From assembly GCA_033439295.1 (NCBI GenBank), contig JAVTLE010000021.1:2170009-2234008 (forward strand): a stretch of DNA of 64,000 nt. The letters run 5' to 3'. The position numbers and the translations under genes were made by a program. This document shows, in pieces, positions 1 to 64,000 of this stretch. The notes beneath the pieces are model-generated. The model was not told the DNA's origin. It did no database searches and saw nothing but the letters and a program-made list of their open reading frames with translations. Position 1 is the first letter of the stretch. Every line of letters starts with the position of its first letter. This stretch comes from Deuterostichococcus epilithicus. Its lineage: Eukaryota; Chlorophyta; Trebouxiophyceae; Prasiolales; Stichococcaceae.

Positions 1-337
1 GGGAGAAGGACCGCGGCAGGGGCGACGGCGAGAGGTGTGTGCTGCTGCATTCCGTCAGGGATAGGTATGCTGCGTCCAGGGCATTTGCTCAAACGTAGGA
101 TGCGTCAGATGAGAAGGGTCCTGCCGGAATGTTTCACAGAGTCTCGAAGTGAATGTTCGGATGTGCATGTGCGCCTGCAGGGATGAGCGGCGCAAGGACC
201 GTAAGCGCAGTGACCGCCGGGACGACCGCCGCGAGGACAGGGACAAAGACAGAGACCGGCGGGAGAAGAAGAGCCACCGGGCCCACAAAGACTCCCGTGA
301 TCGTGATGAGCACGAACACAAGCGGCACAAGCACTGA
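1..337 (+). CDS. C-terminus of an Arg/Asp/Lys-rich (RD/RE-type) protein, 5' end outside the window
   Basis: Two exons are visible: 1-34, and 181-337 ending in TGA, joined in phase (AG|G) across a GTGTGT...CTGCAG intron. The encoded tail is almost entirely Arg, Asp, Glu, Lys and His, with RDRD/DRRD repeats and a final HKRHKH. Such tails are typical of eukaryotic pre-mRNA splicing proteins (PRP38- and SR-related families), which act in the nucleus. No folded domain lies inside the window, so the family cannot be fixed. The stop is 198 bases from the stop of the converging minus-strand gene. Confidence 0.6.
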
Positions 338-535
338 CGCTGTCTGCATAATGACCGTCTGTGACATGCGACCAGAAGCACGCACTGGCATATACTGGGC
401 ATCAACGGTCGAATGATCGACCCACCCAGTCTCTCTCACGCTCAACTTCACCTCATAACATCCAATGCTCATGACACACGCATGACAGCAAAGCACTGCT
501 GCAGCTGATCCGGTCCGACTTTCGACAACCCTGCA

Positions 536-1962
536 TCAGGCCATGTGCAAGCAGTGGCGGATGCTCCTGTCGAAGCGGTCCATGTTGTCTCGTGTGGCCT
601 GCATCCTGCCCTCGACCTTGCCGGTCGCTGCCTCGTCGCCGTCCAGAGCCGATTCCAGCGCCTCGTCGAGCAGGTTGAACGACCTGCGGCAGGCAGTCAG
701 GCATTGGCTGGCGCATCATTAGCACATTGGCTCGTCATGCATGATGCTGCCAACATCTAGAAGAACGATTTGTTTGAGTTTAAATCAATTGCCACCGCCA
801 GGACAGAAGTGACGCAATGTTGAATGGCAATGGCGGCAGCCGCTTCCTCTGCCCTCAGGCCACCAGAATGTCAGTGCACCTGAGCAGCGCCTCAAGGCTG
901 GCATCGACTTCGTTCCTCCGGTCGGCCTCATTGTCCAGCACCAGCTTTGTGACATTCTTCGCTATCAACCTGCATCAGAGCACAGGGCATATGTATTCCG
1001 CATCTGCCAGCGAACTTCTCTGAGTTGAGCTCACACCGTGCCAGCACAAGCTGCTGTGCCAGCGCACCTATAGGTGCAGGGGTCGACCAGCTGTGGAAAG
1101 GACTCCTGTATGGACTGCTGAAGCAAAGATGCTTTTGCGTCCAGCGTGGATGCGCCCCGACTCTGCCAGCGCAATAAGAAGAGGTCATGGCAGGCTTTGT
1201 AGGTAAGCATCAGAGGAGTCTACAGTCTACAGTTATCGTTCAGTCAGGAAGCCTGTTGCCCTCATAAAAGAGCTCTTACCTCGTAGGAGTGGCAGTTGAA
1301 GGACGCTGCCCGGATGATGCTCAGCGCGGCGCGCCTGGACGTCTCGCCCTGTGCGCCGGCTAGGAGCTCTGCCGCCTCCTGCATTGCTGACATCAAGAGG
1401 TGCTCTGTCCACAATGGCTTCGACATGCGATTATCGCCCCAAGTAAGCGTCCATATTAGGATGTGGCGACAACGTGCAGACAGTTTGATGGGAACCGATG
1501 GCGAGTAAGGCAGTGAGGTTAACCTTCAATTTCCGCTGGCCGACGCCAATGGGTGCAATGGCATAAATCTCCTGACGGCTCTGCAGGAAGGTCCGCAGGT
1601 CTGCGGGACACCATATTTGGCCATCATGAATCGCTGATGACCATGGCTTGTGTCAAGCATGGCTTGAGGGATGCGTCTTGTGACGCATTGATCGGCCACA
1701 GATCGGGGGACCAGGCACCTGCATGTGCAGGCGCCACTGGGCTCGTCGATGCAGCCACCGCCGCCAGGCTCAGCAGCACGCCCCTCCTGGAACTTTCAGC
1801 GCTGCGGTGATTCGCTGCTTGTGCACTGATGTGCCGCACAGCGCAGTGCCGCTGCCATTGCCGGCTGCGCCGGAGCGGTGTCTGGAGCTGTGCTGCCGCA
1901 GGAGGGATATCAGACGGGAGTATCGAGCCACAAAGGCAGGAAATAGGTGTCATGGCCAGCAT
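536..1962 (-). CDS. Predicted thylakoid-lumen protein with twin-arginine (Tat) targeting, helical, family unknown
   Basis: Six exons can be joined in phase: 1962-1719, 1600 to about 1527, a short exon ending near 1284, then exons near 1170-1060, 960-860 and 690-536 (TGA 538-536). The N-terminus is a basic, Ser/Arg-rich transit region followed by SSRRGVLLSLAAVAAS and a PAHA cleavage site. This bipartite chloroplast plus lumen signal carries the RR pair used by the thylakoid Tat route. The first splice falls exactly at the predicted cleavage (AHA|D). The mature part is about 170 residues of amphipathic helix rich in Ala, Leu, Glu and Arg. No cofactor motif is visible. PsbQ-like or other small helical lumenal proteins of photosystem maintenance are possible relatives, but I cannot name one. 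The gene is divergent from LTV1. Confidence 0.55.
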
Positions 1963-2548
1963 GCCTATGCGTTGGATCCTTCGAGCTGTTGCCGAGTTGA
2001 ATCTGGCTATTCGGATTCAACCCAGCCAGGACTTGACACCAATCTGGGCAGTGCAATACGCGTGAGCACGTCGGCTACACACAGGATCGGCTCTATGTGG
2101 GTACTGATGAGACCTTACGGGCGTCGCGGTCTATGGCGGCGGAGCAATGTGGCAAGTTTGCCGGAGATCAGATTTGCAAGATACAGATACAGAGATACTG
2201 CGCCTGTCGGCGTTTCGCTCCAATGTTTGCGACCCTTTTGCTTGGAGGGGATGTCGTGCTCGCCTGGCACGGGGAGCGTGATGCAGGCATGATGCATTCC
2301 CGAGTTCCTGAGCAGCCGGCAGTGGGCAAAAACGCAGAGCTGGTGTACAATTCAGCATACATCGCTTCAATAGAAGTTTGAGAGGGGTCCCGCTCGTACC
2401 TTTTGATTTTGCTATACACAGTGGCTGAGTGCAGCCTGCAACGGCTGGGACACATCTTTTGGCAGCGCTTGCGCGGCAGCACAGCAATCCAGTGCCTCAG
2501 CTTTCACTTCCGCGCTGAAACGCGGAGCAGCTTGACAAGTTTGACACC
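1963..2548. other. Intergenic region between divergent genes
   Basis: This 586-base stretch separates the predicted starts of the lumenal protein (-) and LTV1 (+). It presumably holds both promoters and 5' UTRs. I see no TATA box, repeat or RNA gene. The overlapping small ORFs have no coding character. Confidence 0.4.
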
Positions 2549-5500
2549 ATGGGCAAGAAGAAACCCTTCATCAACAAGAGCCAGGCGACGACGTACAACC
2601 TGTTGTACAGAGCCAGCGAGGTAGGCGTAGATGGCGAGAACGCTGGGCCGGAGCGTGAGCTGGTCGACACCTCCCGCGGAGTAGGTATTGGGCGGCCGGA
2701 TGCAGAGGCGGCGGCCGCCGCCACCAGCAGCGGCAGCCGCTACCCGCCTGGCCACCCGCTGGCATTCCTCGAGGTTTGTGTGTGGGGTTGATATCATACG
2801 AAACATCGTCATTGCTGTGTTGCGCAGATGCTGTGTCGAACTTCAAGCCGGGCGGCTGGCACGCGGACATGCGCAATGCATCCTGGAAGTCTGCGTTGAT
2901 TGCCGTCAGGGTCGGGATGTCCGGTCACTCGCACAGAGCTCTCTGTTCGTGCCATGCTCGGATGGTGTGCACGCTATACTCTCTGCGTCGGCTGCGGAGG
3001 AACGCATGCTGAGTGGCTGTCGGCACTGGACGTAGTGCAGCTCGCGCCAGTGCAGGATGCTTCAGCAGGCGCTGGGCTACGAGACGTTCAGAGTACGCCT
3101 CATTTTCTCATGGAGACCTTCTCTCACCTGGCTCTCGCCTGTACAGGAACCGCGCGATAGTATGACGGAGGAGCGGCGGCGGGAGCTTATCGAGCTGGGC
3201 TTTCCGGATGACGGCTATGACTACCTGAAGCACCTGCGCGCCCCCGGCCGTGGTGGCCGCGCCAACCTGGAGGGGCCGGGCCCCGCCGCCGACTCGTTCG
3301 CGGGTGTGCTTGCCAACTACATGGCAGCATGTGCATGGCGCAAGCAGCTAGCAGCTGCCTAACTCTGCTGCTCTCCTTCCGAGCGTGCAAGTTTGATTCG
3401 AAGAGGGTCGGACAAGACGTGTCTCACATGTCGACGTAAAGCAGGCTGCAAGCAGGCTTGGGCTTGCATGGCAGGTCCGTCGGTGTTCGTGCCGTCGACG
3501 ACGCAGAACTCACGGCTGGAGGACGACACCAAGATCTACGACGCATCGCGGCTGACCATCCACCAGCCGGCAGCGGACGAGGTCAGCGCTGTCAGCGTTG
3601 TTTGCATCACCTTCGCCCGAAGGCTTCCCATGACCGTGTCGCCTGCAAACATGACATATCACACACCCCAGCAGCTGTGCACCCAAAGAGGCTGTCGCTG
3701 CGGACTCACAAGGCCCGCTAACAGCATTCCAAGCGCCAACATCCATCGATGGTCGATGCCTGTGATTGTGCAGGACTCAGCGGTAGAGGCAATGGGCGGC
3801 GTGTCGGCATTCTCGCGGCAGCGGGAGCGCATGCGGGGTCCAGATGCGGAGGAGGTGGCGGCCATGGAGGCGATGCTGGCGGACCCTCAATTCGAGGATG
3901 CCGAGGGCGACCTGGAGGACGACTTCGTGCTGGCCGCCACCCAGGTACAGGGGACAGCTCAGGGCTCAAGCTGTTGGCCAGCCCGCTCGGTTGTCTTGCC
4001 AGTGGCAGCAGGCGCTGCGTCGACTGTGGGACGACGCTTGCAGCGCCACGGCGGAGCAAAGAATCGGATGCCAGTCTGCAGACGACACGACGGAAGCATG
4101 GTGGCACTGCCCTGACCGATCAGCAGTCCCTCGAGGGGTTTGTCAGACTAGTTGCTAGGCAAGAGCCAATTCTGGGACGCAGAACAATTCTGGCATGTGG
4201 CAAGGCTCAACCGAACCCCAGTTGGTGCCTGACCGGTGCCTGCGGCCAAACAAGAGCGAGCTGAGCTCGAAAATTGTGCACTTCAGCGCGCTCCACCACC
4301 GCCTCGTGCAGGCCGAGGAGGCGGCAGCGGCGGCGGCGGCAGCAGAGTCAGCCAGCCCAGCCGGCGCCGCGGCCGGCGCTGCGGACGGCCCAGGCTTTGC
4401 GGCGCGCGGCTACAGCGACTCCGAGGACGAGACCGAGAGCGGCGCCAGCAGCCAGAGCCGCAGCGAGTGGGCTGCGGAATCCGGCGCCGGTGCCTCGCAG
4501 ATGGATGCGCGGCCAGGCTCCATTGCGTCCACGTACTGGCGGCCCGAGCGCTCGGACCGCAAGAACCTGCTGTCGACAGTCGACGAGCGGTGCGTGGCTG
4601 CATGTGGCTAGGGAGTGGTTTGTTTGGGAAGTCTTGGAAAGTATTGACCATGAGCGCAATGTGGAGCTGCAGAAAGCACTCTCGAGCAGAGAGCACTTGC
4701 GCGCGAGTGTACGTCTCAGCTGCAGGCGACTGTGCAGTGGAGGGGCAGGCCGGACCGCCCTCATCCGCACGCCGGCAAGGCCTGTCGTGCGTCCCTGCAG
4801 GTTTGAGCACCTGGCGCTGGACTACGACGAGGACGACATCGGGTCGCTGGACGAGGAGGACCCTGAGGCGCAGGTGCGCCCCGTGCTCTGGTCTGTCCGG
4901 GACTGCACAGGAACAGGCTGGATGTCGTAGCCTCAAACGCTTCTGTCATTGCTCCCGGCCCGGCTCGCTGGGCCATCGAGCTCTGCTTGACGTGGGCGCC
5001 CCTGCTGATGGTGATGAGGCCCAAAGTCTTCCGGCACAAAACTGTGAATGTACAAGGGTCCAACATTCTTTATGAGCCTGCTGCACGCAGGGCACCGAGA
5101 CGCTGGACGCCTACGGTGCGCTCATGGACGAGTTCCTAGCCACCAACGAGACGGGCGCGCTGGCGGAGGGGGAGGAGGCAGCGCTGCACGGGGTTGCCTA
5201 CCGCTCCACGGCGGACATCGCCGCCGCCGGCGCAGGGCCCGACGCGGCGGCCGCTGCCAGGACCATCGAGCAGGTGGCTGCTTGACTGGGCGGCCGCTCC
5301 TGCCATGTCTTCGACTGTGCCTGAGGTCGAAAGGCGGCCGCGGCCTGCCGAATGAGTCCAGGCTGGGCAGCCGAGGGGACCGTCCGACCATGCGTGCAGC
5401 GTGGACGCCCTGCTGCAGAGCCCGACATGCGCTGACACCAAAGGAGCATCCGCAGCGAAGAGAGCAGGCCTGTGGCGGCTTGCACATCGAAGATCGTGTG

Positions 5501-6474
5501 TGCGCAATGACTCTGGTTCGTGTCGCCACAGGCCAAGCGCCTCATGCAAGAGGAGTCGGTGACGCCGGCGGTGCAGCGGCAGCACGAGCAGTACGCGGAG
5601 CGGCCAGAGGTCGTGCGCGAGCGCTGGGATTGCGAGTCGGTGCTGTCGCTGCGCAGCAACCTGGACAATCACCCGGCGTCCATTGCGGAGCCGCAGTCCG
5701 GCCGCCGCCCGCGCCAGCAGGTGATGATGGGTGGTGTAAAACCAAGCGGTCTCCGTCGAGGGCAGAGTTGGTTCGAAGCCGGCCACAGTGAAGCGCGGCA
5801 CACTGTGCTGCTTCGAGCCCGCCGTCTTCCGTCCCGTCACTCACTGATGACGCCTCTCTGTATGCTGCAAGCATCGACGCATGTGCAAGCTGCAGTGCGC
5901 CTGGCTTCCAGAGCAATAGTGGCGCTGATGGCGTCCCTGTGCAATCGCAGATCCTCGGGGCATCAGATGGCTTCATCCCCCTGGGGCGCAAGACTGGCAT
6001 CCCGGTGCCGGACTCTTACGGCGGCCGGGCAGCAGCAGCCCGGGGCCGCCGCGGCAGCGCCCTGCAGACACTACCAGACGATGACGACGAGGGCAGCTGG
6101 AGCAGCGGCGACGAGGGGTCCGTCGCAATGTCGGCAGCGACGGCGGCGCGCCGCAAGGGCGAGACGGCTGACGAGAAGAAGGCCCGCAAGGGCGCTGTCA
6201 AGGAGGCAAAGGCACGTTTTGCGTGTGTCGCTGCATCAGTCAATCTCTGTATGCGTGATCAGCAGCATGCGCAGCAGCATGCGATTTCGTCTTCTTTTGC
6301 TGCTGCTTCGAACCTGAGGCGCTTTTGGCATGCTGCGGTAACTTGGTCTGCTCCGCTGTGCAGAGGGCGGCCCGCGCGGCCAAGAAGGAGATGAAGGGCC
6401 TGTACAAGGCAGAGTATCAGCGGCAGGTCCGGGCCATGGCTGCGCCCGCGCCCGCGACCGTCGTCTTGCCCTGA
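2549..6474 (+). CDS. LTV1: Ribosome biogenesis factor LTV1 (40S assembly)
   Basis: The ten-exon model is 2549-2773, 3147-3303, 3475-3581, 3774-3944, 4312-4589, 4801-4873, 5091-5273, 5532-5720, 5951-6211 and 6364-6474, about 584 residues. It starts MGKKKPFINK, the LTV1 signature. It also has the conserved blocks LGFPDDGYDYLKHLR, EGDLEDDFVLAA, FEHLALDYDEDDIGSLD, RERWDCESVLSLRSNL(D)NHP and GRKTGIPVP, then a Lys/Arg-rich coiled tail ending in VVLP. LTV1 binds the pre-40S head and helps nuclear export and Enp1/Rps3 maturation. The start is the first ATG and matches the family start. The insert rich in Ala and Ser near residues 195-280 is longer than in yeast or human. The last intron begins GC (AAG|GCACGT), because no GT donor keeps the frame. 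The exon 5 boundary is the least certain. Confidence 0.93.
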
Positions 6475-6553
6475 GCGTTCTGTCCAGTCTGCACGTGGCA
6501 GTCAGCAGAGTCGGTGCTGTTGTGAGGCCTGTACGGTATAGGGGGCTGCAAGA

Positions 6554-6558
6554 TGTAA
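6554..6558 (+). terminator. Possible TGTAA poly(A) signal of LTV1
   Basis: TGTAA, the usual green-algal polyadenylation signal, lies 80 bases after the LTV1 stop. It is a 5-mer, so a chance match is possible. Confidence 0.3.
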
Positions 6559-6709
6559 CAGCGCAATCGCGGAACACCTGCCAGCGCGGCAGCAAATCCG
6601 CTGTTGCGCACCGAGTGATACACACTGCAGCTGATCCTGTCCAGAAGCGGCCTTGGCGAAAGATGTCCAGAGGGTGGTAGGCCGTAGCTTTTGCAGAAAG
6701 ACTGCAGGC

Positions 6710-8096
6710 ATGGAAGCGGGACATGGCGTCAGGGCGTTCAGATCAGGCTCGCTGAAGCAAAGGTCGTCACAGCCTCTGCTGCCGTACGCAGATTCACCCA
6801 ATCACAATTCCAAAGGCAGCAAGGCTTTCAAACAGCAAAACACATGCAGCCTCAGCAGGTGAGCTGAGTTTGCAGAGCCCAGCTGTACCCGGCAGACAGC
6901 GTGTTGGTTCGCGCTTACGTCGGTGTCATATCAGGCGTCATCCAAGTGTGTGCATGCACACAGCTGGTAGAAGCACGCTTGGGTTGTGACCCGCAAGTCG
7001 GGTGCTGATCACACCCGGGCTGACAAGGCTGTGGCTTGCAGGATCCTGGCCGCCATCCTGGTGACAGCCCTCCTTGGTGTGGCCACTGTTGCATTCACGG
7101 GCGTGCCGGGCTACGTGCAGCCTGGCTTCCATCGCACAAAGAAAACAGCGGCGACGCAGCAGGTACCGCCAGTGCCCCCCCCGCCCGGGGGGACTGGCAT
7201 GCTGTGCATGTGCCGCGCTGCACGCCCCGACCTCAAGACAGCATGCCACGCCGTCACGCAAAGCCATGGCCCAGGCGCCCAATGCCCGCCGCTGTCTGTG
7301 CCGTGCAGACCGGCGAGGATCTTGATGAACCGCATGAGCATTGGCATCAGCACGACTACGTGGGAGACGATCACGAGGAGCGCGCTGAGCAGGCCTTGCT
7401 GGATCGCCAGATTCGGCTGGAGCGGGAGCTGCAACAGAAAGAGGACGCGCAACACACCGGAAACGAGGCACACCATGCGAACCACCTTGTCGACAAGGCG
7501 GCGGAGGTGCATGACGACCCGCTGCATGCGGCGCAGCACGACGCTCACGGCGCGCATGGTGCCGAGGTGGACCATGACGCCGCGAAGCAGCAGGCAGACC
7601 CGGTGAGGATTGGTGCATCATCCATCACATTGCCTGCCATGCCGTCTTGCGCCACATGTCGTCCCGCATTGCAGTCCTCGGACATCCGTGCAGGTGCAAG
7701 CACGTCTGCCTGCGCCATTCCAATGGCGAATCGCCAATAGCTTGTATCTGATACTCAGGACACCGGCATGATTATATGCTGGTTTTGGAATGCTACTCGC
7801 CTGAGCGGCAGAGCAAATGGCCCCCTGACAGCCGTGTCTTTGCGTCATTACACCCAGGTGGCAGCCCTTGCGCGGGAGCTGGAGCAGAACAAGCAGCAGG
7901 AAGTGCTCGCGGGCGCGCAGTCGGATAAGGGCAGCGGGCAGCAGCAGCACCCGCAGGAGCTGCTCGACAGCGTGGCGCAGCTGCAGAAGCAGGTGGCGTC
8001 GCCGGCGCCGACGCCGGTGCCAGTGCCGTCGGAGCAGCTGCACGCAGACATTCTGGGCCATGCGGATGTCTTGCCGCGTGTGGAGGACGCGCATCA

Positions 8097-8137
<41 letters not shown>

Positions 8138-9562
8138 CGGTTGCCACGCCGGCGCCGACGCCCGCACCGACGCCAGCGCCCACGTCCGCGCCAACGCAGG
8201 CAGCAGTGCAGCAGACGGGCGGACAGCAGGCAACAGCGCAGCAGGCAGACGCAGTCCCGGTGGTGGCCACGGGCATCTATGCACTGGTGAAGGCCGTGCA
8301 CCTGGGTCGTTGCCTTTGCCCTGTAGCTGGCTGGTTGCGCAGTCAGCAGGCGTGCTCGCGTTGCTCTCAGCTTCCCTCACTGGCAGTTCAGAGGCTTGCA
8401 TCATCGCTGGCACGCCTCTGCCGGGAATAGGCTGCTGTTCCCTGACGCATTCAGTGACGATACACCCTGAAATTTCTGTGCCGCAGTCCGCGCAAGACCA
8501 GGACGACAGGGAGGTGGCCCTGTCCAAGTACGCTGGCCACGTGTCCATCGTGGTCAATGTCGCGTCGCAGTGCGGCTACACACAGCAAAACTATAAGGGC
8601 CTTGTACAGCTGTACAACGAATTCAAGGACCGCGGCCTGGAAGTGGTGCGTGCATCGTCACCGTGCAGCTGCATCAGTGAGCACATATGCGCACACGCGA
8701 AGCGCGGGGGTGGGGAAGGCGGCAAGCTAGGAGCCTTTGCCGGGCTCTCAGGGGAAGGCACAGCCTGGCAGCTGTGCAGGCACATGCACTGCGTCCAACA
8801 CCCTGGAGACTGCAGCTCGCGCAGTGGGCCAGCATTTAGATGCATTTGAAACTGCCAGCTGAGTCATCGCTGCGCTGCCCGCAGCTCGCGTTCCCGTGTA
8901 ACGCTTTCGGCAGCCAGGAGCCGGGCAGCTGCACTGAGATCCAGCACTTCGCGGCGGAGAAATTCCAGGCAACGTTCCCCATCTTCAACAAGGTGGGACT
9001 TGCGTGTGCTGGACAGGAGCCTGTAGTGGTGTGCCTCAGCATGGGGTGTGGCCAGGTTCAGCCCATTACACGTGGAAAGAACAGATGCAGTTACTGACAG
9101 CTGCAAAGGACATGTCCAGCCCCTGAACCTCGCAGATGAACTGGCAAGAGCCGACATATATCTCCTTGACGACAGGTGGAGGTCAACGGCCCAAGCACGC
9201 ATCCAGTGTTCAAGTTCCTCAAGGACCACACGCCCCTGGGACACGGCGGCGGCGCGGACGTTGAGTGGAACTTCGCCAAGTGGGTGGTCAACAAAAAGGG
9301 CTACCCAGTGGTGAGCGTCTCAACGCCCCTGCAGTGGGGCAGCTCTTTGCACAAACACCTGTTGCGTCCTGGGCAGCTGCACCGCTGGACACCAGACAGC
9401 CTGCAATCTTCTCCCGCACCCGCTGCGCCTCTGAAGTGTCCCACTCGCCACTGCGACTAACTTGCGCCTTGCTCTGTCGTGCTGCAACAGGTGCGGTATC
9501 CCTCGTTGATGGACGTGAACGCTCTGCGGGGTTGGATAGAGTACGAGCTGTCGCACGAGTAG
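6710..9562 (+). CDS. Membrane-anchored glutathione peroxidase with His/Gln/Pro-rich linker
   Basis: Eight exons join exactly in phase: 6710-6858, 7042-7162, 7309-7602, 7858-8286, 8487-8645, 8885-8992, 9176-9310 and 9491-9562, giving 488 residues. Residues 1-50 are basic. Residues 51-69 ([18 protein letters not shown]) are a membrane segment, suggesting type II topology. About 75-325 are a low-complexity linker: a His/Glu/Asp-rich part, a Gln tract, then (PTPA) repeats. About 327-488 are a complete thiol peroxidase domain: peroxidatic Cys360 in NVASQCGYT, Gln395 in FGSQEPG, and Trp451-Asn452 in VEWNF. The catalytic Cys is TGC, not selenocysteine TGA. The resolving Cys of plant-type enzymes (FACTRF) is Ala here (FAAEKF), though an unusual Cys400 lies nearby. 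It should reduce H2O2 or lipid hydroperoxides with thioredoxin or glutathione at a membrane. The fused N-terminus is unlike the usual 160-240 residue enzyme. Confidence 0.88.
8101..8136 (+). repeat. (CAG)12 trinucleotide repeat encoding poly-Gln
   Basis: Twelve uninterrupted CAG codons lie in exon 4 of the peroxidase gene, inside its linker, followed by Pro-Thr-Pro-Ala repeats. Length polymorphism between strains is likely. Confidence 0.95.
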
Positions 9563-9895
9563 TCGGCGGCGACGCCAGCCAGCAGTGGCTGCTCTGACGA
9601 CTGATCTCAAGGGGACAAGCAACGATTCAGAATTACAGCCGGAGCATTTTTGACAGCGAGCCTGTCATGTTATGAGACTGGATGGCCGCAATCAAGCCTG
9701 AAGCACCCTCACATCCCATGTCATCTCTGAGCACGGATTGTCGCTGCATCACGCCGCCTAGAATGTCGTGCAGGGGAACCTACCTAGCAGAAAGCTTCGA
9801 AACATGCGACTTCTAGAAGGTTTTGCAGTCTGGTGGGCGGTAATCGGAACACAAGCTCGGGAAACACACTCTCGAAAGAACATGCGAGGATGATG
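9563..9895. other. Tail-to-tail intergenic region
   Basis: The 333 bases between the stops of the peroxidase (+) and the IMP2 gene (-) should hold both 3' UTRs. I see no gene or repeat in it. Confidence 0.4.
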
Positions 9896-10726
9896 TCATA
9901 CGATCGTTCGCACGTTCACTGCCGTATCGTTTCGCATCAGCAGCTTGCCATGTGGCACCCCCGAGGGCACAGGCCCTGCCCGCATTGGCGGCCAGAACAC
10001 GCTCAGGACGCGGCCCTGTATGAGCGCCAGCGGAACTGGGCCGTACGCTGTGGCAGAGTCCTCGCTGTATGCTGCGTTGTCGCCCTCCACCCAGCAGTGG
10101 CCCTGCGCGTGCAGCAGGCCACGGGTTCGTCCCCATGCTGCGTACTCGCCGCACAGAGTGCGGTGCAGGCGGCAACCGTCAATGGCAACGGGCCTGGCAA
10201 ACCAGGCGTCGGCACCCACCCTGGGCACTTTGACGATGTCCTTGCGGCCGGACACCAGCAGCCAGTCGCCCTCCAGTCCGATGAGCCGCTTCACCAGGAG
10301 CCGCTTGGGCTGCGCCGGCGACCTGCAGTGATTTCAATTGCATTACCTGCTTGCGGGTGCTACCCTTCTACGGTCACAGTACCTCGAGGTTCGAGGCATC
10401 AGCGTACTTGAGGATGATCACGTCGCCCCGCTTGTATGTGAAGATGCGGCTGCATAGCTTGTCCACTATGACGCGGTCTCGGATGCCGTGCGACGGATCT
10501 GCGCACATGTGGCTCAATGACATGATGGTCGCGATGGAGGGCCAGACCATGCAGAAACTAGCATCATCGAGTCAGCTGAAACCATACCCGGGTTCAAGGC
10601 CGGCTGCATGGAGTAGCCATTGATGGTGGCCGCGCCGACGAGGGTGTCATTAACGGTTAGCACCACCGGCGTCCACCACAGCGCTGTCTTCAAGCTCTGC
10701 ACCAGTGCCCCCCAGCGAGCATGCAT
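9896..10726 (-). CDS. IMP2: Mitochondrial inner membrane protease subunit 2 (S26 signal peptidase)
   Basis: The three-exon model is 10726-10588, 10498-10408 and 10322-9896, about 218 residues, with all phases consistent. An N-terminal hydrophobic stretch (about residues 12-28) precedes INGYSMQPALNP, the S26 box with the nucleophile Ser. KRGDVIIL, then PKRLLVKRLIGLEGDW with the general-base Lys, follow. GHCWVEGDN and SFGPVPLGLI-like GPVPLALIQGR are the conserved C-terminal boxes. IMP2 cleaves sorting peptides of intermembrane-space proteins such as cytochrome c1. The segment between the Lys box and GHCWVEGDN carries about 35 extra residues, which may be an insertion or an unrecognised short intron. 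The gene is divergent from the K+ channel. Confidence 0.88.
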
Positions 10727-11385
10727 TCAGAATGTCCTGGAAGACTCTAAATGATGTTGCATGCCCGGAATGTGAACGTGAGCACTCGGTTGGTCCAGCG
10801 GTCCAAGGATTGGTGTCAAATGACGGTGCCGAGAATGCAGCACGATGGTGCCCAGCAACAGCTGCAGAGTAAGGATTAATGGGAAGGCCCCGAAGCTTGC
10901 AAACTCTTAGTATTCGGCCGGCAGCAATGAAGTAGCTCGCAGGCAGCAATGTTGGCTCACGCCCCTTGCGTTGCTGACGTGGCATTGAATTTTTGTCGTG
11001 CAAGCCTGAAGGTGCACGAGTGGTTGGTGATCCCGGTGTGCCAAGAGGACTTGCATTCCTTACTCAGGCAGCAGTTGACTTCAAGGCTGCTGCAGGACGA
11101 CCGGCTGGGCCAAGGCCTACGCCGAAGCCACGCGTCAGAGGGTACTCGTAGCGGCTCCAGATTGCTGGCACCAGTGTGGCGTCGCCCGACCAGCGCCCCT
11201 CGGCTAGCAGCAGCCCTGTGGCCGTCCCTGTGCATGCGTAAGACAAGATTGCGCCAGCAACCTGGCTTTCTGGTTATCCCCAGCTGCCGGGAGACCTAAT
11301 GCCTGGTGGAATGCAGTAGGCAGTGGCCGGCAGCCCTGCACCTGCAGCGGACAGCAACGTTGGGGTGCAGCTCTGCTCTGGCGTC
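10727..11385. other. Divergent intergenic region, with one possible minus-strand exon
   Basis: This 659-base region lies between the starts of IMP2 (-) and the K+ channel (+). Most shows nothing recognisable. On the minus strand about 11267-11064 reads as an exon after an AG acceptor. It begins with a hydrophobic stretch (VAGAILSYACTGTATGLLLA) and ends at a TGA after AAALKSTAA. No matching upstream exon was found, so a gene is not proven. Confidence 0.3.
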
Positions 11386-14300
11386 ATGGCGGACGACGCG
11401 CCGGCGGCCGACTTGACGACAGCAGCGGAGTGTGTGTCGCTGACAGCGGACGACACCAGACTGGGCCGCGTCAGCACCTCGGCTGGGTCGTCCTCCTCGG
11501 GCAGGGACGACAGCGCGCGTTACGGCCACCACAACACGCCCAGCCCGCTGTCGAAGCCCTCCAGTCGGACACCTGCCAGCCCACTCAAGGTACGGCGGCA
11601 GGATGCAAGCGCTGCGCCAGACGTCTTACATGGCTAGTGTGGAGGTCAGCAGCGACACCACTGACGGTACATCTCGGTCCGCAGGAGGAGGACAGCGATG
11701 CGGCGAATGAGGTCGACTCCATGGATGCGCCCACGCTTATGGCGGGCCAGGCGCGAGAGGTGGCAGCGGCTTTCGAGAAAGCCAGGTAGGCATGTAGGCC
11801 AGCAGTGACAGGCTCGCATGGGCAAACTGCTTGCTCGAGCACGCAGCAGCCGTTACCGTGCACAACTTACGCTTGCCTTCCGCAGCTGTGCGCTTCTGCG
11901 CAACACTCCTGTGCGCGCACTCCCACACAACACCCGGCCGGAGCTATCCCGCAAGCCAAAACCCTGCAAGAGGCCCATGCCCTGTCTGCGGTGCAGGGCG
12001 GAGGCGAACCACGGGCGGCGGCTTACGAATCAGGAGTCGCTGGCGCCGCGCAACTTCCTGAGCGACGTACAGGACTGGAAGAAGTATTACGGCAACCACT
12101 GGACGCCGGACCGCGGGTCAGACGCGCACGAGCTGGAGCGGCGGCGGCTGCGGCGCCCGGCGCTTGTGCAGACGGGCAGGTCAGGTCATGTCGCGCTGCC
12201 TGAAAAAGTCTCGGGGCCGCCCCTCGCTGTGCAAGTGGCCTCACCAGGAACCTGGCGCGATCGCGTCATACGCTGCTGGCCAATTCACAATGGGGAGGTG
12301 TCAGTGGGTGCCATGTCACAAGAGCCGCACTGTTGCAAGCAATGTGAGGCTCAAAGCACCGCGCTCGATTTGCTGATGATTTTGTGCGACATGACGCAGG
12401 GCCGCAGGGCAGTCTCGGGTGCACTACACCTCCTCTGGAGTGCTGGCGTGGCACATGTGGCACCGAGGCAAGTGCATGAGAGGCAATGTTTGCAAGGGTC
12501 GACACTGCTGCCCGATGCTGTGTCGACGCCAATGCACATCCCATCGCAACAGACCCAAACTCTAGGTGCTGACATGCAGACTTCTTCCTGACGGTCATCC
12601 ACCAGAACGTGCGAAAAGCCGCCTGTCGTTCTGCGCTGCATCTGCATGGTTGTTGTACTGCTTCCGCGCGCAATTGATCTGACCCGGATGTCTGGAAGAA
12701 AAGCGGTGCTGATGCGTGCTGCTGGCCAATGCGCAGGTCTGGAAGCTGCTGAGCTTCTTTTCACTGCTGTACCTGGCCAGCTTCTTCTTCTTTTCGCTGC
12801 TGTGGTATATCATCTGGAGGTGAGTTCTTCTGGCCATCTCCCACATTGCTCAGTGAGACTCCTTCGATGCAGTGCTCAGTGCAAGGCCTCCAACAGCTGG
12901 TTCTCCGTCCGCAGAACGATCACAGATGCAGCTATGAACCAGTGGACAAAAGGTTCCGTTACGGCTGTCACACTGCGCATGTGCTATGCGACAGGGCTGA
13001 TGACAACTGCTTGTACGGCATCCGGGGCTACCCCATGGTTTTCAATCTCAGCGTCGTCACGCAGCAGACGATTGGTGCGCCGCATGACCGCCGCTCCCTG
13101 CCCGGTCTGCGCTAAATCACATCCGGCTGTGTGCGTCCTCGCTCCCTAAGCCCTGCAAGCAGCTCCCCAGCATATGCCTGCCCCCCGCCCCCCCTCTCTC
13201 TTCACAACTTCCTCCTCCTTCCCGGGCCATGTCCTCGTGGAGTTCGTTGGACTTTGAACTGGCCGTTCTCAAACAGCCAAAGCACCGCCGCCCTGCAGGC
13301 TACGGCAACAGCGGGCCCAACAACTGCGCGTGGGCCAGCGTGGTGCTGGTGGTGCAGACCATCTTCGGGCTGCTGCTGGACGCGATCACCATCGGCGTGC
13401 TGTTTGCGCGCATCTCGCACCCGCAGCAGCGGGCGCGGTCCATCTTCATGTCAGAGACGGCGGTCATCGCCCGCCGTGACGGCATCCTGAAGCTCATGTT
13501 CCGCATCGCCGACATCAAGACCACGCAGGTGTGCCAGGGGCAAACTGCCACGCTGTTGTATCCGAACCGCTGAGCAGCAGTCGGAAGTTGACCGGCAGGG
13601 ACTCTGTGCAGGGCGCTGGCGACTGCAGGCGAGGCCGGCATCGTCAGTGCTGAGCAGCATGGCGTCGGATGTATGCATCTTGAATTACACGAGTGTCGTT
13701 TGCCGCAGGTGGTGGAGCCGAAGGTGCGAGCCTACCTGTACACCTGGGGCGACGGCCGCCACACAGGTGACCGCACCTGCACCATGTGTTGATTGGGCAT
13801 GCTTGCACATGCCATGTGTGTGTTACTGGCCACACCAGCGCTCATGCAACCACAGGACTTTGCAGGGCGTGCACAGCACCGGAGGGGGCAGCCTTCCCGA
13901 TAACGAACGCTATTGCATAAGTGATGAATCCATAATGATTCGATGCACCGTCATATGCATCAAATGGTTTCTTTACGTGTGCCGCAGTGGAGGGCGAGTT
14001 CATCCCTGTGAGGAGCGAGGAGCTGGACCTGGGCAACATCGATGGGCTGCTGCTGCTGCCCATCACCATCGAGCACACCATCGACGAGCGGTCGCCGCTG
14101 TGCGGCCACACGCATGAGAGCCTGCAGGTGCCCTGCCGCCGCCGCCCCGCTGTGTCGTCCCAGCCTGCTTCGCCCGAAGAGACTGCAGAGAAGCTGCTGT
14201 TGAGATGTGGAGATGCAAGCGGCTTGTTTTGCAAAGCGACTGCTGTGACACATGCCTGGGATCTTCCCGCACAGGCTCTCAACGCCGAGGTGGTGATTAC

Positions 14301-17300
14301 ATTCGAGGGCACGACCGAGATGGGTGCGCTGCTTTAGCCTTGGGCTGCAGATGTCCCGACTCCAGACCGCATGACCTTCGCAAGACATGGCCCTGCCATG
14401 CCGCCGCAGGCAACCCCTTCATGTCACGGCAGTCGTACCTGGCCAGCGAGGTGAGGTGGGGCTACCAGTTTGTGCGGTGCATACACCGGCCCCATGGCGA
14501 AGACACCAACTACACTGTGGACACCGCCAAGTACGCCTCGCGCTCGCTCGTCCTCTTTCGCCTCCCTTTGCGCTGCTGATCGGGAGGATGGCAGGCACCT
14601 AGATTCGGTGGTGCACCATCGGGTTGTACCAGTGCCTCGTGCTGTTGGCGAGCACAGCAAGACCGAAGATGCTGTTCAGGCAACCGAACGCCGTGGTGGA
14701 AGGTGGAAGGTGACCATCCACCACCTGCACTCCTGCACCCGTGCAGGTTCCACCAGATCGAGCCGCAGCCGGACCTGCCGATGCTGCCGCAGGGCGAGCT
14801 GTCGCAGGTAAGCCTCCTCGCATGTCGCCCTCCGAGGGAGCCCACCGCTGCGGCGCGTGCAACCCTGCGAACCTGAGCGCGGCGTGCCGTGCCGTGCATG
14901 CGCCAATGCACCACTTGCAGCGAGGCTCCTCATCGGTGTGTGGTTTGCAGAGGCTGTGTGTTGAAACTCCTACCGGCGCACGCAGGTGGTGGTGTCCCGC
15001 TCCAAGCGCGCGGTGCCGTACCCCATCCTGGGCGAGAACACCTTCGTGCTGTCGGAGAGCATGGTGCTGACGGAGGACAACGGGGAGCTGGCGCTCATGT
15101 TCCGCGTCGGCGACACGTGAGCGCATGGTGCCTGTTGTTGCGGCTTGACACGTGTGTGCGTGCTGCATGCCGCTTTCTCGTCGCTCCCTCGTTCGGTCGA
15201 GGCGCTGACGCAGGCACTCTGCTGCATCTGCCGCTGCGTTCACCTCCTGTTCAGCAAGCTGGGGCCGCCGTGCATGCAGCAGCCGTTGCAGCCTGCCCTC
15301 CCCAGGTCGAGCGGACCTCCAGACCTCCCTGGCGTCAGGGCCGCCCCTGTCAGCACTGTCACAGCATGCGTCCTCCTGCACCGAGTCGACACCCGCACCT
15401 TCGCGTGTTGGGCTCCGATGTGCAAACCCTGACCTGCACTCTGCACGCCTCCAAATTGCAGGTACCCCAACCAGATGCTGGACCCCATAGTGCGTGCGTA
15501 CGTGTACCGCTGGCCGGACAACCCGTGCACCGCCACCAAGGACTACACGGTGTGCTACTGTCGCTGCTCGTGGCAGCTCGCCGCCGCCAGCCGCGCCTGG
15601 CTGGTTCTGGCAGCGCGGTCGGTGGCTCCCGACCGGCGCCGCCTGCCACGCCGGCCTGCGAACCCCCGAGCGGGCGGCCTGTCGGCAGCATGCTGCGAGG
15701 CCGGCTAGCTCCGGCGGGGCTGTGCCTGCACAGAAAAGCAGCCTACCTTGCAGTGCGCATGCTGGCGGGTGGGCGCTTGGTCGCCCTCTGAATGCCGAGC
15801 GGCAGGCCCAACCGGCCCGGCAGGCGCGTCCGGCGCAGCCGGCGCCGACTATGCCATTAATGCCCGAATGGGATCCTGCCTTTGATTCTTGGAACAACAC
15901 TCCTTCTTTAGAGTGCCCAGAAACACTAATTCGCCAGCCTTGATTTGGCGGCAGATCGAGGAGCTGGATGTGGGCTATGACACGGGCGCGGACCGGCTGC
16001 TGCTGTGGCTGCCGGTGACGGTGAAGCACACCATCACCCCCGCGTCGCCGCTGGCCTCCTGGTCCAACATGTCCGGCTTCCTCGCCGACGCCGACTCCTG
16101 CATAGCCGTCACGGTGCGCCGCGGCTCCTGACCGCTTGCGTTCATATGCAGCCACCGCAGCGGCTGCTGCCCTGCCAGGGTGTTGATCGTGTCTTGCAGC
16201 TCTCACCTGATGCTGGTCCAGGCTCCATTTGCCTAGACGCTGCATGCAGGACATCTCATGTGGCCGCGCGGGCTGTGATCAGAGCGGCCTTGCGTGCTAC
16301 TGTTGGTGCACTGTCGACCGCAGGTGGAGGGCTACATGTACTGCAACTCCCAGAACCGCATGCGCATGCGCATCTACAACTGCTTCAACGACATCAAGCT
16401 GCACCACCACTTCGCCCCCATCGTCACTCGCCCGCTGGACAGCCCTGACCGCAAGCCACGCATCGACTGGTCGCGCTTCCACCTCACCGACACGGACCCC
16501 GAGAAGGGCGAGGCGGACATGGTGCCGCTCTGCGCTCGCACGCTTGCGCGCCTGCTGCGCCTGCATGCGCAGAATCGCGTCACAAACGTCACCGCTGCAG
16601 CACTGCGCCGCTGCGGGTGCTGTGTGCGAACCCTGTATCTGGCAAACTTTGTCAGCGCCGCCCTCGGCTGCTAGCTCTGGCCCTTGTGGATCCAGGCCTG
16701 CATTCGACCAACTCTAATACTGCGCACTGCATACGAGTAGGCTGTGCATGCCGCCGCACCGTGAATCTTACCTTCTGAGGTGACATAACGTGACAATAAT
16801 GACAAACATGTGCAGAAGGTGGGCAAGCTGGGCAGTCGGTCGTCGTCGACGCGCGGCAGGTCGGCGGCCCGGATGGCGAAGACAGTCAGCGTCAGTACGA
16901 TCGCAACGTCAGGTGCGCTGTGCTGCCGCTGGCAAACCTGCAGTCCTGCTGAAGTAGGTATGCCTCCGCCATGTTGCTAAAGCAGATTCAGCTGGGACAT
17001 CAGGCGCCACCCACGTGCCATGCGCTTCTGTGGGAGCAGCTGCTGCTGGTGCATGTGGTTGCTAGCATCTCATTGCACTTCATTGCACAGCTTCCGCTAG
17101 GTCCGATGTGGTCGTGGGCACACACCATTCCACCCCCAGCCCGGCCATCGCAGAGGCGGACATGCACACGGACAAGAGCGATGACGATGGCGAGGTGAAG
17201 CTGAAGGATGCTGCCCCGACAGCGCCGGACCCAGGTGAGCACCCGTCGCAGGCTCTCCTTCGCAACGATCTTGACAGTGACGCACGCACCACGGCAGGGT

Positions 17301-17982
17301 CCAGCATTCTAAATATCTGATGCGATGCCAGTGCTTCTACGCATTCGGCCGTGTGCCAGGCCCTGGCATGCGAGGCCGGCGCTCGCAGCTGGCAGGCCGA
17401 CCGACTGTGCACTGCTGTGCAGATATGACGTCGATGACGTTCGAGGGCAGCAACCTGAGCAGCCTGCTGCCCCACCTTGACTCCCAGTCCACCTTCAACC
17501 GCCGCGACGCGCAATCGCTGCACCGGCGGCGGCTACCGCCCGAGGCCTACTACGAGGGTTCCTCTGGTAAGCTCCTTTACACCAGCCACCTGGCGCCCAT
17601 ACCTGTGGTGTAACCATGTGGTCACAGGGTGGGAAGCAGCTCCGGCGTGGGTGCTGCCGCTGTCCTGACCTCGTGCTGTTTATGCAACATGTTTCCTACA
17701 GCCATGCCCACTTCTGATGAGCTTGTCGGTTTACGACAGCGGACTTCCGGCGGTCGAACACGCTACCGTCTCGCCGACGGTCAGACACGCACCGCTCTGC
17801 ACTGCCGTCCGAGTGGCGGCATCCCATGGCTGCACAAGGTGCGACAGCGATGCATCGACGTGTGTCCACACATTCAGAGGACTCTTGCATCCATGCCATG
17901 TCCATTGGCGCTTCTGTTTACTGCTAAGCCTGGCTGCTACACTACTTCTGATGTCATGCCGCAGATGCAACCGTCAGCGTAA
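11386..17982 (+). CDS. Inward-rectifier-type K+ channel with two tandem cytoplasmic Kir domains
   Basis: About 20 exons join in phase: 11386-11589, 11685-11785, 11997-12184, 12580-12608, 12737-12819, 12926-13074, 13299-13528, 13709-13766, 13988-14127, 14275-14323, 14410-14530, 14747-14807, 14986-15116, 15462-15549, 15955-16113, 16324-16521, 16816-16912, 17091-17234, 17423-17566 and a last exon from 17702. The product is about 840 residues. It has a Ser-rich N-terminus, the slide helix (DFFLTVIHQN), TM1 near 175-200, a pore helix with filter TIGYG (250-254), and TM2 near 262-288. The first cytoplasmic Kir domain (about 290-470) contains ETAVIARRDG, PITIEHTIDERSPL and FEGTTEMG. A second, divergent copy (about 472-663) contains SESMVLTEDNG, VRAYVYRW, LPVTVKHTI and RIDWSRFH. 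A Ser/Asp-rich tail follows. Canonical Kir subunits have one such domain. The filter predicts K+ selectivity; gating and membrane are unknown. The 3' end of the last exons is uncertain. Confidence 0.9.
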
Positions 17983-18671
17983 CGCCAGAGGACAGCGCAG
18001 TATGAGTTACGTAGCGTCCGTCTTCAGGAACGTCTGAACAAACCGCTGTGCTTGAGCAGGCCATAGCGGTCCTGCACACCGGGCTGCATGCATGCAACCC
18101 CGAAAAGTTTTGTTCGCTCAAGAAATCGCGTCTATACGTAAATCATTGGCCTTGCACTCTTATGAAGGGTCACTCCTGTATCGTGTTATTCTCAATCGTT
18201 CTGGGGACAGTCTTCACTCGTGAACAACTGTTGCCGCCCTTCGCGCACTTGGCGCCTCTCCGGTCAGCCCAGCCCCTCAAGTCAGGTGCTTTTTCGCGAC
18301 TTTGCATACGCTTGACCGACCCCGCCTGAGTGCATTCCACCCGCTCGCACTTTGGTTCTCGTTTCCTTAGTTGCGGGGACAGTAACAACTGTTGCCGCCG
18401 TTCATACCGCCCAAGACCTTTCTGGCGACTGCTTCGAGAACACACCACCTTACTTGAGCTGGCCTGCTGGCCCCAACGCGCTCGTTGCGCCAGACCATAT
18501 TGTGGTTTCAGCGCTCATAGAAAAACTTGAAGATAGACAGCGCTTTCCGTGAATGTGCAAGCATCTGTCCTATCGTCTCAGTCCGCCTCGTTTCTACTAA
18601 ACCTCGTCGAGAGTAGCGTGTCCGGCTCTGCCCTGTGGACTTGCTGCGACTGACTCTTGACAGCTGCTGCT
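17983..18671. other. Intergenic region upstream of the E2 gene
   Basis: The 689 bases between the K+ channel tail and the E2 start hold the channel 3' UTR and the E2 promoter. A 67-codon frame (18352-18552) is open but resembles nothing I know. A block around GGGGACAGT...CAACTGTTGCCGCC occurs twice (about 18204-18241 and 18376-18405) as a weak direct repeat. Confidence 0.35.
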
Positions 18672-20153
<1,482 letters not shown>

Positions 20154-20601
20154 TTGACGCCCTGCTAGGCATGGCCACAGCCGTGGGCGTGATCAGAGCC
20201 GGAGGGAGCTCGGGGCGGGGAGGTTGCAGGTGGGCAGCGGCTGCAGCCAGGAGGAATCATGGCACTGCTGGACCACGAACCTTGCCTGGGCAGTCGCATG
20301 TGTGCGTTGCCGGACATGGCGGCGGGGCGGATGTGGCAGCTATCGGACGATCTAGAGCTCATGCTCCTTGCATATGTACATGAGAAGGCATCATGTCGCT
20401 GGTTTCTCTCTGACGGGCAGGATAGGTAAAGCGAGCAGCTCTCAAATGGCGGTCCAGAGGCCTTTCGAAACCCATTGCCACTGGGCACCTGCCCGTTGCA
20501 AGCAGACGTGCAATTGCTCGCCGTTTCTGCAGCTGACCATAATACGCAGCTGCGAATTCGGCGAAACACCGTGTTCTCTCTGCATCTACATACCACCCCC
20601 A
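20154..20601. other. Tail-to-tail intergenic region
   Basis: The 448 bases between the stops of the E2 (+) and MRG (-) genes show no coding exon or repeat. They are probably two 3' UTRs. Confidence 0.35.
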
Positions 20602-22703
20602 TCAGTGCTTCGCAAACAGGCTGGACCGCTTCTCTGCCAGGTGGGCCACGAATTCTGCCAGCCGCAGCTCCAGGGTGCCGTAGTTGTCCGTCGGCAGGGC
20701 AGTCATGGGCAGCAGCTCCGGCATCTTCACCAGCAGCCGCAGCAGGTGCTCCCCGCCGTACATGCTGCTGGGCGCCCGCCCCTCCGCCCTCACCTGCAAC
20801 AGCGCCGGCACCATTGCATCTCCTCACTACCGCACCACACCTGATGGACAACACCTTGAAAGCGCATGACCATCACATCAGGCTGTCGTGCCCCAGATGT
20901 TGCAGCTGATGTGCAACAGTGGCACCAGCGTTCACGCTCGCCTCCTCCAACCCGGGCCTCCCGCCAGCTTTCCCAGCAGCAGCATGCGCTCTAGAGTGAC
21001 AGCAGTCTCCTATGCCAGCAGGGTCTAGATTGCGCCCTACCTTCTCTTCGAACTGTGGCCGCTCGGCAGCGTACAGCAACATCTGACCCAGCGCCTTGTC
21101 GAAGTACAGCAGCAGGCCCGCCGCCACCTCCTCCTCCAGCTCCCCGCCGCCGTCCTCCTGCCATGCGACATGTTCACAGTCAGGTGGAGGTTGGTGCGGC
21201 AGCTGCAACATCAAATCCGTGCACGCTTCGCTGCTGCCGGCCAGGCCGGCAGCACCATCCTCTGGACTGCAGCTGCAGCAGAAGCGTGACCACGGCCGGC
21301 AGGTCTGCATGTCACAGGCGGGCATGGCACTGTAAGCCGAGATGCGGAGCAGCATCGACGTCCTGTGTAGGAGGCAGAGGCCTACATCCTCATGTCGTGC
21401 GACAACAAATCTCACGTCTCACAGGATCAGCTGATGCGTCGGGTGCTGCAGCGGCAGCTGTGCACCTTGCCGGACTTGGCTTTGTCCACGTAGCCCTTGA
21501 GGATGTCGGCAACGCAGGGCTTGCGGGGAAGCGGCCGCGGGGCGCCCGCCTTGATGGTGCGCTCCCAGTCAGCCACCAGCACCTCTCGCAGCTCTGCCGG
21601 CAGCGGCAGCGAGAACTGCACAATCACAACCAACATAACAACCTACTGATGCATCACAACTCTGATTCATGCGCTCGGAGGCCGCCGCCAGCATTCCCTG
21701 CAGCACTGCTGGCAGCAGCAGGAGCAGCAAATTGCGCTGGGAACACACCCCAGCAGGGGCAGCCGCCTCTTCATAGCTCCTGGCAGCACCTGTCCAGCCC
21801 CGCTGTGGCACAACCTTGAGAACGCGGACGGCAGCACTGCTTCGAAGTAGCTACCGGCATGTTCCGCAGCTGCGCCAATGGCTGTCGCCGCCACAGGGTT
21901 GGTGGTTTGCTCCCCCGCTTGCTGCCTTGCGCAGCACCGCAGCAGCAGAAGCAGCCGTTGCGATCTCGCATGTTGCCGCCATAACATCCGAAAGGTTGCA
22001 AAGCTGCTGGGGGCGACAATAAACAGTCGAAGAAGCGGGTCACCTGCGTGGCGGGGCCAACCGCATCGCTGACGGCGGCACCGCCGCCGCCGCCGTCTGG
22101 TCGCCGCTTTTTGTTGGGCCCCCCCTCGCCCTCCGCCTTTTTGTCGTCCTCCGAGCGCACCAGCTTCGCATCGTACTTGACCAGCCCCGGCGCCTCCACC
22201 CACTCGTCCCACTTTTTGTTCCAGCCCTGATCCCACAGCAGTGCAACAAGTGAATCAAGGGGCGCTCGGGGGCATTGCTTGAGCCATGAATGACCCCGTG
22301 ATGAGCCTAGGGAAACGTTCAAGAGTGCCTGGAGCCCTCAAACACAAAGGCTCGCAAGGCCAGTGCGAGATCTGACCAGGAACAGTGGCTGCAGTGCAAG
22401 CCAGAGGACTGACAGCGGCGACACTCGCACGGTTACCAGACCGGATAAGAGCCTCGAGACTCGCCTGGTAGTGGAGCAAGTAGTACCACACCCCGTCCTG
22501 CCGCTTCTCCGCCTTCAAGGCCTGCGAAATGTATAGCTCATCTCCGCACAATGGCCCCGCTGTTGCCATGGCGGATGTAATGGTTCACGTAAACACGAGC
22601 CGTGGTGCAGACATATGAAGCTCGCCTTGGCGACATAGAACTTGTCTGTGTGCGGCACCAGCACGCGCTCCCCGACTCTGAAGGGGCCTCTTTCCCTAGG
22701 CAT
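20602..22703 (-). CDS. MRG15/MORF4-related chromodomain protein
   Basis: Six exons join in phase: 22703-22626, 22521-22465, 22226-22044, 21615-21466, 21157-21041 and 20793-20602, 258 residues. The N-terminal chromo barrel reads FRVGERVLVPHTDKFYVAK, then KAEKRQDGVWYYLLHYQGW and NKKWDEWVEAPGLVKY. A Lys/Gly-rich linker follows. The MRG fold contains LPLPAELREVLVADWE, LPRKPCVADILKGYV, LLLYFDKALGQMLLYAAERPQ and YGGEHLLRLLVKMPELL, and ends LFAKH. The family reads methylated H3K36 and scaffolds NuA4 acetyltransferase and Sin3/Rpd3S deacetylase complexes. An in-frame ATG at 22751 would add 16 residues; 22703 gives the typical start. Introns 1 and 2 both start with GC (AAG|GCGAGC and CAG|GCGAGT). It is somewhat shorter than animal or plant MRG proteins. 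Confidence 0.93.
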
Positions 22704-23273
22704 CTGCGCGCTGTGCCGTGTCCGGCGGGCGGCGCGCCTGCCTGCTAGCACGCCATGCAGCGCGGCGGCCGGCCACTGCCACCCGGTACCTTCAGAACAG
22801 TTTCAAAGGGCTTCGATGCTCGATCGATGCTGTCGAACGGCAAGGCTTCGCAGCAGTCTACCAGCCAAAGCCAGACGAAAATGGAGATCGTCAATCTTCG
22901 CGCCACCTGGCCCAGCGGACATCAAGAGCAAGGCAAAGTGCTTCTGAAACTAGCCGGGGCGTCGGAACGTTACAATGCGATTTTGAAGGCGAAAATTGCA
23001 GTGAAAATTCGAGCTGCTTCCCCGGTCCTTCCTGAGCTTCCGTCACATTAGAAGCCCCTAATCTGTTGTCCATGCTTGACTGCCGGCGCTGTCGCCGCAC
23101 TGCAGCTGTCTGCGTGAAAGAATGCTCAATAGGCACCAACATTAATCTTGTTGAAACACAGCCGTGCGGCATTGCTATATCGCATTCTGTCTACTCACCA
23201 ACCCAAGCCATCAGCGGCGCCGCGTGCCAGTTCACGGCAGCCCATCTCGCGATCTGCGTACAGCCTCAACAAC
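22704..23273. other. Divergent intergenic region (MRG / LYAR)
   Basis: The 570 bases between two divergent start codons have no recognisable gene. The part near 22860-23060 is AT-richer than the exons, as expected for promoter or 5' UTR. Confidence 0.35.
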
Positions 23274-25224
23274 ATGGTGTGGTTCATCTGCGACTCTTGC
23301 GGAGACAGCATCAAGAAGGTAGCTGTAGCCACAGTTCAATGACATGCATTGGCCGCCGGCAGGCCAAGCCGGCGGCAGTTCATAACGTTCAGCATGCCGT
23401 AGTAAGCCATATACGCATCTTCTCGTCACCTCCCCTCCATGCTGGATGTGAACGTGCTGTACCATAAGCCAAGGCTGGTAGCTTATCGAACGCAGCCCAA
23501 GGTGCCGCAGCACCTGTACCAGTGTGGAGCCGCCAGCTTGACATGCGTGGATTGCTCCCGTACATTCGACCAGAACAGCTACAAGGTACAGCAATTGCGC
23601 AAATGCATGCGTGCTGTCTTGATGTCGTCCCAAGGGCCAGCCCGTCTCACTGCCACGAAATGCAGGTTCGCAGCAGCAGCTGAGCCGCCACAGGGTGGCC
23701 ATCCACACTTGTGCTGTTTGCAGTCGCACACAACCTGCGTGACGGAGAGCCAGAAGTACGCGGAGGGGGCCACAAAGCCCGGAGGGTTTGCGGCGAAGGG
23801 CTTCTTTGAAGCCTCTGGTGGCGGCGCAACAGCAGCGGCGGTGCCGTCAGGGGATCCCGGGGAGGACGAATTTCTGTCCAAACGGCCGCCGTGGAAGTGC
23901 AGGTGAGGGCTGCCAGCGCAAATCCGTGAGGACGTGCATGGAACACCAGCTGTCTCCTGCTTTTCATGAGAATTCTTGACGGCATTGCCTTGCTTGACAA
24001 ACGCAAACACGGAGCAGCCGCTGTGATTGAATCACCGACCTGCAATGTGCTGCTGCGCAGCGTCTGCAACGTGAGCTGCACCAGCATCGAGACACTGCAG
24101 GGGCATGCGTCTGGAAAGAAACACGTACGGCGGGTGAGGTTCCTGTCCGCCACCATCGCCTCGCTGCGATGGAACCCCCCTGATAGAACAAGAAGGGGCG
24201 AGGTCCCGACGTGTCAAGTAGGCCAGTGATGTTCGCCTGACTTTACTGCCTCTAGGGAAGTACACCAAATACTAGGGCCAGCTGACCGAGGACTCCGAGG
24301 TCGAATCCGCCCAGCCATGACCGTTTCACTTCAGCTCAGATTAACTTGTAGAGCAGGCCTCTCAATGGCAGGTCCCACGTTGGTCCTGAAATCATTCCCT
24401 CAGCAGGAACCGGAAACATGTGGCCGCAAGTTGCGTGAAGCAGCTCTTGCTTCCTGCAGGCACAGGCGGCGCGGAACGCGGCGCAGAACGGAGGCAGCGG
24501 CGCTGCGCAGCAGAACGGTCAGGCAGCACGGCCGGGCATTACAGCTCAGCCTTTGGCGGCTGCCGTAACCGGCGCGCTGCCGGCAGCCGATCCGGGTGAG
24601 GCGGCGGCGGCGCCTCCGGCTACGGCGCCGAATGGCAGCAGCACAGCAGCGGCTGAAGCGGAGGGCACCAAGGTATGGACTGTTGTTTCTGCGTCTCAGG
24701 CTAACCTGCAAACCGACGCCATTTGCAGTCGAGCTCACAACCATGGATTGCCCACAGCATGCAGCAGCTAGTCGCTGGTGCACTAGCTTGTGGGTTGCCT
24801 CTGCATCAAACCCAGAACCCATGGCCTGACTGTGCAGGCCACAAAGCCTTACAAGTGGAAGAAAATGGCGGCAGAGGTACTGCGGGCTAACGGCGGCGTG
24901 CTCAAACTTAAGAAGCTGCAGTCGAAGGTGCTCAAGTCCACGCAGTGCGGCGAGGGCGGCTCAAAGGCGGCCCTCAGAGCCGACATGCTGGCCAAGGTGG
25001 GCCTGCACGCCTGTGTTGAAATTTTCGCTCTGCATGCCTGTGTGCCGTCACTCGCGGTGATCTCTTTGCTGGCGTACGCGGCTCTTTCGTGACCGGGCCG
25101 TCAAGCACGGTCCTGTTTGCTGGGCCGCCACGCCGGTTGACACCACTGTGTCTGTGTCTTGTTGTAGTGGCGATCGAGCTCGCAGTTTGAGGTCAACGAG
25201 GAGGAGGTGAAGCTCAAGGAGTAG
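23274..25224 (+). CDS. LYAR-like nucleolar zinc-finger protein
   Basis: Seven exons in phase: 23274-23318, 23496-23585, 23724-23902, 24061-24133, 24460-24672, 24838-24996 and 25168-25224, 271 residues. It begins MVWFICDSCGDSIKK, then HLYQC and SLTCVDCSRTFD, the paired C2HC LYAR-type fingers. SHTTCVTESQKYAEG follows, as in human LYAR. A matrin/U1-type C2H2 finger lies at WKCSVCNVSC...LQGHASGKKH. A Gln/Ala/Pro linker precedes the basic C-terminal domain (ATKPYKWKKMAAEVLRANGG to FEVNEEEVKL) seen in plant homologues. Family members act in the nucleolus in rRNA processing and ribosome production, and in transcription. All zinc ligands appear present. It is convergent with the OPR-RAP gene. Confidence 0.93.
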
Positions 25225-25911
25225 GTCGCTGGGGCGCCTGCACCGAAGTCTGAAGTCATCCTGCTTCGGTGTATTTGTTCGTCAAGTAGTCCTGACGTGG
25301 TCTGAGCTCTGAGTGATACCTAGGCAGTCGGACGCTGCCGCATTCCTCCGTAATGCTGGCAAGCAGGGAGCAGTCTTACAACCAAAATCTGTAATTGACT
25401 GACAGACACATGTACTGCTGTACTGCGAGACGACAGAGAGACTACCTATCTACAAATGACACTAGAGGCTTTGCGGTGCAAGTCTGTGTTCTGCGAGACT
25501 CAAAATCTCAAGTATCTGAGTACAAGCCCCAACCATGCCACACAGCACTGCACATCCCAGAGGCATGGACGAAAGACTGTCGGCTGCAGTCAGCAGTCCC
25601 AAGCGTGTTCTGTGCTCATCGTGGCTGCTCTGCATCTGGCTCGGTAACCGATGAGGACCGTGGCTGCACTGACAAATCCCTTTGTTGCCGCACCCTCGTT
25701 GCTCGCTGCGGCAGCAGCGGCTGCTGCGCCAGTGGCTCCTCATTCTTCGTTTTGGCTGCACACAGATGTGCCAGACCATCAGCATGGGCTATGATGGACA
25801 ACGGCCGCATGTTACAAGCATGTGGCCCGCCCCACTCCACAGGCAAGAGCACATCGGGGGAGGGTGACGGCAAATGTCAACTGGACGGATTGTCTGCCAG
25901 GGGTTGAACTT
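25225..25911. other. Tail-to-tail intergenic region
   Basis: These 687 bases between LYAR (+) and OPR-RAP (-) carry an open 170-codon frame (25395-25907, +) with no domain and very high Cys/Ser content, judged non-coding. Candidate poly(A) signals are TGTAA at 25390-25394 for LYAR and its complement at 25812-25816 for OPR-RAP. Confidence 0.35.
25812..25816 (-). terminator. Possible TGTAA poly(A) signal of the OPR-RAP gene
   Basis: TGTAA on the minus strand, about 95 bases after the stop at 25912. A short motif, so only suggestive. Confidence 0.3.
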
Positions 25912-28900
25912 CTAGGGCGTCTCAGCCCGTGACAGTGGCACTGCCGAGCCACGTGTCGCCTGAAGGCCGCCAGGGGCCGTGCGCCAGATGCATACAACAG
26001 GGGGCAAGACACGTGCGCGGCGCGGCTCACTGTTGAGGGTGAGGCGCGTCTGCCGCGGCCGAACCGCCTTGCCACGCATGCCGTTCACGTACACTGTCGG
26101 TGTCTCGCCCCGCTCCTCAGCCGGCACCGGCTCCAGGCGTATGCCCACAACTGGCGCCTGCTGACGCGCCTGCAGGTGAGATTCGTCAAAGGGCCTGATG
26201 GGCTGTGGTACGTGAACCCGTCAGCGCACTGACCGCCATCCCCAGCATGTCTTGCCAGCATTGCAGCTGCGCCCTAGCGGATGATGTGCGAATTGGGATG
26301 GCAATGTGCGATGAGGCGCGAGCCGCTCTCGAAGTTGCAGGGTGCTGTGGCGCCTGCTTGTATGGCAAATCGGGCAACTCGGCGCGCATAGCAATGGGTC
26401 GCTATTTTGGCAAGGTCACGCAAGCTAGCCTTGCCGGGCGGCAGTGAAACAGTCATGCTTTTTGGTTGCGTGGGGTGCTAGGCTGCGCTTGCCATGCGTG
26501 TCAGGGGAGCTGCAGCTGGGCATTGGAAAGGCGCAGGCGCAGCTCGCAAGCGTGGGGCCGTCTGACCGACCGTCAGCAACTGTGGCGGCTCCTGTGCAGA
26601 CGTGCGGACCCGGCGGAGCAAGCAGTGCACACCTGCACGGCGCGCGAGGCCTGCTGCGGCTGGCTGGGCGAGTCGAGGCGCGCCGCTGCCGGCGGCGCGC
26701 CCTCCCTTGGCGGCCACGTGATGTTGATGCCGATGCTGGCCAGCTTTTCCACGATGTAGGCCTCCTGTTCAGATTGATCTGAGCGAATCAGGGTATGCAC
26801 AGCCAGGGCGCTCACCACATGTTGGATGAGGGGGCTCGGGGCTCTGAATATGATGAATGCTGCGCATCTGGCCGCAACTGGCGACACCACCATACCGAAC
26901 AGCGGTCGTGTTGTGCCATCATCAGGCGAGCTGATGCTGATGCGAATACAACCCTACGCTGTTGTCATTCAGCACACACTGCCAAGGAGTTACCCTGTCG
27001 ATCTCGACGTCAGACTTGTTGTCGCCGTCGTTATACCACTCGAAGTAGGGCACGCTGAGCACCGTCCAGCCCTTCGCCCGCAGCAGCCGTCGCCTGCGCA
27101 CGGGCAGAGCAGATGTGCCTCCCAAGCGTGCAGCTGTGAAACGGAGCAAGCTCAGCCGCAGGCAGCTGCTGCAGCTGCTGTGCCCATGCATCATGCGAAT
27201 TGCATTATAAGGACCGCAGCGCCGCAGCACCCTCACCCAGCCACCATCTTTCGGTCGACATCGTCCCTGGAAGGGCCAGACTGCCCTGCCGGCCGGATGG
27301 CGCCAAACGTGGCAGCACACGAGCGCGCATTGAACGAAGGTGCGGCCTTCGAGATTGTGCGCCATTTCCCCCTGTGCTACAGGACCCGGCGGGGGAGGGG
27401 GGCGCGCACCGCAGGATGGTGTGGCCGAGCGGCTGCTCCGTGTTGCAGGTGAAGTGGTATGGCCCGTCCACCTCCAGCGCGATCGGCTGCGGCAACAGCA
27501 CACAAGTCAGCAGTCTTGAAAGCAAAGTGCACAGCACACCTGCAGCTGGTTCCATATCCACTCGGCGCACACTGTCTGCAAGACACCGCCAGCGCCGTCG
27601 CACACCAGTCATTGCAGACCTTGCACGGCCCGACTCCAAGACCGAAGCACATGCACCTGCAGATCAGCATCACCCCGAGGCGTGCGAGCATTGCCGTGCA
27701 TAGGCCTAGTGCGGGCGGCAGGGCTCGTGAGGGCGCACAGCGTCGCTTGCCCGCAGTCTGGGGATTGGGGGCTGTCAGGGTTTCCAGCAGGTCGCACCAG
27801 GGATGGCCTGCTCACCTGTGCGCCATTGCGCAGGGCGATGTCCACTGAGAAGAGGCCATCGGGCGTGACGTACTCCACCAGGTGAGGCACGCCGATGCGC
27901 AGCAGCAGCGCCGACACCTCCTGCACGGCGCAGGGGGCAGTTGCGGTTGCATTTCGGCCGGCACCCGCACGCGGCAGGCTGTTGGCGAAGTCTCAGGGTT
28001 GTTGCCTTCACAAGCCGCAGTGTCTGATGTTGCTGGAAAGACGCGGTCTGCTGTCCAACCCCCGGACGTGGCCCGCTTGCTTGCGGTGCGACCGATGCCG
28101 CCGGCGTCACAACCCTGACGGGGAAGGGGGCGGCCATGCTCGGCACCTGGTGGAAGCTGGAGACGTGGGTGCGCGAGACGGAGGCCTTCCACAGCGCCTC
28201 GCCGTGGCGGTGGATCCGGTCTGGCAGCGCCGTCAGCAGCTCCTCGTTCGTGCCGCGCTCCGAGCGCGCCAGCATCAGCGCCTGCGGCGGCGCCGGCGCA
28301 GCGACGTAAGCTTGGGGCGGCAGGGCGGGGTGTCGCCTCTTTTTTACGTCCACCGCCAGCAGGCGCACCGCCAGTTGGTTTTGTCGGTGCGGCGACCGTA
28401 CGCAAGCCCCCAGCCACGAAAGCAGCGATACTCTGACGGTCTAGAGTCCATTCGAGTCCATTCGAGGCCGGAACCAGGGGGCAGTGTGTGCGGGTCATCC
28501 CAGGCGAGATGGTGCGAGTGCAATAACATGCGTGCGACGGACGGAACGGGATGGTGTGTCATGGTAGCTAAGGTTACAAACAAGGGCACCTGGAACAGCT
28601 GCTGCAGCTGCAGGGGCTCGATGGCGTCAAGTGGCTGCGTCGCCATGCGGTCTACGAGCGCCATGAAGACAGGCTCCCGGCTGGCCTGCAGCACACTCAG
28701 CGCCCACAGGCTGCTGGTCGTCGCCTGGCTGGAGAACTTGAAAACCTGCAAGAGAGGGGCAGCTGGCTGGCATGAGCTGACCGCTGGGAGGCTGTGTGCT
28801 GTAGGTGAGGCTTTTGCAGTCAGCCACTTTGGGCAATCGCTACACAGCAGGCTGCATGGCATGTTGCCAAATCCTCTTTTGTCCAGTGAGGGTCGCAACC

Positions 28901-31900
28901 TGATCGGTTCACCACCAAACTCCGCCACATTGCTGGAGGGAGGCTCAAGAGTGGCAGGGGGGAGACTGGTGGCAAGAACAGCCAGTTGGATTTGATGACC
29001 AGCCACACCTGCTGCGAGATCTGGGTGCAGAAGGTGTGCAGCAGGGGCCCCGGGTGGTAGCCCAGCTTTGCGCACGCCCAGATGACGTTGACCAGCTCCT
29101 ACATCGCCAGGTGACTCGCTGTTCAAACCAGGTTGCTCGTCCAGTAGCGAAGGAGGAGGCATCGCATGCAGTGAGGCAACAGGCAGCAAGCATCCAAATA
29201 GGCAGTGCGCACACACAAACTCCTGCAGGCCCAGGCCGAGGCCAAGGATCTATGCAGTGGACCAGACTGCACAGAGCCTCTTCTGGCTGATGAGGAGAAG
29301 CTTGTGAGGCCGAGAGAACTGTACATGACAGGCAATGCGCAACAGGAACGGTGCGCGCCTGCTCCTTGAAGCTGTCCATGTTGACAGACACCTCGCCGAT
29401 GAGGGCATTGAAGCTGGGTCCGCTGGGGAAGTAGCGCAGCGTGGCGAAGGACCACAGCGAGTTGGCCAGCGCCTGCGGCGCGAATGCGCGCAGCCGGCCC
29501 GGCACCGCCAGCTCCCTCTCCAGCGCCTGCGGTGCATGCACCGGTTGTCAGGACTGTCGGAACACGTATTAACAGAGGTTGGCGAAGGCCTGCTGATGAC
29601 GCATGGCTTGCAGTGAAGCAGCGCGCAGGCCGGCAGGACGGCGGAGCCACAGGGTGTGGCCCGCTGAGGCTGCGGGCCGTTGCGACAGGCCGGCAGCCAG
29701 CCCCCACAGGGGCAGCAGCGATGCCATTCGCGACCAAGGGGGCGTGCGCGACAAATTTAACACCAAAGATGTCGCGAGGCCGTCGAGGCCCGAAAGCGGC
29801 CCAAAACAAGTGCGCACAAAGGGAAGGGCGCACTTCCAGCAGCGGGATGCACACGTAGCCGACGCGCGCGTAGGCCACCAGGATGTTGGACAGCTCCTGC
29901 GGGTTGAAGTCCGCCAGGCGCGCGACGCCCTCCGCCGCGACCGCCTTGAGGAACGCCTCGTCCGAGAAGCCCAGCGTGGCGGCGCCCCACACCGTGTTTG
30001 TGAGCGCCTGCACGCTGTACTCCGCGTGCCGGACCGTGGCGTCCTCTGCCACCGCCTGGAGAGGGGCGATTTGAAATGGATTGCACTCAAAGAGCGTCTT
30101 TCTCCAGTACATACGAGGCGCCGCCGGTGCCGGTTTGCTTTGCTTGGGAGGCGGGCAGGTGGGCACGCGGCGGCAGACACTGGCGGCAGTCCGTAGCCCA
30201 GTGAGAGCTGAGATTCGGATTGTGTTGCAGCTTCTTGTCCTTCCAAAAAGCAGCAACTTCACGGTCAGGGACAGATGGATGCGTCTCCGCCGCCCACACC
30301 TGCAGGAAGCGCTGGTTGGAGTGCTCCAGGGTGGCGCAGCTCCACACCACATTGGACAGCGCCTGCGGGAAGAAGGTGTGCAGCCCCTTCTCCAGCATCG
30401 TGTCGATGATGGCATCGATGGTCTCCGTGTCGCGGTTGCCTGCGCGTGGAGGGGGGCCGTCGAGAGGCATCAGCATGGATATTTCCCAGGGGAGTTTGGG
30501 CCCTGGTGGGGCCCAGAGCCCATCGCAGGGCACATCGCCTAGAGGGATGTCATGCGAAGACTGCAAGCTTCCCCAGACACAAGCGTCACATGGCACATGC
30601 GTTCAACACGACGTGCGCCCAATGTGACCAGCAGCAGGGTGCTGCAGCAGGCCGGCGGCGCACCAAAGACGGCGAACGCCCACACGATGATCGACAGCTC
30701 CTGCTGCTTGAAGTCCTTCAGGTTCGACTCCCGCAGCCGCGCCGACACGCCCTGCGCCAGCGATGGCCGCTCCTCGCCCAGCGTGGCCATCTGGGGGCAA
30801 GCATGAAGGACACGTTAGGGCCGATGCAGCAGCTCAAGTGAGCCAACCCGGTTGAGCATAAGCGGTTGTACTTGACGATGCAGCACAGTCTGCGTTCTGA
30901 CCAGCGATCTAGGTCAAGCAGGAGAGAGGCGCTTCCTTCAACCAGTCCAGAAGGTGTCAGCACTCGACTGCGGATGCAACCAGGGGCTGGGGCGGCGTAC
31001 CGCCCAGAACACGTTCGCCAGCTGCCGCGGGTGGAAGTCCGCCACAAAGCTCTCCACCGTCTTCAGCAGCACCAGGTAGCCAGGGTGCGCCTTGACTCGC
31101 CTCAGCTGCGGCATGGGATATTTTGCTGATCAGCCCGGCGCCAGAAGCCACAGTTCGCTCTGCGCCCTGAAACTGGGCTGGAGCGCTGTTGCGAAACGTG
31201 GCTGTGCCAAGGCTGCAGAGCTGTCTCGCTCGGCGCTCATGTTCAGAAAAGCGCGACCTGACTAGGGAGGCGGCTCACCTCGTACTTTCTCGACAGCTTT
31301 GCGATGCGGTGCATCGAAGTGGACACATTGATCTCGTCAAAGAGCATCGACAGGTCCTGTGCAGAAGCATTATCGGATCTCAGCAATGCAGTCCGTTGAC
31401 GAGGACAGGCCTGCACAGACGGGGCGGGGATGGCCACGGACTTGCACCTCAAAACACGCTGCTGGATGAAAGACTGCGCACAAGCAGCGTGCGGAACAGC
31501 GTGTCGACATGACATACGACAGCAGCCATAGCTGCGCCAGCAGGCATCCGCCAAAATCCCCACCTGCACAATGACCATGACCGACTCCCACCGCTGGCAG
31601 CTGGTCAGCATCACATTGATGCCGATATGGAGCGGGTCTTTGATGCCGGTCGCTTCAGCACGCTCCTGCATCTCCAGCACCGGCGGCCCTGGCGAGCCGT
31701 CCGGGTTCAGCAGCCCCGCGTCCATGAACTTCTGGGAGAAACAGCCCGGCTGGAAACCCTCTCCTGCAGGGCGGCCGCAACCGGGTGGAGTCAAGGAGCC
31801 GACTTCTCATGGAGCGGCGGCCAACGACAGGAATGGGACTTGTGCCGCTCCCCTCCCCACGTGCGAGCTCGAGGCAAACCCCAGCCCGTTGGAACGACAT

Positions 31901-32690
31901 GCACGGCTGGCGGCACTGCCTGGGGGCACAAACCACAACCCGGATTGCGACCATGTGCGCCCTCACTCACTCGTGTTCTCAACGTGCCGGTCGATGCGGA
32001 AGAACCCGGTGTAGCGCCTGAAGAACGCCTCCATGACGGGGTCGCCAGAGTCCCTGTTCTGCCTGGGCGTCGCGCCGGTGCTGGCGCCTCTGCCACCCAA
32101 CCAGCGCCGGTTGGCGGGGGTTGCCGCGGCGACCGCCGCCGCCGCCGGGTTCTTCTGCCAGACCTTGCCCGTGCCCAGCCGCCCGGCCTCCTGCTCATGC
32201 GGCTGCTGATTGTAGTGCTGCCGCCTGTCTGGCAGATAGTCGTCGCCCTGCTGCTGGCCTGGCTGCCGCTCATTGTCGCTGCCGCTGTCTGCCTGCGAGC
32301 TGCTGGCCTGTGCGTTGCTGGCTCTGCGCTCCTCATCTGGCCCTGCACCAAAAATGGTCCCCAAACCACAACTCATTTCCTGGTCTGGACTGCACATACA
32401 AGGTTGATGTGGCATTCCGCAGCAGGAACCAAGCATAGCAGCGCATTGTACACTCCCACCCGCTGTGTGCAAGGCACACCTGCTGGCTCCGTGTCTTCTG
32501 ACATGGCCTGAGGCAGCATGCAGCAGCGGCCGCGAGCCGGACTGAGGCCAGAACGCTGCTGCCGCTGGCGCAGCAGCCTCTGGATGCTGTACGGCAGGCC
32601 GCTGTTGTGCCTCCATGCAACCTGCGAGAGCGCTAAGACTGTCTGCAGCCACTGTCCGCAGCCAATGCAAATACAGGCCCAGTGCTTCAT
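25912..32690 (-). CDS. Octotricopeptide-repeat (OPR) protein with C-terminal RAP domain, predicted organellar
   Basis: About 16-18 exons. The start at 32690 gives a basic leader (SIQRLLRQRQQRSGLSPARG) that splices in phase into a Gln/Ser/Asp-rich segment (about 32345-32010). Helical-repeat exons follow at about 31730-31560, 31356-31270, 31105-31010, 30790-30650, 30440-30300, 30060-29840, 29530-29370, 29110-29010 and 28745-28590. Their repeated blocks have the OPR/FASTK pattern: FAPQALANSLWSFATLRY, YSVQALTNTVWGAATLGF, FNPQELSNILVAYARVGY and FPQALSNVVWSCATLEH. The RAP domain lies in exons 27920-27820, 27490-27425, about 27090-27000 and 26770-26600: HLVEYVTPDGLFSVDIAL, PIALEVDGPYHF, LRAKGWTVLSVPYFEWYN and YIVEKLASIGI. 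Relatives stabilise, splice or process chloroplast or mitochondrial RNAs. The last exon (26160-25912) is basic. The RNA target cannot be read from sequence. Confidence 0.87.
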
Positions 32691-33540
32691 ATGAAGCCAA
32701 CAGGCAGAAGCTTACCTGGACGCTGCACGGCTGCTGCAACCCGCAGATTCGCATACTGGCGCTGTGGCAATTGTGTTGCAATAACCTCCCGCGCGACCTG
32801 AGCAGGCGTGCACATGCATCATGATGCCGGCCAAAGCACACGCTACCAAGGGCGAGGGTGAGCACAGGACGGCCCATCTTGAGCATGTGCCGAGCTTGCG
32901 AATTTAAGCTTCCTGTACTCGGGCCAGCTGCTGATGCTCACCTCGTGGCATCCGCACAACTGGCCATGGTTGGCGGGAGCGCCAGGCTCATGCGCTAACC
33001 CCCTCCGCACCGCCCGCCTAGCAGGCTTGCTCGCAATGCATGCGAGCGCCGCGGGAGCGGCTGCACCACCCAGCCAACAATGCTGCAGGACGGCAGATGA
33101 TATGGGGCATCAACGCCCGTGCCGCCGCGGTGCCGGCGTGCTGCTGTATGCGGTTGTGAAGATCGGGGCGTGTTGGGCGGATATGCTGGGATGCAGATGA
33201 CGTCGCACACCTGGATCTGCAGCTGCGACGCTACCACCACCAGCCGCGTGCGCCTCGACGGCTGACGACGATGTCGGAGCGTTGTAGCCAGGATGGGTGG
33301 CGGAACAGGATTGATGCCCGGTGCGGAGTCCCACGCTCAGACCCCCAAGCCTCTGATCAGCTGCTTGTGCGAGCCAGATCAAGCACGGAAAGGGGAACAA
33401 GTTGACTGAGCTGCCTGAAATAGCCCGTTATGACTGCGACTCGCCGAGAGCCAGCTTGCATCCACACGAAATCCGTCAGGTCAGCAGATGCTGCTGAATG
33501 ACGGCTTTGTGTTGCCAACAGGCCAATTGGCTGCGCTGCA
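32691..33540. other. Gap with no supported gene
   Basis: The 850 bases upstream of the OPR-RAP start contain no exon I can defend. An alternative OPR-RAP start at 32886 would extend an in-frame reading into this stretch, but that frame crosses the better in-phase intron. The region may hold the OPR-RAP promoter and the 3' UTR of the next minus-strand gene. Confidence 0.35.
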
Positions 33541-33546
33541 GCCAAT

Positions 33547-36500
33547 TTAACAGCGGCTGATCAGCTCAGGTGGGGGCGTGTCAGTCAGGGCAAAACCCTG
33601 TCCCCTGCGGACAGATGCACAGATCTGTGGGTTTGCAATCTCCACCCTGACAGGCGGCACGAACCGCAGCAACACCCGCGAAGGGTGGTTGAAGGGCTCG
33701 TCCATAGGCCACGACCCTTGCACCTTCAGGCTGTCCATGCACGCTTTCGCCCTCGCTCGGAGTGATCGGCAGCCGCAGCACGAGATTTGGGCCGCCGCGG
33801 TGCACGAGCAGACCCTCGCGATGCGCATCATGGTGGTCCCAGCGCGCGATGCGATACCCACTGAACCTGATACACCTAGCAATGCGCTCATGCTGCTCTG
33901 GCGTCACCCGCGTCACATGATGCACACATATCCAGACATCCAGAGCGGTGCTCTCCAGTGGAAATTCCATGAAGTCGAATCAAGGCGGGCTGCCAGCCTG
34001 TCACCCTGTCTTGGACGGGTTCCCCTGGTCATCTAACCCTGCAGATGCCCCGTAGAGCAGGCATGGTAGCGCGCAGCTGTAGTTCGAAGCGCCGCGACAT
34101 CGGGATACAGTGCAGAGTCTGGCGAGGGCTGCGCTTCGCCGTGCGCTGCTGCTATGGCCTGAGGCTGCGCTGCGGGCTGCATCTCCGTGGGCGCTGCAGA
34201 CGTGCACTGTAGGCTGCGCGGCGGGCAATGCGGGCGAGCCGCCAGCTGGCCTACACTGCAGCGCCTGTGCGATCACGGACCATACATCGGACTGCGGCAC
34301 GGGCTGTGACGCAGGCTGTGGCATGGGCTGCCGCGCTACGGCCCGCGTCGCTGGTTGCCGCGCTGCAGAATGCTCCAATGTAGGCCAGTCCTCTGACAAT
34401 GCCACAGGCTGCATCTGCAGTGGTGCCCCAATATGCGGGCTGCATCGTGGGCGGCGGCGCAGCAGCCGGCTGCGGCCTCTGCAAGCACAGAGAAGGAGAC
34501 ACAATGTCTGGCTTCCCTGACACTCCATAGATGACTACCCTACACCCTAAGCAATGCTACGCCTGTAAGCAAGGGTGCGCCTTTCGACACAAACATTTGG
34601 TCCCGGTCATGATCTGCTCGGGCAAACCTTGCATTGCCAAACAGCGCCTGCATGCTGTGGACAAAATGCCAGCTGCTGAAAGAAACTTGCAACTTGCAAC
34701 AAAGCAGAAGTGGAGGCCTCACTAGCAGTAGTCCGCTAGTTCCTGAAGGCACTGCACCCGCCCACGTCTCCTCCTGCGCCTGTTGCAGGCAGCCGCGCGG
34801 GCGCGGCGGCACCGGCCGGCCGCAAAACCGGCGGCTAAGCCGCTGGATGTCGTCCCTGTCCAGGTGCGGCCCCGCGCGCGACAGCTCCTGAAAGTCCTGC
34901 TCCGAGAATTTCGCCTGCGGCGTTTTGGTGACCCCAACTACGATGTCACGGACTGGCTTTGCTTCTGCGCTTTGGCCTTCAAATGGGCAATGACATGCCA
35001 CATGTGCACACATGCATCGGAGTCAAACCACAACATCTTGTCAGATTCGAGCGCACCAATGCTGTGTGAGCTGGTGTGCTTTGGTGCAAGTGCTGACGGA
35101 TGAATATGGCTGGGTTCCCTTGAATTACACCGAGAGCGCAACTGCACATGGTCTGCACATTAGGTGGGATTGCAGGACAGCTCGGATGCAAAAGCGCACC
35201 GTGCATCTGCTGCTGCTGCTGACCATGGTCTCCGACAGCACGTACCGCCAGGTCGAAATTTCGAGGTCCGTCATCGGGTACAGAAGCTGGCGCACCTGAT
35301 GCCGAGCCCCATGTTGTCAGTGAGTACGACGAGCAGCAAAACACATGAACAAACACCGGCCACACAGCACGACACAGCACAGAGAAACCACGAGGCAACA
35401 GAAATTTCAGGGGGAGCTGTCCAAACACGCATTGCTTTCGCGTGCGTCCATTCCCCACCATCTGCACTGCCGGTGCGTTTGCCACGCCTTTGGACCATAC
35501 CGCCTCGTCGATGGCGATGACGCCCTGATCGAATATCTGGAGCCACGCTGTGGGCGACCGCGACGGGACCTGAGCAGCATTGCAGAATGTTGTCCAAGAG
35601 GGGATGATGAGCAGCATGCTGCCGACCCGCACACGGCTCTGCCATGCAACTGGTCCGGAAATCTGAATAAAACGAATGCTCGATCGGTGAGCCAGCACGA
35701 CATGCTGACTGCTATTGCATAACGTGCCACAACTTTGACCATGTGACTAGCCTACCAAAGGCGCACCGCGTTGCGCAGTTTCCAATGCCATATCTTGCAC
35801 GTATTATGATTGTGTCGCCGATCTACTGAGGACAACAGAGGAAGAGCAGCAGCTTTGCAACACGACAGAGAACTACGAACACCTTGGGTTGACACACCTG
35901 CAGCTCGTCACATGAGTTGCCCACGGCGCGCTGGTCTCCCCAGTTGGTCACGGGCTCGTCCGTATCCGTAGTCGCGTCAGAGATGTCGAGCGCCTGTAGG
36001 GGCACAATACAAGGATAGCTACAGGATGCACGATTTTCTCGAGAAGCAAAAAAAGGTGATTGTCGATCTGTGGTGCAGTGCCGTGTGGTGCAGAGGCACG
36101 GCACTGCACCGAGCCTTGCCCAAATGTGCCGCACCACATCGGTTTTTGCGATGAGTGCCTCTTTGACCGAGCGCCCCGAGTGCCCATAGAAGCCCCTGTA
36201 CGGTTCCTGCATTTTGAAGAGCAGGCATTTTTCTCGGGCAAGTTTGGAGGCAGTGGCTGACGCTCACACTCCGCGCCTCGTCAGTTCAGTGCTCAGGTAA
36301 AGCAGCACAGTATAGTTACCTGAGGTGGGACTGGTGCACAGTCACGGAGGAATTGAGGTAAGGCATGGGCACCTGACTGGAGTTGGCAAGAGTCCGGCGA
36401 CGGCTCGTCAGAGGCGCACGGAATTGGGAGGTCTACTTGCAGTTCTCTGGAAGACTTCATAAGAGCTGGTGAGTCATACAGGTGGAGGCAAGCGGCTGCG

Positions 36501-36590
36501 GTTTGGCTGACTTGGAAAGGAATCTCGAAGGAGCGGTCCAGCGACAGGGGAGCCGTCACGGCAGCGCAGTTGCACCGTTTCTGCGACAAG
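33547..36590 (-). CDS. Unidentified multi-exon gene (exon set approximate)
   Basis: Several minus-strand segments look coding and are flanked by good splice sites. About 36590-36320 (with SFEIPFQVSQTAAACLHLYD) ends at CAG|GTAACT. About 35990-35900 holds ALDISDATTDTDEPVTNWGD. About 35580-35465 holds WLQIFDQGVIAIDEAVWSKG. About 35297-35215 holds RQLLYPMTDLEISTWRYVL. About 34910-34760 holds AKFSEQDFQELSRAGPHLDR. About 34470-34140 is a Gln/Pro/Ala-rich stretch. About 33720-33547 holds HPSRVLLRFVPPVRVEIANP and ends PPPELISRC. I do not recognise a family, and the joins between segments were not all verified. It could be more than one gene. It diverges from the DUF760 gene. Confidence 0.4.
36072..36110. 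repeat. Perfect 14-bp inverted repeat with 11-base loop
   Basis: GGTGCAGTGCCGTG (36072-36085) is the exact reverse complement of 36097-36110. It lies in a predicted intron of the unidentified minus-strand gene. It could form an RNA or DNA hairpin; function is unknown. Confidence 0.9.
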
Positions 36591-36881
36591 TTGAGCAGGC
36601 TGTTGGGCAGGGTGTCAGAGAGCAGAAGATAGAACGATGCTGCCTATGCTGTCCTGTCACCAGTTCGTCTCGGAACTGCTCCGGACTCCACTTTTGGATG
36701 CTAGAGCCGTTTCCACTCCACTCAAGGGGAATAAAAGAGCACTTGCCACATCGCAGTCAACACGACCTTCCACACAGATAGCGCATCGAATTCAGCATTG
36801 GCAATTCCTTCAGCGCGCTAAGTTGTTGCAACATAAGCCTCTGAGTGCAAACGATTGATTGCACCAGGGGCGTTGCCAAGC

Positions 36882-39473
36882 ATGCAAAGCCATCTCGGGA
36901 CACGCCCATGCACACGGCCAGCGCTTCCATGCAGCAGCAAATCGCCAACTTTACGGCCAGCTGCTGCGACATGGACACAACGACGCAGCCTCAGGACTGC
37001 GCGCAGGCGGACATGCACCATGATATCCGCGCAGCAGCAGGGTGACCAGCCTCACCAGCCGGAGGAGCTCAGCCTGGTGCGCAGCTTTGGCATTTGTTGC
37101 TCGCAAGCGCTTCAAACCAGTCCTTGCTGATGCCACCACAGGACTGTTGTTGCAGCACCCTGCAATCGGGCGACTGCCATGCAGGCGCCGGTCAAGCCGC
37201 AGTCGCCGGTCGGCGAGATGCTGGCGTACTACTACAAGGCACAGCCGCACCTGTTCAAGGATGCCATCGAGGAGCAGCTGCGGCGACTCCGAGACGAGCG
37301 CGACGAGCGCGATGAGCGCCGCGCCGCGGCAGAGGCAGAGAAGGCGGAGTCGCCTGCAGGCGCCACCAGCTCCATGGACATCACGCTCTACAAGTGCGTT
37401 GTGCGAACACCATCGTTCTCGACATGCTCTATTGCTTGTGTGCCTCGTCCACGCCAATGCCGGCAGCAGAAGCCGGCAGGCCGCGGTCATGCACATTCCA
37501 GGGTGACTGCATGGCGACGTCCTATGGACTGACCTCTGGCAGCCTTGCCTGCAGGCGCATGGAGGAGGTGCAGCGGTCGGAGAAGCAGGCGACGCTGGAG
37601 GACATCATGTACGCCTCGGTGCTGGAAAAATTCCTGCAGCTGGGCGTCAATATGCTCGGCAGCATGGACCTCGTGCAGGTGCCGCGCCCCGCTTTCTCCT
37701 GTTTTAATCGCAAGTTGTCCTTGTATTGTAAGGCCTGCACGTACGCATATGCAGCGGGGCTGTGCGCCAAACCAATCAGCAGCTGCGCAGGCGCCAGCAT
37801 ACGCCGCTGCGCGCCGGGTTAGTCAGGACTAGGGCCAGGATTGGGGCCAGGATTGGGTCTTGCTGGTGCGCACAGGAAAATGCGGAGAACCTGAAGCTGC
37901 TGACGGAGGGCGTGCACAGCCGGGAGGCGCTGGACGTGGTTAAGGACCACGTCAAGAACGTCATGGGCCCCGCGTCCATCGCTTACTCCAACACCATCCT
38001 CAAGATGAGCAAGCTGCAGGCGGCGCAGGTGGGCGGCTGCATTGCGGCGCCATGTGCAATTCGAGCAGGGATGCATGCATGCCGCGCACACCTGCAAGGT
38101 TGTCATTCTTCGCGACGCACAGTGGGTGGACGACCGCTTCACAGCGGCGCCCGCTCAGCCCGCAGTTGCCGTCACCTGATGCCTCGAGGAAACATGACCC
38201 CCATGCAGGTGTACGCGACGTCCATCATGTTTGGCTACTTCGTGCGGCGGGTCGACAAGCGCTTCCAGCTGGAGCGCAGCTTGGGGCTTCTTAACGAGGA
38301 CGACACCGCCGAGGCTGTTGACCGCCTGGAGCGCCTCTTTGCTCAGGCGAGCTATCTCCCTCTCATTCTCGGTGTCAGCGCCTGGCGACACGCTACTGAA
38401 CATCAGCATTGCGGCATCGTGGTCGTCAGCACACTGCGCTGTTGGTCCTCTGTCAACCTTGTGCAGCACAGCCAGGCCTGCATGCATCCCAGTCATGTGC
38501 TCCTTCGGAATGCCGTGCAGACAGCAGAGATCGACGTGGCAGCGAACCCAGACTCGGTGGAGAGCCCCACGGCGGCCGATGCTGACAAGGCGTCGCCGCA
38601 GGAGGAGCCGAAGGAACGGAAGGAGCGGCCCGAGAAGAAGGGCGTCCTGCGCAACTACATCGAGTCGTTCGACCAGCAGACTCTGGCAGACACAGCACGG
38701 TGCGAGTTCGATCAGCGCCACACAAACAGTCGAGTGCTGCTCTTGAAGCCGACTTGCGCAGTGTCCCATTGCAGCACAGTTGATGAGTTTTGCTGCCGTC
38801 TGGAGCCGTTGCCAACGAGGCTGCATCTCTGGTGCTGATTTAAGACAGCAATCAAGATCAGCCGCCTTGATGTGTCTCATGACTTTCAGCAATTTACCAA
38901 ACCTACAGGCTGGTCAGCGCGGAGGGGCAGGCGCTGGTGGAGACTCAGAGCACGGCGCTGTTCGGCGACGTCAAGCAGCTGACGCGGCAGATGCAGGAGG
39001 CGGTGGGGCCGGACGTTTCGTCGCTCGAGGAGGTCATGCAGCGTGTGCAGGAAGCCGTGGAGAAGGAGAAGGTGGGCCGTTTGCCGCATGCAGGCAGCGG
39101 AAAGCTGGACTGCTTCATGTCCGCAGTGCTGCTCACCTGAATGCTGCTCCTTTGGGTGCGTGCAACACGGGAGCTCAGGCCTGTGGAGGGACATTGCCTC
39201 AAGGGCGCTTGTTTTCATTGCTGACGTCTGATTTTCTGCAACCCGCAGGTCGAGATCATGACGGTCACGGTGGCCACGCAGCGGCGAGCGGTCCTGGAGG
39301 CCATCGCCTTTGGCAGCTTCCTGCGCGACGTGGAGACTTATGTGGACACGGAGTACCAGCTGCTCACGCCCAGCTCCAGTGCCTCCGGCGGCGGCGGCAT
39401 GGGCGGCGCAATGGGTGGCGGCATGGGCAGCGGCGGAGGCGGCGGCGGCAGCGGACCGGTGTCAGCTGTGTGA
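36882..39473 (+). CDS. DUF760 chloroplast protein (UV-B-induced At3g17800-like)
   Basis: Eight exons in phase: 36882-37041, 37156-37393, 37555-37678, 37876-38028, 38209-38346, 38521-38699, 38909-39071 and 39249-39473, 459 residues. The first exon encodes a Ser/Thr/Arg/Pro-rich leader (RPCTRPALPCSSKSPTLRP) typical of a chloroplast transit peptide. The DUF760 signature SPVGEMLAYYYKAQPHLFKD follows, then helical segments SVLEKFLQLGVNML and MFGYFVRRVDKRFQLERSLG, and a second copy-like region RNYIESFDQQTLADTARLVS. The C-terminal part has MTVTVATQRRAVLEAIAFGS and a Gly/Met-rich tail. Plant relatives are plastid proteins induced by UV-B, with no known biochemistry. Intron 5 starts with GC (CAG|GCGAGC). 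The first exon is inferred from phase and targeting character only. Confidence 0.87.
37832..37855 (+). repeat. Direct 12-bp duplication in an intron
   Basis: GGGCCAGGATTG occurs twice back to back in intron 3 of the DUF760 gene. A minor slippage repeat. Confidence 0.9.
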
Positions 39474-39810
39474 CGCGCCTGGCGGTCGTGTTAGACAACC
39501 TCCATTGCTGTTGTCAGTCTGGACGCCTGGCTGTAGACGCACGATCGACGAGAGTATGCGCTTTGCATTTGCTTGACGAGACCTCGGAACAGTTGCAATC
39601 CTCAGGACCTCAAACCAAGCAGCTGCCAGCCTTCCGCCGCAGCATGAAGTGTGCGGCAGTCAATTATCGACGGAGTGAAAGGACAGTCCCGAAACCACAA
39701 ACTAATACTTGTACCTTCTAAAGTCTGCCCAGGGTGTTTCCGCCGACATGACTGCTGGCACCACGACGCTGAGCAGCAGGCAGCGGCCCCCTGCCTGAGA
39801 ACATCTCCAT
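39474..39810. other. Tail-to-tail intergenic region
   Basis: 337 bases between the DUF760 (+) and MED21 (-) stops. Nothing recognisable beyond presumed 3' UTRs. Confidence 0.35.
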
Positions 39811-40468
39811 TCAGTCGCCCGCGCTGTCGACCACCCGCAGGCGGTCGTCGGCCAGCAGGCCATACAGCTGCTGCACCTCCTGCAGCTGGGTGTTGGCAGC
39901 CTTGAGTTCCCGATCCAGCTGCTTCCTGCCAGCCTGCACCTGCTCCTGCAGGCTAAGTATCGTCTGCAGCTGGGCCTCCCGCCGCGGCAGCGCCTCCGGC
40001 AGGTGCCCCGCCAGCTCGTCGAACTGCTTGCTGAGGCGCACCACCTGCATGATGGAGAAGCCGCCGCCCCGTCATGGAGCTGCCAGAGTCGACACAAATT
40101 ACAAGGCTGGAGGCTTCCTCACAAGCCTGTGCCAAGACCACTATGCAAAACAAGCTGGCATCATGACACGGATTGATCATTAGACACGATAGCAGGGCAG
40201 GCTCATTGCAGAGCCCGGCACCAGTCCTACCGCTCTCCGACGGCAGCCTCAAAATTTCCGCCATGCACACCTGAGCTGCCAGCTCCGGGGTCTGCGTTGT
40301 CGAGTCGGTACCACCTGCAGGCGGCTGCGGCCCCTCGAGTGACTCCTCGCCGACGCAGGCTGGGGCTGCGTCGCGCTGTAGGGCGCCGGTGAAGTTGAAG
40401 AAGTGTGCGCACAGCTCAGCGTTGCAGTCCTGCAGCTGCGAGATCAGGTCGCCGGAGACCGCTGTCAT
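39811..40468 (-). CDS. MED21: Mediator complex subunit 21
   Basis: Two exons, 40468-40271 and 40044-39811, give 143 residues, the normal size for MED21 (SRB7). The N-terminal box DLISQLQDCNAELCAHFFNF and GALQRDAAP match the family start. The C-terminal half is the conserved coiled coil (RLSKQFDELAGHLP to LQEVQQLYGLLADDRL). MED21 pairs with MED7 in the middle module of Mediator and links activators to RNA polymerase II in the nucleus. An upstream in-frame ATG at 40519 would add 17 residues; 40468 puts the start next to the conserved box. It shares a 305-bp upstream region with p23. Confidence 0.92.
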
Positions 40469-40773
40469 GACGCGAGCTGCGGGCTGCTGAACCAATGCAC
40501 GCAGGTAAACATGTGGCACCAGGGAATGGCGAAATGCTGTAGCATGTTGAAGGGGGAGTGGCCAGTGGTGCTTTCCCCCGCATGCAGTTTTTCGCGGGTG
40601 CGCGCCCGCTGTGAGACAGGCACAGAGTGGATTTGCAGCGCATCGAGTGTCAAATCTTTCGTCTCATACGCAAAAGCTTGTGCTGCGCGCCCCACCATCA
40701 GCTTCTATACGGTTGAGAGGCGGCCAGAAACTTCGAGACCGATCACCTGCAGCTAGGCCGCGCCCAATCCACA
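40469..40773. promoter_or_regulatory. Short divergent upstream region shared by MED21 and p23
   Basis: Only 305 bases separate the two start codons, which face away from each other, so both promoters and 5' UTRs must lie here. I see no clear TATA box or heat-shock element array. Confidence 0.45.
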
Positions 40774-42453
40774 ATGGTGCTCCTGCCACAGGTGCTCTGG
40801 GCGCAGAGAAGTGACAAGGTGAGCTCGCAATGGCGATGCTGATACAGTTGACATACATCAGGGCGAGTGCACCTTGTGATGGTTGGATGGCAACTGCGAG
40901 TGCCGAGCACCTTCAAATCAATGGAGATGCGGTGTCGATGCAGTGTTTTGCTCCTGCCGTTGCAGGTCTATCTGACGATAGACCTCCAGGAGGCGAAGGA
41001 CCCCAAGATCAGCCTAGACAACGATGCCGAGGGCGGCACCGTGTCCTTCAGCAGCGCCGCTCGATCGCATGCCACCGGAGGGGAGGATCACGATTACGCC
41101 ATCGACGTGAGTCCCACTGTTGAAGCATGTTCACGGTTATTCCTTTGGTTCCCTCACCCGAGTGTTGTGCTGTGCCATGCCCTGACACGGGTCATGACGC
41201 CTGGTGCCGGACCACTGCCGTGCAGCTGGAGCTGCACGGCAAGCTGGACAAGGAGGCGTCGAAGGTCGCGGTGAACGCGCGCAGCATCGTGCTGGTCATC
41301 GCGAAGGCGGAGCCCGGCTTCTGGCCAAGGCTGCTTCGGCAGAAGGGCAAGGCGCCCAACAACATCAAGGTGGACTGGAGCAAGTGGTGAGCGCCCTGCT
41401 CAGATGCACTCTATGATCATATGAACACACGGTTCTCGTTATCCGCAATACACAGCATCATCAGCAACGTCTTTGGTGTTACACTGTTGTAATGGCAGCA
41501 AGCTGCCTAGGGGACACGTCGCACAGCTCATCTCATTGATTTTCGGTCAGGGTCGATGAGGACGAGGAGGATGAGAAGCCCGAGTTCGACATCAGCAACC
41601 TTCAGGACTCGTCGAACTTCGACCTCGGGGGTGAGTCCCCCGATCCTCCAGGCAGCCTGATTGACCCTGCGCAATTTTGCAGATCGATGGTCTTGCACGG
41701 TGCTGGAGCCAAGCTGCGAACTATCATTCGCTCCTGCAGGCGGAGGGGGAATGGGCGGCATGCCCGGCATGGGCCGCGGCGGCGGCGGCATGGGCGGCAT
41801 GGGTGGCATGGACATGGAGGCCATGATGGCCCAGATGGGCGGTGGCGGCGGCATGGGCGGCGGCGGTGGTGCGGGCGGTGCACCAGACATGGCCAGCATG
41901 CAGGCACGGCGGCTTGGTGCATAGCTTTCGACGTTACACCGTGACATGCCCTCCGCCTGGATGTTCCTACACACAGTGCCTCCGGCAGTATCGTCTTGCT
42001 TACTAGTAACATATGTGGCTGGGACCCTGGGGTTTGGGGATAGGAGTGCAGCGCTTCACTTGCGCACCTGGGAGGCTACCCAAATGATCACGTGAGCGCT
42101 CTCCGGCGAACCTGCAGGCGATGCTGGAGAAGCTGAAGGCAGGCGGAGCCGGCGGTGGCGCAGGACCCGGCGCCGGCGGCGGCGCCGGCGGATTCGATGC
42201 CGCAGGTGACCGATGGCGCTGACGTCTTTGACAAGAGCATGGAACCCGAACCGTGCATGCATCAAGCCCATCATGGCTTTGGAAAGGAGAGCCGGGCCTA
42301 GCCCGCCAAGTCCACTGGGTAATTCACCGTCGATAATGCACATTCACAGCGGCAGCGTCACAGAATAGCTGACCCTGAAAACTTACTGTCTTGCCTGCAG
42401 ACTTTGATGATGACTCAGATGACGACGACGTGCCCCCGCTGGAGACCGCGTGA
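40774..42453 (+). CDS. HSP90 co-chaperone p23 (SBA1)
   Basis: Seven exons in phase: 40774-40818, 40966-41106, 41226-41386, 41551-41630, 41740-41903, 42118-42205 and 42401-42453, 243 residues. The CS domain spans about residues 3-115: LPQVLWAQRSDKVYLTIDLQ, ELHGKLDKEASKVAVNARSI and IKVDWSKWVDEDEEDEKPEF, the diagnostic WxxW/DED end of p23. The tail is a long Gly/Met-rich region (GGMGG repeats) with the helix MASMQAMLEKLKAGG, and an acidic end (FDDDSDDDDVPPLETA), as in plant and algal p23. It binds ATP-loaded HSP90 and slows hydrolysis during client maturation. Intron 5 begins with GC (CAG|GCACGG); no GT donor restores the frame. Confidence 0.95.
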
Positions 42454-43044
42454 GGTGGCACCGGCCAACGAAAGCAACCAGGCTGGGGCAGCGCGCCTCA
42501 TGATCTTAGGCGGTCTTTGCGCAATTTGCACATATCTAAGCGTGAGAGGGTCTGAGGCATTGGCAGTCAGCTTTCGGCCCGCAGTTGTCATTCTCTCCAG
42601 AGAGGTTGTGACGACGCTTGCCGGATGAACCGTGCTGGTTTGGACCAGCGGTGCGCGCGGGTTGGGAGAGACATGACCACAATGACCACTCCTGCCGCCC
42701 AGCTCAGGAGTCAGTGCCTGACATTAAAAGTAAAACTTGGGCCGTGCCGCACAAACGCACTGATGCAAATATCACCTAGACATCGCTTGCAAGCAACATG
42801 TTTCAAATGCGCTGTGATCCCAGTGCCTACATGCATACATACATAAATTCGGTTCTCCAGCTCGAGTCGCCGTTCGCGCTCCCGCAGTGCGGATCGTCAC
42901 ACAGCAATCCGCGGCTGACATCTGGTCCTGCGGCTGTCACAAAGCGTCTCGGCAATCGGGTTGGATCTGCGCGAGAAACCCTGCACGCCATCAGGTCCTG
43001 CGTGACGCACAGCTTCACGACCTGTGACAGCGAGCTCAAGAAAG
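42454..43044. other. Intergenic region between tandem plus-strand genes
   Basis: 591 bases with the p23 3' UTR and the ankyrin-gene promoter. No exon recognised; the part around 42770-42860 is AT-richer (TACATACATA). Confidence 0.35.
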
Positions 43045-46000
43045 ATGGATGAAGCGGTGGACAAGGTGCGCGTCCTCGCCGACGATGTGCCCAACTTGTG
43101 AAAGCATCTGCCCGCCTCCGCGGCAGCGCATCACTTCACGTCTGTCACGCCGCCCTGCGCAGGCCAAGCAGCGCAAGCAGCACAACGGCCTGTTCCTCAT
43201 CGCCTGCGCACGGGGCCTGGTGGCGGACGCGCAGCAGCTGCTGGACTGGGGCGCGCAGCCGGGCACGACGGACAAGGCTGGCCTCGGCTCTGCGCACTTC
43301 GCGGCAGCGCATGGCAAGCAGGAGGTGCTGGCCTTTTTGTGGTCCAAAGGCGTGGAGCTGGACGGCGAGGACCCCAGTGAGTGGTTCCTGCACCTGGGCA
43401 GCGGCCTGGTACCTTACACGTCCAAGAGGATGCGCCCTCTTGTGTCCACCGGAATGCACCATCAGGACATTACGTTAAGCAGGGTTGGCAGGAAGCGCAG
43501 ACGGCGTCCGGCGTGCGCAGGCTCTGGGGATGCACACACCAGACCAGACGCCGAACTCACTCGTGCAGAGTCTGCAAATCGCAGCCCTGAACCCATGTCA
43601 GCGCCTGCGATGCAGGCGGGCGCACGCCGCTGCACCTCGCCGGCCTGAACGGCCATGCGGGCTGCATACGCCTGCTGCTGGAGAAGGGCTCGTGGGCCGA
43701 CGCGTTCGACGGCGCAGACAATGCGGCGCTGCACTTGGCAGCACGGTGCGCTGCGTGCGGCACACCGCACCGCGTCTGCCACCCTGTCGCCGCTGGGTTG
43801 CCGGTGCATGCGCAGCATCAGGTTTGCGGTGTCTTGGTTCTGGGCACCTCCGCCTGGCCACCTGAGTGACATTCAGCCCTGCCACTGCGCTCGCGTGATG
43901 GCAGCGCTGGCCGACAGTGAGCCGCGCACCCCGCTGCCACGCCGAGATCTGCCATGCTTGGGACCCATGTGTGGGAGCTCGACTGCAGGGCCGGGCAGCT
44001 GCCGGCTTCAGAGGCGCTGCTGGCGGGCGGCGCCAAGACGAAGGTACGCAACAAACGCGGCCTCACGCCGCTGGGCGAGGCGGTCGCAGCGGGGGAGCTC
44101 GCGATCGCCAAGGCGCTGGTGGCAGCAGGCGTCGACGCCGGTGAGCCTGCCCGCTTGCAGGTTGCAGTGCAGTTGCCGCTACGGCAGTCCTCGTGGCCTG
44201 GTGACAGCCCTGGTATGCGCCTCTGCAGTGGGGGAGCGCAACTCACTGCCCTGCCTGGTCGGTATGCGGGATAGGATAGGTCAGCACCAGGCATGTGCCT
44301 GCGCCCCCGCTTCGCCTGCCACCTGCACCACAAGCTGTGTGGGTGCATACATAGGTGACAGACCTCGAGACTATAGTCTGCTGCACGTCGCGGCCGGCGC
44401 GGGCCAGCCGGCCATTGCTCAGTGGCTGCTTGAGCGTGGCGGCGCAATTGACGGTGCGGCTGTCTGATGTTTGGGTCTGCGTGTGGAGAGAGTATCTGCT
44501 GTGCTGTCGGCACAGATGTTCCCGGTGACACTTTGTGCTGGTCGCCGAACTCCAAGGTACTGCAGAACAGCAATCCATCAATGCCAATGCGCTGGCTGCT
44601 TGTGGATGCAGACGCGGATAATGGGGAGGCGGTGACGCCGCTACACTGCGCCGCGCTGGCTGGCGGCCTGGAGTGCGCACGCCTGCTGGTCGAGCGCGGC
44701 GCCAGCACCTCGCCAATCAGCGCATCTGGCAGGTGTGTTACAACGCACGCATACATCGTGATTCGCAAACAAACTGGTGCGTCGGTGCTTCCGAGAATGC
44801 CCAGGCACGATCCAGGCAGCATGAGTCATCGCTTGAACTTACGTAATTGCCGACTTCGTCGACGGTCTGCCCGTATCAGCTCTTATCAGCTCAAGCGCAT
44901 CACTTTCCCGCGCACAGAACGCCTGCAGACCTCATTCCGACCGACAGTCCATCATCCAAGGCCCTCATCGCGCTTCTCGGGGGCAAGGCAACTGGCAGTT
45001 TGCCCAGCACAGCCGCACAGCAGCGCAGCTCGATGGCGCCCAAGGCTGCCACCCCAAAATCTTCGGCCGATGCCTTCTTGGTGCGAAATATGGACTGCAT
45101 GCTGCATATTGGACATCGTGTGACCTGTTGGGAGGATGCCGGCCGCTGTCATGGCCTACGACTTGTCCATGCGAGCGGCAGCGGAGGCTACACGCGCCAT
45201 GTGACGCTATTTTATGATCGATTGCTGTAGCCAAAATTGGCACAGGTGCAATTCAGGCAGGACACAAAACCGCCCCTTCTTTCCCAGGGCAAGACGCCAA
45301 ATGCCATGCAGTTGCATCACCGCCGGTGCATGGCTCATGCGACAGGGCCACAACAGCCACGAGAACCGTCTCATGTGACCACTGTGCAGGCGATGACCGA
45401 GCAGGAGCAGCTGCGGCGAGCGCAGCGCTGGTCGGAGGAGCTGCCAGTTGAGTCAAAGGCCACGGCGGCAGCACTGGACGCCTTCGTGCCGGAGGTCCGG
45501 GACCGCGTTGTGCAGGCCGCCAATATCGGGCGCACCATCAACATCCAGAAGGTGGGGCTCCAGGCCGTCGGTCTCTGCGCATGCTCGCCGACGCAGATGC
45601 TGGGTCACACCTGACAGATACCAACGTCAGTGAGGCGGGTTCAGTGAGGGGAAGCCCAGCCATTCGGCACTGCAACCTTATCGTTGCGCCAGGCCGCTCC
45701 CACCAGCAGGCCTGGCGGTCGCAAATCCAGTGCCGCAAATCCAGCGGAGCCTGAGCCTCGGCGAGGTTCCTCTGGCTGACCTGCAGGCACTGGCGGTGCT
45801 GCACCAGGGCCATGACTTCCAGCGAGTTGGGCTGTCTCGTGAGTTCCCGGCAGCACTCCCAACAGCACTCTAAACGGCGACGTTACTGCCCAGGGCAGGC
45901 GCTGGCGGCGCTGCACTGAGACCAGGGCTTCCAGCAGAACCTGCTGCTACAGCGATTGGGGGCCCGACGCGCCGGTCACCGGCAGCCCTGCCAACAGCAC

Positions 46001-47651
46001 TCTCGACGGGGTTGATCTTGCTGCCCCGCAGGCGCTGGCGGCGCTGCACCGCGATGAAGACTTCCAGCAGGACCTGCTGCGGCTGCCCATCCAGCGTGTC
46101 ATCGACGACACCAAGCGCAACCCGGACAACTACGCCAAGTGAGAGGCTCCTTCACGTTCATGGGAACATGTCTCCCAAGACCCCCGCCACGATGCACTGA
46201 ATGCAGGCGGGCACGCGCCGCTGCTGGCGGAGGAGGGCTGTGGATTGGGGCTCGTCACCGCGCGACGCTTTCGAGCCGTGTGTGCCACACACACAATTGG
46301 AGGTACGAGGGAGGCCCTGCGCCGGAACGGGCTCCGACTCATGGACTCTGTTCAATCTGATGCAGGCACGTGCAGAACCCGGACGTCGCGCGCGTGCTGG
46401 AGAAAATCCGGCGCTTCCATGCGGTGGTGAAGGCCAGCGGCGGCACCACTGTGGACCTGGTCCAGATGGCTGCCGGCAATGCGGACACCATCGAGGTGCG
46501 GCCCTGCAGAAAGTTGATTTTGTCGCTTCAACCTCTGATCGCAGGCTTCGACATCTCTGTGACAGTTGACATCTGTTTGGCATGTTCGTGATGTCTGGAG
46601 CTCACTTGTCTGTGCATGGTGCTGTACTTCAGCAGCGCAGTGTCTGGAGATCGCTTGTCTGTGCATGTTGCTGTGCTGTACTTCAGCTGTGCTATACTTC
46701 AGCAGCGCAATGTCTGAAGCTCGCTTGTCTATGCATCTTGCTGTGTTTCAGCAGCGCACGCCTCCGATCTTGTTGGCGGCTGCATCATGTGTCGGGCGCC
46801 GACGCTTTTCTCTGGTGCAGGCGCGGGACGCGCAGAAGCTGCGGGAGCTAGTCACAGCGCACACGGCCAGCCTGCAGGCGGCCTGCGCGGCGGCGCGGTC
46901 CTCTGGCCAGGGCGAGAAGGCCGCGGGGGATGCCGCCACCAAGGCCTACTCCGCAGAGTACGAGGACATCATGCGCGGCCGGCGGCAGGCGGCGGCGGCG
47001 GCCAGTGGCGCGGTCGAGGTCAGCCGTGCACATGCTCCGATAGCCGCGTCCACGTTCGTCCCTGTGCTGTGCGTGTGCATTCGAGGGGCAGCCCTTTCAC
47101 TTCAGTCCTCGCGCCCCCCAAACCCCGTCGCCTAGCGTTTCCAGGTGGCTGCGGAGGTCGGATGTGGTCCGGCCTGTCCATGTCGCCGTGCCGCGCTGAG
47201 CACGCTTAAGGCTTCTCGGGAGCTGTCCCTCAATCAGTTCCCTGCTGCTCCACAGGCTGCGCCGCTGGGCGTGCCGCTTGACGATGCAAATGCAGCAGCC
47301 GAGGTGGCGGCGCTGGCAAACACCTCCCCCTTCACGATGCAGGTGCGCGCCCGCATCAAGGACGATCTGTCGTGCAAGTTGGTGTGCTGCCAAAACAGCG
47401 CTTGTGCTGATGGCGCTGGTTTTCGCAACTGCCGGATGAGCGCTGGCACCTCTGAACGATCGCCGGCGCTGTTGCAGAGCTTCAAGAAGGAGGCCAAGCG
47501 GCAGGGGCTGCAGTTCCTCTTCATGCTTCTCGTGGCGTTCGGAACCATGTTTGCATTTGGCATAGGGCCATTTGAAAAGGACGGGGGTGCTCTAGGCTCT
47601 GCTGCGCCAACCCCAACGGCGCCGGCAGGCACTGGACACTCGGAGCTCTGA
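43045..47651 (+). CDS. Ankyrin-repeat protein with C-terminal membrane anchor
   Basis: Thirteen exons join in phase: 43045-43065, 43163-43376, 43616-43745, 43989-44140, 44355-44453, 44612-44732, 44918-45080, 45390-45551, 46032-46138, 46366-46495, 46821-47018, 47256-47342 and 47478-47651, 585 residues. Residues about 10-290 are ankyrin repeats: [60 protein letters not shown], and [20 protein letters not shown], followed by TPADLI. The middle (about 300-500) is helical and charged, with [20 protein letters not shown] and [20 protein letters not shown], not a domain I can name. Near the C-terminus [18 protein letters not shown] is a single membrane span, suggesting a tail-anchored protein. The join between the ankyrin part and the rest (exon 7 to 8) rests on phase alone, so two genes remain possible. 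Confidence 0.78.
45784..46138 (+). repeat. Three tandem copies of an exon-intron unit, two decayed
   Basis: The working exon 9 (46032-46138, starting CAGGCGCTGGCGGCGCTGCA at 46029) is preceded by two diverged copies, at about 45784-45895 and 45896-46028. All share the CTGGCGG(C/T)GCTGCAC start and a GACTTCCAG-like core. The first two also share a CCCAACAGCACTC-type intron end. The middle copy has an early in-frame stop, so both upstream copies are read as intron. Confidence 0.8.
46592..46757 (+). repeat. Intronic minisatellite, three imperfect units
   Basis: Units start TGTCTGGAGCTC, TGTCTGGAGATC and TGTCTGAAGCTC at 46592, 46641 and 46711. Each ends in TTTCAGCAGCGCA or CTTCAGCAGCGCA. The middle unit is longer through an internal duplication. 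It lies in intron 10 of the ankyrin gene, just before an acceptor. Confidence 0.85.
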
Positions 47652-47969
47652 TGCTTCGACATGCCGACCTAGGGCAGATGTGTGTTTTCCAAAACTAACC
47701 ACTCGTCTCTGATGAACTTTCGATACTTATATGTGGCAAGTCATGGTAGGGCGCACGAGCGTGCCATCTGCCCTTCTGATCAGCAAGCTTGCAGTTGCTT
47801 CAATGAACCCAATCGACAAATGGAACGTCACTCCAAACCAGTCAACCTGTCAAGCATTCGCGTCATTGACTCACCCCACCAGAATGACCCGATACTGTAC
47901 ATGAAAGTGGCAACGAGTGCACCCTACAGCATGCAAACGTCCGAGACGCGACTTCTGAGGTGCGCTCTC

Positions 47970-50674
47970 TCAGTAGCCGTACTGCTCCAAGATGCCCTCG
48001 TCCCTCCTCCATTTTGGGGCAACCTTGATGGAGATGTCCAGGTACACCGACCGGTCTGCAGTCATCAGGCTTTCCCGTCAGCACAACAGCACCGCGAGGC
48101 CAAAACGGACAGGGCCGGGACAGGTGCTGCATCACACACAGATCCACAGCAGCGCAATGGGGCTGCATCACGTGCAGATGCACAAAAGCGCAACTAGGGT
48201 CTCTAGGGGGGTGGAGCAGGGGGAAGGGATGCTGCTTGCCCAGGAACTCCTCGATGGCCAGCCGCGAGTCGGTAGACAGCTTCTTCAGGGCGGCGCCCTT
48301 GCGGCCCAGCAGGATGGGCCGCTGCGAGTCCTGCTCCACCAGCACCGACACCTGCGCAGGGGGCGGCATGTGGACGGAGGCTCACGCAGGCCGAGCATGA
48401 GATGCATGGCGGCAACGAGTGCAAGGTGACACCCGCAGACGGTGAGGCGAGCGGGCTGTTTTGAGTGCCTCAACAACCACAGTCGCCAACCCGGGTATGG
48501 CGCCCTGCAATAGTAGTCACCTGGATGTAGTCCTTGCTGGTGGGCCGCTCCTTGAACTCTGTGACCTGGACCTGCAGGCAGCCAGGCGGACGGATCAAGA
48601 CCATGCCATGCCCTGTGGCACCTGGTGACAAAGTGCTGGCGCAAGACTCGACCAGCGTGTGGGGCCCCAAGCACTGCACTGGACTGGCAAGCCGCTCACC
48701 GCTGTGCTGTAGGGGATCTCCTGGTGATACTGCAGGAAGATCTTCTCCCGGATGATCTCCGCCACAAAGAAGCGCTCGCTCTGCTCTGACACACTGTCCT
48801 GCAGCACATTGCACTCACATTGTTGACATCAGAGGTCCCGTACTTTCTTGTATAGTCTTCGCCTTGCCTGTCACGGCAACAACTTGCCCAGTTGTGTCAC
48901 CGCGGACCAACAGCATGCAATGAATTGAACCCCGAGAGCGCTCTTCAAAGATCAAGCGCTAGCATGTCTGTGCGCACCTTTGGATACAGGGTCGGCCCAA
49001 GCGGCAGCTGTGCGACGGACCACTCTTTCACGTCGTCGATGCCGCCGCTGCTGATGGCTGAGGTGTGCAGGATGGATGCTGCACCGGTGTTCGCCAGAAG
49101 CCAGTCCGTCGCCTGCTGCAGCTGGTCCGGCGTCAGCAAATCCGTTTTGTTGAGCACCTGCGCAAGACAAGAGACACTGTTATTGGACAATTTCAGCTTT
49201 CTTCCACATGCCAATAACTTCTGGTTTCAACCGGCTGCAGAGCGGCTCCAGCAGGATGATGCAAGGAGGTGACAACACCAACTGCGTCAATGCAGACCGC
49301 CATTTGCTGGAGGATCAGAGATGCTGCCATCAGCCATTGACGTTGATCAGCACAGCTCGCCAATGCTGCCAGAGCACAGCGGCCGGAGCACGGGCGCACC
49401 AGCGCTGCAGGGGGCCCGCTCCAGCCGGGCGCCATGCCGGGCATGTCTGACACCTCCGCCAGATTGCTGGTTGCGTCCACGATAACGAGCAGGGCGTCTG
49501 CCTGCTGCACTGCCGTGTTGACATTGTGCATCATCTTCTGGTCGAGGGTCGTCCGCAGCTCCTGCACACATATTGCAAGTCATGGATATCAGGCAGACCG
49601 TAAGGCAGGGGTGACCTGACACCAGACGGCAAATTGGCCGCTGAAGCTCACAATAGAGCTGCATTGCGGTGCTGAAGCAACAGCGCAGCAACCACAGGTC
49701 CGCTGCTGCATGGCAGTGCTCCTTACCTTGATGACTCCGGGAGTGTCAAGCAGGATGAGCTGGTAGTCCTCGTCCGATAGGATGCCCAGGATGCGGTGCC
49801 GCGTCGTCTGCGCCTTTTGCGTCACCGCCGACAGCTTCTGCCCCAGCAGCGCGTTCAGCAGCGTGCTCTTGCCCGCATTGGGTCGGCCCACCAGCGCCAC
49901 GTAGCCTGCACATGCAGGGTGGGGCCTCAGAGCATGGACGCCATGGAGGTCGGGCGGCCTGATTCTTCCGACAAGCGGCAATCGAGCCTGACACGAGCAC
50001 GAGGAAGCCAGTGATTCTGCACCGGTGCTGCGCAGGCGCTGCTATAGTGCATGTCATCACTGCCCATGTCTTCCTGATGCCCGACACTGGTGTGGTGGTC
50101 ACGAATGCCAGGTGCTCCCAGCAAGACTTGTGGATGCCGTGCTTGCTCGTGCAATTGCCCGGAGAGCTGGCACACTGGCGTCATGGAATGAAACCGCACC
50201 CGCTGCATGTGACGCGCTGTCCGCCGCCAGCATGTCCTGTGTGAGCACCTCCTGCGAGAAAGCCGCGTCCTGCGCTGCGAGCTCCTCCTCCGACAGGCCC
50301 ATGAAGTCGCTGTCCTCCCCCCACCCCTCATCATCCTCTTCCTCCTCCTCCTCCTCCCACTCTTGACCCTCCTCTGGCTGCTCTTCCTCTGCCTGCTCCT
50401 GCTCTGATGCGGTGGCGCTGTCTGTGGCTGGAGGACTGGACCAGCATAGCAGCGCAGGCCTCCTCTGCTGTCGCGCAGCTGCGCTGGACCGCTTTCGTGT
50501 CGAAAGGCTGGCGGCTGCTGGCCGGCATGCTGGGCGGGCTGCAGCTCTCGCTGTGCGCTGCGCACTTGCTGTGCAACCTGACAGGCTGATCACGTGGCAG
50601 CTGCGGAGCGTTCCGCCAAGACAGAGCATCATGCTGGCAGAACGGCTGTCGGAGCAACCAGTTGATGGACGCAA
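47970..50674 (-). CDS. ERA: Era-type GTPase, predicted chloroplast
   Basis: A minus-strand gene of about eight exons. The first (50674 to about 50210) encodes an Arg/Ser/Ala-rich transit-like leader and an acidic Glu-run region. The GTPase core starts at 49905-49727 with G1 GRPNAGKS and G3 LLDTPGVIK. It continues at 49561-49454 ([20 protein letters not shown]), about 49160-48960 with G4 VLNKTDLL and the G5 region HTSAIS, and about 48800-48700 ([20 protein letters not shown]). The KH domain spans about 48580-48520 and 48350-48225 ([20 protein letters not shown]). The last exon ends [17 protein letters not shown] with its stop at 47970. Era binds the 3' end of 16S rRNA through the KH domain and matures the small subunit. 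The leader and the plant ERA1 precedent suggest plastid; mitochondrion is the alternative. Confidence 0.93.
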
Positions 50675-51093
50675 ATGGCCTTCGGTCGAAATCCACTAAT
50701 GCAAGGCTGTAGACTGCGTGATCCAGAGCAGATCGAGTCGGGGATGTGCTTTCTCGTCTTGCATGGAACAGTGGCTGTCACGGGAGCTGCTGCACCTCCG
50801 TGTCGTGCAGGTGTGAGGTGTCGGAGTTCCGAAAGCTCTCGCAAACTTTACAGTGGCATTTAGACTGCTTTTTTTTCTTTCGAGATGCACGCAATTGATC
50901 TTCACACAAATGCTGGCATTGCTGACAGCTGCGGTTGAGCTCCTACGCAATTCGAGTTGCTGCTCGGCCCAACTTCCTTCCGGCAGTCCTCCGATATAGG
51001 CTGTCCAAACTGGCCTGGGTGACAGAGGCGCACGTTGCATCAGAGTTGAACACCTCGTTCTGACTACGCAGTCACCGACAGACAACTTCGAAG
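50675..51093. other. Divergent intergenic region (Era / TMEM50)
   Basis: 419 bases between divergent starts. A T-run (CTTTTTTTTCTTT, about 50869-50881) is the only visible feature; it may be a poly(dA:dT) promoter element. Confidence 0.35.
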
Positions 51094-52281
51094 ATGGGGA
51101 ACTGGATTGAGGACTGGATCCACGGAGACGTGAGCAATACATGCATCCATTTATATTGTTTGTTGGATGCGTGACCAGGGCATTGCCCTCCATTCCCTCA
51201 GCTCAAGTCCCAGCATAAAACGCCGCGTCCACATGCTGATTTTCGAATGCGCTGTCGCCACACACATGCGGCACCGAGTGCACGGCACCGTGTCCATGCG
51301 CAGGTTGACTGGGACCGCATCCGTGAGAACTTCCAAGCTTGGTCACCTGTGCTGGCCGGCGCAATCTTCGGCGCAGGTGCGTGCTGCATTTTTGCCGCAC
51401 AGTCAGTGACCTCTCGAGCCACCGAAGGCACTGTGACAAAGATGCACGATCTTGACGATTAAGCTACCTGGATCGCTGCCGACCGAGCTACCTGGGATCG
51501 CCTTTCCAGGCTGGTGGTGCTTCATCGATGCCCTGGTGGTCAGCAAGGCGGTCCTGCACGACAGCTTCCCATTCACATATTGGCTACCAGGTTGGTACTG
51601 TGACGTTGATCTGGCGCCAGATGCATCAGTGAGCCAGCAGAGTGTACAAATCTCCGGCCTGTTGCCACTGACAATTTCTTGCACAAATGGTCGGACAGGT
51701 ATCGTGGCGACCATTGCGCTGGTGCTGATGAACCTCGTGCCGCGGCAGAGCCTGCATTCAGCACAGTACTACGGCGATGAGGACAGCGACGTGGGCCTCC
51801 CTTCCCATGCATGCTTGATGCTCCCTGATCGAGGCTGCCGTGCACAGCCTGGGGAGCTTGCAACGCTGCAACTTTGCACGCAATCATCACCTGTGGTCAG
51901 CTGCGGTTCACCTCTGAATATGTTCTGTGTCGCAGACAAAAGCCCGCATCTGGCTCTTCTGCTCCTATTTGATCTCCTTTGGCGCTGTGGCCGGCGCTGG
52001 CGCAGTGTTCATATCGTCTGTGCAGCACCATAAGCACACGGTCATGGGGGTGGTGAGTCGCACCTCCTTTGATGTGCTCAACGTCTCGATGGTGTAAGAC
52101 ACGTGAAGATGGTTCACAGCATCTGTGCTCGTGAAGATGGTTCACAGCAGCGAGTGCCATCTGACGACCTGCTGCCACTCTGCAGGGCGCTCTCCTTCAA
52201 GCCGGTTTCATCCTGGCCAGCGCATTGCTTCTCTGGGCTTTCCGCACGCCTGACGACAGTACAGACTACATGATCTACTGA
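51094..52281 (+). CDS. TMEM50/Vps68 family four-span membrane protein (UPF0220)
   Basis: Six exons in phase: 51094-51129, 51304-51376, 51510-51590, 51699-51790, 51936-52049 and 52186-52281, 163 residues. MGNWIEDWIHGD precedes four hydrophobic segments: VLAGAIFGAGWWCFIDALVV, IVATIALVLMNLVP, IWLFCSYLISFGAVAGAGAV and FILASALLLWAF. The GWWxxIDA motif after span 1 is the family signature. Yeast Vps68 works with the ESCRT pathway at endosomes. Human TMEM50 proteins are ER/endosomal and poorly understood. The size matches the family. Confidence 0.9.
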
Positions 52282-52594
52282 GGCAGGAGGTTACACTGGC
52301 ACTGCCAGTTGATCACCGTCAAGAGTCTGGGAGGAGCAATGATCATGATGTGCCACTTTGAAGGCGTGAGGTGCCAAAACTAGAATGCTAGGACTCGTAC
52401 CTCTGAACCAACGAGCCTCCCTGAAACAGCCGCTTTTCAAGGGCTACATGTTTTCGACATGACTGGAGGCGTTGCAACAGCCCACATGAGCACTGCAAAC
52501 AATCCGTACAAGGGCGGCCCGACTGCAGGCGCTGGGGCCATTACCACCCATCTCAGCCAAGCTTCTCATGGACCCTCTCGTCTCCACTCAGCCA
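52282..52594. other. Tail-to-tail intergenic region
   Basis: 313 bases between the TMEM50 (+) and SRP72 (-) stops. No gene or repeat seen. Confidence 0.35.
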
Positions 52595-55500
52595 CTACCT
52601 TCGGCCCTTGCGCCGCCCGCCGCCGGCAGACTTTGTGGCGGCCTTGCCGGCCGGCAGCTGCTGAGCGGCGGCGGCCGGCTCTGGCGCCTCCCGCTTGGAG
52701 ACGTCCAGCGATTCGTCCACGCGGCCATGCCCCTGGCTGCCCTTGACGGCGTCCTGCTCGCAATGAAGATTGTCAGTTGTCAAGGAACAAGGGGCTCCTC
52801 ATCGCATGATGCGCAGGGCAAGCATCGATGCCCGGGAGGGTGTGGGTGCTCCTGAATGTCGACCGCGCTGGCTCGCCATATACATAGGTAGAGGTCGGGG
52901 GCTGCACATGATGACACCTCGCACGGCTGCATTTACAGGCACGGTGAGCACACCTTTGCCTTGCGCGACGCCCGGTTGCGCGGCTTTTTGAAGTCGGAGC
53001 GCTGCCACTTGGGCAGCCAGCGCTCGGGGTCGGGCGGCGGCCCCGGGTTTGCTGCGTCGTAGCCGGCGGGGTACCGCGGCTTCCGCTTCTTCCGCTTCCT
53101 TTCCTTCGTGCGCCCAGCGTCAAGTGCGCCTGTGTCAGCGGCGGCGCCTGCGCGGACGCCGCCGGCGCCGGAAGCTAGCATGACGTCTTCCTTTGGCCGC
53201 CGCACCGCAGATGCAGCCGCATTCTCCAGCTTGCTGATCGCTGCGGCGTCCGGCTCCTCCACAGGCGGCAGCGCCAACGCCAGGTCCTGAACAGGAGAGG
53301 GCGCAGCGCGCAGAGTGTGAGCGCAGCAGAGACTAGCAAAAGTGCCCAACGGGACGGCGAATAGCATGGGCGCTCGTTCAGAAGCAGCGCAGCGCCAGAC
53401 CTCGCCCCTCACATTGCATCAGTGGTGCGCCTGACCCCTTGCGCAGAAGGTGCACTCCCCCAGCGACCGCAGCATGCACCTAGATCATGTATGCAGGCAG
53501 CTGGAAGCAACAAGCTCGTGCGCACCTCGACGCCGGACTCATGGCGAACGCCATGCGCCGCCGCCAGCGCCGCGAGCGCCTCCGCCTGCACCGCCGCCGG
53601 CGCGCCGCTGCCGGCCAGCTCCGCATACAGGCTACGGGCCTCGCTGACGTCGCCCGCCATAATGCACGCCTCCACCAGCTTCTGCGTGTATCATTTGGGT
53701 GATTGTCTACCCACCTTCGTCTTCGCTAGCTCCCTGTGTGTATCGATCTGCCCAGGCCGTCGCGCCGGCCGACCGACACCCTGTGCATGCCTGCGCTGTT
53801 CCGCGCGCGCTGCAGCGAGGTTGGTGCAGAGCATGCGTCGCAGGTGACCCTGATTCGTCGAGGTGATTGCCGAAGCAGCCTTTGCCGGGGTGTTGGCGCA
53901 CGCGCCTTCAGCAGCCAGTGCTCGGGGCGGTCGACGCCGTGGGTCTGTTCGTCCACCATCTGGTCGCGCCACCAGCGCAGCGCCTCCCGCAGCATCACCA
54001 CCACCCCCGCCTGGTCGCCCTCCTGCTCCTGCAGAAGGGAGGCGAGCTCGCACGTTTCAAGCAGACAATTCTTGGTTTTGGGATCTTGGTTTGGAAGGTG
54101 CGCTTGGCGCTTCAAGGGGCACGCCAGGCGCCAGATCATTTGCATGAAAGCATGGTTCCATCAGCACCAGCGGGTCGAGACCGCCTCTGACCGGCAGCAT
54201 CAAGCGGCAGCGGCCTGCAGTATCGGGGCGCCGCTGCGGGGCGGGCCTCCGCCTCGTGGCGGAACTCATTTCGCAGCGTATGTGCAGACGCACGTGCCAC
54301 CAGGGCGGCAGCGCGTGCCCCGAACTCCGCACCTGAAGGGCAGCCACGGTGGCGACGACAGCCGGCTGGTGGCGCAGGCTGTCCTCCGGCAAGCGGCGCA
54401 GCAGGCCCAGGGCGCCGGGCCGGTNCCCGCACGCCANCGCCAGCTGCGCGCGCATCAGCGTGGCCGGCAGCTCCAGCGCCGCCGTGGCGTCCTGCAGCTC
54501 GGCGGCCGCCTCCGCCGGCTGCGAGCACATGCTGCCAGCGGCTGTCAGAGGAAACGCCGTGCGTGCAAAGCCGATGCAGTGCAGTGCTCTGCGCCGCGGC
54601 GTTCTGCCGACCAGCACCTGTGAGAGCTTGTGGGACAGCCCTTCTCGACCTGAAGCTCATGGCGGAGGCACGTCGCCGAGGTCCGCGAGCCTCAGTGGCG
54701 GCAGTGCAAAACACAGCAGCATGTCCCAGCAGGCTGCCGCGAGCGGGAGTGCGCTGGAACCTGCATCGGTGCCCGCGCTCAGACACGCCACTGCAGCGCG
54801 GTCATGGCCGTGTGGCGCAGGACCCCGTAAGCATGCCGGCCCCACCTTGCCGGAGTGCGCCAGCAGCGCGGCGCGCAGCAGCGGCAGGCGGTCGTAGGCC
54901 GGGAACCGGGCCGCGAGCGCAGCGGCGGCGGCCTGCGCGGCATCGCCCTTCTGCGCCGCCAGCAGTAGCGCCGCCCGGTTGCCCAGCAGCGCCTCCTTCT
55001 GGCTGTCCAGCAGCCGCGCCTGCAGGCGGTGCGCAAACGGAGCGGCGGCGTCACGCCCGATGGCTCGTGGAGCGTGCGGGTTCCCCCGCGGATCGCGCAG
55101 GAAGCAACTCACGGGAGCCGAGCACCCATGCCGGAGTGTGAAAGAAGCCACCCGCCAAACGGAAGCGACAAAAGTACTGTGTTGAACCGGCTTGCTGCCG
55201 GCTGCACCGCGTGCCGTCCTGCTGCAGGACGAGCGAGAACCACCAGACGGGGCCGCGCTTGCTGCAGTGGCGACAAGGGTGGTGCAGACCTCGAGGCCCG
55301 GCGCGAGGCGCGTCTGCCCGGCTGCACCCCCGCGCTCGAAAAGGGCCTCCAGCCGCTTGAGCGCGTCCGCCGCCGCTTTTTTCGGCGCCGAACCGGCCGC
55401 CGCTCGGGCGAAGTCCGCCGCCGCGGCGTTGTTGCGCACCACCGCCGCCGTCGGCTCGTCCAGCCCCGCCATCACCTCCAGTTGCTGCGCGAGACATGTG

Positions 55501-57676
55501 GTGCAATCATGTGCGATCCGTTATGCTTTCATGGGGCAGGACGACTCGAGGGAGCATCAGCCTGGCAGTGCCACACAGACAGCGGCGGCGGGACGGTGTC
55601 CTCTGCCCAGAGCGGAGCGACACCAGCGGTGGCCCACGGAGGCGGCCCGCCGCAGCAGCCATGCTGCGTAGGACCGCCTAGCAGACCTGACGCCGCCGCG
55701 CGACGCAGGTCCAGCAGGTCCCTTGGGCGCAGAGCCCCAGCCCCCGCACCTGGTGGGCGGCCGCCGCCTCCTCGTGCCGCCCAAGCTCGGCGTGCACATA
55801 TGCCAGCTGCGCTGTCAGCGGCGCCAGCTCCTCCGCTGCCTCCTCCTCCGGCACATCCTCCTCCAGCAGCGCCTCCCGCCCTGGGCATGGCAAGCAGTTT
55901 CTCCACATCGCCCAGGATGCCCCGGTTTTGGTAACCACCAGGCGAGCGGCTGCTGCACCATCTGGAACGTTTCAAGGGCTGCACCAAAGGTGCACTCCAG
56001 CCGATTGTCTCGAGTTTCGAGCAGGCAGTGGAGCAGTTGGGGGAGACGCGGCGATGCAGCCGAAAAGTGTGCTGTTGCTGCCTGCCGACGCAACTTCAAG
56101 GACTGTAAGGCTGATGGCACACTCCCACGTGGATGCCAGCTGGTGCATGAACCCGCACGGCCGGTCAGCCTTAGGGACGAGTGAGTGCACTTCATCGTGA
56201 CAGGTGTGCAACGTGAGATCGCCCAGGCTCTCATTGCCCGCACCCGCGCGCAGGGCGAGCTGCAGCTGGTCCTCGGCGTCGCCAAAGGCGCGCAGCTGCA
56301 GCAGAGCGCACGCCATGTTGAAGCCGACGTCGGAGCTGTCGCCCGGCGCGATCTGCATCGCCGCCGCGATCTCAGGCACCTTGTCTGCATGGCCGCCACA
56401 GACGTAGGCCGCAATGACATTGGTGCGCAGTTCCAGGCTCTCCACCTGCGCATGTCATAATGATCAAGTGCGTAACCTCCTCTGGGAGAAGTGTAGATTT
56501 CCCCTTTTCTTCGTGGAAAGGAGGCACGGGCCAGGAGGCACATGCGGCACAGATGCTCGGCTGCCCCCAAACACTGGATCAGGCTCTCTGCCCTTTGAGC
56601 TCAGCAAGGTGCTGCCATCAGAATGCGGCACTGCGTGACCATCAGCATTGTCCTGCCCTGATGCGAGAGAGGAACTCACAGAGCAGGGTGCACTCCTGCA
56701 GCTCAGCTCTGCTGCGTATGGGTCGACCAGAGTGCGGGAAGGCGTGGCGGTTGCGCCATGTGGAGGCCGGGGGCAAATATGCCTTGATTGGCAGGCGCCA
56801 GGGCGCCGCACGGCGGGTCACCTTGTGCGTCTGGAACAGCTCGCTGTAGATTTTGATGGCCTGCTTGTTGTTGCCGAGGCGGTACTGCAGCTGCGCCTCC
56901 AGCTGTAGGCGCGCCAGCCGCCGCGCGTCCGGAACCCGCTGCACCGCCTCCAGCGCCTGCTCACATCATGGCAGCTGCAGCTGACCGACATGACTGTTGC
57001 CTCCAGTCCGGCCCCAACCTGACCTGCCTCTCGTGTCATGCTGCGCGCCGGATCGTTCTGTGAACGGTGTGGCTCAGATCAAGCCAGAACCCCTGCAGAT
57101 GTCACCAGCAAGGAGCCATCGACAGCCCATGGGTGCGCATTAAATTTCAGGCTCACCGGTTCCAGCTGCCCTAGACGGTAGTAGCAATACGCCTGCGGCA
57201 CCAGCAAATCACATGTACTCAGCACCTGTGGGGCGAAATGGACTCAGCAGATGCATTGCGTCATGCATGCCCCGTCATCCAGCGCATGATCAGCCGTTTG
57301 TGTGTGCACAATTTACCTTCTCGAAAACGAGCTCTTCGGCCACAGCGCCGCTGACGGCGAGCGCGTCGATCGCTTGCTGAAACTCATCTTGCTGTATGAG
57401 CACAATCACTCTGCACTTGAGCGCATCAGCATCCTGCGGCGCCAGCGCCAGAACTGCAGCCAACAACGGAACATGTCAGATGCTGGCTAAATAACGGACA
57501 TTCAAATGATAATTTCTTGCACTCAAGCGTGCGACATTGCGCTCACTCGAGTCGACGAGCTTCAATGTCTTCTTAAGGCTGCCAGTTTGGCTCTTGAGCA
57601 CGCCGTCCAGCTTTGTGAACAGCGACTTCAGCTTGGCGTCAGGGTCAGTGTCCTGCTGTGGCGGCATCTTGGACAC
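52595..57676 (-). CDS. SRP72: Signal recognition particle 72 kDa subunit
   Basis: A minus-strand gene of roughly a dozen or more exons. It starts at 57676 (MSKMPPQQDTDPDAKLKSLF). TPR-like helices follow: KCRVIVLIQQDEFQQAIDAL, AYCYYRLGQLEP, ARLQLEAQLQYRLGNNKQAI, LRTNVIAAYVCGGHADKVPE, YVHAELGRHEEAAAAHQ, LGNRAALLLAAQKGDAAQAA and MAGDVSEARSLYAELAG. The C-terminal RNA-binding region is diagnostic: KRKPRYPAGYDAANPGPPPD then PERWLPKWQRSDFKK. The last exon is basic and ends GGGRRKGRR. SRP72 binds 7SL RNA with SRP68 and is needed for targeting of secretory ribosomes to the ER. Two Ns in one exon (54425, 54437) leave two residues unknown. The gene is otherwise apparently whole; individual exon ends were not all verified. 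Confidence 0.93.
54425..54437. other. Two ambiguous bases (N) in an SRP72 exon
   Basis: N at 54425 and 54437, inside GC-rich sequence. Assembly or sequencing uncertainty, not biology. Confidence 0.95.
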
Positions 57677-58229
57677 TTCCTAACTGTCTACAGCACCAGA
57701 ACCGCTCAGCGAGCCATCCACATCAGCCTTTGCGAGACTGTTTCTGCAGATGATCCGCCTGCCTCGGCCGAGACCGCCGCCGCGCCTGGATGCGTGAATG
57801 CGCAGGGAATAAGTGCAGCTTGCGGACGTCAGCACAAGAGAAAGCAGTTGCTGTATTGCCTCTGCTCGCACTCCAGAGCAGCACCACTGCAAGCAGCTAC
57901 AGGGGGGCCAGTTTTCAGGGTTTTGCAGCAGCACTGGCACAGTTCACATGCCCAACACCTTGTTTATGACATTTCACGTTCTGCAGTTGAATTCCAGATC
58001 TGAGGGCTGGCGTGGCGTCGGTACTGGCGCTCACCAGCCAGCGGCAGCACTCTGAGTGGTGAGGCTTCCTCCCACATCAACCGCTGCACACCGCGCCTCA
58101 GGCTTCAGCACAGCCGGCTGGCCTATACACATACCCAGCTGTCCACAGCAAGCTTGAACTCGCGACACAGATCTTGACCATTTCTGTTGCACAATGCAGT
58201 AGCTGAGGCACCCATCTTCAGTTAGCGGC
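57677..58229. other. Divergent intergenic region
   Basis: 553 bases between the SRP72 (-) start and the intronless ORF (+). No recognisable element. Confidence 0.35.
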
Positions 58230-58922
58230 ATGGCGGCAGACGCTGGCGCACGGCAGACCGGCGCAGGCGCCCTACGGTTCAAATCCATACCTGCGGGGAC
58301 GCTGCTCGCTTTCAAGGTCGTGCCGGGCACCGTCATCAGCAACGCCACGTTCGCTGGGCAGACCGTCGCCGACTGGAGTGCAATATATGCGCAGTTCAAC
58401 ATTCAACACGCTGTCCGGTATCTCAACAACCACTACGATCGAGGCCACAGCGAGGCGAGCCTCGTGGCCATCACGCCGCGCCACGAGCTACCCGTGTGCG
58501 TGTGTGCCAGCGACGTTTTCAGGGACGGCGGCATTGACTCTGCCGCCAAGTCGCAGATGTTGCGGCGAGCCCTGGCGGAGCGTGGGGAGCCGCTGGGCGA
58601 GGGGCCATTGATGCAGGCGTTTGGGCATGAGATTGGGGGCTTCCTGGTCACATATGATGCCGAGGAGCTCGAGTGCGTGCTGCCCCACCAGCTGATGAGG
58701 CTGGAGAACTTTCACGTCCAGCCGCTATGCACATTTCAGCGGGATGAGCGGCAGCCGTGGGCCACAGCCTCGGTACAGGGCCTGGCTGCACCGCTGGTGC
58801 TGCTCAAAGATGACAAGCAGGACGCTGTGCGTCTGGGGCAGCGTCTTGCAGCCGTAATTGCGCCAAGTAGTGCCGAAGCAGCATTCACCATTGTCACAAC
58901 AATGCCATCCGAGCCAGGTTGA
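58230..58922 (+). CDS. Intronless 230-residue ORF, function unknown
   Basis: A single uninterrupted frame runs from ATG 58230 to TGA. The composition is that of a folded soluble protein, with no low complexity, signal peptide or membrane span. Segments such as LRFKSIPAGTLLAFKVVPGT, AIYAQFNIQHAVRYLNNHYD and LPHQLMRLENFHVQPLCTF do not recall a family I know. Being intronless among genes with 2-20 exons is notable. A retrocopy, a recent acquisition or simply an intron-poor gene are all possible. It is convergent with the mini-RNase III gene. Confidence 0.6.
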   Translation: MAADAGARQTGAGALRFKSIPAGTLLAFKVVPGTVISNATFAGQTVADWSAIYAQFNIQHAVRYLNNHYDRGHSEASLVAITPRHELPVCVCASDVFRDGGIDSAAKSQMLRRALAERGEPLGEGPLMQAFGHEIGGFLVTYDAEELECVLPHQLMRLENFHVQPLCTFQRDERQPWATASVQGLAAPLVLLKDDKQDAVRLGQRLAAVIAPSSAEAAFTIVTTMPSEPG

Positions 58923-59191
58923 TTCTGGACTAAGCCACTTCAAAGCAATTTTGAAGGAGATTTGCGCAGACGTTCAATTGCCAAGCATCGCCGCCATGCC
59001 CTTCCCGAATGGCTCACCAGCAAACCTCCCCTGCGCAACATCACAGTAGAGCATTAGCTACTGGAAAACACTCGCACGAGATTGAGCAAACTGCTGCAAG
59101 CCATCGAACAAGGTGTGACAGTGAGTTGTGCCTGCATCCTGTTGCCCAGCACGCGCCCGCCATGCTTGCGGCTACACGCCAGATCTGGTGT

Positions 59192-60354
59192 TTATCCCAG
59201 CCCCAGGTGGCACATGAGCTCGTGTAGCCTCTTTGAGTCTGTCAAATACATCCAGCCCACCTGCTCAGAGGCAAGCACCCAAACGTGAGACGTTTGGGCG
59301 TGACCGCATGTGTTCGATCAGCAAGATGCCTCCGTTTGCTGCGGCAGCGGGCAGCGGCAGAAAGAAAGGCAGCTCTTTGGTCCCGCAGCAACAACATCCA
59401 TGTGTACAGATATGGATCACGCCTCACCAGGCATTCGAGGGCAGTGGCACGCTTGTACGTTACAGCGTGCGACCCACTCTTTGAGAATCGTGGCGGCACG
59501 GTGACCTTGGCATTGCCACCCCACCGCATCACGTCCCGCTCCTCTGCTGTAAGGAAGTCGCCAGCGTGCAGCACGCCATAATACACTTCCTGCATCGTTA
59601 TGGAGCCAACGTCACGTGCAAATGGTGTACGACGTCCTGTCACCTTTGCTGCCCTCTGGGTTGGGTGTCGATATAGAATTGTAACAAACACAAAACAGGG
59701 TAACATTTACCTGCTTCTCCGCCCGCACTTGGGCCACAACGTTCTCATAGTATGTGGTGATGCGCGTGGGCGGCGCAAAGCAATGCCGCCGCGCGTAGAG
59801 CTGCACTAGAAGGAGTGCTCGTCACAAATCCAGAATCCATGCATATTATTTGGTGCAACAATGATGTCATGGCTGGCGCTGATTTACTCGTCATGCTTCA
59901 CCTCCCACACTGAGTCGCCTAGAAATGCCAAAGAAGTTGGGTTCCAGGCGGCGCGCGGCGTCTTGCCGCCCAGATCAGGCGGCGCCGGCATCACATTCAG
60001 CGCTTCCGAGTCTGCACAGAAATTGACTGTGCGGCTCTGCTGGACCAGAAAGCTTTAGCGGCTGGCTGAAAGTGCCGGTACAGGTGCTGCTCAGCAAGGC
60101 AGGCAGCCGATGTGCTTGCAAGGTGCCAGCCCAAGCCGCCTACCTGCAGGCTGCCGCACAGTGCCGAATCCTGTTGCTCGGGTGACCACACAGGGGCGTT
60201 CGGCATGGCTGCTCAGTGATCTGCAAGTCCTGGGTTGCGCAGTGCATGCTACGCCATGTCGGCGGCAGTAGCCATGGCCCGGCGGCACCAAAGTGTCAGC
60301 GGGAGAGCACAGCATGCTGCTCAGCATGTGGACGGGGAGCTGACGACCCAACAA
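59192..60354 (-). CDS. Mini-ribonuclease III (MrnC-like), predicted organellar
   Basis: Five exons in phase: 60354-60144, 60011-59902, 59800-59711, 59589-59428 and 59260-59192, 213 residues. The first exon is a Ser/Arg/Pro-rich leader (RHGVACTAQPRTCRSLSSHA), consistent with chloroplast or mitochondrial import; an internal ATG at 60327 is an alternative start. The RNase III fold has NPTSLAFLGDSVWELYARRH with the catalytic Asp, DFLTAEERDVMRWGGNAKV, and YKRATALECLVGWMYLTD with the catalytic Glu. It ends RLHELMCHLGLG. As in bacterial Mini-III there is no double-stranded RNA-binding domain. Bacterial Mini-III trims 23S rRNA precursors, and plant RNC3/RNC4 act on chloroplast rRNA and introns. A similar plastid role is inferred. 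Confidence 0.92.
59278..59298. repeat. Small perfect hairpin (9-bp stem, 3-base loop)
   Basis: CCCAAACGT-GAG-ACGTTTGGG in the last intron of the mini-RNase III gene. Stable when transcribed, but short enough to be chance. Confidence 0.85.
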
Positions 60355-61005
60355 GCACGGTTATACTCGGCAAAGCTATCCAGTATGACCCCAGCGTTTT
60401 GTAGCAGCCGCGGCGCAGCGTGCGGCACCTTGCAAGGGGGCGGTCTGGTGGCTCGCTGGCTGTGAGTGACCGCTAGCACACTTTTACACCCCACAACATG
60501 CTTTCAAGCTGTCAAAGCGGCGACCTCGCGAGCGCATTGCCCGGTTGCTGCAACTGTGCACAGGGGGACGTACACGCGCGGCAGACGGGGGCTGTGTTTC
60601 GGAAACCTCCGTTCAAAATTGTTGGGCCTTGCGCGAATTTTGATTGCCGGCAATGCTCATTTGCAACGCCGTGCGCCGGCCTCAGGCCGGTCAAAGACTG
60701 TCTGTCCTGGCCTTGAGCCTTGCGGGCCACACAACGCGATTGGAGGTTTGTGCCGCGAAACGTCAGCATTTTGAGCAACGCCGCTGCTCGTTGGACATCG
60801 GGCAATCGCACATATGCTACCATAGAGTTTACCCTTGACACATTCGAGGTATTGCAACGAGTTGAAGCGAGCTCGAAGGGGTGAAGCGGTGCGTTCAGGG
60901 ATGTCAGCCAGCCTTGCAGTGCTATAGGATTTCTGATAGGATGATTGAATGACACGAGTGCAGACAATCAACGCTTGTGAATGCTTTGATGTGTAGCTTT
61001 GGGCT
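60355..61005. other. Divergent intergenic region
   Basis: 651 bases upstream of the mini-RNase III start with no supported exon. It is AT-richer than its flanks near 60600-60660 and 60900-60990. Confidence 0.35.
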
Positions 61006-61253
61006 GTGGAGTCGTTCTTGACGTTGGGTCCTGCTGCGCCCCCGTTTGTCCTCCAGGAACTTGAAAGTCCGGCGACGGCTACTCAGCCATTGAATGTATC
61101 CTGGCGTCGTGCACGGAGCCCAGCAGCTGGCGGACCCAAACCTGCTGCTCAACCGGTGGCACGCTGGCTGGGCGGAGCGCTTCTTCCAATCAGCATCTCA
61201 GGATTGCGGTACGCTGTGAGTGGTATGCATACCCTGCTGAGCGAAGCTTCCAC

Positions 61254-63543
61254 TTGGGCAGAAATGAACATGCTTCCTCAGCCATGTGCCGAACTGTGAA
61301 TGGGCCTTTGGAACCCGCAGGCGCAAGTGCCGCCCAACAGCATCCCGGCGGTGCAGCTCTGCCACAGCAGACGAGTGCCTCGTCTCACATGGACCACGCC
61401 ATGACAGCGCAGCCCGACAGCTTCAGCAGCGAGGACAGCTGGCTAACCTGCTGCGAGACGGCGCAGTGGCTGTCCGCTGGAAAGAGGGCCGGTGGCCGTG
61501 GCGATCGCAGTCGCCACGGCAGCATACCAGCAGACACATGGCCCAGCGATGGCTCGGGCCGCAGCAGCAGCCGCAAGTCTGCCTGCAGCATGCTGGAAGA
61601 CTTTGCCGAGGCGCCATCAGCAGTGGACGCTTTGCAGGCGGCACGCTGCCGTCTGGATGCAGCTCTGCAGGACGCTGGACCGCCCTGCTTCCCCCTTGCG
61701 GCGCAGCGCTCGCTGCAACAGACGCCGCCGTCATATCCGCACTGCCTGTCCCGGGTTCAGTCGCTGCAACTGCCGATGCTGACATCACAGCAGCAGCAGC
61801 AGCAGCCGTCCGCGCCGGCAACAGCGGAGGCAGCCTCGGAGCAGCACCATTGGGCCGGCGCGATGTCGCCGGCGCGGATCCGCAGCCCACGGTGCTCGCG
61901 GGACATGGCGATTGCGACCGCCCGCGTGTCTCGCAACCTGCGCGGCGCATTCGACCTGGCTGCGATCCGAGAGTCCCGGCAGATCCGGCGGGAGGCAGAG
62001 CGGGAGGCCCGGGCCGGCGGCGGCGGCGGCGGCAACAGCGGCTTTAGCTGAGGCGCTGCTGCGAGGACANCTGGCGCNGCCGCCCCGGGGGCCACCAACG
62101 CGGCCGCCGCCGCGTGGCGCGGGGTGAGCGGGGTCCGCAACATGTGCCGCACCAACAGCGGACGCTCGTCAGCAAGCCGCCTGAGCGTGGACAGCGATGC
62201 GAGCGAGAGCTGCTTTGCCGCTGCCCGGGGCAGCTCGGGGGCCTGCACCCTGGCGGAGGCGGCCGCCGTCAGCTGGGGCGCTGCTCCCGAGGCCGCGCTC
62301 CGGGGCCTGGCGGGCAGCATCGCGTGTCAGCTCGCAGCGCTTCACTGCGAGGGGGCGGTGCACTGCAACGTCTGCGCCGACACGATCGAGCTGGAGAGCG
62401 CGCACGACTGGGCGTCGGCCAGGTCTGTGGCCAAGGCTGCCTTCCGTGCATGCCGTGCTCCATTCCGTGCGCTGTCCTCCAGGCAGTGGCGGTGCTGCCG
62501 GTGCACCGCTGTCACAGTCGGCACATCGTCACAGGTGACATCTTGCCGGTTTGCGGCATCCGAACCTGATGCAAATGCCTTTGCTCAGGTTGCTTCCTCT
62601 GATCGCGCTCTGGCGGCTGCAGGCTGCAGTGTGAGGGCTGGGCAACACAGCTGGGTCCAGTGGGAGGCTGCATGCGACCAGGGCTGCAGAACGCCGCAGG
62701 TGCCTGTGCACCAGAGGTCGCGTGCCGGAGGCGCGGCTTGTCGACTCACACGCCTGCAGGTGAGGACGCAACCCGGACTCGCCACGAGCTTCTGTAGGGG
62801 CGACAGCCGCTGCGCCCACAGGCACTCCCGTGCAGCTGCTGGCCCGAGTGCATGTCTTGCAACGTCTCAAGAAAGTGAGGCGTGAGATGCGCCTCGCGCA
62901 GGCGACATGTGGGGCCTCGGGGCCATGTTGCTGAGCCTCGTGTGCGGCAGCACCGTGGCGCTCGGCACAGCGCCTGACAAAGGTGGCCAGCACGCCTCGC
63001 TGGACGCGCTGCAGGCCAGCGTTGCCGGCCAGCTCGACCGGGCCTTGTACCAGGCGCGTCTCCCTGTGATATACAGGTCAAATGGCAGCAGGTTCAACCC
63101 TGCAGCCGCCATGCACATCTGTGTGCACCGGGTCCGGCTATGCATGCGTCAGTGCGCAGAAGGGAAGAGAGACCTTCCCAGGACAGCAAGCTGGCCTTTT
63201 GCAAGACCATCTGTGCAGGCGTGCTTGAACAAACTCAATGAGATATTTTCGTGCAATGCACGAAAATATCTCATTGAGTCCACTGTGCGGCGCCGCACAG
63301 TGGGCGGCAAACCACACTGGGAAGCAGCCCTCCGAGCCCAGCGCTAGGGCGCGACGTCGCTCAATCTGACTCTGTGTGTGCTCCTCACAGGCTGGGCAGA
63401 GGCGACATACGTGTGAAGCGCCGCTGTCTGCCGGCTTCACTGAGGTGCTGCGGTCAGTGCTTCACGCTGACCCGGCGCAGCGTCTGACGGCGCCGCAGCT
63501 GCTGCGCCACCAGTGGCTGCAGAGCTCGCAAGCTGGTTGCTGA
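61254..63543 (+). CDS. Protein-kinase-like gene, probable pseudokinase (model incomplete)
   Basis: A Ser/Gln/Ala-rich frame runs from 61254 (another ATG at 61389) to 62051, with a (CAG)n Gln tract near 61784-61804. The same frame is open again to 62885 after one TGA, next to Ns at 62070 and 62078. Near 62300-62420 LRGLAGSIACQLAALHCEGA then VHCNVCADTIELES aligns with the kinase catalytic loop (VHRDIKPxNILL). Asp and Lys are replaced (HCN, no K). GDMWGLGAMLLSLVCGS (about 62907-62957) matches the C-lobe DxWSLGxxLxxL helix. VLRSVLHADPAQRLTAPQLL then RHQWLQ (about 63450-63525) matches the last kinase helix, and the gene stops at 63541. An N-lobe with a VAIK Lys was not found. The exon joins and the 5' end are uncertain. 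An additional 5' exon from ATG 61006 is possible but does not join in phase. Confidence 0.5.
62070..62078. other. Two ambiguous bases (N)
   Basis: N at 62070 and 62078, about 20 bases after the in-frame TGA of the kinase-like gene, in a GGC/GCC-rich run. Local sequence quality is doubtful. Confidence 0.95.
63233..63303. repeat. Two abutting perfect palindromes
   Basis: The first is 63233-63279: a 23-base arm (ACTCAATGAGATATTTTCGT then GCA), one spacer base, and its exact reverse complement. The second starts at the next base: CCACTGTGCGGC (63280-63291) followed directly by its reverse complement (63292-63303). The AT-rich first hairpin contrasts with the GC-rich surroundings. It lies in a presumed intron of the kinase-like gene. 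It may be a tiny fold-back insertion or an RNA hairpin. Confidence 0.95.
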
Positions 63544-64000
63544 ACATCCTGGACAGCGGCAGCAAAGGCCGAGACCTGCGAACAAGCCTTGCCATGTGTG
63601 CACAACAGGCTGCTGCGCTGTGCCGCATTGATTTGTGGAATTGTGATTTGTGCCGCAAAACCCGACGAAACAATCTGTACCAAGGTGCATGAGCGTGGGA
63701 GAATACCGAATATGGCAGTGACCGAGCCCGCTGCCGCTGAGTCGAATTCGTATGCAGATGTTTTCAAATTTCAGATTTGTCCTGTTTCGAAAAGGCAAGC
63801 ACTCAACCGTGCTGTGCACCATTGTGCATAGGTACCTACGTTTCAAAGGATTGCTGAAAGAGACTTGTCAACAAGTACTCAATGCCTGTCCCCATTACAG
63901 GAGGTTTGTCAGTGGGTACAATCACGTCACTACCTACTACCCAGAGGTGGAAAGACAACCTTCACACCCGACAAAATCAGGCTTGCTTCCTGCAGCTACC
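63544..64000. other. 3' flank of the kinase-like gene
   Basis: 457 bases to the window end, AT-richer than average, with no recognisable exon or repeat. Confidence 0.35.

What the first reader, a model, noticed from the sequence alone, without database searches (positions are those of the whole stretch)
13299..16521. K+ channel subunit with a duplicated cytoplasmic Kir domain
One continuous in-phase exon series encodes TM1-pore(TIGYG)-TM2 followed by two successive Kir cytoplasmic folds. Matching landmarks occur in both: ETAVIARRDG versus ESMVLTEDNG, KLMFRIAD versus ALMFRVGD, VRAYLYTW versus VRAYVYRW, LPITIEHTIDERSPL versus LPVTVKHTITPASPL, and AKFHQ versus SRFHL. Known Kir subunits carry one such domain and assemble as tetramers, giving four. 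This subunit would give eight, either stacked or partly replacing the ring. The second copy is more diverged, suggesting an old duplication with a new regulatory role.
Basis: partly seen in the sequence, partly recalled or inferred. Interest (0 to 1): 0.82.

Follow-up and report, generated by a model that had tools for sequence, protein, structure and literature searches.

The report
Kir channel with doubled cytoplasmic domain
This green-alga gene encodes a potassium channel subunit that carries two copies of the inside-the-cell control domain instead of the usual one, and the same doubled design recurs in many green algae, so it looks like an old, kept feature whose purpose has still to be tested.

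Summary
One 21-exon gene (11386-17927, +, 851 aa, one open spliced frame) encodes Kir TM1, pore (TIGYG), TM2 and two complete Kir cytoplasmic domains (CTD1, CTD2).

It is not a quirk of one gene. A second gene on contig C5 has both domains. Of 206 proteins parsed, 85 (84 homologues plus the window) have TM plus two CTDs; those bearing organism names are chlorophytes, two of them transcript-derived. CTD1s form one clade (99/98), CTD2s another (100/98), pointing to one old event. CTD2 diverges about twice as fast (435 of 435 protein pairs) but keeps the Kir fold.

CTD1 keeps the residues next to the membrane that gate Kir channels; CTD2 has mostly lost them. I infer that CTD1 is the normal gating ring and CTD2 a second, regulatory tier. 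Placement of CTD2 (stacked or peripheral) and K+ current are untested. Seven searches of an open-licence library listed no description of this architecture. New variant of a known kind.

The parts
11386..17927 (+). Whole gene, 21 exons, 851 aa: 11386-11589, 11685-11785, 11997-12179, 12400-12467, 12580-12608, 12737-12819, 12995-13074, 13299-13528, 13709-13766, 13988-14127, 14275-14323, 14410-14530, 14747-14807, 14986-15116, 15462-15549, 15955-16113, 16324-16521, 16816-16912, 17091-17234, 17423-17566, 17740-17927
   Evidence: Exon joining, AG at all 20 acceptors, 19 GT and 1 GC donor, single terminal stop; ends guided by P0001 tblastn
12737..12819 (+). TM1 exon (protein from aa 196)
12995..13528 (+). 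Two exons: pore with TIGYG split by an intron (13075-13298), TM2, start of CTD1
13430..14752 (+). CTD1 (aa 294-451), spread over 6 exons
   Evidence: Pfam IRK_C; family HMM 278 bits
14753..15033 (+). Linker between CTD1 and CTD2, across one intron (14808-14985)
   Evidence: spacing statistics
15034..16482 (+). CTD2 (aa 486-648), spread over 4 exons
   Evidence: Pfam IRK_C 4e-15; family HMM 216 bits
16483..17927 (+). C-terminal tail after CTD2; the corresponding tail of P0001 is predicted disordered

Best explanation
The gene encodes one subunit of a K+-selective inward-rectifier (Kir) channel that assembles as a tetramer. CTD1 forms the canonical ring under the pore and carries the membrane-proximal gating and lipid-contact residues. 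CTD2, an old tandem copy held at a nearly fixed distance by a linker of about 30 residues, adds four more Kir-type domains per channel as a second regulatory tier, which most likely packs on or below CTD1 and biases its gating. Shown by computation: one open spliced frame, two CTDs, predicted fold of both, separate CTD1 and CTD2 clades, conservation across chlorophytes, residue loss in CTD2. Inferred: K+ conduction, tetramer, lipid gating, the second tier and its regulatory role.
Against: No expression, current or tetramer data. CTD2 keeps G323 in 19 of 29, so the loss is not complete. CTD2 evolves about twice as fast and is only weakly recognised, in two pieces, in the Mamiellophyceae-like group. 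A possible CTD1-only transcript exists (P0082). Sisterhood of CTD1 and CTD2 has only 82/80 support.
Confidence: 0.6

Rival explanations
1. CTD2 is folded but sits outside the ring on a tether, as a binding, trafficking or anchoring module that does not act on the gate.
For: CTD2 lost most membrane-side gating residues and is followed by a long tail; 18 of 123 rows carry a short W..xRSL-like tail motif.
Against: Near-constant linker length (76 of 99 at 30-36) and pTM 0.63 suggest a fixed placement; three Kir2.2 alignments of the full model run on into CTD2.
Confidence: 0.2
2. The protein works mainly in heteromers: the window gene (Asp at the D172 position) and the C5 paralogue (Asn) co-assemble, one tuning the other.
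For: Two tandem-CTD genes in one genome with D versus N at that TM2 position; in animals this residue separates strong from weak rectifiers (recalled).
Against: Both have an intact filter, so each could form a homomeric channel; no co-expression data.
Confidence: 0.15
3. CTD2 is a decaying copy or spacer without a role.
For: Faster divergence of CTD2 in 435 of 435 protein pairs.
Against: CTD2 is kept in 84 homologues with TM and two CTDs, keeps R213, P266, H271, S277 and P278 in 29 of 29 representatives, and has a confident predicted fold.
Confidence: 0.03
4. Two neighbouring genes or an assembly or splicing artefact joined into one frame.
For: No transcript of this organism was available; P0082 ends before the linker.
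Against: In-frame splicing across the linker, the same order in the C5 gene and in 84 homologues, including the transcript-derived P0125 and P0135.
Confidence: 0.02

Closest known systems
Animal Kir channels (Kir2.1, Kir2.2, Kir3.2; Pfam IRK plus IRK_C)
   Same: TM1-pore-TM2 with a K+ filter and a CTD of the same fold and gating residues; Asp at the D172 position.
   Different: A second CTD in the same subunit, a long disordered N-terminus and tail, a 4-residue deletion in CTD1 across Kir2.1 255-262. The animal rows parsed had no second CTD.
KirBac (bacterial Kir)
   Different: One CTD; more distant in sequence than animal Kirs (best KirBac E 9.3e-18 against 3.5e-41 for Kir2.2).
BK/Slo channels with tandem RCK1-RCK2 (recalled)
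   Same: Design analogy only: two copies of a cytoplasmic gating domain per subunit, eight per tetramer.
   Different: Different fold: the scan found IRK, IRK_C and a weak Ion_trans_2 match, no RCK-type family at E up to 1; no voltage-sensor segments in the model.
Public chlorophyte entries, e.g. 'G protein-activated inward rectifier potassium channel 4 [Chlorella vulgaris]' (P0131), 'probable inward rectifier potassium channel 2 [Coccomyxa sp. Obi]' (P0041)
   Same: Same tandem architecture.
   Different: Their given names treat them as ordinary Kirs or hypothetical proteins; the second CTD is not mentioned in those names.

Membership tests
Kir channel family | TM1-P-TM2 with a K+ selectivity filter | tested here: met
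   Pfam IRK at 3.8e-16; TIGYG at aa 248
Kir channel family | Kir cytoplasmic domain after TM2 | tested here: met
   IRK_C twice; fold matches
Kir channel family | Membrane-proximal gating residues in the CTD that follows TM2 (roles recalled) | tested here: met
   CTD1 of the window has K at 218, E303, R312, W322, G323; 29 representatives. In the TM2-CTD1 linker the window has FARISHPQQR, with fewer basic residues than Kir2.2
Kir channel family | A single CTD per subunit | tested here: not met
   Two CTDs; I treat this as what makes it a variant, not as a bar to membership
Kir channel family | Inwardly rectifying K+ current, tetramer, PIP2 dependence | not testable with these tools
   needs expression, electrophysiology and structure
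BK-type tandem RCK channels | RCK domains | tested here: not met
   Pfam scan at E up to 1 lists only IRK, IRK_C and weak Ion_trans_2

The most novel reading that the evidence does not exclude
Chlorophytes invented, once and early, a two-tier Kir gating assembly: eight Kir-type domains per tetramer, with a coaxial CTD2 ring that lengthens the cytoplasmic ion path and senses a cytosolic signal, converging in design on the tandem-RCK gating ring of BK channels. In the window gene CTD2 is acidic at all four positions recalled as lining the Kir cytoplasmic pore (D, D, D, E at Kir2.1 224, 255, 259, 299), two of which CTD1 lost by deletion.
Probability: 0.35. Interest if true: 0.82.

Novelty: new variant of a known kind. 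Interest (0 to 1): 0.62.

Why it matters
In the Kir channels I know of (recalled), one cytoplasmic ring couples to the pore. A lineage that has carried a second domain of the same fold since early in chlorophyte evolution gives a natural test of how Kir gating can be rewired, with two paralogues in one genome to compare. The gene also persists in algae without photosynthesis (a trait recalled): Helicosporidium P0012 has both CTDs, and Polytomella parva P0148 has CTD1 and the first 35 model positions of CTD2 before its sequence ends. So the role is probably general ion or voltage control rather than a photosynthetic one.

Tried and rejected
Two-gene and artefact readings: rejected on in-frame splicing, the paralogue, homologues and transcript-derived relatives.

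An acidic second pore ring as a general rule: rejected. Over 29 representatives CTD2 is acidic at 224 in 20, at 255 in 11, at 259 in 17, at 299 in 15. It is kept only for the window gene, within the novel case.

CTD1-only forms: P0082 ends at INLSR just before the end of CTD1, and P0092 (named partial) ends at VDVAR at the same place; the window gene has an exon junction there. P0150 (514 aa, 267 member sequences) ends in the linker. I read these as retained introns or cut gene models; that is not proven. In one search, 80 of 206 rows had under 150 residues left after the first CTD and could not show a second one; 13 of these (P0052, P0079, P0082, P0083, P0085, P0086, P0092, P0093, P0096, P0097, P0149, P0150, P0152) look chlorophyte-like to me, the others are animal, bacterial or unassigned single-CTD Kirs.

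Literature: seven searches of an open-licence PMC library; I saw listings and starts of abstracts, plus passages of PMC12332018 ('tandem' 0 occurrences). No paper was read whole. Most subscription papers are not in that library, so this is weak evidence of absence.

Ring geometry: no multimer modelling was on offer and no model coordinates appeared in the Python box. The structure look-up of the full model tested mainly residues 155-497; CTD2 was therefore folded in a CTD2-only relative, P0057, which lacks about 20 residues at the start of CTD2.

Intron positions inside the two CTDs, compared by eye, do not obviously coincide; I draw nothing from this.

Single searches are capped: one search scored 7992 candidates and listed 120 of 127 hits; one search scored 7999 candidates. 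No named streptophyte was in the two listings, which does not show absence.

Full report
WHAT IS THERE. The window is G000:C18:2170009-2234008 in a 46.8-Mb, 21-contig genome. Reading the strand, joining exons and guiding the ends with the nearest homologue P0001 gave a 21-exon gene from ATG 11386 to the stop ending at 17927, 851 aa, with no internal stop, AG at all 20 acceptors, GT at 19 donors and GC at one. P0001 aligns to residues 4-822 at 75.5% identity. The protein reads: long N-terminus, TM1 (from aa 196), TIGYG (aa 248), TM2, CTD1 (aa 294-451), linker, CTD2 (aa 486-648), tail.

SECOND GENE. The IRK_C search of the whole genome scored 8 candidates and found 6 places, 4 in this gene and 2 on contig C5; 14 control genomes gave none. 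Reading C5:248000-257900 with three homologues shows TM, CTD1 and CTD2 pieces in order on one strand. So this genome has at least two tandem-CTD Kir genes. At the Kir2.1 D172 position of TM2 the window gene has Asp and the C5 gene Asn; in animals this residue separates strong from weak rectifiers (recalled). Among 110 rows examined by a pattern, 41 gave D, 29 N, 19 E, 4 other residues (one of these a false match), and 17 no match.

HOW WIDE. Two protein searches (lists capped) gave 205 distinct proteins. Parsed with HMMs built from the family, 206 rows including the window fall into: 85 with TM and a second CTD of over 110 model positions, 5 with a cut second CTD, 80 with under 150 residues after the first CTD, 35 without an adequate TM match, and 1 single-CTD protein with room (P0156, the bee Ceratina). 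Tandem rows with organism names include Coccomyxa, Trebouxia, Symbiochloris, Elliptochloris, Apatococcus, Myrmecia, Botryococcus, Helicosporidium, Picochlorum, Micractinium, Chlorella vulgaris, Volvox, Gonium, Edaphochlamys, Chlamydomonas eustigma and incerta, Haematococcus, Sanguina, Tetradesmus, Ostreobium, Tetraselmis astigmatica and Chloropicon primus. That these are chlorophytes is recalled, except Tetraselmis astigmatica and Polytomella parva, which I looked up. A further group without names (P0058-P0060, P0062-P0071, P0073, P0074, P0078, P0127, P0128, P0133, P0134, P0137-P0139, P0141-P0143) I think is Mamiellophyceae-like; that label is mine. In most of it CTD2 matches weakly and often in two pieces.

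ONE OLD EVENT. In an 84-row tree (30 CTD1, 30 CTD2, 24 single) the CTD1s are one side of a branch with support 99/98 and the CTD2s another with 100/98. Both clades hold the Mamiellophyceae-like rows and core chlorophytes, so the doubling predates their split; Chloropicon was not in that tree. The branch that joins CTD1 with CTD2 apart from the single-CTD Kirs has only 82/80, so fusion with another Kir's CTD instead of internal duplication is not excluded. In all 435 pairs among 30 proteins the CTD2 distance exceeds the CTD1 distance, median ratio 2.03. The linker is 30-36 residues in 76 of 99 proteins measured, 49-52 in 21, and 13 and 77 in one each.

WHAT CHANGED. In 29 representatives CTD1 keeps the residues recalled as gating or lipid contacts next to the membrane: W322 29, G323 29, R312 27, acidic 303 29, basic 218 26. 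CTD2 keeps the core (R213, P266, H271, S277 and P278 in 29 each; F344 27, H345 26) but has W322 in 8, R312 in 5, basic 218 in 6, and Tyr at 303 in 16; it still has G323 in 19. The window's CTD2 is acidic at the four positions recalled as lining the cytoplasmic pore (224, 255, 259, 299), whereas CTD1 has a four-residue deletion across 255-262. The acidic pattern is not general among CTD2s.

HOW IT PROBABLY WORKS. CTD1 follows TM2 directly and is canonical, so it should be the ring that opens and closes the pore. CTD2 is folded, conserved, held at near-constant spacing and has lost most membrane-side residues, so I place it as a second tier that regulates CTD1. Hints on geometry are weak: pTM 0.63 with 260 of 828 residues under pLDDT 50 suggests a defined orientation of CTD2, and three Kir2.2 alignments (3spg, 3spi, 3spc) run on to model residues 620-621, as if a CTD2 strand lay beside CTD1. 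The nearest design analogy is the tandem-RCK ring of BK channels (recalled), with a different fold.

TRANSCRIPTS. Tandem proteins P0125 and P0135 come from transcriptomes by their record names, and the tandem ORFs of P0010 (608 aa, contig 1878 bases) and P0011 (605 aa, contig 1947 bases) almost fill their contigs, as expected of mRNA. Against this, the transcript ORF P0082 ends at the place where the window gene has an exon junction, before the linker.

NOVELTY. The sequences are public and named as hypothetical proteins or ordinary Kirs. Seven searches of an open-licence library listed no paper on a tandem-CTD Kir. I file it as a new variant of a known kind.

Noticed in passing
C-terminal tails of P0016 (716), P0045 (787), P0048 (713), P0131 (987), P0135 (831) and others; C5 paralogue L007 about 9182-9286: A short W..xRSL-like motif near the C-terminus in 18 of 123 rows searched by pattern (the match in P0049 lies at the end of CTD2 and is probably unrelated). 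The C5 gene has DTWHSSRAL; the window gene has only a degenerate EWRHPM. Its role is unknown.
   Followed up: partly
TM2, window aa near 273 and L007 about 3403-3624: The position recalled as the Kir2.1 D172 rectification controller is Asp in the window gene and Asn in the C5 gene; across 110 rows 41 D, 29 N, 19 E.
   Followed up: partly
12467-12580: The intron after exon 4 has a GC donor (GCAAGT) and an AG acceptor, the only non-GT donor of 20.
   Followed up: no
P0099 (347 aa): A single-CTD Kir of unnamed source whose CTD was assigned to the CTD2 HMM (100 bits) but which groups weakly with a nematode Kir in the tree (85/43).
   Followed up: partly
P0082, P0092: Two chlorophyte proteins stop at the residue where the window gene has an exon junction near the end of CTD1, which may point to a conserved intron there or to a short isoform.
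   Followed up: no
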